A stretch of 39,263 nt of DNA from Nitrospinaceae bacterium (lineage in GTDB: Bacteria > Nitrospinota > Nitrospinia > Nitrospinales > Nitrospinaceae): positions 1 through 39,263 of the forward strand of contig JAHELC010000018.1 of NCBI GenBank assembly GCA_024644405.1. The letters are read 5' to 3'. The notes under the pieces were generated by a model. The model had not been told where the DNA came from, made no database searches, and saw only the letters and a program-made list of their open reading frames with translations. Position 1 is the first letter of the stretch. Each line of letters starts with the position of its first letter. Positions 1 through 39,263 of this stretch are shown here, in pieces. The translations under genes and the position numbers were made by a program.

Positions 1-939
1 ACGCTGTGCCCGGAAGACAAGCCGGTGGTGCTGGAAGCCATCTCCTTCCCCCAACCCGTTATTTCCGTGGCCATCGAACCCAAATCCAAACCCGAACAGG
101 AAAAACTTTCCGATTGTCTCATCAAGCTCCAGCAGGAAGACCCCACCTTCGAAGTCAAGATCGATCCCGAAACCAACCAGACCGTTATTTCCGGAATGGG
201 TGAACTTCATCTCGAGATCCTGGTGGATCGCATGCGGCGGGAGTTTTCGCTGGATGTCAACGTTTCCAAGCCGCAGGTGGCGTTCCGGGAAACCATCACC
301 AAAGCGGTGGATCACGACTACAAATATGTCAAGCAGTCCGGCGGCCGCGGTCAGTACGGGCATGTGGAAATTCATGTGGAACCCCGCGAGGCCGGAGAAG
401 GTTTCGAGTTTGTCAACAAAATCGTCGGCGGTTCCATTCCCAGGGAATATATCCCTGCGGTTCAGAAGGGGATCCAGGAGGCGATGGACCGCGGTATCCT
501 TTGCGGGTATTCCGTGGTCGATGTGCGGGTCACCCTGAACGACGGGTCATATCATGAGGTGGATTCCTCGGAGATGGCTTTCAAAATCTGTGCGTCCATC
601 GCGTTTAAGGAAGCCTGTAAAAAGGCGAGTCCCGTTCTGCTGGAACCCATCATGGAAGTGGAAGTGGTGACCCCTGAAGAATTCATGGGCGATGTCATCG
701 GCAACTTGAATTCCAAGCGCGGTAAGGTGAAGGAATTAAGCGATCGCGCGGGCGCCAAGGTGATTCGCGCGGAAGTGCCGCTTGCTGGGATGTTTGGATA
801 CTCGACGGACTTACGGTCGGCCACCCAGGGTCGGGCCAACTACAGTATGGAGTTTTCAAAGTACGATGTTGTTCCCAACAGTATTGCTGAGGAACTGATT
901 GCAAAATCCAAAGGAACTTCTAGTGAGGTTCCGGCATAA
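1..939 (+). CDS. fusA: Elongation factor G, C-terminal part (5' end outside window)
   Basis: This is the last 312 residues of EF-G, the GTPase that drives ribosome translocation. The frame is open from base 1, so the gene is cut by the window edge and not broken. What remains covers roughly domains III to V: the domain III opening with VISVAIEPK, the [14 protein letters not shown] segment, the domain IV stretch [16 protein letters not shown] that reaches the decoding centre, and the domain V segment ending [13 protein letters not shown]. The GTP-binding domain lies upstream. It is followed by tuf after 61 bases, the classic str order, so rpsL and rpsG are expected just upstream. A second EF-G paralogue elsewhere cannot be excluded. 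Confidence 0.97.
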
Positions 940-1000
940 ATTAAATTTAAACCCCATTATAAACGAACTGAGATTGGACAAAAAAACGGAGTGAACTGGT

Positions 1001-2191
1001 ATGGCTAAAGAAAAATTTGTGAGAGACAAACCGCATGTCAATATAGGAACCATTGGGCACGTAGACCACGGGAAAACCACACTCACAGCGGCCATTACTG
1101 AAGTTTTATCCAAAAAAGGGTTCGCTGAGAGTATCGCTTTCGACCAGATCGATAAAGCACCGGAAGAAAAAGAGCGCGGCATCACCATCGCCATCGCCCA
1201 CGTTGAATATCAGACCGAAAAACGGCATTACGCGCACGTCGACTGTCCCGGTCATGCGGACTACGTTAAGAACATGATCACCGGTGCCGCACAGATGGAC
1301 GGCGCGATTTTGGTGATCAGCGCCTCCGACGGCCCCATGCCGCAGACGCGTGAGCATATCCTGCTCGCCCGCCAGGTCGGTGTGCCCAAAATCGTCGTGT
1401 TCATGAACAAATGCGACATGGTCGACGATGAGGAACTGCTCGATCTGGTCGAGCTGGAAGTGCGCGAGCTGTTGAGCAAATACGAATTCCCGGGAGACGA
1501 CATCCCCGTGATCCGCGGCAGCGCCCTGCAGGCTCTCGAAAATGCGGACGATGCGGAAAAGAGCAAGAGCATTATGGAACTGATGGACGCGGTGGACGAG
1601 TACATTCCCGTTCCCGAGCGCCCGGTCGACAAGCCGTTCCTGATGCCGATCGAAGATATCTTCAGTATCTCCGGCCGCGGTACCGTGGCGACGGGCCGTA
1701 TTGAAACCGGCATCATCAAAGTGGGAGAGGAAATCGAAATTGTCGGTTTCCGCCCGACCACGAAGACCACCGTTACCGGTGTCGAAATGTTCCGCAAACT
1801 GCTCGATGACGGGCAGGCGGGTGACAACGTCGGTCTGCTCCTGCGCGGCACCAAGCGGGAGGACATCGAACGCGGACAGGTTCTGGCCAAGCCGGGATCG
1901 ATCACCCCGCATAAAAAGTTTAAAGCGGAGGTCTATATCCTGACCAAGGATGAAGGCGGACGGCACACCCCGTTCTTCAATGGTTATCGGCCGCAGTTTT
2001 ACTTCCGGACAACCGACGTGACCGGTGTGGTGACCCTGCCCGGCGGCGTGGAAATGGTCATGCCCGGCGATAACGTCACTTTTGAAGTGGAATTGATTAC
2101 CGAAGTGGCCATGGCCAAGGAATTGCGATTCGCGATTCGTGAAGGCGGCCGCACCGTAGGCGCGGGAATCGTCAGTGAGATTACTGAATAA
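1001..2191 (+). CDS. tuf: Elongation factor Tu
   Basis: EF-Tu delivers aminoacyl-tRNA to the ribosomal A site as a GTP complex. The product is 396 residues, the normal length. The GTPase motifs are intact: GHVDHGKT at 19-26, the switch threonine in RGITI at 59-63, DCPGH at 81-85, NKCD at 136-139 and SAL at 174-176. Domains II and III follow, including [11 protein letters not shown] and the C-terminal [10 protein letters not shown]. The ATG is preceded by a modest purine-rich site (acggagtg). The stop codon shares one base with the rpsJ start (TAATG), which suggests translational coupling. Many bacteria carry two tuf copies, and the second would be outside this window. Confidence 0.98.
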
Positions 2192-2499
2192 TGAGCGATC
2201 AGAAAATCAAAATCAAACTGAAGGCTTACGACCACAAGCTTCTCGACTGGTCGGTAGGAGAAATCGTGGAAACCACCAAGCGCACCGGTGCGCGGGTGGT
2301 GGGCCCCATTCCCTTGCCGACGGTCCGGAACAAGTGGACCGTGCTGCGGTCCCCGCACGTCGACAAAAAATCAAGAGAACAGTTCGAGATAAGAACCCAC
2401 AAGCGGATTATGGAAATTCTCGAACCCACCCCTCAAACGGTGGATGCGCTGATGAAACTGGATTTGTCCGGCGGCGTGGATATTGAAATCAAACTATAA
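2191..2499 (+). CDS. rpsJ: 30S ribosomal protein S10 (NusE)
   Basis: S10 is a 30S head protein that also acts as NusE in antitermination with NusB. The 102-residue product has the normal length and typical motifs: [12 protein letters not shown] near the start, GPIPLPT in the middle, and the loop region THKRIMEI followed by a C-terminal strand. The start ATG overlaps the tuf stop codon by one base, so the gene has no leader of its own. It is therefore probably expressed from str-operon transcripts and by coupled translation from tuf. The next gene, rplC, begins immediately after the stop codon. Confidence 0.97.
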
Positions 2500-3147
2500 A
2501 TGAGTGTTGCAATGAACGGTTTGTTGGGAAAAAAAGTCGGAATGACCCAGGTATTTACAGAAACGGGCGATTGTGTCTCCGTCACCGTGATCCAGGTCGA
2601 AGACTGCGTTCCGGTTTTGAAACGGACCCAGGAGAAAAACGGGTACGAAGCGGTGTTGGTGGCCTACGGCAAGCGCAAAGCCAAGCACACCAACAAGCCG
2701 ATGCAAGGCGTTTACAGTCAATTGAAGCGAGACCCCGCCCAATTGCTCACCGAATTCCGCAACATGGAAGTCATCGATGAGGATTTGGGAAAACCCCTGA
2801 GCGTGGAAATGTTCAAGGAGGGTGAACGGGTGAACGTGGTCGGAGTCTCCAAGGGTAAAGGGTTTGCCGGAGTGATGAAACGACATGGGTTTGGCGGCCA
2901 TCCGGCCTCCCGCGGCAATCATGAATCGTTTCGCGGCGCCGGTTCGATCGGTATGGCAACCTATCCGGGGCGCGTACTCAAAGGTCATCCCATGGCGGGA
3001 CGTATGGGGGGAGATCAGGTCTACGCCAAGAATATTCAGGTGGTTCGCGTGGATGCCGGAAATAACATTATTCTGCTGAAAGGCTCCGTACCCGGTGCCA
3101 ACGGTGGGATCGTCCGGATCCTCGAAAGAGCCGGATCCAAGAAATAA
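2500..3147 (+). CDS. rplC: 50S ribosomal protein L3
   Basis: L3 is a primary 23S rRNA binder whose long loop reaches the peptidyl transferase centre. The 215-residue protein opens with GLLGKKVGMTQVF and has the central basic loop with KGKGFAGVMKRHGF and GHPMAGRMGG, the hallmarks of the family. The ATG directly abuts the rpsJ stop. A second in-frame ATG at 2512 would give a product four residues shorter, beginning MNGLLGKK, which matches the usual L3 start about as well. Length and position in the S10 cluster leave no real alternative identity. Confidence 0.97.
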   Translation: MSVAMNGLLGKKVGMTQVFTETGDCVSVTVIQVEDCVPVLKRTQEKNGYEAVLVAYGKRKAKHTNKPMQGVYSQLKRDPAQLLTEFRNMEVIDEDLGKPLSVEMFKEGERVNVVGVSKGKGFAGVMKRHGFGGHPASRGNHESFRGAGSIGMATYPGRVLKGHPMAGRMGGDQVYAKNIQVVRVDAGNNIILLKGSVPGANGGIVRILERAGSKK

Positions 3148-3163
3148 GGAAACAGAAAGCACC

Positions 3164-3790
3164 ATGCCGGATTTGGATTTAATCAATATCAAGAAGAAAA
3201 AAATAGGGACGGTTCCTCTCTCGCCGGAAGTTTTTGATGTCAAAGTCCGGGAACATCTGGTGAAGGAGTATGTCTCCCTGCAGCTGGCGACTCGACGGAG
3301 TGGATCCGCTTCCACCATCGGCAACCGCGGCGAAGTTCGCGGCGGCGGTAAAAAGCCCTGGAAGCAGAAAGGAACCGGCCGTGCGCGTGCGGGAAGTTCG
3401 CGTTCTCCGCTCTGGCGCGGTGGGATGACGGTCTTCGGTCCTTCGCCGAGAAGTTTCGGGTTCAAGTTGTCCAAAAAATCCAAAAAGCTCGCACTCAAAT
3501 CCGTCCTGACGGAACGGGCCCGCAACAATGGCCTGCAGGTGGTGGAAAGCCTGACGCTTTCGGAGCCCAAAACCAAGTCGGCGGTAGAACTGATCAAGCA
3601 GCTGGGATTGCCGCCCCGGACCCTGTTTGTAGTGGCGGAAAAAGACAAGAATCTGGAGTTGGCGGTGCGCAATCTGCCGAACACCGATGTGTTGCCGGTG
3701 GAGGGGCTCAATGTGTTTGATCTTCTGCATCATGAAACGATCGTGTGCACGCCCGAGTCCATCAAGAAAATCGAGGAGCGATTAAACTGA
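3164..3790 (+). CDS. rplD: 50S ribosomal protein L4
   Basis: L4 lines the exit tunnel with L22, and in enterobacteria it also represses its own operon. The product is 208 residues with the tunnel-loop signature GRARAGSSRSPLWRGG preceded by KKPWKQKGTG. The reading frame is open further upstream, to 3095, but that part overlaps rplC. The ATG at 3164 is chosen because it has an aagga site about a dozen bases upstream and gives the normal family length. The stop codon overlaps the rplW start by one base (TGATG). Because no leader precedes rpsJ here, the L4 autoregulation known from E. coli cannot work in the same place. Confidence 0.96.
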   Translation: MPDLDLINIKKKKIGTVPLSPEVFDVKVREHLVKEYVSLQLATRRSGSASTIGNRGEVRGGGKKPWKQKGTGRARAGSSRSPLWRGGMTVFGPSPRSFGFKLSKKSKKLALKSVLTERARNNGLQVVESLTLSEPKTKSAVELIKQLGLPPRTLFVVAEKDKNLELAVRNLPNTDVLPVEGLNVFDLLHHETIVCTPESIKKIEERLN

Positions 3791-4083
3791 TGGCCGTCAA
3801 TCACTACAGTATTCTGGAGAAGCCCCTCATCACGGAGAAAAGTACCATGATGCAGGAGCACGGCAACCGGGTGATGTTTCAGGTGAAACGTTCCGCCAAT
3901 AAATTGCAGATAAAAGAGGCGGTGCAGAATATCTTCAACGTGACCGTGCTCGACGTGAATACAATTAATGTCAAGCCCAAAACCCAGCGATTCGGACGGC
4001 ATCAGGGTCAAACCAAAGCCTGGAAGAAAGCCATCATTTTGCTGAAAGAAGGGGACCGCATCGACTTTTTTGAAGGTGTGTAA
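3790..4083 (+). CDS. rplW: 50S ribosomal protein L23
   Basis: L23 sits at the tunnel exit and is the docking site for trigger factor and the signal recognition particle. The 97-residue product begins after the TGATG overlap with rplD and shows the family start [14 protein letters not shown]. The conserved strand [16 protein letters not shown] and the rRNA-binding loop with [13 protein letters not shown] follow. A longer frame from 3745 exists but lies inside rplD. The overlapped ATG, with a GAGGAG stretch upstream, gives the normal length. The gene belongs to the tightly spaced S10 block. Confidence 0.96.
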
Positions 4084-4088
4084 AGAAT

Positions 4089-4922
4089 ATGCCCGTACGT
4101 AAACTCAATCCAACATCTGCCGGAGTCCGGTTCCAGACCGTTTCCGATTTTGCCGAGGTCACCAAGACCACGCCGGAAAAGAGCCTGTTGGTGTCCATTT
4201 CCCGCAAGGGGGGGCGCAACAACAACGGGCGCATTACCGCGAAACGCCGGGGCGGCGGGCACCGTAAGCTGTACCGGGTGATTGATTTCAAGCGGAACAA
4301 AGACGGCATTCCCGCGAAAGTGACCGGGATTGAATACGATCCGAACCGGTCGGCGCATATCGCATTGCTGACTTATATCGACGGAGAGAAGCGATACATC
4401 ATCGCTCCCAAAGAATTGAAAGCCGGAGACAAGGTGATGTCCGGTCCCGACGCAGAAGTGCGATCAGGGAATAATCTGCCATTGGAAAAAATCCCCGAAG
4501 GCACGTTGATTCATAATATCGAATTGCGGCCGGGCAAAGGGGGGCAGATTGCCCGCAGCGCCGGAGCGTCAGTCCAGTTGATGGCGAAAGAAGGCCGGTA
4601 TGCCAACATCAAGTTGAGTTCCGGGGAAGTCCGGCTGGTGGAAGTCAAATGCCGGGCCACGGTGGGAACGGTCGGCAATACCGACCACGAAAACGTTTCC
4701 ATCGGTAAGGCCGGACGATCACGGTGGCTGGGAAAGCGGCCGCGCGTGCGGGCGGTGGCGATGAACCCGGTGGATCACCCGATGGGCGGCGGCGAAGGAC
4801 GCTCCTCCGGCGGCAGGCACCCCTGCAGTCCGTGGGGAACTCCGGCCAAGGGTTACAAAACACGGAAAGTGAAAAAGCCGTCCAGTAAATATATTTTGAG
4901 CCGGAAGAAAAAGAAACGGTAA
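4089..4922 (+). CDS. rplB: 50S ribosomal protein L2
   Basis: L2 is needed for subunit joining and for the peptidyl transferase centre. The product is 277 residues, the usual size. It has the N-terminal [10 protein letters not shown] and [19 protein letters not shown] blocks and the C-terminal [17 protein letters not shown] block. His230 in that block (229 without the initiator Met) corresponds to the functionally important E. coli His229. The second histidine of the E. coli HPH motif is Met here, a variant I recall as common in many phyla. A basic tail rich in Lys ends the protein. It lies five bases after rplW. Confidence 0.97.
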
Positions 4923-4962
4923 TTCCATAACAACGGGTTGTATCAATTAAGGAAATTTTTGA

Positions 4963-5250
4963 ATGGCGCGATCGCTGAAAAAAGGACCGTTTATAGACGA
5001 TTCCCTGCAGGACAAAATCGAATCGTTGAACCGCAAAAACGACAAGAAAATTGTGAAGACCTGGTCGCGTCGCTCGACCATTTCACCGGATTTCGTCGGG
5101 CACACCCTGGCCGTGCATAACGGAAAGAAATTCATTCCCGTGTTTGTGACGGAGAACATGGTGGGTCACAAGCTGGGAGAATTTTCTCCCACCCGGACCT
5201 TCCGGGCGCACAGTGGTAAAACCAAAAAAGCCGCACCGCCCAAAGGCTGA
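4963..5250 (+). CDS. rpsS: 30S ribosomal protein S19
   Basis: S19 binds 16S rRNA in the 30S head together with S13. The 95-residue product has the family start [13 protein letters not shown], the core [14 protein letters not shown] and the C-terminal [15 protein letters not shown]. The ATG has an aagga ribosome binding site a few bases upstream. It follows rplB after 40 bases, which is the standard order. No unusual feature was seen. Confidence 0.97.
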
Positions 5251-5272
5251 TGAGAGAGGCTGAATGTAAGTT

Positions 5273-5608
5273 ATGGATGTGAAAGCACGATTGAGACATA
5301 CCCGTTTGGCACCCCGGAAAGCCCGGCTGGTGGCCGATATGATTCGCGGTAAAAACGTGACGGAGGCGATGAATGTGCTCACCTTCACGCGTAAAAAAGC
5401 GGCTCGCGAAATTCAGGCGCTGTTGAAATCTGCGTTGGCCAATGCCGAGGAAAACCACAAGGTGGTGGATGTGGAGGATATGATCGTCCAAAAAATTACG
5501 GTCGATGAAGGAGTGGCCTGGAAACGCCAGATGCCCCGCGCACGGGGAACGGCCAACCTCATTAAGAAACGAACCAGTCACGTGACCATCGTGCTGAACG
5601 AAAAATAG
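5273..5608 (+). CDS. rplV: 50S ribosomal protein L22
   Basis: L22 contributes the long beta-hairpin that lines the nascent-peptide tunnel next to L4. It is the site of macrolide-resistance mutations in other species. The 111-residue protein begins MDVKARLRHTRLAPRKARLV and contains the hairpin region with AWKRQMPRARGTANLI, followed by a terminal strand HVTIVLNEK. The ATG lies 23 bases after rpsS. Family length and cluster position agree. Confidence 0.97.
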   Translation: MDVKARLRHTRLAPRKARLVADMIRGKNVTEAMNVLTFTRKKAAREIQALLKSALANAEENHKVVDVEDMIVQKITVDEGVAWKRQMPRARGTANLIKKRTSHVTIVLNEK

Positions 5609-5623
5609 ATTCGGAGGAATTGA

Positions 5624-6304
5624 GTGGGACAGAAAGTACATCCGTACGGTTTTAGATTGGGAATCAACAAACCCTGGAAATCCAACTGGTTTGGCAAAAG
5701 GGATTTCCCGGAGTTGCTGCAGGAAGATATCAAGATCCGGAATTTTCTGAGAAAAAACCTGTCTCACGCGGGGATCGCCAACCTGGAAATCGAACGTTCC
5801 GCCAACCGGATACGCATCAACATCCACACCGCCCGGCCGGGAATCATTATCGGTAAAAAGGGGCTGGAAGTGGACCGGTTGAAAGAAGAACTGCAACGCA
5901 TCATCGGCGGCAAGCAGGTGAACCTGAACATCAAGGAAATCCGCCGGGCCGAGTTGGATGCCAGTCTGGTAGCGCAGAATATCGCCCTGCAGTTGGAAAA
6001 ACGGATTTCCTTCCGGCGGGCGATGAAAAAAAGCGTTCAGTCCTCACTGCGGTTTGGTGCGCTGGGCATTAAAATTCGATGCTCCGGCCGGCTGGGGGGA
6101 CATGAAATTGCCCGCAGTGAATGGTACCGGGAAGGCCGGGTGCCGTTGCATACCCTGCGGGCCGATATCGATTACGGAACGGCGGAAGCCCTGACGACCT
6201 ACGGGATTATCGGCATCAAAGTCTGGGTTTACAAGGGTGAGATTTTTGAAAAAGCCGGCGCGCCGGCTGAAAAAGAAGATGGCGGCGAAAAGGCGAATGC
6301 CTGA
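5624..6304 (+). CDS. rpsC: 30S ribosomal protein S3
   Basis: S3 forms part of the mRNA entry channel and its helicase activity. The 226-residue product starts at GTG, preceded by a strong tcggagg site, with the family opening [16 protein letters not shown] domain is visible around the segment [13 protein letters not shown]. The C-terminal domain includes [20 protein letters not shown]. The last 15 or so residues form an acidic and lysine-containing low-complexity tail after KAGAP. The GTG start and the good binding site leave little doubt about the 5' end. Confidence 0.97.
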
Positions 6305-6331
6305 GGCCGATCATACAGGAGAGTTTGCATC

Positions 6332-6739
6332 ATGTTGATGCCCAAAAAAGTTAAATACCGGAAACGCCATAAAGGCAAAATGCGTGGCACCGCATACCGC
6401 GGCGGCACGGTCAGTTTCGGCGATTATGGATTGCAGGCGCTGGAATGCGGATGGATCACCAACCGGCAGATCGAAGCGGCGCGTATTGCCATGACCCGTC
6501 ACGTCAAACGCGGCGGCAAAATCTGGCTCCGCATTTTTCCGGACAAGCCTATTTCCAAAAAGCCGGCGGAAACCCGCATGGGTAAAGGAAAAGGCAACCC
6601 GGAATTCTGGGTGGCCGTGGTCAAGCCGGGACGTATTTTGTATGAAATGGCGGGCGTGGAGGAAGAAGTGGCCAAGGAGGCTTTCCGGCTGGCGGCCCAC
6701 AAGCTTTCGGTGCCGACCCGGTTTGTGGTCAATAAATAG
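6332..6739 (+). CDS. rplP: 50S ribosomal protein L16
   Basis: L16 organises the A-site region of the large subunit. The 135-residue product opens [19 protein letters not shown], close to the classical MLQPKRTKFRK start, and contains the conserved [16 protein letters not shown] and [16 protein letters not shown] blocks. The arginine residue hydroxylated by YcfD in E. coli lies in that last region. An aggaga site precedes the ATG. It sits between rpsC and rpmC as in most bacteria. Confidence 0.97.
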
Positions 6740-6757
6740 GGAAGCAGGGTTTCGATT

Positions 6758-7015
6758 ATGAAGATGCAGGAAATTAAAGAACTAACCGACAAAGAACGCG
6801 GGGAAAAACTGAGTGACCTGCGCGAAGAATATTTTAATTTGAAGTTCCAGCTGGCCATGGGGAAAATTGAAAATCCCGGGCGGTTGAAGTATATGCGGCG
6901 CGATATTGCAAGGATCATGACGCTGGAAGGCAATCAGCCAGTGACCGAGGCCAAGCCCGCAGAAGCTGAAAAAGAACCAAAAAAAGAAACTAAAAAAACT
7001 ACGGCTAAAAAATAA
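6758..7015 (+). CDS. rpmC: 50S ribosomal protein L29 with lysine-rich tail
   Basis: L29 is a small helical protein at the tunnel exit beside L23. Residues 1-65 are a normal L29: the [17 protein letters not shown] helix, then [28 protein letters not shown]. After that comes an extra tail of about 20 residues rich in Lys, Glu and Thr, ending KKTTAKK. The total of 85 residues is therefore longer than the usual 60-70. The tail resembles those of L17 and L31 in this window. An alternative ATG two codons in (6764) would change little. Confidence 0.95.
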
Positions 7016-7048
7016 TTCAATACGATTGAAAATGTTCGTGGAGGCCCA

Positions 7049-7318
7049 TTGAGTCAGGAAGCTGCAAAAGTTAATCAGATAATTACAGGAACCGTCGTGA
7101 GCAACAAGATGGATAAAACGGTCGTGGTGTCGGTAGAGCGCAAATTCGTCCACCCCACCTTCAAGAAGGTGGTTAAGCGGACCAAGAAATTCAGGTGCCA
7201 TGACGAAAAGAACGAGTGCTCGGTCGGCGATTTTATCTCCATGCGGGCTGTGAGGCCGTTGAGCAAAACCAAACGCTGGAACCTGGAAAAGGTTTTAAAG
7301 GCAGCGCAAGCGGTCTAG
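7049..7318 (+). CDS. rpsQ: 30S ribosomal protein S17
   Basis: S17 is a primary 16S rRNA binder of the OB-fold type. The 89-residue product has the family core [20 protein letters not shown] and [17 protein letters not shown] later block reads [20 protein letters not shown]. The start is TTG at 7049, supported by a gtggagg site five bases upstream. The first ATG in frame is far inside the conserved core. It follows the L29 tail after 33 bases. Confidence 0.95.
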
Positions 7319-7333
7319 CCGGATACATCAACT

Positions 7334-7702
7334 ATGATTCAATTAAGAACAGTCATGGAAGTGGCGGATAATTCCGGAGCTAAAAAGGTGCAGTGCATCA
7401 AGGTTCTGGGCGGAACGGGGCGCCGGTATGCCTCGGTCGGCGACATCATCGTGGTGGCTGTGAAGGAATGCGAACCGCAAAGCCAGATCAAAAAAGGTGA
7501 TGTAAAAAAAGCAGTGGTTGTCCGCACCCGGAAGGAAATCCATCGGCCGGATGGCAGCTATATCAAATTCGATACCAACGGCGCAGTACTGGTCAACGAT
7601 GCCAAAGAACCGGTGGGCACCCGTATCTTCGGCCCGGTCGCACGTGAGTTGAGAGCCAAAAAGTTTTTGAAAATTCTGTCGCTTGCGCCGGAGGTATTGT
7701 GA
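7334..7702 (+). CDS. rplN: 50S ribosomal protein L14
   Basis: L14 contacts the 30S subunit at an intersubunit bridge and is the first gene of the spc block. The 122-residue protein opens [27 protein letters not shown]. Later it has [25 protein letters not shown] and ends [17 protein letters not shown], all typical. Only 15 bases separate it from rpsQ, so the spc block is not obviously set apart by its own promoter. The stop overlaps the rplX ATG by one base. Confidence 0.97.
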
Positions 7703-8034
7703 TGAGCGGGATCAAACTCAAATTGAAAAAAGATGACATCGTGGAAGTCATCTCCGGACGGGAAAAAGGTAAAAAGGGGAAAATCCTGGCATTGTTTCCC
7801 AATGAGGGCAAGCTCACGGTTGAAAAATTGAACATGCTGAAAAGGCACACCAAGCCCAGCGCGCAGAACAAGCAGGGCGGTATTGTCGAAAAGGAAGGGG
7901 CGCTGGCCATTTCCAACGTCCAACTGGTGTGTGACAAATGCGGCAAGGGGGTACGGGTGAAACGCAAGAAGCTGGAAGACGGCAAGCGGGTGCGCGTCTG
8001 TGTCACATGTGGAGAAGTCATGGATAAGGGGTAA
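7702..8034 (+). CDS. rplX: 50S ribosomal protein L24, zinc-ribbon type
   Basis: L24 initiates large-subunit assembly. The start is placed at the ATG at 7702, which overlaps the rplN stop (TGATG) and has a GGAGG site eight bases upstream. A GTG one codon earlier is possible. The 110-residue product has the KOW motif region KDDIVEVISGREKGKKGKI and the segment ending in VQLV. It then carries two CXXC pairs, Cys77/Cys80 and Cys100/Cys103, a likely zinc ribbon found in many bacterial L24 proteins but absent from E. coli. Confidence 0.96.
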   Translation: MSGIKLKLKKDDIVEVISGREKGKKGKILALFPNEGKLTVEKLNMLKRHTKPSAQNKQGGIVEKEGALAISNVQLVCDKCGKGVRVKRKKLEDGKRVRVCVTCGEVMDKG

Positions 8035-8064
8035 TCCCAGCGGGATTGCGTACAATCGGAAATT

Positions 8065-8604
8065 ATGGCGAATTTAAGAAAACTCTACAACGAAAAAATC
8101 AAAGCCCAGGTCCAGAAGGACCTCGGATTGAAAAATGTCATGCAGGTCCCCCATTTGGATAAAATTATTGTCAATATGGGATTGGGCGAGGCTCTGCAGA
8201 ACGGCAAGTTGATCGATGCGGGCGTGGAGCAGTTGCGGACCATCACCGGTCAGCAGCCCGTGGTGACTCGCGCCAAGAAGGCCATCTCGAATTTTAAATT
8301 GCGGGAAGGGGTGCCCATCGGCGTCCGGGTGACCCTGCGCGGTAACCGCATGTACGAGTTTTTTGAGCGGTTGGTGGGATTTGCCCTGCCGCGGGTCAGG
8401 GATTTCAAGGGGCTGCCTCCCAAGGCGTTCGATGGCCGGGGCAATTACACCATCGGCCTGAAAGAGCAATTGATTTTCCCGGAGATCGACTTCGACAAGA
8501 TTGAGCATGTCAAAGGGATGAATATCACTATCTGCACCTCCGCCAAAACGGATGAGGCGGGTAAGGTGTTACTGAAATCGATGGGGTTCCCGATCCGGAA
8601 TTGA
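8065..8604 (+). CDS. rplE: 50S ribosomal protein L5
   Basis: L5 binds 5S rRNA and touches the P-site tRNA. The 179-residue product contains [18 protein letters not shown], the block [22 protein letters not shown], and [20 protein letters not shown], then ends in the usual [11 protein letters not shown]. Family length is normal. It lies between rplX and a zinc-type rpsN, the standard spc order. Confidence 0.97.
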
Positions 8605-8627
8605 CCGGCAGGAATCTGGAGTCAAAC

Positions 8628-8813
8628 ATGGCCAAGAAAAGTTTAATTGCCAAAGCCAACCGAAAGCCGAAGTTTAAAGTTCGGGAATACAACCGTTGCA
8701 ACGTTTGCGGACGGCCGCGTGCCTACCTGAGGAAGTTCGGGTTGTGCCGCATCTGTTTTCGGACACGGGCGCTTCAGGGAGAGATTCCCGGAGTGACCAA
8801 AGCCAGTTGGTAA
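8628..8813 (+). CDS. rpsN: 30S ribosomal protein S14, short zinc-binding type
   Basis: S14 is a 30S head protein. This is the short zinc form (often called rpsZ): 61 residues with Cys24, Cys27, Cys40 and Cys43 in the pattern CNVCGRP...GLCRICF. The frame extends upstream to 8601. The ATG at 8628 is chosen because it follows a ctggag site and gives the canonical start [10 protein letters not shown]. Enterobacteria have a longer, cysteine-free form, so this supports a non-enterobacterial origin. No zinc-independent paralogue is seen in the window. Confidence 0.97.
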
Positions 8814-8844
8814 ACGGAAGACGAATCAGGAGACACGTACCCTT

Positions 8845-9240
8845 ATGTCAATGACCGATCCCATAGCGGATTTATTTACTAGAATCAGAAACGCCATACA
8901 GGCGGAGCATCCCAAGGTGGATATCCCGAAGTCCAAGATGAAAGTCCGGATTGCGGAGATTCTGCGCGAAGAAGGCTTTATCAAGAACTTCAAAGTGGCG
9001 GAAGACAACAAACAGGGCTGGCTGCGTGTTTATCTGAAATACAAGGACGGGGAGTCTTCCATTCACGGAATCAAGCGCATCAGCAAGCCGGGCCGCAGGG
9101 TCTATGTCGATAAGGATAAAATCCCCAAGGTGCTGAATGGTTTGGGAGTCGCAATCGTTTCTACATCCTCCGGAGTGGTCACCGACGGCATCTGCCGTGA
9201 AAAAGGGGTTGGAGGCGAAGTGTTGGGATACGTCTGGTAA
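8845..9240 (+). CDS. rpsH: 30S ribosomal protein S8
   Basis: S8 is a primary 16S rRNA binder and, in E. coli, the repressor of spc-operon translation. The 131-residue product starts [17 protein letters not shown] and ends with the conserved block [22 protein letters not shown]. An aggag site lies upstream of the ATG. A second ATG at 8851 is equally possible. The stop codon region also supplies the binding site of the next gene, rplF. Whether S8 regulates this cluster cannot be told from the sequence. Confidence 0.97.
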
Positions 9241-9250
9241 GGAAGAAAAT

Positions 9251-9799
9251 ATGTCACGAGTCGGTAGAAAACCAATAGCCATCCCCTCCGGGGTTGAGAT
9301 CAAGATCACTGGGTCCAGGGTGCACGTCAAAGGTTCCAAAGGCGAACTCGAACGCGAATTCGATGCGAACATGAAAATCGAATCGACGGACGGACAAATT
9401 GTGGTGAGCCGGCCGGACGACAACCGAAGCAATCGGGCCCTGCACGGACTGACCCGGGCCTTGATCAGCAATATGGTCACCGGCGTCTCGGAAGGGTTTT
9501 TTAAACAACTCAATATAGTGGGAGTGGGGTACAAAGTGGATTTGAAAGGGAAAGACCTGGTGATGCAGCTGGGATTTTCGCATCCCGTGAAATATCCCGC
9601 ACCCAAAGGAATCGAATTCGAAGTCGATCCCAAAGCAAATACCATCAAAGTCAAGGGAACCGATAAACAACAAGTGGGGCAGGTGTCCGCTGAAATCCGG
9701 AAGTTCCGTCCCCCGGAGCCGTATAAAGGCAAAGGGGTGATGTATGCGGACGAACGCATCCGGAGAAAAGCGGGAAAAGCTGCCGGTACGGCTGCATAA
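9251..9799 (+). CDS. rplF: 50S ribosomal protein L6
   Basis: L6 binds near the sarcin-ricin loop and the factor-binding site. The start at 9251 is preceded by an aaggaag site formed at the end of rpsH, and it gives the typical opening MSRVGRKPIAIPSGV. The longer frame from 9137 only overlaps rpsH. The 182-residue product has two L6 repeats and ends with the conserved KFRPPEPYKGKGVMYADE and a basic alanine-rich tail. Length and position are normal. Confidence 0.97.
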   Translation: MSRVGRKPIAIPSGVEIKITGSRVHVKGSKGELEREFDANMKIESTDGQIVVSRPDDNRSNRALHGLTRALISNMVTGVSEGFFKQLNIVGVGYKVDLKGKDLVMQLGFSHPVKYPAPKGIEFEVDPKANTIKVKGTDKQQVGQVSAEIRKFRPPEPYKGKGVMYADERIRRKAGKAAGTAA

Positions 9800-9811
9800 G
9801 GTGCATCAACT

Positions 9812-10177
9812 ATGAAAACGACATTACGCCGCCGCCGCAGGATCAATCGCAAGCAGCGCGTGAAGACCAAAACTCAACGGCATCCGGAAAAACTGCGTCT
9901 GACGGTGTTCAAAAGCGCCAAGCATATTTATGCGCAGATCGTCAGCGACCAAGAACGCAAAACCCTGGTCGCGGAGTCTACCGTCTCCAAATCTTTCCGG
10001 GAGCAGATGAAATACGGAGGCAATGTCAAAGCCGCCGTACTGGTCGGATCCTTGCTGGGCGAAAAAGCCGCGCAACAGGGAATCAAGGAAGTGTATTACG
10101 ACCGCAATGGATTCATATATACCGGACGCGTCAAAGCGCTGGCCGATGCGGTGCGTGAAAAGGGAGTTAAATTTTAA
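9812..10177 (+). CDS. rplR: 50S ribosomal protein L18
   Basis: L18 binds 5S rRNA with L5. The 121-residue product has a very basic N-terminus ([18 protein letters not shown]), then the core [19 protein letters not shown] and the C-terminal block [19 protein letters not shown]. All are characteristic. It lies 12 bases after rplF. The 40 bases before rpsE contain the binding site of that gene and nothing else recognisable. Confidence 0.96.
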
Positions 10178-10217
10178 GTTTGCCGGGTGAGCGACTTGGC
10201 GAACAGGAGGAAGATCG

Positions 10218-10721
10218 TTGCAGGATCGAAACGGAAAACAACAGGATCTGGTAGATAAAGTCGTCAAGATCAAACGCGTCGCCAAAGTAGTCAAGGGCGG
10301 CCGCAGGTTCAGCTTCAGCGCCCTGGTGGTTGTGGGCAACCGCGAAGGCAAAGTCGGCTGGGGCCTCGGCAAAGCCAACGAAGTGCCGGAAGCGATTCGT
10401 AAAGGGATCGACAAGGCCAAGAAAAACCAGGTCCTGGTTCCGCTGGACGGATCCACCATACCGCACGAAATTGTCGGGCAGTTTGGTTCCGGACGCGTTT
10501 TGCTGAAGCCGGCTTCCCGGGGGACCGGTCTGATTGCCGGCGGCGCCGTGCGCGCGGTTCTCGAAGCGGTAGGAGTCAAGGACATCCTGACCAAATGTAT
10601 TCGGACCAATAATCCGCATAACGTGGTCAAGGCGACCATCAATGGATTGATTTCCCTGCGCAACGCGGAACAGTTTTCCAAGGCGCGGGAGAAAGCGGTG
10701 GAGGCCAAAACCTCCGCCTGA
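10218..10721 (+). CDS. rpsE: 30S ribosomal protein S5
   Basis: S5 contributes to the mRNA entry channel and decoding accuracy. The 167-residue product starts at TTG, supported by a strong caggagg site. It has the double-stranded-RNA-binding-like N-domain with [18 protein letters not shown] and [13 protein letters not shown], then [17 protein letters not shown] and the helix with [16 protein letters not shown]. In most bacteria rpmD (L30) follows directly. Here only 22 bases separate rpsE from rplO, so L30 is absent from its usual place. Confidence 0.97.
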
Positions 10722-10743
10722 ACGGAATTGGAATTTATAGAAA

Positions 10744-11184
10744 ATGATCACCTTATCGAATTTAAAAAATAATCCTGGAGCCCGTAAAAATCCAAAGCGG
10801 GTGGGAAGAGGTTCCGGTTCCGGGTGGGGCAAAACCTGTGGACGCGGCCAGAAAGGTCAGAAAAGCCGTTCCGGGGGCAAGCCGCATCCCTGGTTTGAAG
10901 GCGGCCAGATGCCGCTGCAAAGGCGCCTTCCCAAACGCGGGTTTACCAATATTTTCAAGAAGTCTTACGATTTGGTGAATCTGAAGGCGCTGTCCGAGCT
11001 GAAAGTGAAGGGCGCGCTGACGCCTCAGGTTTTGAAGGAACAGGGATTGATTCGGAATATGAGTGCAGTGAAGGTGCTGGGCGATGGCGAGTTGACCGGA
11101 GCGGTCGAGGTTCATGCGCACAAATTCAGTCAATCCGCATTGCAGAAAATTGAAAAATCCGGGGGAAAGGCTGTAGTCCTTTAG
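10744..11184 (+). CDS. rplO: 50S ribosomal protein L15
   Basis: L15 is a late-assembly large-subunit protein. The 146-residue product begins [20 protein letters not shown] and continues with the glycine-rich [19 protein letters not shown]. The typical [22 protein letters not shown] block follows. A C-terminal globular part ends [21 protein letters not shown]. The secY ATG follows its stop codon with no gap, suggesting coupled translation of L15 and the translocase. Confidence 0.97.
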
Positions 11185-12504
11185 ATGAGCGGCGCAGAGA
11201 GTTTCGGTAGCTTATTTAAAATTCCCGAACTCAAGCGGCGGATTCTGTTCACACTGGGTGTGTTGATTGTTTACAGGATCGGCGCCCACATACCGACCCC
11301 CGGTATCGATGGAGCCGCACTTTCGGAACTGTTCGAACAGACCAAAGGCACCATCATGGGTATGTTCGATATGTTTTCCGGAGGCGCGTTGAGCCGGGCG
11401 ACGATATTTGCGCTGGGGATTATGCCCTATATCAGCGCTTCCATTATTTTGCAGTTGATGACCGTCGTGTCTCCGCACCTGGCTCAACTGAAAAAGGAAG
11501 GCGAGCAGGGCCAGAAGAAAATTACCCAGTACACCCGGTATGGCACCATCGTCATCAGCCTGGTTCAGGGTACCGGCATGAGCATGGCGTTGGAAGCCAT
11601 GAAAAGCCCCGGCGGCGCGGCCATCGTACCGGAGCCCGGTTGGAGTTTCCGGTTGATGGCGATTTTGACGCTCACCGCCGGCACGGCGTTTATCATGTGG
11701 CTCGGGGAACAGATTACCGAGCGGGGGATCGGCAACGGCATTTCGCTGATTATTTTTGCCGGCATCGTGGCGGGTGCTCCCGGAGCGATATTCATGTCCA
11801 TGGATCTGATGGGCACCGGCGAGTTGTCCATCCTGGTGGTCCTGTTTCTGACGGTCCTGATGGCCGGCGTCGTGTGGGCCATCGTGTTTACCGAAGGCGG
11901 GCAGAGGCGCATTCCCATCCAATATGCCAAACGGATGGTGGGACGCAAAATGTACGGCGGGCAAAGCACCCATCTGCCCCTGAAAGTGAATACATCCGGG
12001 GTTATTCCGCCGATTTTTGCCTCGTCGATTATCATGTTGCCGGCGACGGCGGCGCAGTTTTTCAGGGATGTATCCTGGATGCAGCAGTTTTCCGCGCTGA
12101 TGACGCCGGGGACGCTGGTCTACAGCCTGTTTTTTGTAAGTGCGATATTTTTCTTTTGCTATTTTTATACGTCGATCATGTTCAAACCCACGGAGGTGGC
12201 AGACAATATGAAAAAAAGCGGCGGTTTTATCCCCGGAATTCGTCCCGGACCCAAAACCGCTGATTATATTGATCAGATTCTATCGAGGTTGACCTTTTAC
12301 GGGGCAATTTACCTATCTTTTGTCTGTATTTTGCCGGATTATCTGATAAAATACTTCAACATTCCGTTCTATTTCGGCGGTACGAGCTTGCTGATCGTCG
12401 TTGGAGTGTCCCTCGATACCATGCAACAAATCGAATCCCACCTGGTTCAACGCAACTACGACGGATTTTTGAAAAAGGGGAGGATAAGAGGTCGCCGAGG
12501 CTGA
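11185..12504 (+). CDS. secY: Preprotein translocase subunit SecY
   Basis: SecY is the channel of the Sec translocon in the inner membrane. The 439-residue product has the family length and about ten hydrophobic segments. Recognisable blocks include RIGAHIPTPGID near the first helix, the plug-region segment with MFSGGALSRATIFALGIMPYISASI, and the cytoplasmic loop GQRRIPIQYAKRM. Near the end are the block KKSGGFIPGIRPG and the C-terminal YDGFLKKGRIRGRRG. The ATG follows the rplO stop directly and the adk ATG follows three bases after its own stop. SecE and SecG are not in the window. Confidence 0.97.
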   Translation: MSGAESFGSLFKIPELKRRILFTLGVLIVYRIGAHIPTPGIDGAALSELFEQTKGTIMGMFDMFSGGALSRATIFALGIMPYISASIILQLMTVVSPHLAQLKKEGEQGQKKITQYTRYGTIVISLVQGTGMSMALEAMKSPGGAAIVPEPGWSFRLMAILTLTAGTAFIMWLGEQITERGIGNGISLIIFAGIVAGAPGAIFMSMDLMGTGELSILVVLFLTVLMAGVVWAIVFTEGGQRRIPIQYAKRMVGRKMYGGQSTHLPLKVNTSGVIPPIFASSIIMLPATAAQFFRDVSWMQQFSALMTPGTLVYSLFFVSAIFFFCYFYTSIMFKPTEVADNMKKSGGFIPGIRPGPKTADYIDQILSRLTFYGAIYLSFVCILPDYLIKYFNIPFYFGGTSLLIVVGVSLDTMQQIESHLVQRNYDGFLKKGRIRGRRG

Positions 12505-12507
12505 TCG

Positions 12508-13149
12508 ATGAGGTTGATATTGTTAGGTCCCCCCGGGTCCGGTAAAGGGACCCAGGCCAACTTGCTGCAGGATAAGTTCCATATCCCTAAAATCTCGACC
12601 GGGGATATCCTGAGAGCCGCCGTGGAGGACGACACGGCATTGGGGAAACAGGCCAAAAGGTTTATGGATAAAGGGGATCTGGTCCCCGACGAAGTGGTTA
12701 TCGGTTTGATTAAAGAACGCATTGTGGAACCCGATTGCGAGGCCGGATACATCCTCGACGGGTTTCCCAGAACCATCGTTCAGGCTGAAAAACTGGGGGA
12801 AACCCTGGCGGCGATGGGTCAGGAAATAGATTCGGTGGTGGATCTGGAAGTCGACCGGGATGAATTGCTGGTTCGGCTGTCCGGACGCCGTACCTGCAAG
12901 AATTGTGGAACCATGTTTCATCGGACCTCGCATCCGCCTAAAGTGGATGAGGTTTGCGATGAGTGTGGCGGGGAGTTGTATCAGCGCCCCGATGACAACG
13001 AGGAGACGATCGTCAAGCGACTGGAGGTTTACAACAAGGAAACAGCTCCCCTCAAGGAGTTTTACCGGAAGCAGGGGAAATTGAAAACCATTCAGGGCCA
13101 CGGTGGAATGGACGCGATTTTCTCTGAACTTTGCAAAATGGTGTCTTGA
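12508..13149 (+). CDS. adk: Adenylate kinase, zinc-lid type
   Basis: Adenylate kinase interconverts ATP, AMP and ADP in the cytoplasm. The 213-residue product starts with the P-loop [11 protein letters not shown] at 6-16, has the AMP-binding STGDILR block near residue 30 and DGFPRT at 84-89. It carries a lid with Cys130, Cys133, Cys150 and Cys153, the zinc-binding type known from Bacillus and others. It lies between secY and infA, as in many bacteria, but the methionine aminopeptidase gene map that often follows adk is missing here. Confidence 0.97.
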
Positions 13150-13151
13150 AT

Positions 13152-13370
13152 ATGTCCAAAGAAGAAGCCATAGAAGTCGAAGGTACCGTATTAGAGCCTC
13201 TGCCCAATGCCATGTTTCGAGTGGAGTTGGAAAACGGGCATAAAATACTGGCTCATATTTCCGGGAAAATGCGGATGCATTTCATCCGGATTCTCTCCGG
13301 GGATAAAGTCAAGGTACAGTTGTCTCCCTACGATTTAACGCGCGGACGTATTACGTATCGCTATAAATAA
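13152..13370 (+). CDS. infA: Translation initiation factor IF-1
   Basis: IF-1 is an OB-fold protein that blocks the A site during initiation. The 72-residue product begins [20 protein letters not shown] and has the core [20 protein letters not shown] and the end [11 protein letters not shown]. The frame runs upstream to 13131 inside adk. The ATG at 13152 gives the canonical start and sits two bases after the adk stop, so coupled translation is likely, since no clear Shine-Dalgarno site is visible. Confidence 0.97.
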
Positions 13371-13381
13371 GAAGGTGTGTT

Positions 13382-13495
13382 ATGAAAGTCAGATCATCCG
13401 TTAAACCCATTTGTATCAAATGCAAAGTCATCCGCCGCAGGGGTGTGGTGCGGGTTATTTGTGAAAACCCAAAGCATAAACAAAAACAAGGGTGA
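13382..13495 (+). CDS. rpmJ: 50S ribosomal protein L36, zinc type
   Basis: L36 is the smallest ribosomal protein and stabilises the 23S rRNA fold near L16. The 37 codons from ATG at 13382 read [20 protein letters not shown], then [17 protein letters not shown], and end in TGA. Cys11, Cys14, Cys27 and His32 form the zinc-binding CCCH set of the classic form. It lies 11 bases after infA and 32 bases before rpsM, exactly where rpmJ is expected. A gaaggtgt site precedes the start. Confidence 0.96.
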
Positions 13496-13527
13496 CGGAT
13501 TCAACCCAGGTTGAGAAAGGATAACGT

Positions 13528-13905
13528 GTGGGACGCATTGCAGGTGTAGATATTCCCCGGGACAAGAGGGCGCTGATTGCCTTGACCTATATTTATGGCG
13601 TCGGACCTACCAGTTCCGCAAAGATTCTGGAAAAGGCGGAGATCCCGCATGAATTACGGATCAAAGATATGACGGAGGACCAGATCGCCAAGGTCCGTTC
13701 CATCATCGAAAAGGAATATGAAGTGGAAGGCGATATGCGCCGCGCCATTAATATGAATATGAAGCGCCTGATGGATATCGGGTGTTACCGGGGTTTGCGC
13801 CACCGTCGCGGCCTGCCGGTTCGGGGCCAGCGCACCCATACCAATGCTCGTACCCGTAAGGGGCCGCGCAAAGCAGTGAGTGGCGGCGCCAAGCCTAAAA
13901 AATAA
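13528..13905 (+). CDS. rpsM: 30S ribosomal protein S13
   Basis: S13 forms the bridge between the 30S head and the large subunit and contacts the P-site tRNA. The 125-residue product starts at GTG ([20 protein letters not shown]), with a gagaaagg site upstream. The central [13 protein letters not shown] helix-hairpin is typical. So are the C-terminal [20 protein letters not shown] and the basic tail ending KPKK. It opens the alpha block. There is no long leader in front of it that could hold the S4-binding pseudoknot of E. coli. Confidence 0.97.
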
Positions 13906-13920
13906 ATAAAGAAGGGATCC

Positions 13921-14310
13921 ATGGACAAAAAACCCAAAGTCGGCAAAAAGAAAAGTAAATCAGCCCCTGAAAGCGGAATCGCGCATATCCGGGCCACATT
14001 CAACAATACCATCGTGACCATCAGCGATCTGTCCGGAAACGTGGTTTCCTGGTCGAGCGCCGGGGCACAGGGTTTCAAGGGATCGCGCAAAAGCACCCCC
14101 TTTGCCGCCCAGGTGGCAGCCGAAAAAGCGGCGGTCAAAGCCAGAGACATGGGAATGAGAAAACTGGAAGTGCATGTGAAAGGACCCGGGGCTGGCCGGG
14201 AGTCAGCCATACGGTCCTTACAAGCGGTAGGAATGGAGATTTCCGTTATTCGGGACAAAACTCCCATTCCACATAATGGTTGCCGTCCGCGTAAACGAAG
14301 ACGAGTTTAA
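13921..14310 (+). CDS. rpsK: 30S ribosomal protein S11
   Basis: S11 is a platform protein near the mRNA exit. The 129-residue product has a lysine-rich start and then [20 protein letters not shown]. Further on are [20 protein letters not shown] and the strongly conserved end [16 protein letters not shown]. The ATG has an aaggga site a few bases upstream. It lies 15 bases after rpsM and 23 bases before rpsD, the standard alpha-operon arrangement. Confidence 0.97.
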
Positions 14311-14333
14311 GCTTACTTAAAAGGAGTATCAGT

Positions 14334-14960
14334 TTGGCGAGATATACGGATTCAGTATGCCGGCTTTGCCGGAGAGAAGGTGAAAAACTGTTTTTGAAGG
14401 CCAGTCGGTGTGAAACGCCCAAATGCGCCATCGATAAAAGAGCGTATGCTCCCGGCCAGCACGGACAGGGCCGCACCAAGTTTTCAGAATACGGCGTTCA
14501 GCTGAGGGAAAAGCAGAAAGTGCGCCGCATTTATGGAATCCTGGAAAAACAATTTCGAAAATATTTCAAGATAGCGGATCGGCAGAAGGGGGTCACCGGG
14601 GAAAACCTCCTACAACTGCTGGAAATGAGGTTCGATAATGTCGTTTTCCGAATGGGATTGGCGGGCTCCAGAAACGCTGCCCGGCAGATGGTGCGTCATC
14701 GGTTCTTTACCGTCAACGGAAAGAAAGTGAATATCCCTTCCTATAGGGTGAAAAAAGGAGATGTCATCGCGCCCGTTCAAAGCAAGGCGGAAAAATTTCC
14801 GATTAAAAATGCTCTCGAAAACTTGAAGGGCAAAACCCTTCCTTCCTGGCTGACATTTGATGTCGATAAGAAGGAAGGGGTCGTGCAATCTCTCGCCAGC
14901 CGGGAGGATGTGACCATGCCCATTCAGGAACAATTGATTGTCGAACTCTATTCGCGTTAA
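14334..14960 (+). CDS. rpsD: 30S ribosomal protein S4, zinc-binding type
   Basis: S4 nucleates 30S assembly. The 208-residue product starts at TTG with a strong aaggag site and the family opening [18 protein letters not shown]. Cys9, Cys12, Cys26 and Cys31 make a zinc site of the kind known in Thermus S4. This site is missing in E. coli. The S4 RNA-binding domain is visible around [20 protein letters not shown]. In E. coli S4 represses the alpha operon. I see no matching structure here, so its regulatory role is open. Confidence 0.97.
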
Positions 14961-15041
14961 TAGTCCCCACAATCGGTATTATTAAATCATTCAACACATC
15001 TTCTGGGTGTCAACAACAGGCTCAGTTGGAGGATTGATTAC

Positions 15042-16070
15042 ATGGTGATGCAAGGCATCGTTAAACCCAAGCGTATCGATTTTGAAAAGAAAACCAAAAC
15101 CGGAGATTACGCCAAATTCCGGGTAGGACCCTTCGAGCGAGGATACGGAGTAACCATCGGAAACTCGCTCCGGCGTATGTTGCTGTCCTCTTTGCAGGGA
15201 GCTTCCATTATTGGAGCAAAATTCGAGGGAATTTATCATGAGTTTTCCTCGATACCCGGCGTCATGGAAGATATCAGCGAGATCATTCTCAATCTCAAGC
15301 AGTTAAAACTCAGAATGCACGGTCAGGTCGACCAGAAGCGAATGTATCTCAAGAAAAGTGCAGAGGGTAAAGTTGTTGCGGGCGATTTTGAAGCTGATCC
15401 CGATATCGAAATTCTCAATCCGGATCAACTGATCGCAACTTTGGACAAAAGCGGGGCATTGGATTTTGAAGTCATTGTCAAAAAAGGACGGGGCTACGTG
15501 CCTGCCGACCGCCATGACCTCAGTGCCGAATCGGTGCAAATGATTCCGGTTGATGCCCTTTTTTCGCCCATAGAAAAAGTGATCTACACGGTCGAGAAAA
15601 CCCGTGTCGGCCAGTCCACCGATTTCGACGCCCTGGTCATGGAATTGTGGACCGACGGCAGCATCTCTCCGGAAGACGCCGTCGCCCATGCCGCTAAAAT
15701 CGTCAAGGACCACATGCAGGTTTTCATCAACTTCGATGAAGAGCCGGAGCAGATCCAGCCTCAGGTGGACGAGAAGAAACTGAAAATGATCACCAACCTG
15801 TCCAAGAGTGTGGAAGAGCTTGAACTATCAGTGCGTTCCTACAATTGTCTGAAAAACGCCAATATCCAGACCATTTCCGAGTTGGTGCAAAAAGGCGACG
15901 GTGAAATGTTGAAAACCCGGAACTTTGGCCGCAAATCCCTCAACGAGATCAAGGAGATTCTCGAAGACATGGGACTGCATCTGGGCATGAAACTCGAAGA
16001 AGACGACATCAAGCAGATTACCGCCGCGCGTAAAAAAAAGGAAATGGAAACCGACGTTGAGCGGACCTAA
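15042..16070 (+). CDS. rpoA: RNA polymerase alpha subunit
   Basis: The alpha subunit dimerises to start RNA polymerase assembly and contacts promoter UP elements and activators. The 342-residue product has the N-terminal dimer domain with [20 protein letters not shown]. The C-terminal domain runs from about residue 255 and contains Arg265 and Lys298 (in FGRKS), the same numbering as the key DNA-contacting residues of E. coli. The ATG at 15042 has a ttggagg site. Another ATG lies two codons in. It is preceded by 81 non-coding bases after rpsD with no clear promoter or terminator. Confidence 0.98.
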
Positions 16071-16104
16071 CGGGTAACATCAGGAAGGAAGCAAGGAAAA
16101 TCTC

Positions 16105-16740
16105 ATGCGACATTTGAAATCAGGTCGAATACTGGGCCGTACCAGTGCCCACCGCAAAGCGTTGTTCCGGAATCTGGTGACTGCCCTGATCCGCCGGGAG
16201 CGGATCCGCACCACACTCGCCAAGGCGAAAGAATTGCGGAGCCATGTGGAAAAAACCATCACTCTCGGAAAAAAAGGGACCCTGCATGCCAAACGCCTGG
16301 CGCGCAAGGTGGTTGTGGAAAAGGAAGCGTTCTCAAAATTGTTCGGTCCACTATCGGAGCGGTATGCCAAACGCAGTGGCGGCTATACCCGTATCATTAA
16401 AATCGGCAACCGCCGGGGCGATGACGCGCCGATGGCGTTTATCGAGCTGGTAGATCGGGAAGGCGAAGCCCCGGCCCCCAAGGCCAAGGTTGAGAAGAAG
16501 GCCGCCCCCAAAAAAGACACCGCGAAAAAGCCTGCTAAGAAGGCCCAGGCCAAACCGGCAAAAGATAAGAAAACCGAAAAGAAAGCGGTCAAGAAAACCG
16601 AGACCAAAAAGAAACCGGCGGAAGCCAAGAAAGCTGACAAGAAAAAGACCGAAACCAAGAAGGCGGCACCAAAAAAGGCGGCCGCTAAAAAGCCGGCGAA
16701 GGCCGCGACCAAAAAGGCCGCCCCAAAGAAGAAAAAATAA
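16105..16740 (+). CDS. rplQ: 50S ribosomal protein L17 with long histone-H1-like tail
   Basis: Residues 1-118 are a complete L17, a protein near the tunnel exit: [20 protein letters not shown], then [20 protein letters not shown], and an end at FIELVDR. After that come 93 extra residues with 39 Lys, 24 Ala and 9 Pro by my count, arranged as loosely repeated AAPKK, KKPA and KKTETKK units. The total of 211 compares with 115-130 in E. coli-like forms. The tail resembles bacterial histone-H1-like or AlgP-like domains and is probably disordered and nucleic-acid binding. It is in frame and ends just before a strong terminator, so it is not a sequencing artefact of a run-on stop. Confidence 0.96.
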
Positions 16741-16755
16741 CAACCGGTATTCAGC

Positions 16756-16795
16756 AAAAACCCCGGCCGAGATCCTGTCTCGGGCGGGGTTTTTT
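16756..16795. terminator. Strong bidirectional intrinsic terminator
   Basis: A stem is formed by ccccggccgaga (16761-16772) and tctcgggcgggg (16778-16789), 12 pairs with one mismatch around a five-base loop. Five A precede it and six T follow it. It therefore works on the + strand for the rplQ end of the ribosomal cluster. On the - strand it works for the converging cysteine-cluster gene that ends at 16841. Confidence 0.93.
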
Positions 16796-16840
16796 ATTGG
16801 GGAAATGAGTCGTGTATTCCAGGTCTGAGTAAGAGTCTTC

Positions 16841-17284
16841 TCAGCCGATGGCGGCCCGCAGTGGCTGGACCTGGGTATTGTTTTTCTTCGCGACTTGATG
16901 CCGGTCTTTGAACCGGAAGTTGGTGTTTTCCTTGATCCACGCCATCAACTCATCGTAAGATTTGAAATGCTCCGTAAATCCGTAATCTCCCTCGGTGTAT
17001 TCGCAGGTCTCTATACTGTGCTCCTTGCAAATGTAAGGGCGGGTTTCGTAAATACCGCATTTATTTTCCGGCGTGAGAAACTCGCACACCGAGTCGACCA
17101 TCATGTACCAGGCCTTGCGGTAGATATAAAAGGAAACTCCCCGATGTGCGATTTGCCATAACATGGCTTCGTAATCCTTGCGGTCTTCGGGCTCGTCCAC
17201 TTCCAGGGAGAAGTAGGTGCAGCATTTTGCCGGCAGGCAATTTTTGCATTGATCCCAAGGATTCTTGATCTTTTTCTTACCCAT
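16841..17284 (-). CDS. YkgJ-family cysteine cluster protein
   Basis: The 147-residue product is cytoplasmic with no signal sequence. It has an N-terminal cysteine set (Cys13, Cys16, Cys21 and Cys22 in CKNCLPAKCC), then Cys67 and Cys76 around FLTPENKCGIYETRPYIC, and a further Cys in the SIETCEY segment. This matches the CxxCxxxxCC...RPxxC pattern of the YkgJ/UPF0153 zinc- or iron-sulphur-binding family, whose biochemical function is unknown to me. The ATG at 17284 has an aggaaa site upstream. It lies downstream of a PflX-like radical SAM gene on the same strand but appears to have its own promoter. Confidence 0.85.
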   Translation of the reverse strand: MGKKKIKNPWDQCKNCLPAKCCTYFSLEVDEPEDRKDYEAMLWQIAHRGVSFYIYRKAWYMMVDSVCEFLTPENKCGIYETRPYICKEHSIETCEYTEGDYGFTEHFKSYDELMAWIKENTNFRFKDRHQVAKKNNTQVQPLRAAIG

Positions 17285-17345
17285 AAAATTTTCCTGTCGG
17301 TGATTATGTCCGCGGTTGAAATGAGGAACTTCTAAAAACTTCCCT

Positions 17346-17374
17346 ATGCTAGTAGTCTTTTAAGGTAAAGGCAA
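17346..17374 (-). promoter_or_regulatory. Candidate sigma-70 promoter for the cysteine-cluster gene
   Basis: Read on the - strand there is ttgcct (17374-17369), a 17-base spacer and tagcat (17351-17346). The two hexamers match the consensus at several positions with ideal spacing, in the 172-base gap upstream of the gene that starts at 17284. This would give a leader of about 50 bases. Confidence 0.5.
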
Positions 17375-17383
17375 GCAGTTTTG

Positions 17384-17416
17384 AGGAGTTTTCCGGGAAA
17401 CGGTCCCGGGGCTCCT
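17384..17416 (-). terminator. Hairpin between the radical SAM and cysteine-cluster genes
   Basis: Two nested stems are visible: aggag (17384-17388) with ctcct (17412-17416), and ccggga (17393-17398) with tcccgg (17404-17409). A four-base and a two-base bulge lie between them. It lies about 40 bases after the radical SAM stop codon on the - strand. No clear T run follows on either strand, so it may slow or protect transcripts and need not be a full intrinsic terminator. Confidence 0.45.
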
Positions 17417-17456
17417 GAATTGATATTTGAGTTTTTCCGCAAAAATCCTTCCAAAT

Positions 17457-18437
17457 TCAAAACGGAGTGAACGCCGGGTGCGCCGCCGGATTGCGTGTGT
17501 CAAACCGGTACAGTCCCTCTTCTTGAGCGATACGAATCGTCTCCTGGTGTTCCTCCGAGGTCGTCCGCCGGTTGATTTCGCGGTAACGGTTTTCCGTCAC
17601 CTTCCACGCCGGACGATACTGGTCCATGATGTTGGTATACGCATGCAGTGACACTTCCTGAGCGAGAAACCGCATGATGCGGCGCGCATCTCCTGTGTTC
17701 CCCGGCATCACCAGGTGGCGCACCAGCACCCCGCGTTTCGCCAAACCTGTTTCGTCAAATACGAGGTCGCCCACCTGCTTCTGCATTTCCTGGATGACCG
17801 CCCGCGCCGCCTGCGGATATTTTTTCGCCTTCAGGTATCTCGCCGATAAGCCCTCATCCCAGTACTTGAAATCCGGCATATAGATGTCCACGATGCCGTC
17901 CATCAACCGGATACTTTCCAGCGAATCGTACGCGCCGGTGTTGTACACCAGCGGCAGTCTGAGGCCCATCTGCACCGCGAGCGGGAGGGATTCCAGAATT
18001 TGCGGCACCACATGTTCGGGCGTCACGAAATTGATATTGTGGCACCCCTTTTCCTGCAACGCGAGCATCATCTGTGCGAGGGTTTCCGGTCGCGCTTCCA
18101 CGCCGTCACGGTCCTGACTGATCTCGAAATTCTGGCAGAATACGCACTTCAGGTTGCACATCGAGAAAAAGATCGTGCCGCTGCCGTTCCAGCCTCGCAG
18201 GCAGTCTTCTTCGCCGAAATGGGGAAAGTGGCTCGACACCCAGGCATATCTCCCGGTTTTGCAGAGCGCCCATTCGTCTTTGAGGCGGTCGACCTCGCAA
18301 TCGCGCGGGCACACCTTGCAACTTTTCAGGTGCTGGAGGCCTTGCCGCGACCGGCGATACAGTTCTCCCGTCCGGAACAGCTTCATATACGCCGGTTCAA
18401 AATCCTTGGAATTGATTTGAAAATCTTGGGTATTCAT
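17457..18437 (-). CDS. Radical SAM protein, PflX-like (COG1313 type)
   Basis: The 326-residue product resembles the PflX-like proteins often named putative pyruvate formate-lyase activating enzymes, whose real substrate is unknown. The N-terminal part has two cysteines in CKVCPRDCEV plus a third in WALCKTGRY. It is followed by the radical SAM cluster CNLKCVFCQN (CX3CX2C), which binds the 4Fe-4S/SAM centre. Downstream blocks include TPEHVVPQI and DIYMPDFKYWD, then VLVRHLVMPGN, typical of the family. The start at 18437 has a gaggga site. A longer frame to 18473 lacks one. No glycyl-radical enzyme gene is nearby, so a pyruvate formate-lyase role is not supported here. Confidence 0.85.
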   Translation of the reverse strand: MNTQDFQINSKDFEPAYMKLFRTGELYRRSRQGLQHLKSCKVCPRDCEVDRLKDEWALCKTGRYAWVSSHFPHFGEEDCLRGWNGSGTIFFSMCNLKCVFCQNFEISQDRDGVEARPETLAQMMLALQEKGCHNINFVTPEHVVPQILESLPLAVQMGLRLPLVYNTGAYDSLESIRLMDGIVDIYMPDFKYWDEGLSARYLKAKKYPQAARAVIQEMQKQVGDLVFDETGLAKRGVLVRHLVMPGNTGDARRIMRFLAQEVSLHAYTNIMDQYRPAWKVTENRYREINRRTTSEEHQETIRIAQEEGLYRFDTRNPAAHPAFTPF

Positions 18438-18830
18438 ATTCCCTCGATATCTGATAATCAGCATTATAAACATTTAAATTTGATCCTGCAGGGATGTGAC
18501 GCCGCCCGGTGGGGTGAGTTTGAAAGCGAATAAAAAACGAAAATTAGGATCAATAAAAATGCGGTTCGCGAATGGCTAAGAATAGTGCTATAGTGATAAG
18601 CCTTGCCACGGCAAGTCAATTACTCCTTTCCTTGATGCCATCCCGGCGGTTCCACCCAAACATCAAAAGCGGTATAAAATGATTGACAAATAAATAATAA
18701 CCGTTTAAGTTAGGAGAGAACCCCAAGAAGTAATACTTCCTAAACCCTCTGAAATCAATCAAATATCCGGATAATCCCGCGAAATGGTTTCCATATAGAG
18801 AGTCTCTTGAGGGGATTCTGAGACATCTCC
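18438..18830. other. Non-coding stretch between divergent radical SAM gene and rho
   Basis: This AT-rich 393-base stretch carries no convincing gene on either strand. The short frames in it have no binding site or family resemblance. It holds a small inverted repeat cttgccacggcaag at 18602-18615. A weak promoter-like pair lies at 18683-18711: a perfect ttgaca, a 17-base spacer and a poor taagtt. A 5-base GGGGA/TCCCC inverted repeat with a 12-base loop lies at 18811-18832, just before the C-rich rho leader. Transcription of rho presumably begins inside it. Confidence 0.5.
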
Positions 18831-18926
18831 CCAAACCCACTCGATCACATACGCAAACACAAGGCAATCATCAACCACAAGACAATTCACAGTCCATCCA
18901 CCTAACCTTTTACCCAACGACCACCC
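18831..18926 (+). promoter_or_regulatory. C-rich, G-poor rho leader, probable Rho-utilisation (rut) site
   Basis: By direct count these 96 bases contain 39 C, 36 A, 14 T and only 7 G. They end at the rho ATG, and the C-rich, G-poor character continues into the first codons. Such an unstructured C>G bubble with many YC dinucleotides is what Rho binds. In E. coli rho limits its own expression by terminating in its leader, so autogenous control is the natural reading here. No Shine-Dalgarno sequence is present before the ATG. Confidence 0.6.
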
Positions 18927-20204
18927 ATGACTGAAACGACACAACCACCCACCACCAATATTGAAGAATTAAAAAGCAAAACCATTTCCGAATTGACCAA
19001 TCTGGCGAAGACTCTGAAAATTCAGGGTCATAGCGGTTTAAAAAAGCAGGATTTGATCTTCAAGATACTCCAGGTCCAGATCGAAAAAGAAGGTCTGATG
19101 TTCGGCCAGGGTGTTCTGGAAATTCTACCGGACGGATTCGGATTTCTGCGGGCACCCACCTATAACTACCTGCCGGGCCCGGATGACATTTACGTTTCCC
19201 CTTCGCAGATACGCCGCTTCGACATGCATACCGGAGATACGATCTCCGGGCAGATCCGTCCGCCCAAGGAAAATGAGCGGTATTTCGCTTTGTTGAAGGT
19301 TGAGGCCATCAACTTTGAGAACCCGGACAAAACCAAAGACAAGATCCTGTTCGACAACCTGACGCCGTTGTATCCCGAGGAGCGTCTGCGTCTGGAAACT
19401 CCGAACAGCAAGGATTACAGCGCGCGTATCATGGATCTGATGACGCCGATAGGCAAAGGCCAGCGCGGCCTGATCGTGGCCCCGCCGCGAACGGGTAAAA
19501 CCATGCTGTTGCAATCGATCGCCAACAGTATCAGCACCAATTTCCCGGAAGTGGTCCTCATTGTGTTGTTGATTGACGAACGTCCGGAAGAAGTGACGGA
19601 CATGCAACGGTCGGTCAAGGGCGAGACCATCAGCTCCACCTTCGACGAGCCGGCCCAGCGCCACGTCCAGGTTGCGGAAATGGTGATCGAAAAGGCCAAA
19701 CGGCTGGTCGAGCACAAGAAGGACGTGGTGATTCTCCTGGACAGCATCACCCGGCTGGCGCGGGCTTACAACGCCATCGTGCCGCCCAGCGGCAAAGTGC
19801 TTTCCGGGGGTGTGGATTCCAACGCCTTGCAACGGCCCAAACGGTTTTTCGGCGCCGCCCGGAACCTCGAGGAGGGGGGCAGTCTCACCATCATCGCCAC
19901 CGCGCTGGTGGATACCGGAAGCCGCATGGACGACGTCATTTTTGAGGAATTCAAGGGCACCGGCAACATGGAAATCGTCCTCGACCGGAAACTGGCCGAC
20001 AAACGGACATTCCCCTCGATCGATATCAACCGGTCCGGCACCCGAAAAGAGGAGTTGCTCATGGAAGAGGAGGAATTACAACGCATTTGGCTGCTTAGAA
20101 AAGTTTTGCTCCCCATGGGCATCCATGATACGATGGAGCTCTTACTCCAGAGAATGAAAGAAACCAAGACGAACGCCGAGTTTATCCAATCGATGAACTC
20201 CTGA
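18927..20204 (+). CDS. rho: Transcription termination factor Rho
   Basis: Rho is a hexameric RNA-dependent ATPase that ends transcription and suppresses antisense RNA. The 425-residue product has the N-terminal helical domain (about 12-52) and the cold-shock-like RNA-binding domain with GFGFLR at 70-75. The ATPase core has Walker A APPRTGKT at 185-192, Walker B in VVILLDS near 267-273, the Q-loop [11 protein letters not shown] at 292-302 and the R-loop GTGNME at 344-349. Length is close to E. coli Rho (419), with no large insertion. The ATG lacks a Shine-Dalgarno site and lies in a G-poor leader. It is followed by rpmE after 33 bases. Confidence 0.97.
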
Positions 20205-20237
20205 TTTTACCGTTATTTAAGAGAGGTTCAAGTCGTT

Positions 20238-20498
20238 ATGAAAGCTGAGATTCATCCGGAATATCATGAAACCACCTTTGTCTGCGCCTGTGGCAACAAA
20301 GTGGATGTCCGTTCCACGGTCAAGGACCAGCATGTCGAAATCTGTTCTGCCTGTCATCCATTCTTTACCGGCAAGCAGAAACTGGTGGACAGCGCCGGAC
20401 GGATCGAGAAATTCACCCGGAAATATCAGAAAGCCAAAGCGGCCAAATCATCCAAGGCGACCCAAGAAGTTCCGGCCGAAGAATCCGCTCCCAATTAG
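20238..20498 (+). CDS. rpmE: 50S ribosomal protein L31, zinc type
   Basis: L31 bridges the 50S central protuberance and the 30S head. The 86-residue product is the zinc form, with Cys16, Cys18, Cys36 and Cys39 in CACGN and [13 protein letters not shown]. It then carries an extra C-terminal tail of about 20 residues rich in Lys, Ala, Ser and Glu. The usual type is about 65-75 residues long. The start has a gagagg site. The rho-rpmE-prfA-prmC order is well known in several bacterial groups. Confidence 0.96.
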
Positions 20499-20586
20499 CT
20501 TCCCCCCTTTCTATATTCGTTACCCGCAGTCCCCTATTATACCATCAATCTAAAATACAGTTTCGTTCGACGAACCGGTTTTCCCC

Positions 20587-21657
20587 ATGTTTGAACAGTT
20601 AGCTGAAATTGAAAAGCGATACGAGGAGCTCAATCAATTGATGAGTGATCCCAAAGTGATCCAGCAACAGTCGGAATTCCAGAAGCTGGCCAAGGAGCAG
20701 TCCGAGATTGCCCAAGTCGTCAAGGAATACCAGGTATGGAAAAAAAACGCGCGTCAGTTGGAAGAGAACCAGAAAATCCTGGAAGAGGAAAAGGATGCGG
20801 AATTGGTGGACCTGGCCCGGGAAGAGGTCGAATCCCTGGTACAGCAAAAAGAAAAGAATGAAATGCAGTTGAAATTTTTACTGCTTCCCAAAGATCCGCG
20901 CGACGCTAAAAACGTAATTATGGAAATCCGGGCGGGAACCGGTGGCGACGAAGCGGGTTTGTTCTGCGCCGATCTGTTCAGGATGTATTCGCGTTATGCT
21001 GAAACCTTGAATTGGAAAGTGGACATCATGAGCAGCAATGAAACCGGTGTCGGCGGGTTCAAGGAAGTGATTTTCAGCATCCAGGGCAAGGGCGTATTCA
21101 GCAAACTCAAATATGAGGCCGGGACCCACCGGGTCCAACGGGTGCCGACCACCGAAACGCAGGGACGCATCCATACCTCGGCGGTGACAGTGGCGATTTT
21201 ACCCGAAGCGGAGGATGTTGACGTCCAAGTGAATCCGGCAGACCTGAAAGTAGATGTCTACCGTTCTTCCGGACCGGGAGGTCAAAGTGTCAATACCACC
21301 GATTCGGCTGTACGGATCACCCACGTGCCCAGCGGTATTGTGGTCACCTGCCAGGATGAAAAGTCGCAGCACAAAAACAAGGACAAGGCGATGAAAGTTC
21401 TGCGTGCCCGTTTGTACGATGAGGAACAACGCAAACAGCAGGAGGAGTTGTCGGCGAACCGAAAGCAACAGATCGGGAGCGGAGACCGGAGCGAACGGAT
21501 TCGGACCTACAATTTCCCCCAGGAGCGGGTGACGGATCACAGGATTGGCTTGACTCTCCACAAGCTGTCCCAGATCATGGAAGGCGACCTCAATGAACTT
21601 CTGGAAAAAGTTACCCTGTATTTCCAGGCCGAAGCCTTGAAGGGCAGTCAAAACTGA
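20587..21657 (+). CDS. prfA: Peptide chain release factor 1
   Basis: RF1 reads UAA and UAG stop codons and triggers hydrolysis of the peptidyl-tRNA. The 356-residue product has a long helical N-terminus, the block [13 protein letters not shown], the stop-codon tripeptide at 187-189 and the catalytic GGQ at 231-233 in [17 protein letters not shown]. The tripeptide is Pro-Thr-Thr, a member of the PxT set that defines RF1 (RF2 has SPF). The ATG has no clear Shine-Dalgarno site. The 88 bases before it hold small palindromes around 20565-20580. It is followed by prmC, which encodes the enzyme that methylates the GGQ glutamine. Confidence 0.97.
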
Positions 21658-21691
21658 TAACGCCCCATCGATTTTTTCCGCCGGATACCTT

Positions 21692-22591
21692 ATGATGGAT
21701 TCTCCTCAAAAAATTTCTGTGACTCTCAGTAGTGCATTGCGGGAAGCGGCCGAAACGCTTTCTTCAAATCGCATTGAACAGGCACGATTGGAAGCGGAAC
21801 TACTTCTGGCACATATTTTGGATGTGAGGAAGGAAGATCTCATTATCCATTCGGAACACGAGCTGCCGGGCCCGCAGGAGGATAAATTCCGACAACTCGT
21901 CGAACGGCGTTGCCGGAAAGAGCCTCTCGCTTACATCGTCGGTCACCGGGAATTCTGGTCGTTGGAGTTCGCGGTCAATCCGAAGGTGTTGATCCCCCGT
22001 CCCGAAACAGAGGGTGTAATCGAGCGTTTGTTGAATCTTGCCGAAGATGTTGCGAATGAAAAAGCCATGCGTATTCTGGATGTGGGGACCGGATCGGGAA
22101 ACCTCGCCATCGTGGCGGCATTGGAGTTTCCCAGGGCCCGGGTGACAGCGGTGGATCACTCCGTCGATGCTCTTGAGATGGCGCGGAGGAATGCCCTCCG
22201 GCACCAGGTGGCGGACCGGATTGAGTTTTTAAAAATGGATTTGATGCGCGAATGGAACCTTCCACATAACGATCTGTATGACTGCATTCTTGCCAATCCT
22301 CCTTATATTCCTACCAGAGAATTGGAGCATTTAATGCCCGACGTCCGTGATTACGAGCCGCGAGCGGCATTGGATGGCGGTTCGGACGGCTTGGCGTGTT
22401 ACCGGAGAATCGTGGCGAATGCTTTTTCCTATTTAAAGCCGGAAGGCCATCTGATATTCGAAGTGGGAACGGATCAGGCCGGGCCGGTGAAGCAGAGCCT
22501 TCAGGCTCATGGCGGGTGGGATGAAATTGCAATCCTGCAGGATTTGAGCGGGCGCGACCGCGTGGTTTCCACGAGGAGGGCGCTTGGATAA
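21692..22591 (+). CDS. prmC: Release factor glutamine methyltransferase PrmC
   Basis: PrmC uses SAM to methylate the glutamine of the GGQ motif of RF1 and RF2, which speeds peptide release. The 299-residue product has the helical N-domain with LEAELLLAHILDVRKEDL, the linker block PLAYIVGHREFW and RPETE. The SAM-binding motif DVGTGSGN lies at 130-137 and the catalytic NPPY at 202-205. It follows its substrate gene prfA after 34 bases. The first of two adjacent ATG codons is used. The last eight bases overlap murA. Confidence 0.96.
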   Translation: MMDSPQKISVTLSSALREAAETLSSNRIEQARLEAELLLAHILDVRKEDLIIHSEHELPGPQEDKFRQLVERRCRKEPLAYIVGHREFWSLEFAVNPKVLIPRPETEGVIERLLNLAEDVANEKAMRILDVGTGSGNLAIVAALEFPRARVTAVDHSVDALEMARRNALRHQVADRIEFLKMDLMREWNLPHNDLYDCILANPPYIPTRELEHLMPDVRDYEPRAALDGGSDGLACYRRIVANAFSYLKPEGHLIFEVGTDQAGPVKQSLQAHGGWDEIAILQDLSGRDRVVSTRRALG

Positions 22592-23837
22592 AATCATCGT
22601 GGAGGGCGGTCATCCGCTGAACGGCCAGGTGACCATCAGCGGTGCTAAAAATGCGGTGTTACCGGTATTGGCGGCAACTCTGCTCACTCAGGGAAAATGT
22701 AAGGTTCAGGCTGTGCCGAGGGTCCGCGACGTCACCACAATGGTTCGCCTGGTGCAGGAACTGGGGGCCGGGGTCGACTGTTTTGAAGGCGACAGTGTCG
22801 TTCTGGATACCACGGGAATCAATAATCCGATAGCACCCTACGATCTGGTGTCGACCATGCGCGCCTCCTGCCTGGTGCTGGGTCCTTTGCTGGCGCGGCT
22901 GGGCGAAGCCAAAGTTTCGTTGCCCGGAGGATGTGCCATCGGGGCGCGTCCTATTGACCTTCACATTAAAGGACTGGAAGCGCTGGGGGCAAACATCCGG
23001 CTGGAGGAAGGTTACGTTCACGGTATCGCCAAAAAACTGAAAGGAGTTCGCCATACGTTTGACCTGGTAACGGTCACCGGCACCATGAACGTCATGATGG
23101 CGGCGGCTTTGGCGGAAGGGGAAACGGTACTCAATAATGCCGCCCGGGAACCGGAAGTGAGTTTTCTGGCCGATATCTTGAATCATTCAGGTGCTAAAAT
23201 AAAAGGTGCCGGAACCGAAAAAATCGTTATCCAGGGAGTGACGTCTTTAGCGCCGATTGAATGCCGGATATTACCGGACCGGATTGAAGCGGCGACTTAC
23301 ATGATTGCCGGCGCTATCGCCAACGGCGATGTGGAAGTGCTGAATTGCGTGCCCGGCCATATGGAACCCATCATCGACAAACTGCGTCAAACTGGTGTAA
23401 CGGTAGATACGCGTGAAAATTCGGTTCGGGTGAAAGGTAACGGATTGTTGTCCCCTGTGGACATCACCACCGAACCTTATCCCGGTTTTGCGACGGACGT
23501 GCAGGCACAGTTCATGACTTTGATGACCCTGGCAGGAGGCCAGAGCAGGATTACCGAAACCGTTTTCGAAAACCGGTTTATGCATGTGGCGGAGTTGAAA
23601 CGTATGGGTGCAGATATTTCCATCGAAGGCCACACGGCGACCGTGCGGGGAGTGAAGCAATTGAGCGGTGCTCCGGTTATGGCCACCGATTTGCGGGCGA
23701 GTGCCTGCCTCGTTCTGGCGGGACTGGTTGCTGAGCGGGATACGGTGGTTTCGCGGGTCTACCATATTGACCGGGGATATCAGGATATGGAGAAAAAGTT
23801 GTCTCAGTTGGGAGCTGCCATTCGCCGAGTCAAATAA
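22584..23837 (+). CDS. murA: UDP-N-acetylglucosamine 1-carboxyvinyltransferase MurA
   Basis: MurA performs the first committed step of peptidoglycan synthesis, transferring enolpyruvate from PEP to UDP-GlcNAc in the cytoplasm. The 417-residue product has Lys22-Asn23 in SGAKNAVLP and the catalytic loop with Cys117 in LPGGCAIGARP. This cysteine is the one that fosfomycin modifies, so the enzyme is of the fosfomycin-sensitive type. The start is TTG at 22584, inside the end of prmC, with a gaggagg site about five bases upstream. The overlap suggests translational coupling. Confidence 0.97.
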   Translation: MDKIIVEGGHPLNGQVTISGAKNAVLPVLAATLLTQGKCKVQAVPRVRDVTTMVRLVQELGAGVDCFEGDSVVLDTTGINNPIAPYDLVSTMRASCLVLGPLLARLGEAKVSLPGGCAIGARPIDLHIKGLEALGANIRLEEGYVHGIAKKLKGVRHTFDLVTVTGTMNVMMAAALAEGETVLNNAAREPEVSFLADILNHSGAKIKGAGTEKIVIQGVTSLAPIECRILPDRIEAATYMIAGAIANGDVEVLNCVPGHMEPIIDKLRQTGVTVDTRENSVRVKGNGLLSPVDITTEPYPGFATDVQAQFMTLMTLAGGQSRITETVFENRFMHVAELKRMGADISIEGHTATVRGVKQLSGAPVMATDLRASACLVLAGLVAERDTVVSRVYHIDRGYQDMEKKLSQLGAAIRRVK

Positions 23838-23894
23838 CCTGCGTGGCTCCATGTAAGATCAATGGGGGAACGTAATTTGAAAACAGAGGTAACC

Positions 23895-25004
23895 ATGGAC
23901 CGTCCAATTAATCTTGAGGAACAGGACATTCGCCATGTTTTATTTTGGATGCCGCACTGGATTGGAGATGTGGTGTTCGCGCTTCCCACTATTCAGGCCT
24001 TAAGAGCCCGTTTGCCTCATGTGCGGATAACGGTGGTGGCTCATCCTCCCGCCCACGAATTTTTGTCGCACCATCCTTCCATCGATTCCGTAATCAAAAT
24101 CCCCTACACCCAGGAAGACGGTTTTGGGTCTGCCTGCCGGTTTGCGCGGGGTTTGAAAAAATATCAGTTTGACCTGGCGGTGTTGTTTCCCAATTCCTTT
24201 CGCAGTGCAGTCATGGCATGGCTGTCGGGAGCCAAAATCCGGATCGGTTATCGAACGGAAGGTCGTGGACTTCTGTTGACGCATCCACTCGTCGTACAGA
24301 AAGATTCAAAATCAATCCATGGAATGGACTATTATTCCAGAATCGTATCCTGTCTGGGAATCCATGAAGTGGAAAAGAAATTCGAGCCCATCATTTCAGA
24401 GGCAGAAGTGGAACAACAGGAGGAATTGCTGGCTCAGCAGGGAATTTATCCAGGTGATGTTAAAATAGCGATTCAACCGGGAGCCTCCAAGCAGGAAAAG
24501 CGGTGGCATCCGGAACGATTCGGTATATTGTGTCAAAAACTGATCAAGGAAAAAGGGGCCAAAATTCTGTTGTTGGGAAGCGATGCGGAGGTGGAGCTGA
24601 TCGAGCAGGTCAGGAAATTCTGCCCGCGAGAGCACTCCCTGATTTTCACGGGTCTGAATTTGCGGACGGTGCTGGCCTTGCTCCGGAACTGCCAACTGCT
24701 GATCGCCAACGACAGCGGCCTCATGAATCTGGCGGCCATGGTGGAAACGCCCCTGGTTGCCATATTCGGTCCGGGAAGCCCTAAAACCAGCAGTCCCTGC
24801 ATCGAACCTGCCAAAAAGGAAATCGTCACAAAAAATTTCCCCTGCTCACCCTGCCGGCACAATTTTTTCAAGGAATGCAAACCCTCACCTCACAACAAAC
24901 CCTTTTGCATTGAAGACATCAGCGTCAAGGACGTGTCGGATGCGGTCTATCAATTGTTAGAGAGAATTGATATGCGTTCAGAAGGAAGGGGAATCAAGGA
25001 TTGA
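23895..25004 (+). CDS. waaF: ADP-heptose:LPS heptosyltransferase-like protein (GT9)
   Basis: The 369-residue product belongs to glycosyltransferase family 9, which adds heptose to the lipopolysaccharide inner core at the inner membrane. It has the N-terminal block FWMPHWIGDVVFALPTIQAL, a central IAIQPGASKQEKRWHPERF and the nucleotide-sugar segment ANDSGLMNLAAMVETPLVAI followed by FGPGSP. A C-terminal cysteine block FPCSPC...FCIEDI follows. WaaF (heptosyltransferase II) fits best, but another GT9 member is possible. The ATG at 23895 is preferred over one at 23862 because of an agagg site. Its 3' end overlaps the converging PRC-barrel gene by 11 bases. Confidence 0.82.
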   Translation: MDRPINLEEQDIRHVLFWMPHWIGDVVFALPTIQALRARLPHVRITVVAHPPAHEFLSHHPSIDSVIKIPYTQEDGFGSACRFARGLKKYQFDLAVLFPNSFRSAVMAWLSGAKIRIGYRTEGRGLLLTHPLVVQKDSKSIHGMDYYSRIVSCLGIHEVEKKFEPIISEAEVEQQEELLAQQGIYPGDVKIAIQPGASKQEKRWHPERFGILCQKLIKEKGAKILLLGSDAEVELIEQVRKFCPREHSLIFTGLNLRTVLALLRNCQLLIANDSGLMNLAAMVETPLVAIFGPGSPKTSSPCIEPAKKEIVTKNFPCSPCRHNFFKECKPSPHNKPFCIEDISVKDVSDAVYQLLERIDMRSEGRGIKD

Positions 25005-25389
25005 TGTTGGATTCCGTGATGTCCCAATAGGGTTCCAGGTCATAGTAACCCAAAATGACCTGTTCCTTTTCCAGGGTAAGGGATTGGACATCGTTGATGG
25101 AAGGAGATTGCTGTATGGAATCCAAACGCCAGGAGGTTTTGACTTTCCCCATCTCAAGCGTTTCATAATGTTCCCTGGGAAACAGAACTATTTTTCCATC
25201 GGTGAATAAAAACCCACCGATGGTTAAAACCAGATATCTCGGATTGTAGGATTCCGGGTCGACCATCAGGCCCTGGATACGGCCCACCACCTCATCCTGA
25301 ATGTCATACAAATAAAAACCGACGATACGATTGTCGGGATACAGACTGTAGACATTATCGTCGATATACTTTAACGGACTTGGAGTCAC
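24994..25389 (-). CDS. PRC-barrel domain protein
   Basis: The product has a segment NRIVGFYLYDIQDEVVGRIQ and later YLVLTIGGFLFTDGKIVLFP. This is the small beta-barrel pattern of PRC-barrel proteins, which occur in RimM and in photosynthetic reaction centres and often have unknown roles as stand-alone proteins. It is short, with no signal sequence or membrane helix. The frame is open to a TTG at 25407. The GTG at 25389 is preferred because ctggag lies just upstream, giving 131 residues. The 3' end overlaps the waaF-like gene tail to tail by 11 bases. Confidence 0.75.
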   Translation of the reverse strand: MTPSPLKYIDDNVYSLYPDNRIVGFYLYDIQDEVVGRIQGLMVDPESYNPRYLVLTIGGFLFTDGKIVLFPREHYETLEMGKVKTSWRLDSIQQSPSINDVQSLTLEKEQVILGYYDLEPYWDITESNINP

Positions 25390-25433
25390 CAATATCTCCA
25401 GTTTCAATTTGGGAAGGTTTCGCTTAGAATTAA

Positions 25434-25442
25434 AGTATAACA
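25434..25442 (-). promoter_or_regulatory. Extended -10 promoter for the PRC-barrel gene
   Basis: On the - strand the sequence tgttatact contains a near-consensus -10 (tatact) with the TG of an extended -10 element in the right place. No good -35 is seen, as is common for this class. Start of transcription would be near 25427, about 38 bases before the preferred GTG. Confidence 0.55.
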
Positions 25443-25465
25443 GAGTTTGAATTCGGTTGTATAAT
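25437..25465 (+). promoter_or_regulatory. Sigma-70-type promoter for the DUF4124 gene
   Basis: ataaca (25437-25442), 17 bases, then a perfect tataat (25460-25465). The start site would lie near 25472, about 50 bases before the ATG at 25525. Its -35 element overlaps the extended -10 of the opposite promoter, so both cannot easily be occupied at once. Confidence 0.65.
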
Positions 25466-25524
25466 CTTAAAGTAGTTTCGATAAGTTAGATTAATTACGT
25501 TTGAATTTAACCGTCCCCTGTCCT

Positions 25525-26256
25525 ATGAAACATGCCATCGGTCTTCCAAAAATTTTTTCAAAAACCATGATTTTTGCGCTTTTAGGATGTATCTTCCTCC
25601 TGCCCGATCCAGCGATGGCGAAAATATATAAATATAAGGATGATCAGGGAAGAACCCATTTTACCGACGATGCCAGCAAAATTCCTTTGAAATATAGAGA
25701 GCAGGGAGCTGTGAAGAAATTCAGAGGAGTGAACGAGCCAACGCCTGCGTCCAGCACACCCCCAGGGTTTCCGGGTCAGGCAAGTGCGGGAGGAGGTGGT
25801 GGCGAAGGAGTTGAGGAAGACGAAGGACTCAATGAGAAAGATGAAGCATTGGTTAATAAAACCATTCAGATATTCAGGGTTGGGATAGCACTGGGTAACA
25901 AGTATAAAAATACCATGCCCAATTTTACCAATGGTCGGGGAGCGGTGGACGATATTCAACGCGGTCTTCCCCTGAAGGAAAGCCTGGCGAGCGAGCTGGC
26001 GGGGACCAAGGTGCCTGAGTTGAAGGAAGCCCTGGGATTTTTAAATCAAAGCATCGCCGTGGACAAACAAACCACATCGGTTGGGGCCGGACTCCCAACG
26101 AGAATTGCAGGCATTTTTAGGCGATTAGCCGACGAAGGTGAACAGCAGTCCGCGTTGATCCAGAAATTAGAAAAAGTTTTGGAGGATTCCGAAAAGAAAA
26201 AAGCGGAAGCTGCGAAGAAAAAGGAAGAAGTGAGCAAAAAAGAAAAAAAGAAGTAG
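25525..26256 (+). CDS. Secreted DUF4124-domain protein
   Basis: The 243-residue product has a positively charged start and a hydrophobic stretch ending PDPAMA, with signal peptidase cleavage likely near residue 32. An LLGC at 19-22 could alternatively act as a loose lipobox. The mature protein opens with the DUF4124 block KIYKYKDDQGRTHFTDDASK. A Pro/Ser/Gly-rich linker with five Gly follows, then a helical acidic middle part of unknown fold and a Lys/Glu coiled tail. The ATG at 25525 is used. An upstream in-frame TTG at 25501 is less likely. No clear binding site is seen for either. The function of the domain is not known to me. It is usually periplasmic. Confidence 0.75.
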   Translation: MKHAIGLPKIFSKTMIFALLGCIFLLPDPAMAKIYKYKDDQGRTHFTDDASKIPLKYREQGAVKKFRGVNEPTPASSTPPGFPGQASAGGGGGEGVEEDEGLNEKDEALVNKTIQIFRVGIALGNKYKNTMPNFTNGRGAVDDIQRGLPLKESLASELAGTKVPELKEALGFLNQSIAVDKQTTSVGAGLPTRIAGIFRRLADEGEQQSALIQKLEKVLEDSEKKKAEAAKKKEEVSKKEKKK

Positions 26257-26375
26257 CTTGTATCCAATTTCATGAATCCCCATGTTCAAAATATCTTCCA
26301 CGGGGAGATTTCCCTCCGGGCTTATTGACCCATCAATGTTCTGATCTTGTTTTCTCAAATCCGGTCCCTTTCATT

Positions 26376-27734
26376 ATGGAATCCCTCGGACGGTTTTTTT
26401 CAGATTTAAACGGAATGCTCTGGGGTCCCTGGCTGCTGGTACTTCTGGTCGGCACGGGAATATGGCTGACGATCCAACTCAAAGGCATTCAATTCCGTTT
26501 ACTCCCCTATGCATTGCGTCTCACCTTCGCCCGTGAACGGGCAGGGGAAGGAGACGTTTCCCATTTTGGTGCATTGATGATCGCCCTCGCCGCGACCATT
26601 GGCAGCGGCAACATTGCCGGCGTCGCTACTGCGATCACCCTGGGAGGACCCGGCGCTGTAGTGTGGATGTGGGTCGCTGCTCTATTCGGTATGGCCACCA
26701 AATATGCTGAAGGCTTTCTCGCCGTGCGGTATCGGCAGGTCAACCACAAGGGAGAAATTTCCGGCGGTCCCATGTATTACATCGAAACCGGGTTGGGATG
26801 GAAATGGCTGGGAATCTGTTTTGCGATGTGCGGAGCCGTGGCCGCGTTCGGAATTGGCAACATGGTCCAGGCCAACACCTCCACCCTGGCTCTGGTTGAG
26901 GTGTTCTCCATCAGCAAGGAAACAGTGGGTGTTGTCCTCGCAGTTTTTACCGGGCTGGTGATATTGGGAGGGATCAAACGTATTGCCGAGGTCGTTTCCT
27001 TTTTTGTTCCCTTCATGGTCTTGCTGTATTTTGCGGGGTCGTTGGCGATCATCATCGGACATGCGTCGGAGTTGCCGGCGGGGCTTGCACTGCTGTTTAA
27101 GGATGCACTGTCGGGCTCCGCGGCCAGTGGTGGGTTTGCCGGAGCGACACTGGCGCAAGCCATTCGGTTCGGTGTCGAGCGGGGATTGTTCTCCAACGAA
27201 TCCGGTCTGGGAAGCGCTCCCATCGCTGCGGCTGCGGCTAAAACCAATCAACCGGCCAAACAGGCATTGGTGTCCATGACCGGAACGTTTCTCGACACCA
27301 TCATCGTGTGTTCGTTGACCGGGCTCGTGCTTTCCACCACCGGCGTCTGGGACTCCGGGAAAACCGGGGTCGAATTGACGCTTCAGGCGTTCAACGCCGG
27401 ATTGCCCGGCGAATGGGGACAATGGATCGTCACCCTCGGAGTGGTCACGTTCGCGTTCTCCACCATTTTGGGCTGGTGTTATTACGGCGAAAAATGTTTT
27501 GAATATCTGGCCGGTGAGCGCTTCATCCTAATTTACAGAATCGCCTGGATCAGTTTCGTGTATATAGGTGCTGTGCGAGAACTGGCGTTTGTCTGGGATT
27601 TTTCGGGAGCCATGAACGCTCTGATGGCGGTTCCCAATCTCATCGCCCTGCTGGCCTTAAGCCGACTCGTTGGCCGGGAGACCAAAGAATTTGAAACGGG
27701 TGTCCTCAAGGGCACGATTCACCGGTTCGACTAA
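26376..27734 (+). CDS. Sodium:alanine symporter family (AGCS) transporter
   Basis: The 452-residue product is an inner-membrane protein with around ten or more hydrophobic segments. It carries the AGCS family blocks ATIGSGNIAGVATAITLGGP followed by GAVVWMWVAA, then GGPMYYIE, ERGLFSNESGLGSAPIAAAA and CYYGEKCFEYL. Family members import alanine or glycine with Na+ (or H+). The exact amino acid cannot be told. The frame is open to a TTG at 26325, but the ATG at 26376 gives the normal start just before the first membrane segment. The 119 bases before it have no clear promoter. It converges on the glycosyltransferase gene after 11 bases. Confidence 0.93.
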   Translation: MESLGRFFSDLNGMLWGPWLLVLLVGTGIWLTIQLKGIQFRLLPYALRLTFARERAGEGDVSHFGALMIALAATIGSGNIAGVATAITLGGPGAVVWMWVAALFGMATKYAEGFLAVRYRQVNHKGEISGGPMYYIETGLGWKWLGICFAMCGAVAAFGIGNMVQANTSTLALVEVFSISKETVGVVLAVFTGLVILGGIKRIAEVVSFFVPFMVLLYFAGSLAIIIGHASELPAGLALLFKDALSGSAASGGFAGATLAQAIRFGVERGLFSNESGLGSAPIAAAAAKTNQPAKQALVSMTGTFLDTIIVCSLTGLVLSTTGVWDSGKTGVELTLQAFNAGLPGEWGQWIVTLGVVTFAFSTILGWCYYGEKCFEYLAGERFILIYRIAWISFVYIGAVRELAFVWDFSGAMNALMAVPNLIALLALSRLVGRETKEFETGVLKGTIHRFD

Positions 27735-27745
27735 CATTTTCAGGC

Positions 27746-28438
27746 TCAGTCGAATAACCGAAAGCGGATGATAAACCAGATGGCCGCTACGCCGTCTTTC
27801 CATCCAATCTTTTTTCCCTCCGCATAATCCCGTCCGCTGTAGGAAATAGGAACTTCGTAGATTCTGAATTTTTTCCTGGAAACCTTGCTGGTAAACTCAG
27901 GCTCGAATCCAAACCGGTTGCATTTCAGGGTGATGGATTTCAAGACCTGCCGGGTGAAGGCTTTATAGCAGGTTTCCATATCCGTCAGGTTCAGGTTGGT
28001 CAGCATATTGGACAACAGGGTGAGAGCCATGTTGCCAAGATAATGCCAGAAAAACAAAACCCGGTGCGGTCCGCCCAGAAACCGCGACCCGTAGACGACG
28101 TCCGCCCTCCCATCCAGAATCGGCTCTAAAAGTTTACCGTAGTCCTTAGGATCATATTCCAGGTCCGCGTCCTGAATGATAATGATATCCCCCGAGGCGT
28201 GGGCAAATCCAGTGCGGAGCGCGGCGCCTTTGCCCTGGTTTTGCGTGTGCATCAATACCGTATACCCCTTTTTCGTTTTATAGTTGTCGACAATTTCACG
28301 TGTGCCGTCGGTGGAGCAATCATCCACCAGCACGATTTCTTTTTCGTAGTCGACGGCTTCCACACGTGTCAGCAGGGTTTCGAGCGTATTTTTTTCGTTA
28401 TAAACAGGGATGACAATTGAAAGCTTCACAGGCACCAT
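27746..28438 (-). CDS. Family 2 glycosyltransferase (polyprenyl-phosphate type)
   Basis: The 230-residue product is a GT-A fold transferase with the opening [13 protein letters not shown], the nucleotide-binding VDDCSTDGT near 38-46 and the acidic QDADLEYDP motif for metal and sugar binding. Downstream [11 protein letters not shown] and DMETCYKAF are typical of dolichyl- or undecaprenyl-phosphate mannosyl/glucosyltransferase-like enzymes. No C-terminal membrane helices are present, so it resembles the soluble DPM1-like form. The ATG at 28438 is used. A TTG just before it is possible. The acceptor is unknown. Glycan synthesis for cell surface polymers is an inference. Confidence 0.85.
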
Positions 28439-28541
28439 CAAGGTTCGTTTGATATTTGATAAGTGTAAATTGGGCTAGAAATTTAGTGTAAAGGAAAAAT
28501 CCGGGGAAGTCTAAAACATTGTGAAGGGGGAATATCGGGTA

Positions 28542-29066
28542 TTAAAAGGACACTCCCTCATTCGAGAGATGTTGGGTGATGTTGTTCGCCAGCAGGCCGG
28601 TGAGAATGCCGGTGATCAGGGAAAAGGTGAGAAACACCGGCAGTAGATTGAAAAATACGCTTTGATGAATGAACAAGAGGAACACGCACACAAATATCGC
28701 GGTGGTGTGGGCATAGGCCGCCGCCACGCTGATTCCCACCAGGCTGAACCCCTGGCGGCCTTCCCGGTACAACAGTCCCATGATGCCTACGGAAGCCAAT
28801 CCTCCGGCCAGGCTCAGAAAAAAAGTGGGGCTGAGAAACGTCCCGCCCAACACCGACCCCAACAGGACGCGCAACAGGGTGACTTCCAGCGCTGCCCGGA
28901 ATCCGAGAAACACCAGAGCTATCAGAGTCATGATATTGGCCAACCCCAGCTTAACCCAGGGTGTGGGCAGGGGAAGCAGGGCTTCGAGGCGATGCAATAC
29001 GACTCCCAGCCCGACCAGCAGGGCGATGATGGCCATGCGTCTGTGTGTATTTTGAACTTGATTCAA
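28542..29066 (-). CDS. Gx transporter / heptaprenyl diphosphate synthase component I family membrane protein
   Basis: The 174-residue product is almost entirely hydrophobic, with about five or six membrane segments and no large loop. The start region RMAIIALLVGLGVVLHRLEA, then PLPTPWVKLGLANIMTLIAL, and FLSPTFFLSLAGGLASVGIM fit the family called heptaprenyl diphosphate synthase component I or Gx transporter. These are ECF-S-like small membrane proteins, often found beside FMN-binding domain or flavin-transfer genes. No such partner is seen here. The start is TTG with a ggggga stretch upstream. An ATG at 29036 is possible. It lies 30 bases after clpC on the same strand. Confidence 0.75.
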   Translation of the reverse strand: MNQVQNTHRRMAIIALLVGLGVVLHRLEALLPLPTPWVKLGLANIMTLIALVFLGFRAALEVTLLRVLLGSVLGGTFLSPTFFLSLAGGLASVGIMGLLYREGRQGFSLVGISVAAAYAHTTAIFVCVFLLFIHQSVFFNLLPVFLTFSLITGILTGLLANNITQHLSNEGVSF

Positions 29067-29096
29067 TCCGTATCCCCCAGGCTTCAGGAAAAATAT

Positions 29097-31550
29097 TTAT
29101 TTGACGGTAAATGTGTAATCGTTCTTTTTAAAGTCTACGTGAATCGTGTCGCCGTGATTGAATTCGCCGTTGATGATTCGCATGGAAATGGCGTTTTCAA
29201 TTTTGTCTTCGATCAACCGCCGCAGGGGCCGTGCGCCGTACATTTCGCTGAAACCCTCCTTGGCCAGTTCGTCTTTCACCTTGTTGGTGATCTCAAGGGT
29301 CATGTTGCTTTCTTTCAGGCGCTTAGTCAGATTGTTCAGCATCAGATCCGCAATCTGCCGTACCTCGGTCGGTTCCAGTTTGTGGAACACGATAAGGTCA
29401 TCGAGACGATTGATGAATTCCGGTTTGAACAGTTTCTGCACCTCGTTTAATACCATCGACCGCACCTGGTTGTAGTCTTTCGATGGATCATCCAGCACTG
29501 CAAAACCGATCCCCTTGGTTTTGCCCTCGGTGATCGACTGCGTCCCGATGTTGGACGTGCCGATGATGATGGCGTTCTTGAAACTGGTGACCCTCCCATG
29601 CGCGTCGGTGAGCCGTCCGTCGTCCAGCAGTTGCAAAAGAATGTTAAACACGTCGGGATGCGCTTTCTCCAATTCGTCGAGCAAAATGACAGAGTAAGGA
29701 TGACGCCGCACTTTTTCAGTCAACTGCCCGCCCTCGTCGTAACCTACGTATCCGGGCGGCGAGCCGATGATTTTGGACACGGAGTGTTTTTCCATATACT
29801 CGGACATATCCAGCCGGATCAGCCGGTCCTCGTCGTCCAGCAGAAATTCCGCCAGGGCCTTGGCCAGCTCGGTTTTACCGACCCCCGTGGGACCGAGAAA
29901 CAGGAACGAACCGATGGGCCGGTCCTTGTCCTTGAGGCCGGCACGGTTGCGGCGGATGGCGTTGCTGATGGCGACAATGGCATTGTCCTGCCCGATCACC
30001 CGTTTGTGCAGGTTCTCCTCCATGTTCATCAACTTGGCGGTTTCCGTTTCACGTATTTTGTTCACCGGAATCCCTGTCCACGTCGCCACCACATTGGCAA
30101 TGTCCTCTTCGGTGACCGAATGATCGACCTTGCCTAATTCCGTGTTCCATTTTTCTTTTTCGGCGGACAACTTTTTATCGATCTCCAAAACATCCTGGCG
30201 AAGCTGGGCTACTTTTTCGAAATCCTGATCGCCGAAAGCATCCTTCTGATTCTTGATGATTTCGTTGCGTTCTTTTTCAAGTTGCTGAATGACCGGCGGA
30301 ACGTAGATCAACGCCAGGTGTTTTTGCGCCCCCGCTTCGTCGAGCAGGTCGACCGCCTTGTCCGGCAGCGCGCGGTCGTAAATGTGTTTTTCCGACAATT
30401 TGGCCGCTGCGCGTATAGCCGCCTCCTGGAACTGAATGGAATGGTGTTTTTCGTATTTGGATTTGATGCCCTCCAGCATGGATACCGTTTCATCGACCGA
30501 AGGTTCTTCGACCAGTATCGGCTGAAACCGGCGGGCAAGGGCCTTGTCTTCCTCGATGCTTTTCTTGTAATCATCCAGAGTCGTGGCCCCGATGCATTGC
30601 AGTTGTCCCTTGGAGAGCGCGGCTTTCAGCATATTGGAGGCGTCGACGCCTCCCGCGCCCGCACCGGCGCTCACAATTGTGTGCAGTTCATCGATAAACA
30701 AAATAATGCTGCCGTGCGCGCTGGTGACCTCGTCCTTCACGGCCTTCATGCGTTCTTCGAATTCTCCGCGCATTTTGGCTCCGGCGATGAGCTCGGACAT
30801 TTCCAGAACTTTGACGCGCTTGTTCAACAGAGAGTTGGGTACCTCGGCTTTGACGATTTTTTGGGCCAACCCTTCAACGATGACGGTTTTGCCCACGCCC
30901 GGTTCGCCGATCAGCACCGGGTTGTTCTTCTTGCGTCTTGACAGGATTTGGATGATGCGGTCTATTTCCTTTTCCCGTCCGATCACCGGATCCAGTTCCC
31001 CCCGCCTTGCCATATCGGTGAGGTCGGTGGTGTACTGGCCCAGGACGTCCATCTTCCCTTCTCCGTCTTTTTCGTCGATGTTGATTCCGCCGCGCATGAT
31101 CTCCAGATCTTCCTTCACCTTGTTGTATTTCAGTCCGAATTCCTGAAGGACGTCCGCCGTCCGGCCCACCCGCGAATCGAACAGGGCCAGGAACATCGCG
31201 CCGACACTGACGTAGCGGTCCCCCAGTTTCTTGGCTTCATCCATGGCGATCTCGAACAGGGAGTCGGTTTCCTTGGCGAGATGGATGTGCTCAATCTGCT
31301 GTCCTTCGTGCTTGGTTTCGCCTTCCTGGAGGTCGAACAGGCGATCCAGGATTTTACGTGTCAGTTTCTTGTCTTCCGGATAGTAGGTTTCCAGCAATTT
31401 GGCGATTCGTGAATCCTGTTGCTCCAGCAGGCCGATCAGGATAAAGTCCGGGGTCAGGAGCGTCTGACGCAGATTGACCATTTCCATCGTCCCGACGTTG
31501 AGGGCTTCGATGACTTTATCGGTGAGTTGTCTCAGGTGTTGTTGCAACAT
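29097..31550 (-). CDS. clpC: AAA+ unfoldase ClpC-like ATP-binding subunit
   Basis: The 817-residue product has an N-terminal Clp repeat domain (1-150) and two AAA+ modules. NBD1 has Walker A GEPGVGKT at 215-222 and Walker B ILFIDELH at 283-290. NBD2 has GPTGVGKT at 553-560 and ILLDELE at 622-628. The middle domain is short (about 415-475) and contains a UVR-like DFEKVAQLRQDVLEIDKKL at 443-461, so it is ClpC-like and not the long-coiled ClpB disaggregase. GIGF at 680-683 is the loop that docks to ClpP, so it probably feeds proteins to a protease. No mcsA, mcsB, ctsR or clpP is next to it. The ATG has an aaggaag site. Confidence 0.9.
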   Translation of the reverse strand: MLQQHLRQLTDKVIEALNVGTMEMVNLRQTLLTPDFILIGLLEQQDSRIAKLLETYYPEDKKLTRKILDRLFDLQEGETKHEGQQIEHIHLAKETDSLFEIAMDEAKKLGDRYVSVGAMFLALFDSRVGRTADVLQEFGLKYNKVKEDLEIMRGGINIDEKDGEGKMDVLGQYTTDLTDMARRGELDPVIGREKEIDRIIQILSRRKKNNPVLIGEPGVGKTVIVEGLAQKIVKAEVPNSLLNKRVKVLEMSELIAGAKMRGEFEERMKAVKDEVTSAHGSIILFIDELHTIVSAGAGAGGVDASNMLKAALSKGQLQCIGATTLDDYKKSIEEDKALARRFQPILVEEPSVDETVSMLEGIKSKYEKHHSIQFQEAAIRAAAKLSEKHIYDRALPDKAVDLLDEAGAQKHLALIYVPPVIQQLEKERNEIIKNQKDAFGDQDFEKVAQLRQDVLEIDKKLSAEKEKWNTELGKVDHSVTEEDIANVVATWTGIPVNKIRETETAKLMNMEENLHKRVIGQDNAIVAISNAIRRNRAGLKDKDRPIGSFLFLGPTGVGKTELAKALAEFLLDDEDRLIRLDMSEYMEKHSVSKIIGSPPGYVGYDEGGQLTEKVRRHPYSVILLDELEKAHPDVFNILLQLLDDGRLTDAHGRVTSFKNAIIIGTSNIGTQSITEGKTKGIGFAVLDDPSKDYNQVRSMVLNEVQKLFKPEFINRLDDLIVFHKLEPTEVRQIADLMLNNLTKRLKESNMTLEITNKVKDELAKEGFSEMYGARPLRRLIEDKIENAISMRIINGEFNHGDTIHVDFKKNDYTFTVK

Positions 31551-31575
31551 GGTAAAATGACTTCCTTAAAAAATA

Positions 31576-32511
31576 TTACGAGAGCAGGTTTTTCAAATGC
31601 GCATGCACCGACCCGGCCAACGCATCCGGATCGTAACCGCCTTCCAGCATGGAGATCAGGCGTCCGTTGCAGATTTCATTCGCGGCGGTGACCATCAACT
31701 CGGTCATCGCTCCATAACATTCGGTGGAGACCTCCATCTGCGCCAGCGGGTCGTTGGCATGGGCGTCGAACCCGGCGGACAAAATAATGAGGTCCGGTTT
31801 GAACCGGGTCATTTCCGGGATGAGCTTGTCTTTGACCAGCGCCAGGTAATTTTCGTCCCGTGAAAAGGCGCGTAGCGGAAAATTAAGCGTGGTGCCCAGG
31901 CCGTCGCCGGAGCCGGTTTCCTCGACGGCTCCGGTTCCCGGATAAAATGGATACTGGTGGACACTGCTGTAATACACGTTACTCTTCGAATAAAACGAGT
32001 GCTGGGTGCCGTTGCCGTGATGCACGTCCCAGTCGAAAATGAACACGCGGTCGAGACCTTTTTTCTCGATGGCGTAATCGGCGGCGATGGCGACATTGTT
32101 GAACAGGCAGAATCCCATGGATCGGTTATGCTCGGCATGATGCCCCGGCGGGCGCACGGCGCAAAACACGTTGTTACAGGTGCCGTCCAGCACCAGGTCG
32201 ACCGCCTTCAATCCCGCTCCGGTGCTGAGCAGGGCGGCGTCAAAGGATTTGGCACTGACTGAGGTGTCCGGGTCCAGACTGCTGGCGCCTTCTTCACATT
32301 GGCGTTGTACCGATTCCGCATAGCCGGCAACATGGTTCAGGCCAATCTCGTCCAGGGTGGCGGGGCGCGGTTCGTGCCGTTGCAACTGGGTGTTGATGTC
32401 GGAATCTTTGAGGTGATTTTCGATCGCAATCAGACGTCCGAAGTTTTCCGGATGCTGGCCGGTATCATGTTCCAGGTATAGCGGGTGATAGATGTAACCT
32501 GTTTTATTCAT
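31576..32511 (-). CDS. Histone deacetylase-like (AcuC/HDAC family) hydrolase
   Basis: The 311-residue product has the arginase-like deacetylase fold. Visible active-site elements are the tandem His124-His125 in RPPGHHAE, the zinc ligands Asp162 and His164 in FDWDVHHGNGTQ, Asp249 in SAGFDAHANDP, and the catalytic Tyr293 in EGGYD. Bacterial relatives remove acetyl groups from proteins such as acetyl-CoA synthetase, or from polyamines and small amides, so the substrate is open. It is cytoplasmic with no signal sequence. It lies 25 bases upstream of clpC on the same strand, so the two are probably cotranscribed. Confidence 0.92.
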   Translation of the reverse strand: MNKTGYIYHPLYLEHDTGQHPENFGRLIAIENHLKDSDINTQLQRHEPRPATLDEIGLNHVAGYAESVQRQCEEGASSLDPDTSVSAKSFDAALLSTGAGLKAVDLVLDGTCNNVFCAVRPPGHHAEHNRSMGFCLFNNVAIAADYAIEKKGLDRVFIFDWDVHHGNGTQHSFYSKSNVYYSSVHQYPFYPGTGAVEETGSGDGLGTTLNFPLRAFSRDENYLALVKDKLIPEMTRFKPDLIILSAGFDAHANDPLAQMEVSTECYGAMTELMVTAANEICNGRLISMLEGGYDPDALAGSVHAHLKNLLS

Positions 32512-32536
32512 TAGTGTTAGGCTTTTTCAGGGAAAT

Positions 32537-32561
32537 GAGGCTTCACCCTATCAAAAGCCTC
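32537..32561. repeat. Inverted repeat in the divergent queG/deacetylase gap
   Basis: gaggctt (32537-32543) and aagcctc (32555-32561) form a perfect 7-base inverted repeat around an 11-base spacer. It lies between the divergent starts at 32511 and 32586. It could be an operator or a leader hairpin. There is no T run for a terminator. Confidence 0.5.
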
Positions 32562-32585
32562 TGTTTATATCAAATAATATTCCAA

Positions 32586-33716
32586 ATGGTCGAAAGCAAG
32601 GACATCCGGGAAAAACTGGCGAAAATCCGCCGCCAGGCCCTCGATTTGGGGTTCGAGGGGTTTGGAGTCGCCCCGCCCGATGTGGCAGGAGCTGGGGAAT
32701 GGTTCCAGCAGTGGCTCGCCCAAAATTTCGACGGGGAGATGCAGTATATGAAGCGGGGCGAGGCCAAACGGCTGGATCTTGATCGGGTCCTGCCCGGTGT
32801 GAAAAGCGTCATCTGCCTCAGCACCTCCTATTTCACCACCCCCCGGACACTGGAATTCCTGGAGGCACGGGAAACCGGCGATATTTCCAACTACGCCTGG
32901 AATCTGGATTATCACGATCTCATCCAGCCCCGCCTGCGGGATTTGGAGGGCTTTCTGGCAGAAGTATTTCCCGGATGCCGGACCAAAAGTTATGTCGATA
33001 CCGGTCCCATTCTCGAAAAACCGCTGGCCGAGAAGGCCGGATTGGGGTGGATCGGCAAGCACACCAACCTGCTCACCGAGGGGGTCGGATCGTACTATTT
33101 TCTCTCCGAAATCCTGGTGGATGTGGCCCTGCCTCCCTCCGGGGCGGCGGAGGACCATTGCGGGACCTGCACCGCCTGTATCGATATCTGCCCGACCGGG
33201 GCCATTGTCGCGCCTTATGTCCTTGATTCCCGCAAATGTATCTCTTATCTCACCATTGAACTGAAGGAGGCGATTCCGCTTGAATACCGCAAAGCCCTCG
33301 GCAACCGCATTTACGGATGCGACGATTGTCAGATCGTCTGCCCGTGGAACTCCTACGCCGTGGCGACCGAGGAGCCCGCGTTTCAGCGGCGGGAGGGGGT
33401 TAACAAGTTGATCGAATTGATGCAGTTGGATGACGCGGGTTTCCGCTCACGGTTCCGAAAAAGCCCGGTCAAGCGCATCAAACGCCGGGTTTTATTGAGA
33501 AATGTGGCTGTGGCCCTGGGCAATTCCGGGCAACCGGAGGCGGTTCCGGCACTCACTCAGGCGCTTTCCGACCCGGAGCCCCTCATCCGTTCCCATGCGG
33601 TCTGGGCCCTGGGCGAACTGATGGGGCCTGAGGCGCTGGGGGTATTGGAATCCGCCCTGGCCGGGGAGACCGACGCCACCGTTCTCGCGGAAATAGAACG
33701 TATAAAAACGGTTTGA
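32586..33716 (+). CDS. queG: Epoxyqueuosine reductase QueG with HEAT repeats
   Basis: QueG reduces epoxyqueuosine to queuosine in tRNA, the last step of queuosine synthesis, using cobalamin and two 4Fe-4S clusters. The 376-residue product has the catalytic block SYVDTGPILEKPLAEKAGLG with Asp138. The ferredoxin-like cysteines are Cys192, Cys195, Cys198 and Cys202, then Cys245, Cys248 and Cys252 in GCDDCQIVCPWN. A C-terminal HEAT-like region spans about 300-372. The frame is open to 32514, but the ATG at 32586 gives the normal start. No Shine-Dalgarno site precedes it. Other queuosine genes are not in the window. Confidence 0.95.
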   Translation: MVESKDIREKLAKIRRQALDLGFEGFGVAPPDVAGAGEWFQQWLAQNFDGEMQYMKRGEAKRLDLDRVLPGVKSVICLSTSYFTTPRTLEFLEARETGDISNYAWNLDYHDLIQPRLRDLEGFLAEVFPGCRTKSYVDTGPILEKPLAEKAGLGWIGKHTNLLTEGVGSYYFLSEILVDVALPPSGAAEDHCGTCTACIDICPTGAIVAPYVLDSRKCISYLTIELKEAIPLEYRKALGNRIYGCDDCQIVCPWNSYAVATEEPAFQRREGVNKLIELMQLDDAGFRSRFRKSPVKRIKRRVLLRNVAVALGNSGQPEAVPALTQALSDPEPLIRSHAVWALGELMGPEALGVLESALAGETDATVLAEIERIKTV

Positions 33717-33742
33717 TATTGGCGGGTTGCCCGGCCTATAAT
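33713..33742 (+). promoter_or_regulatory. Sigma-70-type promoter for hemE-hemH
   Basis: ttgata (33713-33718), an 18-base spacer and a perfect tataat (33737-33742). The -35 overlaps the queG stop codon. The start site would be near 33749, giving a leader of about 30 bases before hemE. Five of six -35 bases match consensus. Confidence 0.75.
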
Positions 33743-33777
33743 CAAAATCTTTGAATTTCAACTGACAAGGCGGTGGA

Positions 33778-34818
33778 ATGGATAAAAACGGAGATTTCCG
33801 GTTTCTGAAGGCGCTCCGGGGCGAGCCGGTGGATTGCACCCCGGTCTGGTTCATGCGCCAGGCGGGACGGTATATGAAGGTCTACCGGGACCTCAAGGAA
33901 AAGCATACTTTTCTCGAACTGTGTAAAACTCCGGAACTGGCCTGCGAGGTCACCCTGCAACCGCTGGACGTGCTGGGCGTCGATGCCGCCATCATTTTCG
34001 CGGACATTTTGTTGCCGCTGGAGCCGATGGGTACCGGTCTCGAGTTTACCGCCGGCGACGGTCCATCCATTCCCCGTCCCGTGCGCACCCGCAAGGATGT
34101 GGAAGCGCTGAAGCCGGTGAACTCCGAGGAGCAGTTGGGCTATGTCGGCGAAGCCATCAAACTGGTGCGCGGAGAGATTTCCAGAAAGATGCCGCTGGTC
34201 GGATTTTCCGCCGCGCCGTTCACTCTCGCCAGCTATATGGTGGAGGGCGGCAAGTCGAAAGATTTCACGACGACAAAATTGATGATGTACGACGAATCGG
34301 ATATCTGGCAACAACTCATGACCAAGGTGGCCGACGTGCTGGTCGATTATCTCAAGATGCAGGTGAAGGCCGGAGCGCAGGCCCTGCAGATTTTCGACAG
34401 CTGGGTCGGATGCCTGAGTCCCGGCGACTACCAGAAATATATTCTGCCGCACACCCGCCGCGTGTTCGAAGGATTGAAGGACCTTGGTGTGCCGGTGATC
34501 AATTTCAGTACCGGTACCTCCAGCATGCTGCCGCAGATACGGGAAGCGGGCGGCGACGCCATGGGATTCGACTGGCGTATTCATCTGGATGATGCGTGGC
34601 AGCAGATCGGACACGACACGCCGGTGCAGGGCAACCTCGATCCCAATATCCTGTTCGCGCCGATTCCGGTGATCAAAGAAAAAGTGCATGACATCCTGCG
34701 CCGGGCCGGCGGACGCCCCGGGCATGTGTTCAATCTCGGGCACGGTATTCTACAACACACGCCGGTCGACCACGTGAAAGCAGTGGTGGACATGGTTCAC
34801 GCCTATCAATCCAAATGA
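33778..34818 (+). CDS. hemE: Uroporphyrinogen decarboxylase
   Basis: HemE removes four carboxyl groups from uroporphyrinogen III to give coproporphyrinogen III in the cytoplasm. The 346-residue product has the signature PVWFMRQAGRY at 22-32, the active-site Asp76 in IIFADILLP, the segment GFSAAPFTLASYMVEGG and the C-terminal block VFNLGHGILQHTPVD. The ATG has a purine-rich ggtgga sequence upstream. Its stop overlaps the hemH start by four bases (ATGA), so the two haem steps are coupled. The coproporphyrinogen and protoporphyrinogen oxidase steps are not encoded here. Confidence 0.97.
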   Translation: MDKNGDFRFLKALRGEPVDCTPVWFMRQAGRYMKVYRDLKEKHTFLELCKTPELACEVTLQPLDVLGVDAAIIFADILLPLEPMGTGLEFTAGDGPSIPRPVRTRKDVEALKPVNSEEQLGYVGEAIKLVRGEISRKMPLVGFSAAPFTLASYMVEGGKSKDFTTTKLMMYDESDIWQQLMTKVADVLVDYLKMQVKAGAQALQIFDSWVGCLSPGDYQKYILPHTRRVFEGLKDLGVPVINFSTGTSSMLPQIREAGGDAMGFDWRIHLDDAWQQIGHDTPVQGNLDPNILFAPIPVIKEKVHDILRRAGGRPGHVFNLGHGILQHTPVDHVKAVVDMVHAYQSK

Positions 34819-35765
34819 CAAGCGCTGCCACATCCTCCGGAAAATTGAAAACCGCGGTCATTCTGCTCGCGCATGGCGCTCCTTTACGCGTGCAGGATAT
34901 TCCCAAATACCTGAAAAATATTCGCGGCGGCAAGGACTCGTCGACCGAAGTGATTCAGGAAGTGGCCCGCCGTTACCAGCAGATCGGCGGGCGGTCGCCT
35001 CTGTTGGATATCACCACCGCGCAGGCGGAAGCGCTGGAGCAGTATCTCAACCAGGGGCAGGAGGCGTTCAAAGTCTATGTCGGGATGCGGACCTGGAGTC
35101 CTTATATCAAGGACGCGGTGAACCAGGCGGTGAGCGACGGGGCGGAACGGATCGTGGCTTTGTGCCTCGCGCCGCAGTACAGCCGGTGGAGCACCGAGCG
35201 TTATCAAAAAGCTTTTAATGATGCGATGGAGGTCTGGCAATCGAGAAAACTTGAAGTGAGATTTATCATCAGCTGGCCGAATCAACCCCTGTTGATCGAC
35301 GCGTTCGTGGAACGCTACCGGGCTGCCGATGTGGATTTGAAGGCCAAAGGGAAAGAAAATATTCATACCATTTTTACCGTGCACAGTATTCCCGCCGATT
35401 CGGTGGAGATGTATGGCGATCCCTACGTTGACGAATACGGCAAAACCATGCAGGGGATTCTGCAACAGGCCGATATTCCCAACTGGCACCAGGCGTACCA
35501 GAGCCAGGGAATGATTCCTGTACCGTGGCTGGAACCGAGCGTGGAGGAAACCCTAGATAAAATTGCCGAAGCTGGCAGCACAACGGCGCTCGTCGTGCCC
35601 GTCGGTTTCGTGTGCGACCATATTGAAATTCTGTACGATATCGATATCGCTTTCAAGGAATACGCTGCCGAACGGGGCATTGAACTGTTCCGGACCGAAT
35701 CCCTCAACACTTCTCCCCTGTTTATCGAAGCCCTGGCGGCCGTGGTCTGGGAGCACCTGATATAA
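34815..35765 (+). CDS. hemH: Ferrochelatase, Bacillus-like sequence type
   Basis: Ferrochelatase inserts Fe2+ into a porphyrin. The 316-residue product has LLAHGAP at the start, the metal-binding His190 in VHSIPADS and Glu271 in VCDHIEILYDID, then a C-terminal segment LFRTESLNTSPLFIEALA. The blocks around YQSQGMIPVPWLEPS and VPVGFVCDHIEILYD are closer to the Bacillus subtilis form as I remember it than to E. coli HemH. The substrate could therefore be coproporphyrin III or protoporphyrin IX. The sequence alone does not settle it. The ATG overlaps the hemE stop. Confidence 0.93.
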   Translation: MTSAATSSGKLKTAVILLAHGAPLRVQDIPKYLKNIRGGKDSSTEVIQEVARRYQQIGGRSPLLDITTAQAEALEQYLNQGQEAFKVYVGMRTWSPYIKDAVNQAVSDGAERIVALCLAPQYSRWSTERYQKAFNDAMEVWQSRKLEVRFIISWPNQPLLIDAFVERYRAADVDLKAKGKENIHTIFTVHSIPADSVEMYGDPYVDEYGKTMQGILQQADIPNWHQAYQSQGMIPVPWLEPSVEETLDKIAEAGSTTALVVPVGFVCDHIEILYDIDIAFKEYAAERGIELFRTESLNTSPLFIEALAAVVWEHLI

Positions 35766-35847
35766 ATCCAGCCGATACTGGCGGTCTGCCTCCCGAAAAT
35801 GATAAGCTGGGGCTAACAAAGGTCGGTCCTTATCACGGAGAAATCCC

Positions 35848-36972
35848 ATGAAACATTTACATCGCTCAAGGGTGTTGGCGTTCGGGTTGTCAGGGTGGAT
35901 GGTCTGTGCATTTGCCGTCGGTTCCCCAGTTTTCGCGGGTGCCATTCAATTATGGACCGAAAAGCCAGGGGCAGCTCTGCAGGCACGCGGCAATTTGGGG
36001 TTGTCCCTGTTCAGCGACATGGCCGAGAAGCTCAGTCCGGCGGTGGTGAATATCCGGGTTTTGGAACGGGTGCCGGTGCAGCCCTTTGGCGATTTTCCGT
36101 GGGGCCAGGCGCCGAGTACTCCCGGTATGCCGCCTTCCGGCCAGTTCCGGCAAAAGGGCGAGGGTTCGGGATTCATCGTTAACAAAGAAGGCTATATTCT
36201 GACAAATGCGCATGTGATCGACGGTTCGGATGAACTGCAAGTGGGGCTTGCGGACGGACGCTTGTTTCGCGGCCAGGTGATCGGCGTCGACAAGATAACG
36301 GATGTGGGACTGGTCAAAATCAAATCCACGAAACCTCTGCCGGTGTTACCGCTGGGCAGTTCGGAGCAACTGAAGATTGGCGAATGGGTGATGGCCATCG
36401 GCAGTCCCTTCGGATTGCAACAATCGGTGACGGTGGGGATTGTCAGCGCCAAAGGGCGTTCGTTGGGCGCCAGCCCGTTCGATGACTTTATCCAGATCGA
36501 CGCGCCGATCAACCCCGGCAACAGCGGCGGTCCCTTGATCAATACCCGGGGCGAAGTGGTGGGCATCAACACCATGATTCTCGCTCAAGGCCAGGGCCTG
36601 GGGTTTTCCCTGCCGATCGATCTGGTAAAACGTATTCTTCCGCAACTGGAGGAAAAAGGGAGAGTGATTCGTAGTTGGATGGGGGTGGTGATCCAGGAAA
36701 TCACGATCGACATCCAGGAACGGTTTAAATTAAAAGACGCACAGGGAGCTTTCATTGTTCAGGTGGTGCAGAACAGTCCGGCGGCCAAGGCGGGGATCAT
36801 GGAAGGCGATGTGATTGTCGAATTTAACGGTCAACCGCTACGCAATTCGAGAGAGCTTCCGCTCAAATGCGCTCACGCCCCGGCAGGCAAACCCATTCAG
36901 ATCACGCTGATCCGCAAGGGTAAGGAAATCAACTTGACTGTGGTCCTGGAAAAGGCTCCCGATCGCGGTTGA
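35848..36972 (+). CDS. HtrA/Deg-family periplasmic serine protease with one PDZ domain
   Basis: The 374-residue product begins with a basic segment and a hydrophobic signal sequence ending near SPVFAG, so it acts in the periplasm in envelope protein quality control. The trypsin-like domain has the triad His122 (TNAHVI), Asp152 (ITDVGLVKI) and Ser226 (GNSGGPL). One PDZ domain follows from about residue 275, with AKAGIMEGDVIVEFNGQPL. A single PDZ makes it DegS-like in layout, whereas DegP and DegQ have two. A short Pro/Gly-rich loop with FPWGQAPSTPGMPPSGQ precedes the core. The ATG has a cggaga site. It lies between hemH and a pcrA-like gene. Confidence 0.92.
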   Translation: MKHLHRSRVLAFGLSGWMVCAFAVGSPVFAGAIQLWTEKPGAALQARGNLGLSLFSDMAEKLSPAVVNIRVLERVPVQPFGDFPWGQAPSTPGMPPSGQFRQKGEGSGFIVNKEGYILTNAHVIDGSDELQVGLADGRLFRGQVIGVDKITDVGLVKIKSTKPLPVLPLGSSEQLKIGEWVMAIGSPFGLQQSVTVGIVSAKGRSLGASPFDDFIQIDAPINPGNSGGPLINTRGEVVGINTMILAQGQGLGFSLPIDLVKRILPQLEEKGRVIRSWMGVVIQEITIDIQERFKLKDAQGAFIVQVVQNSPAAKAGIMEGDVIVEFNGQPLRNSRELPLKCAHAPAGKPIQITLIRKGKEINLTVVLEKAPDRG

Positions 36973-37001
36973 TTCATTCAACACATACCTCTTTTTGAAA
37001 C

Positions 37002-39182
37002 ATGTTTTCCGACGAACTCAATCCACAGCAATTAGCAGCGGTCCGGCAGACCGAGGGTCCGGTGCTGGTGGTCGCCGGTGCCGGCTCCGGCAAAACGCGG
37101 GCCATCACCTATCGTATCGTTTATCTGATTCGGGAAAAGCAGGTGCCGCCCGAGTCGATCCTCGCCATAACGTTCACCAATAAGGCGGCGAAGGAGATGC
37201 TGGACCGTGTGTATCAGAAACTGGGGACGTGTGAGACTTATCCCTGGGTCAGCACCTTCCACTCGTTTTGCCTGAAGCTGTTGCGCAAGCATATTCACGA
37301 ACTCGGGTACAGCAACGATTTTGTGATTTACGACGCCCAGGATCAACTGTCGCTGGTTAAAAAATGCATGAAAACTGCGAACGTGAATGAGGAGGCGTTT
37401 CCGCCGCGAGCCATTCTCAGTCACATCAGCGGTTTTAAAAACGATTATTTGTTTGCCAGCGATATCCGGCTGGATAATTATTCATACGGCCATCAACTGA
37501 AGGCGGCGGAAGTGTATCCGATCTACCAGAAGGCACTGCGCGACAACAACGGACTCGACTTCGACGACTTGTTGATGCTGACCGTTCACCTGCTTCGCAA
37601 TCATTCCTCCATCAAGGATTACTACAACCGCCGGTTTCGCTATGTGCTGGTCGATGAATTTCAGGATACGAATGTGACCCAGTACAACCTGGTGAGGATA
37701 TTGACGGAGAGCCACCAGAATGTGTGCGTGGTGGGCGATGACGACCAGAGCATTTACCGCTGGCGGGGGGCCAACCTTGAAAACATTCTGCACTTCGAGA
37801 AGGATTATGCCAACACGCGGGTGATCAAGCTGGAGCAGAATTACCGTTCGACCCAGAACATCCTCACGGCGGCGGCGGCAGTGGTGCGGGAGAACGTGGC
37901 CCGCAAGGATAAAACCCTGTGGACGGAAAATGATGCCGGAAATCAGATAATTTATTACCGGGCAGAGGATGAAATTGATGAAGCCCGCGCCGTGTGCGAG
38001 CGTCTTCAGGAATGGGCGAACGAGGCGGGCCACTCCTTCAACGACATGGCGGTATTGTATCGCACTAATGCGCAGTCGCGCGTGTTGGAAGATCAATTGC
38101 GCCAGATGGAACTGCCCTACCAGGTGGTGGGCGGCCTTAAGTTTTACGAACGCAGGGAAGTCAAGGATATCCTCGCGTATATGCGGGTAGTGCTGAATCC
38201 CGCCGACTCGGTTTCGTTGAAGCGCATCGTCAACGTGCCGGTGCGGGGGATCGGAAAATCGTCCCTCGAGAAAGTCGAGACGTATTGCGATCAGCACGGT
38301 GTGTCTCTGCTCGATGGACTGCGCCAGGCCGAGCCTCAAAAAATCGTGTCCACCGGCCCGGGTAAAAAGATCTCCCAGTTTGTAGCATTGTTGGATCACC
38401 TGCGCTCGATTTATGAAGAGCGGGCGCCGGAAGAGTTTTTGAATGAAATTCTGGAACGCACCGGTTACATGGCTAAGCTGGAAGATGAAAATTCCGTCGA
38501 AAGCCGGAGCCGTCTGGAAAACCTCAACGAGTTGTATTCCGCCGTCGAGCAGTTCAGCGAATCGCATCCGGAGAATACCCTGCGGGAGTTTCTGGATACC
38601 ACCGCGCTGGTTTCCGATCTCGATAATCTCGATGACAGCCGGGGGGTACTGCCGCTGATGACCCTGCACACCTGCAAGGGCCTCGAGTTCGAAGGCGTGT
38701 GCATGATCGGCGTCGAGAATGGCTTGCTGCCGCACGCCAGTTCGATGTCCAGTACCGAGGAATTCGAGGAGGAACGGCGGCTGTGTTACGTGGGCATCAC
38801 ACGCGCCAAATCGCGTTTGATGATCACCAACGCACGGCGTCGGCGGATCTACGGCAATACGTACAATTACCAGCCATCGGATTTTCTCGCGGCCATCCCC
38901 GGAGAAGTCCTGCAAAAGGAAATGGCCCTGGGTGGTTTCGAGACCCAGGCACCTGCCTCCTATGAAAGACGACCGGACATGTCTCTGCCGGAACCGGTCG
39001 CGCGCGGGTCCTCCGGCAACGGCGAATATTGTGTCGGCACCAAAGTCCTGCATCCCAAGTTCGGATCGGGAGTGGTGGTCAACCGGGAGGGCAGTGAAGG
39101 TGACTGGAAGGTTGTTGTTTTTTTTAAGAAAGCGGGTAAGAAGAAACTTGCCGTCAACCATGCCAATCTCATCGTGGTATAA
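37002..39182 (+). CDS. pcrA: UvrD/PcrA-type DNA helicase
   Basis: This superfamily 1A 3'-5' helicase acts in DNA repair and in removing stalled RNA polymerase and recombinase filaments. The 726-residue product has the Q motif with LNPQQLAAV, Walker A AGAGSGKT at 25-32, VDEFQDTN at 217-224 and GDDDQSIYRWRGA at 245-257. Later come LEQNYRSTQNIL, LMTLHTCKGLEFEGV and the YVGITRAK block. The last 52 residues hold a Tudor-like segment VGTKVLHPKFGSGVVV, the RNA-polymerase-binding tail of PcrA and UvrD. Length and tail fit PcrA/UvrD rather than Rep. No strong Shine-Dalgarno site precedes the ATG. Confidence 0.94.
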   Translation: MFSDELNPQQLAAVRQTEGPVLVVAGAGSGKTRAITYRIVYLIREKQVPPESILAITFTNKAAKEMLDRVYQKLGTCETYPWVSTFHSFCLKLLRKHIHELGYSNDFVIYDAQDQLSLVKKCMKTANVNEEAFPPRAILSHISGFKNDYLFASDIRLDNYSYGHQLKAAEVYPIYQKALRDNNGLDFDDLLMLTVHLLRNHSSIKDYYNRRFRYVLVDEFQDTNVTQYNLVRILTESHQNVCVVGDDDQSIYRWRGANLENILHFEKDYANTRVIKLEQNYRSTQNILTAAAAVVRENVARKDKTLWTENDAGNQIIYYRAEDEIDEARAVCERLQEWANEAGHSFNDMAVLYRTNAQSRVLEDQLRQMELPYQVVGGLKFYERREVKDILAYMRVVLNPADSVSLKRIVNVPVRGIGKSSLEKVETYCDQHGVSLLDGLRQAEPQKIVSTGPGKKISQFVALLDHLRSIYEERAPEEFLNEILERTGYMAKLEDENSVESRSRLENLNELYSAVEQFSESHPENTLREFLDTTALVSDLDNLDDSRGVLPLMTLHTCKGLEFEGVCMIGVENGLLPHASSMSSTEEFEEERRLCYVGITRAKSRLMITNARRRRIYGNTYNYQPSDFLAAIPGEVLQKEMALGGFETQAPASYERRPDMSLPEPVARGSSGNGEYCVGTKVLHPKFGSGVVVNREGSEGDWKVVVFFKKAGKKKLAVNHANLIVV

Positions 39183-39254
39183 TTCCCACTAACAATTTCC
39201 ACTCATTTTTATTCAAACTCGTAATCGGCGCGACCCGTGTCGAGAGGAGATACT

Positions 39255-39263
39255 ATGTATTCT
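39255..39263 (+). CDS. Start of a further gene, cut by window edge
   Basis: An ATG at 39255 is preceded by a strong gagaggaga site five bases upstream. Only the codons for Met-Tyr-Ser are inside the window, so the product cannot be named. The 72 bases between pcrA and this start contain no terminator. A tataat-like run spans the pcrA stop at 39178-39183 but lacks a good -35. Confidence 0.55.

Follow-up and report, generated by a model that had tools for sequence, protein, structure and literature searches.

According to the available part of PMC6582626, rho controls its own expression in E. coli and other bacteria through attenuation within its leader, and in Salmonella the small RNA SraL pairs with the rho leader and acts on it. 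Small changes in the level of Rho have been attributed to autoregulation (PMC5449661, available part). For rho of B. subtilis, the accessible sections of PMC12350095 describe a pair of Rut sites for E. coli Rho, one in the 5′UTR and one in the upstream coding sequence, and no Rut site there with B. subtilis Rho. They also extend C>G bubbles to B. subtilis and state that no set of descriptors reliably separates Rut from other sequence. Nothing on the rho leader was found in the portion of PMC10319736 at hand. Among the titles listed for rho leaders, rut sites and Nitrospina transcription none concerned the rho leader of the clade examined here, which is weak evidence of absence.

The locus described here lies in a stretch of 39,263 nucleotides from a Nitrospinaceae bacterium, called the window below, which is contig 15 of a 2.98-Mb assembly (40 contigs, 95.8% complete). 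An earlier note on this DNA had pointed to an excess of C over G before rho and read it as an autoregulatory rut site. Judging from comparison with related genomes, the rho leader probably serves as a rut site on which Rho loads to regulate its own gene. Such regulation has been described in E. coli and B. subtilis; the extreme, order-wide form without a Shine-Dalgarno (SD) motif is a new case.

The E. coli rho leader, which we take to be 255 nt long, resembles that of the window in extending over a few hundred nucleotides and in having C>G overall (C 63, G 44). Its skew is mild, however, with a rut ratio of 1.35 against 5.2 in the window, and it carries an annotated leader peptide gene, rhoL, whereas the only ATG in the leader of the window opens a four-codon frame whose length varies in the genus. 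A further difference is that rho of the window has no SD motif and is followed by rpmE and prfA. The E. coli leader is not extreme though the mechanism is known there, and extreme composition is therefore not required. The Rut sites on both sides of the start of B. subtilis rho (PMC12350095, available part) are matched in the window by a skew that crosses the start codon.

The rho locus and the genomes compared

Table 1. Positions of rho, its neighbours and the elements upstream of it in the window.
Feature	Position	Strand	Details
Radical SAM gene	17457–18473	divergent from rho	5′ neighbour of rho
−35 box TTGACA, inferred rho promoter	18683–18688	+	exact box in 54/56 rho loci of the order
−10 box TAAGTT, inferred rho promoter	18706–18711	+	17-nt spacing; kept as TAnnnT
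Inferred rho 5′ leader	18719–18926	+	208 nt, 67 C, 26 G; start placed 7 nt past the −10 box by inference
C-rich stretch first reported	18831–18926	+	39 C, 7 G, no Shine-Dalgarno motif
Best 78-nt rut-like window	18875–18952	+	C/G 5.5, C every 11–13 nt; spans the start codon
rho	18927–20204	+	425 aa; Pfam Rho_N, Rho_RNA_bind, ATP-synt_ab; first ~11 codons equally C-rich
rpmE (ribosomal protein L31)	20238–20471	+	Pfam Ribosomal_L31; directly after rho
prfA (release factor)	20587–21657	+	Pfam PCRF and RF-1; name from position before prmC

Rho of the window is 91% identical to Rho of an uncultured Nitrospina sp. (L003). Its Rho_RNA_bind domain scored 116.4 bits in Pfam and its RNA-binding segment is nearly identical to those of solved Rho chains, with a 22-residue stretch and IRPPKE in common. 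By this domain match and comparison the protein has the primary RNA-binding site for C-rich RNA. Pfam matches give the gene order 3′ of rho as L31, release factor, PrmC and EPSP-synthase/MurA family, the names rpmE, prfA, prmC and murA being our interpretation of these matches.

The order (Nitrospinales) was sampled through 56 readable rho leaders from 64 genomes of the genus, family and order, the genome of the window included; the genomes outside the 56 are G006, G031, G037, G049, G053, G057, G062 and G063. Duplicates over the 100 nt compared were dropped, namely L003 (identical to L108) and L005 (to L143), as was L001, which is the window itself. A second rho copy in G050 stands outside the counts, and the upstream DNA of L040 was too short for the 80-nt measure. 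The outgroup consisted of 10 of the 13 genomes of the same class, with G072, G073 and G075 left out, and 4 of 23 more distant genomes were read (G084, G095, G096, G099). Within the order, rpmE lies at most 5 kb downstream of rho on the same strand at 53 of the 56 loci, prfA is present at 52, and prfA is likely to be in the same operon as rho. The rho match of one genome of the same class (L143, G064:C232:3353-4612) contains an in-frame TAG.

Composition of the DNA before rho

The count of 39 C and 7 G in the 96 bases before the rho ATG, as first reported, is exact (A 36, C 39, G 7, T 14). The highest plus-strand C−G over 96 nt anywhere in the window is at 18865–18960 (39 C, 6 G), which overlaps this stretch. 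The skew extends into the coding sequence, with 52 C and 10 G in 18831–18960, that is, the end of the leader and about 11 codons. The extent first given is truly skewed but the region is larger, comprising 18719–18926 plus about 11 codons. The neighbouring coding DNA had been called G-rich; this did not hold for rho up to 19400, where (G−C)/(G+C) ranges from −0.21 to +0.23, though the plus strand is mildly G-rich overall, with a mean C−G of −3.3 per 96 nt over the whole window.

The earlier note had proposed scanning C minus G across all leaders of the genome. A sample of 624,724 bases was used, made up of the window and 40 stretches of the 2.98-Mb assembly. For the last 96 nt of the leader, rho stands first of the 251 leaders sampled, with a C−G of 32 and the next at 24. 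Over the best 80 nt the rho leader scores 26, a value reached in 2 of 266 other leaders, L174 (34) and L176 (26), the second of which looks like a miscalled start. Control genes and starts came from a crude longest-ORF caller, so some of the control leaders are wrong. Such a skew is not unique in this DNA as such: 96-nt windows with a C−G of at least 32 occur at four places, rho being one, in 309,448 bases read on both strands. In three order genomes the best 80 nt of the rho leader were matched or beaten by 1 of 34 (G008), 0 of 39 (G017) and 0 of 18 (G026) other leaders, and in two outgroup genomes by 7 of 33 (G065) and 4 of 9 (G067).

L174:102-311 (G000:C23), with a C−G of 34 in 80 nt and a rut ratio of 9.5, surpasses rho in both best-80 C−G and rut ratio, as no other sampled leader does. 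The ORF behind it begins MKKVIIIGGGIAGLAAAYRIQEE and looks, by eye, like a protoporphyrinogen-oxidase-type flavoprotein.

An inferred promoter and a step in composition

A promoter was sought as an exact TTGACA followed 16–18 nt on by TAnnnT, 150–300 nt before the start codon. The pattern is present at 54 of the 56 rho loci of the order and turns up 0.0047 times per mononucleotide-shuffled sequence. Across the genome of the window it is matched at 124 places and its reversed form, the control, at 49, so that a single match is a fair but uncertain promoter; a simple promoter scan did not report the rho boxes. The DNA upstream of rho can be aligned within the genus and shows TTGACA, 17 nt and TAAGTT. 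With the start placed by inference at these 54 of 56 loci, the C-rich stretch falls within the 5′UTR of the rho transcript, and the leaders are 155–223 nt long (mean 198).

The whole inferred leader has C>G at 54 of 54 loci and C≥2G at 52, whereas 5′ of the promoter C exceeds G at just 13 of the 54. With the 54 loci aligned on the inferred start, the C/G skew is −0.13 to −0.30 upstream of it and rises to +0.51 and then +0.69 over the two 20-nt bins that follow. It is positive along the entire leader (minimum +0.13 at 60–80), stands at +0.80 between −40 and −20 relative to the start codon, where G is lowest at 0.04, and drops below zero after about codon 20 of rho.

Controls were drawn from 37 other promoter-led leaders of the genome of the window, taken from the 30 loci listed first for the promoter pattern, 40 further stretches and the stretches sampled before. 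C>G was seen in 17 of the 37 and C≥2G in 4, all of 44 nt or less, while none of the 13 leaders of at least 100 nt had C≥2G. In a smaller promoter-led control, drawn from several genomes and including five leaders that are also among the 37, 1 of 8 had C≥2G. These figures bear on the view that the excess is a neutral strand or mutational bias, in which non-coding or transcribed DNA drifts to C>G on the rho strand. Leaders near rho in the order are indeed somewhat C>G, with a best-80 control mean of 10.9 against 7.4 in the genome sample of the window, as this view would have it. A drift of this kind is nevertheless hard to square with a skew that reverses inside one intergenic region, at the inferred start, with control leaders that pool to C 880 and G 925 and include no comparable step, or with a plus strand that in the window has G>C on average. 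A neutral origin is highly improbable.

Conservation and turnover in the order

The rut-site reading had been made to depend on related genomes keeping the C>G excess, and they do: C>G holds in the last 100 nt before rho in all 56 readable leaders of the order. Within the genus the leaders are 0.82–0.90 identical to that of the window and all 7 have C 56–67 and G 23–29. Between genera the sequence has turned over. Among 14 representatives, identity in 84 of 91 inter-genus pairs is less than 2 sd above that of shuffled sequences (mean 0.656, shuffled 0.636), yet all 14 leaders are C>G. It seems that composition has been kept rather than inherited sequence and, since the sequence turns over while the composition stays, this points to selection on the composition of the rho leader RNA. 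The genomes are related by descent and hence the 54 loci are not a count of independent events. Support is weaker in a stricter test with just the few neighbouring leaders as controls, in which 31 of the 52 order loci, against an expected 17.7, had rho as the local C>G maximum (P 8.5e-5).

The same turnover bears on the alternative that the leader is the target of some other RNA-binding factor or small RNA, its C-richness serving that partner. SraL pairing with the Salmonella rho leader (PMC6582626, available part) offers a precedent, and short blocks are kept within genera, for example TAACCTTTTACCCAAC before the start codon in 7 of 7 genus members, as is long-range CGAAAGC/GCTTTCG complementarity in part of one family. 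Shuffle-level identity in most inter-genus pairs is unlike a fixed binding site, however, and no Rfam family was found in the window at gathering scores. Such a partner is decidedly unlikely to account for the leader.

Shine-Dalgarno motifs and the start of rho

None of GGAG, GAGG, AGGA and AAGG occurs in the 20 nt before the rho ATG of the window, the nearest SD-type trimer in the scan being AGG at 18862. The lack of an SD site in the earlier note is thus borne out, and 53 of the 56 order members likewise have none; the other three (L131, L133, L135) have AAGGA near −17. For other genes of the order an SD was found at 23 of 53 rpmE, 13 of 52 prfA and 10 of 20 prmC, and in the 10 outgroup loci at 10 of 10 rho, 10 of 10 rpmE and 1 of 8 prfA. 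A lenient test found an SD in 191 of 407 called genes in the genome of the window, and prfA and prmC of the window also have none. Absence is common in the genome and so by itself no sign of regulation. As the regulatory hint for which it had been taken, the absence is real and more consistent at rho (53/56) than at rpmE (30/53), but its weight is reduced by being common genome-wide. Since SD use is low across the genome, the loss at rho accentuates a genome-wide trend. A 16S rRNA gene, wanted for its anti-SD, was not found in the 95.8% complete assembly.

Rho of the genus has its start some ten codons 5′ of the one that is common in the order (ATGAATATTGAAGA and variants). These added codons are C-rich and the skewed RNA therefore continues through the start codon. 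In the window they occupy 18927–18956 and encode a ten-residue N-terminal extension of Rho at a position that is untranslated leader in most order relatives.

A C-rich, G-poor leader might instead serve translation without an SD, by providing an open, unstructured initiation region, with Rho not involved. The contrast in SD between order rho genes (3/56) and outgroup (10/10) would fit, as would the G minimum of 0.04 just 5′ of the start codon. However, a skew almost as strong is present over the first 40 nt of the transcript, well away from the start codon, and this is not explained by an initiation region. Moreover, 216 of the 407 genes do without an SD and yet have no such leaders, rho being first of 251, and ribosomal protein S1 prefers A/U-rich over C-rich RNA. 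We think this explanation unlikely.

Rut-like features

Leaders were also scored with the rut half of RhoTermPredict, re-implemented from the available part of PMC6407284, which looks for C>G and a C every 11–13 nt in 78 nt. The rho leader gives a C/G ratio of 5.2 alone and 5.5 with 30 coding nt. Rut scoring of leaders, suggested in the earlier note, sets rho apart from nearly all others, the ratio of 5.2 being reached by 1 of 266 in the genome sample of the window. In the order 46 of 54 leaders receive a rut call (26 of 54 with a ratio of at least 3), against 4 of 10 in the outgroup. In the E. coli table of PMC6407284, as far as available and summed here, C/G is at least 3 in 37 of 4,494 validated predictions.

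The YC register of the rho leader, a chain of 5, is equalled or bettered in 25 of 122 leaders of 210 nt and is hence ordinary. No pause element of the consensus type, the type scored, was found in the 150 nt after the best rut-like window, and a simple scan found no intrinsic terminator in 18450–19000. Folding of the leader is no weaker than that of its shuffles (z 0.30). It is ordinary for the composition, so openness is due to composition alone.

Rho leaders outside the order

In the outgroup, which is Nitrospinota outside the order, 8 of 10 rho loci have a TTGAC-type promoter and a long leader, on a looser search than that used for the order. These leaders pool to C 401 and G 357, with C>G in 5 of 8 and C≥2G in 1 of 8; the last 100 nt before rho have C>G in 4 of 10, and rho tops the local C>G ranking at 7 of 10 loci, with 3.0 expected (P 0.008). 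They are like the order of the window in having a promoter-like site, a long leader and, frequently, a local C>G maximum, but unlike it in their leader composition and in that an SD is always present. Because the outgroup loci also have the promoter-like site and long leader, the long rho leader looks old, while the extreme skew and the loss of the SD look derived in the order. The four more distant rho leaders have C>G in none and an SD in all.

For other phyla, 76 loci were used from the best 80 of at least 590 by similarity to Rho of the window, with phylum labels from record titles; being the best-scoring loci, they are no random sample of bacteria. The rho leader is the local C>G maximum in 30 of the 76 (13.6 expected, P about 5e-6). 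Acidobacteriota stand out with 17 of 28 (4.8 expected), followed by Alphaproteobacteria (6/9), Nitrospirota/Methylomirabilota (3/5), Myxococcota/Bdellovibrio (2/4), Magnetococcales (1/2) and others (1/7). Desulfobacterota-like (0/13) and Omnitrophota (0/8) leaders do not stand out.

Proposed mechanism

Taken on its comparative evidence, autoregulation by Rho is the best supported explanation of the leader. From the promoter at 18683–18711, RNA polymerase would transcribe an untranslated leader of about 208 nt that is rich in C and poor in G. An ample pool of free Rho would load on this RNA, chiefly between about 18830 and the first codons, and end transcription within the leader or early in rho. 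This predicted termination would lower synthesis of Rho and, if the putative operon is transcribed as one, of the products of rpmE, prfA and prmC behind it. When Rho is scarce, transcription would read through the leader.

A wider proposal is that the start region of rho in the order is a single uninterrupted rut site standing in for the ribosome-binding site, with Rho and the ribosome competing for the same RNA and Rho feeding back on both transcription and translation of rho, thereby determining how much L31 and release factor 1 is made from the shared operon. This seems doubtful as a whole; translational competition at the rho start may be possible. If the reading were true, it would suggest that a rut site can substitute for an SD site at a start codon.

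Comparative analysis by itself yields a sharp signature in RNA composition, which begins at the inferred start and outlasts the turnover of sequence. As it was found by comparison, rho autoregulation can be searched for in bacteria known from sequence only. The rut-site reading of the earlier note is thus partly supported, by the C>G kept in relatives, the step at the inferred start and the rut rule, but the boundary repeat that went with it is not.

Other elements of the leader

The GGGGA/TCCCC repeat is present in the window (18811–18815/18828–18832). It had been offered as a boundary or pause element but, in an alignment read by eye, occurs in 1 of 7 genus members and was rejected as a functional element, being put down to chance. 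A folded element in the leader was likewise rejected, the leader folding no better than its shuffles.

A consensus fold of 27 order leaders gave the CGAAAGC/GCTTTCG pairing, across a C-rich loop and near leader positions +3 and +62 to +67. It occurs in part of one family (L099, L100, L102, L106, L107, L109, L115, L116, L118, L150) and was set aside as it is missing from the genus of the window. L119 has CAAGAGC/GCTTTTG instead, which are also able to pair.

No rhoL-type leader peptide gene was found in the leader of the window, an absence that is not defining for the wider mechanism, and a leader peptide was rejected since no conserved frame was seen in the genus. The only ATG in the leader opens the four-codon frame ATG GTT TCC ATA TAG at 18784–18798. 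In the genus alignment, by eye, this ATG recurs in several relatives with a frame of varying length.
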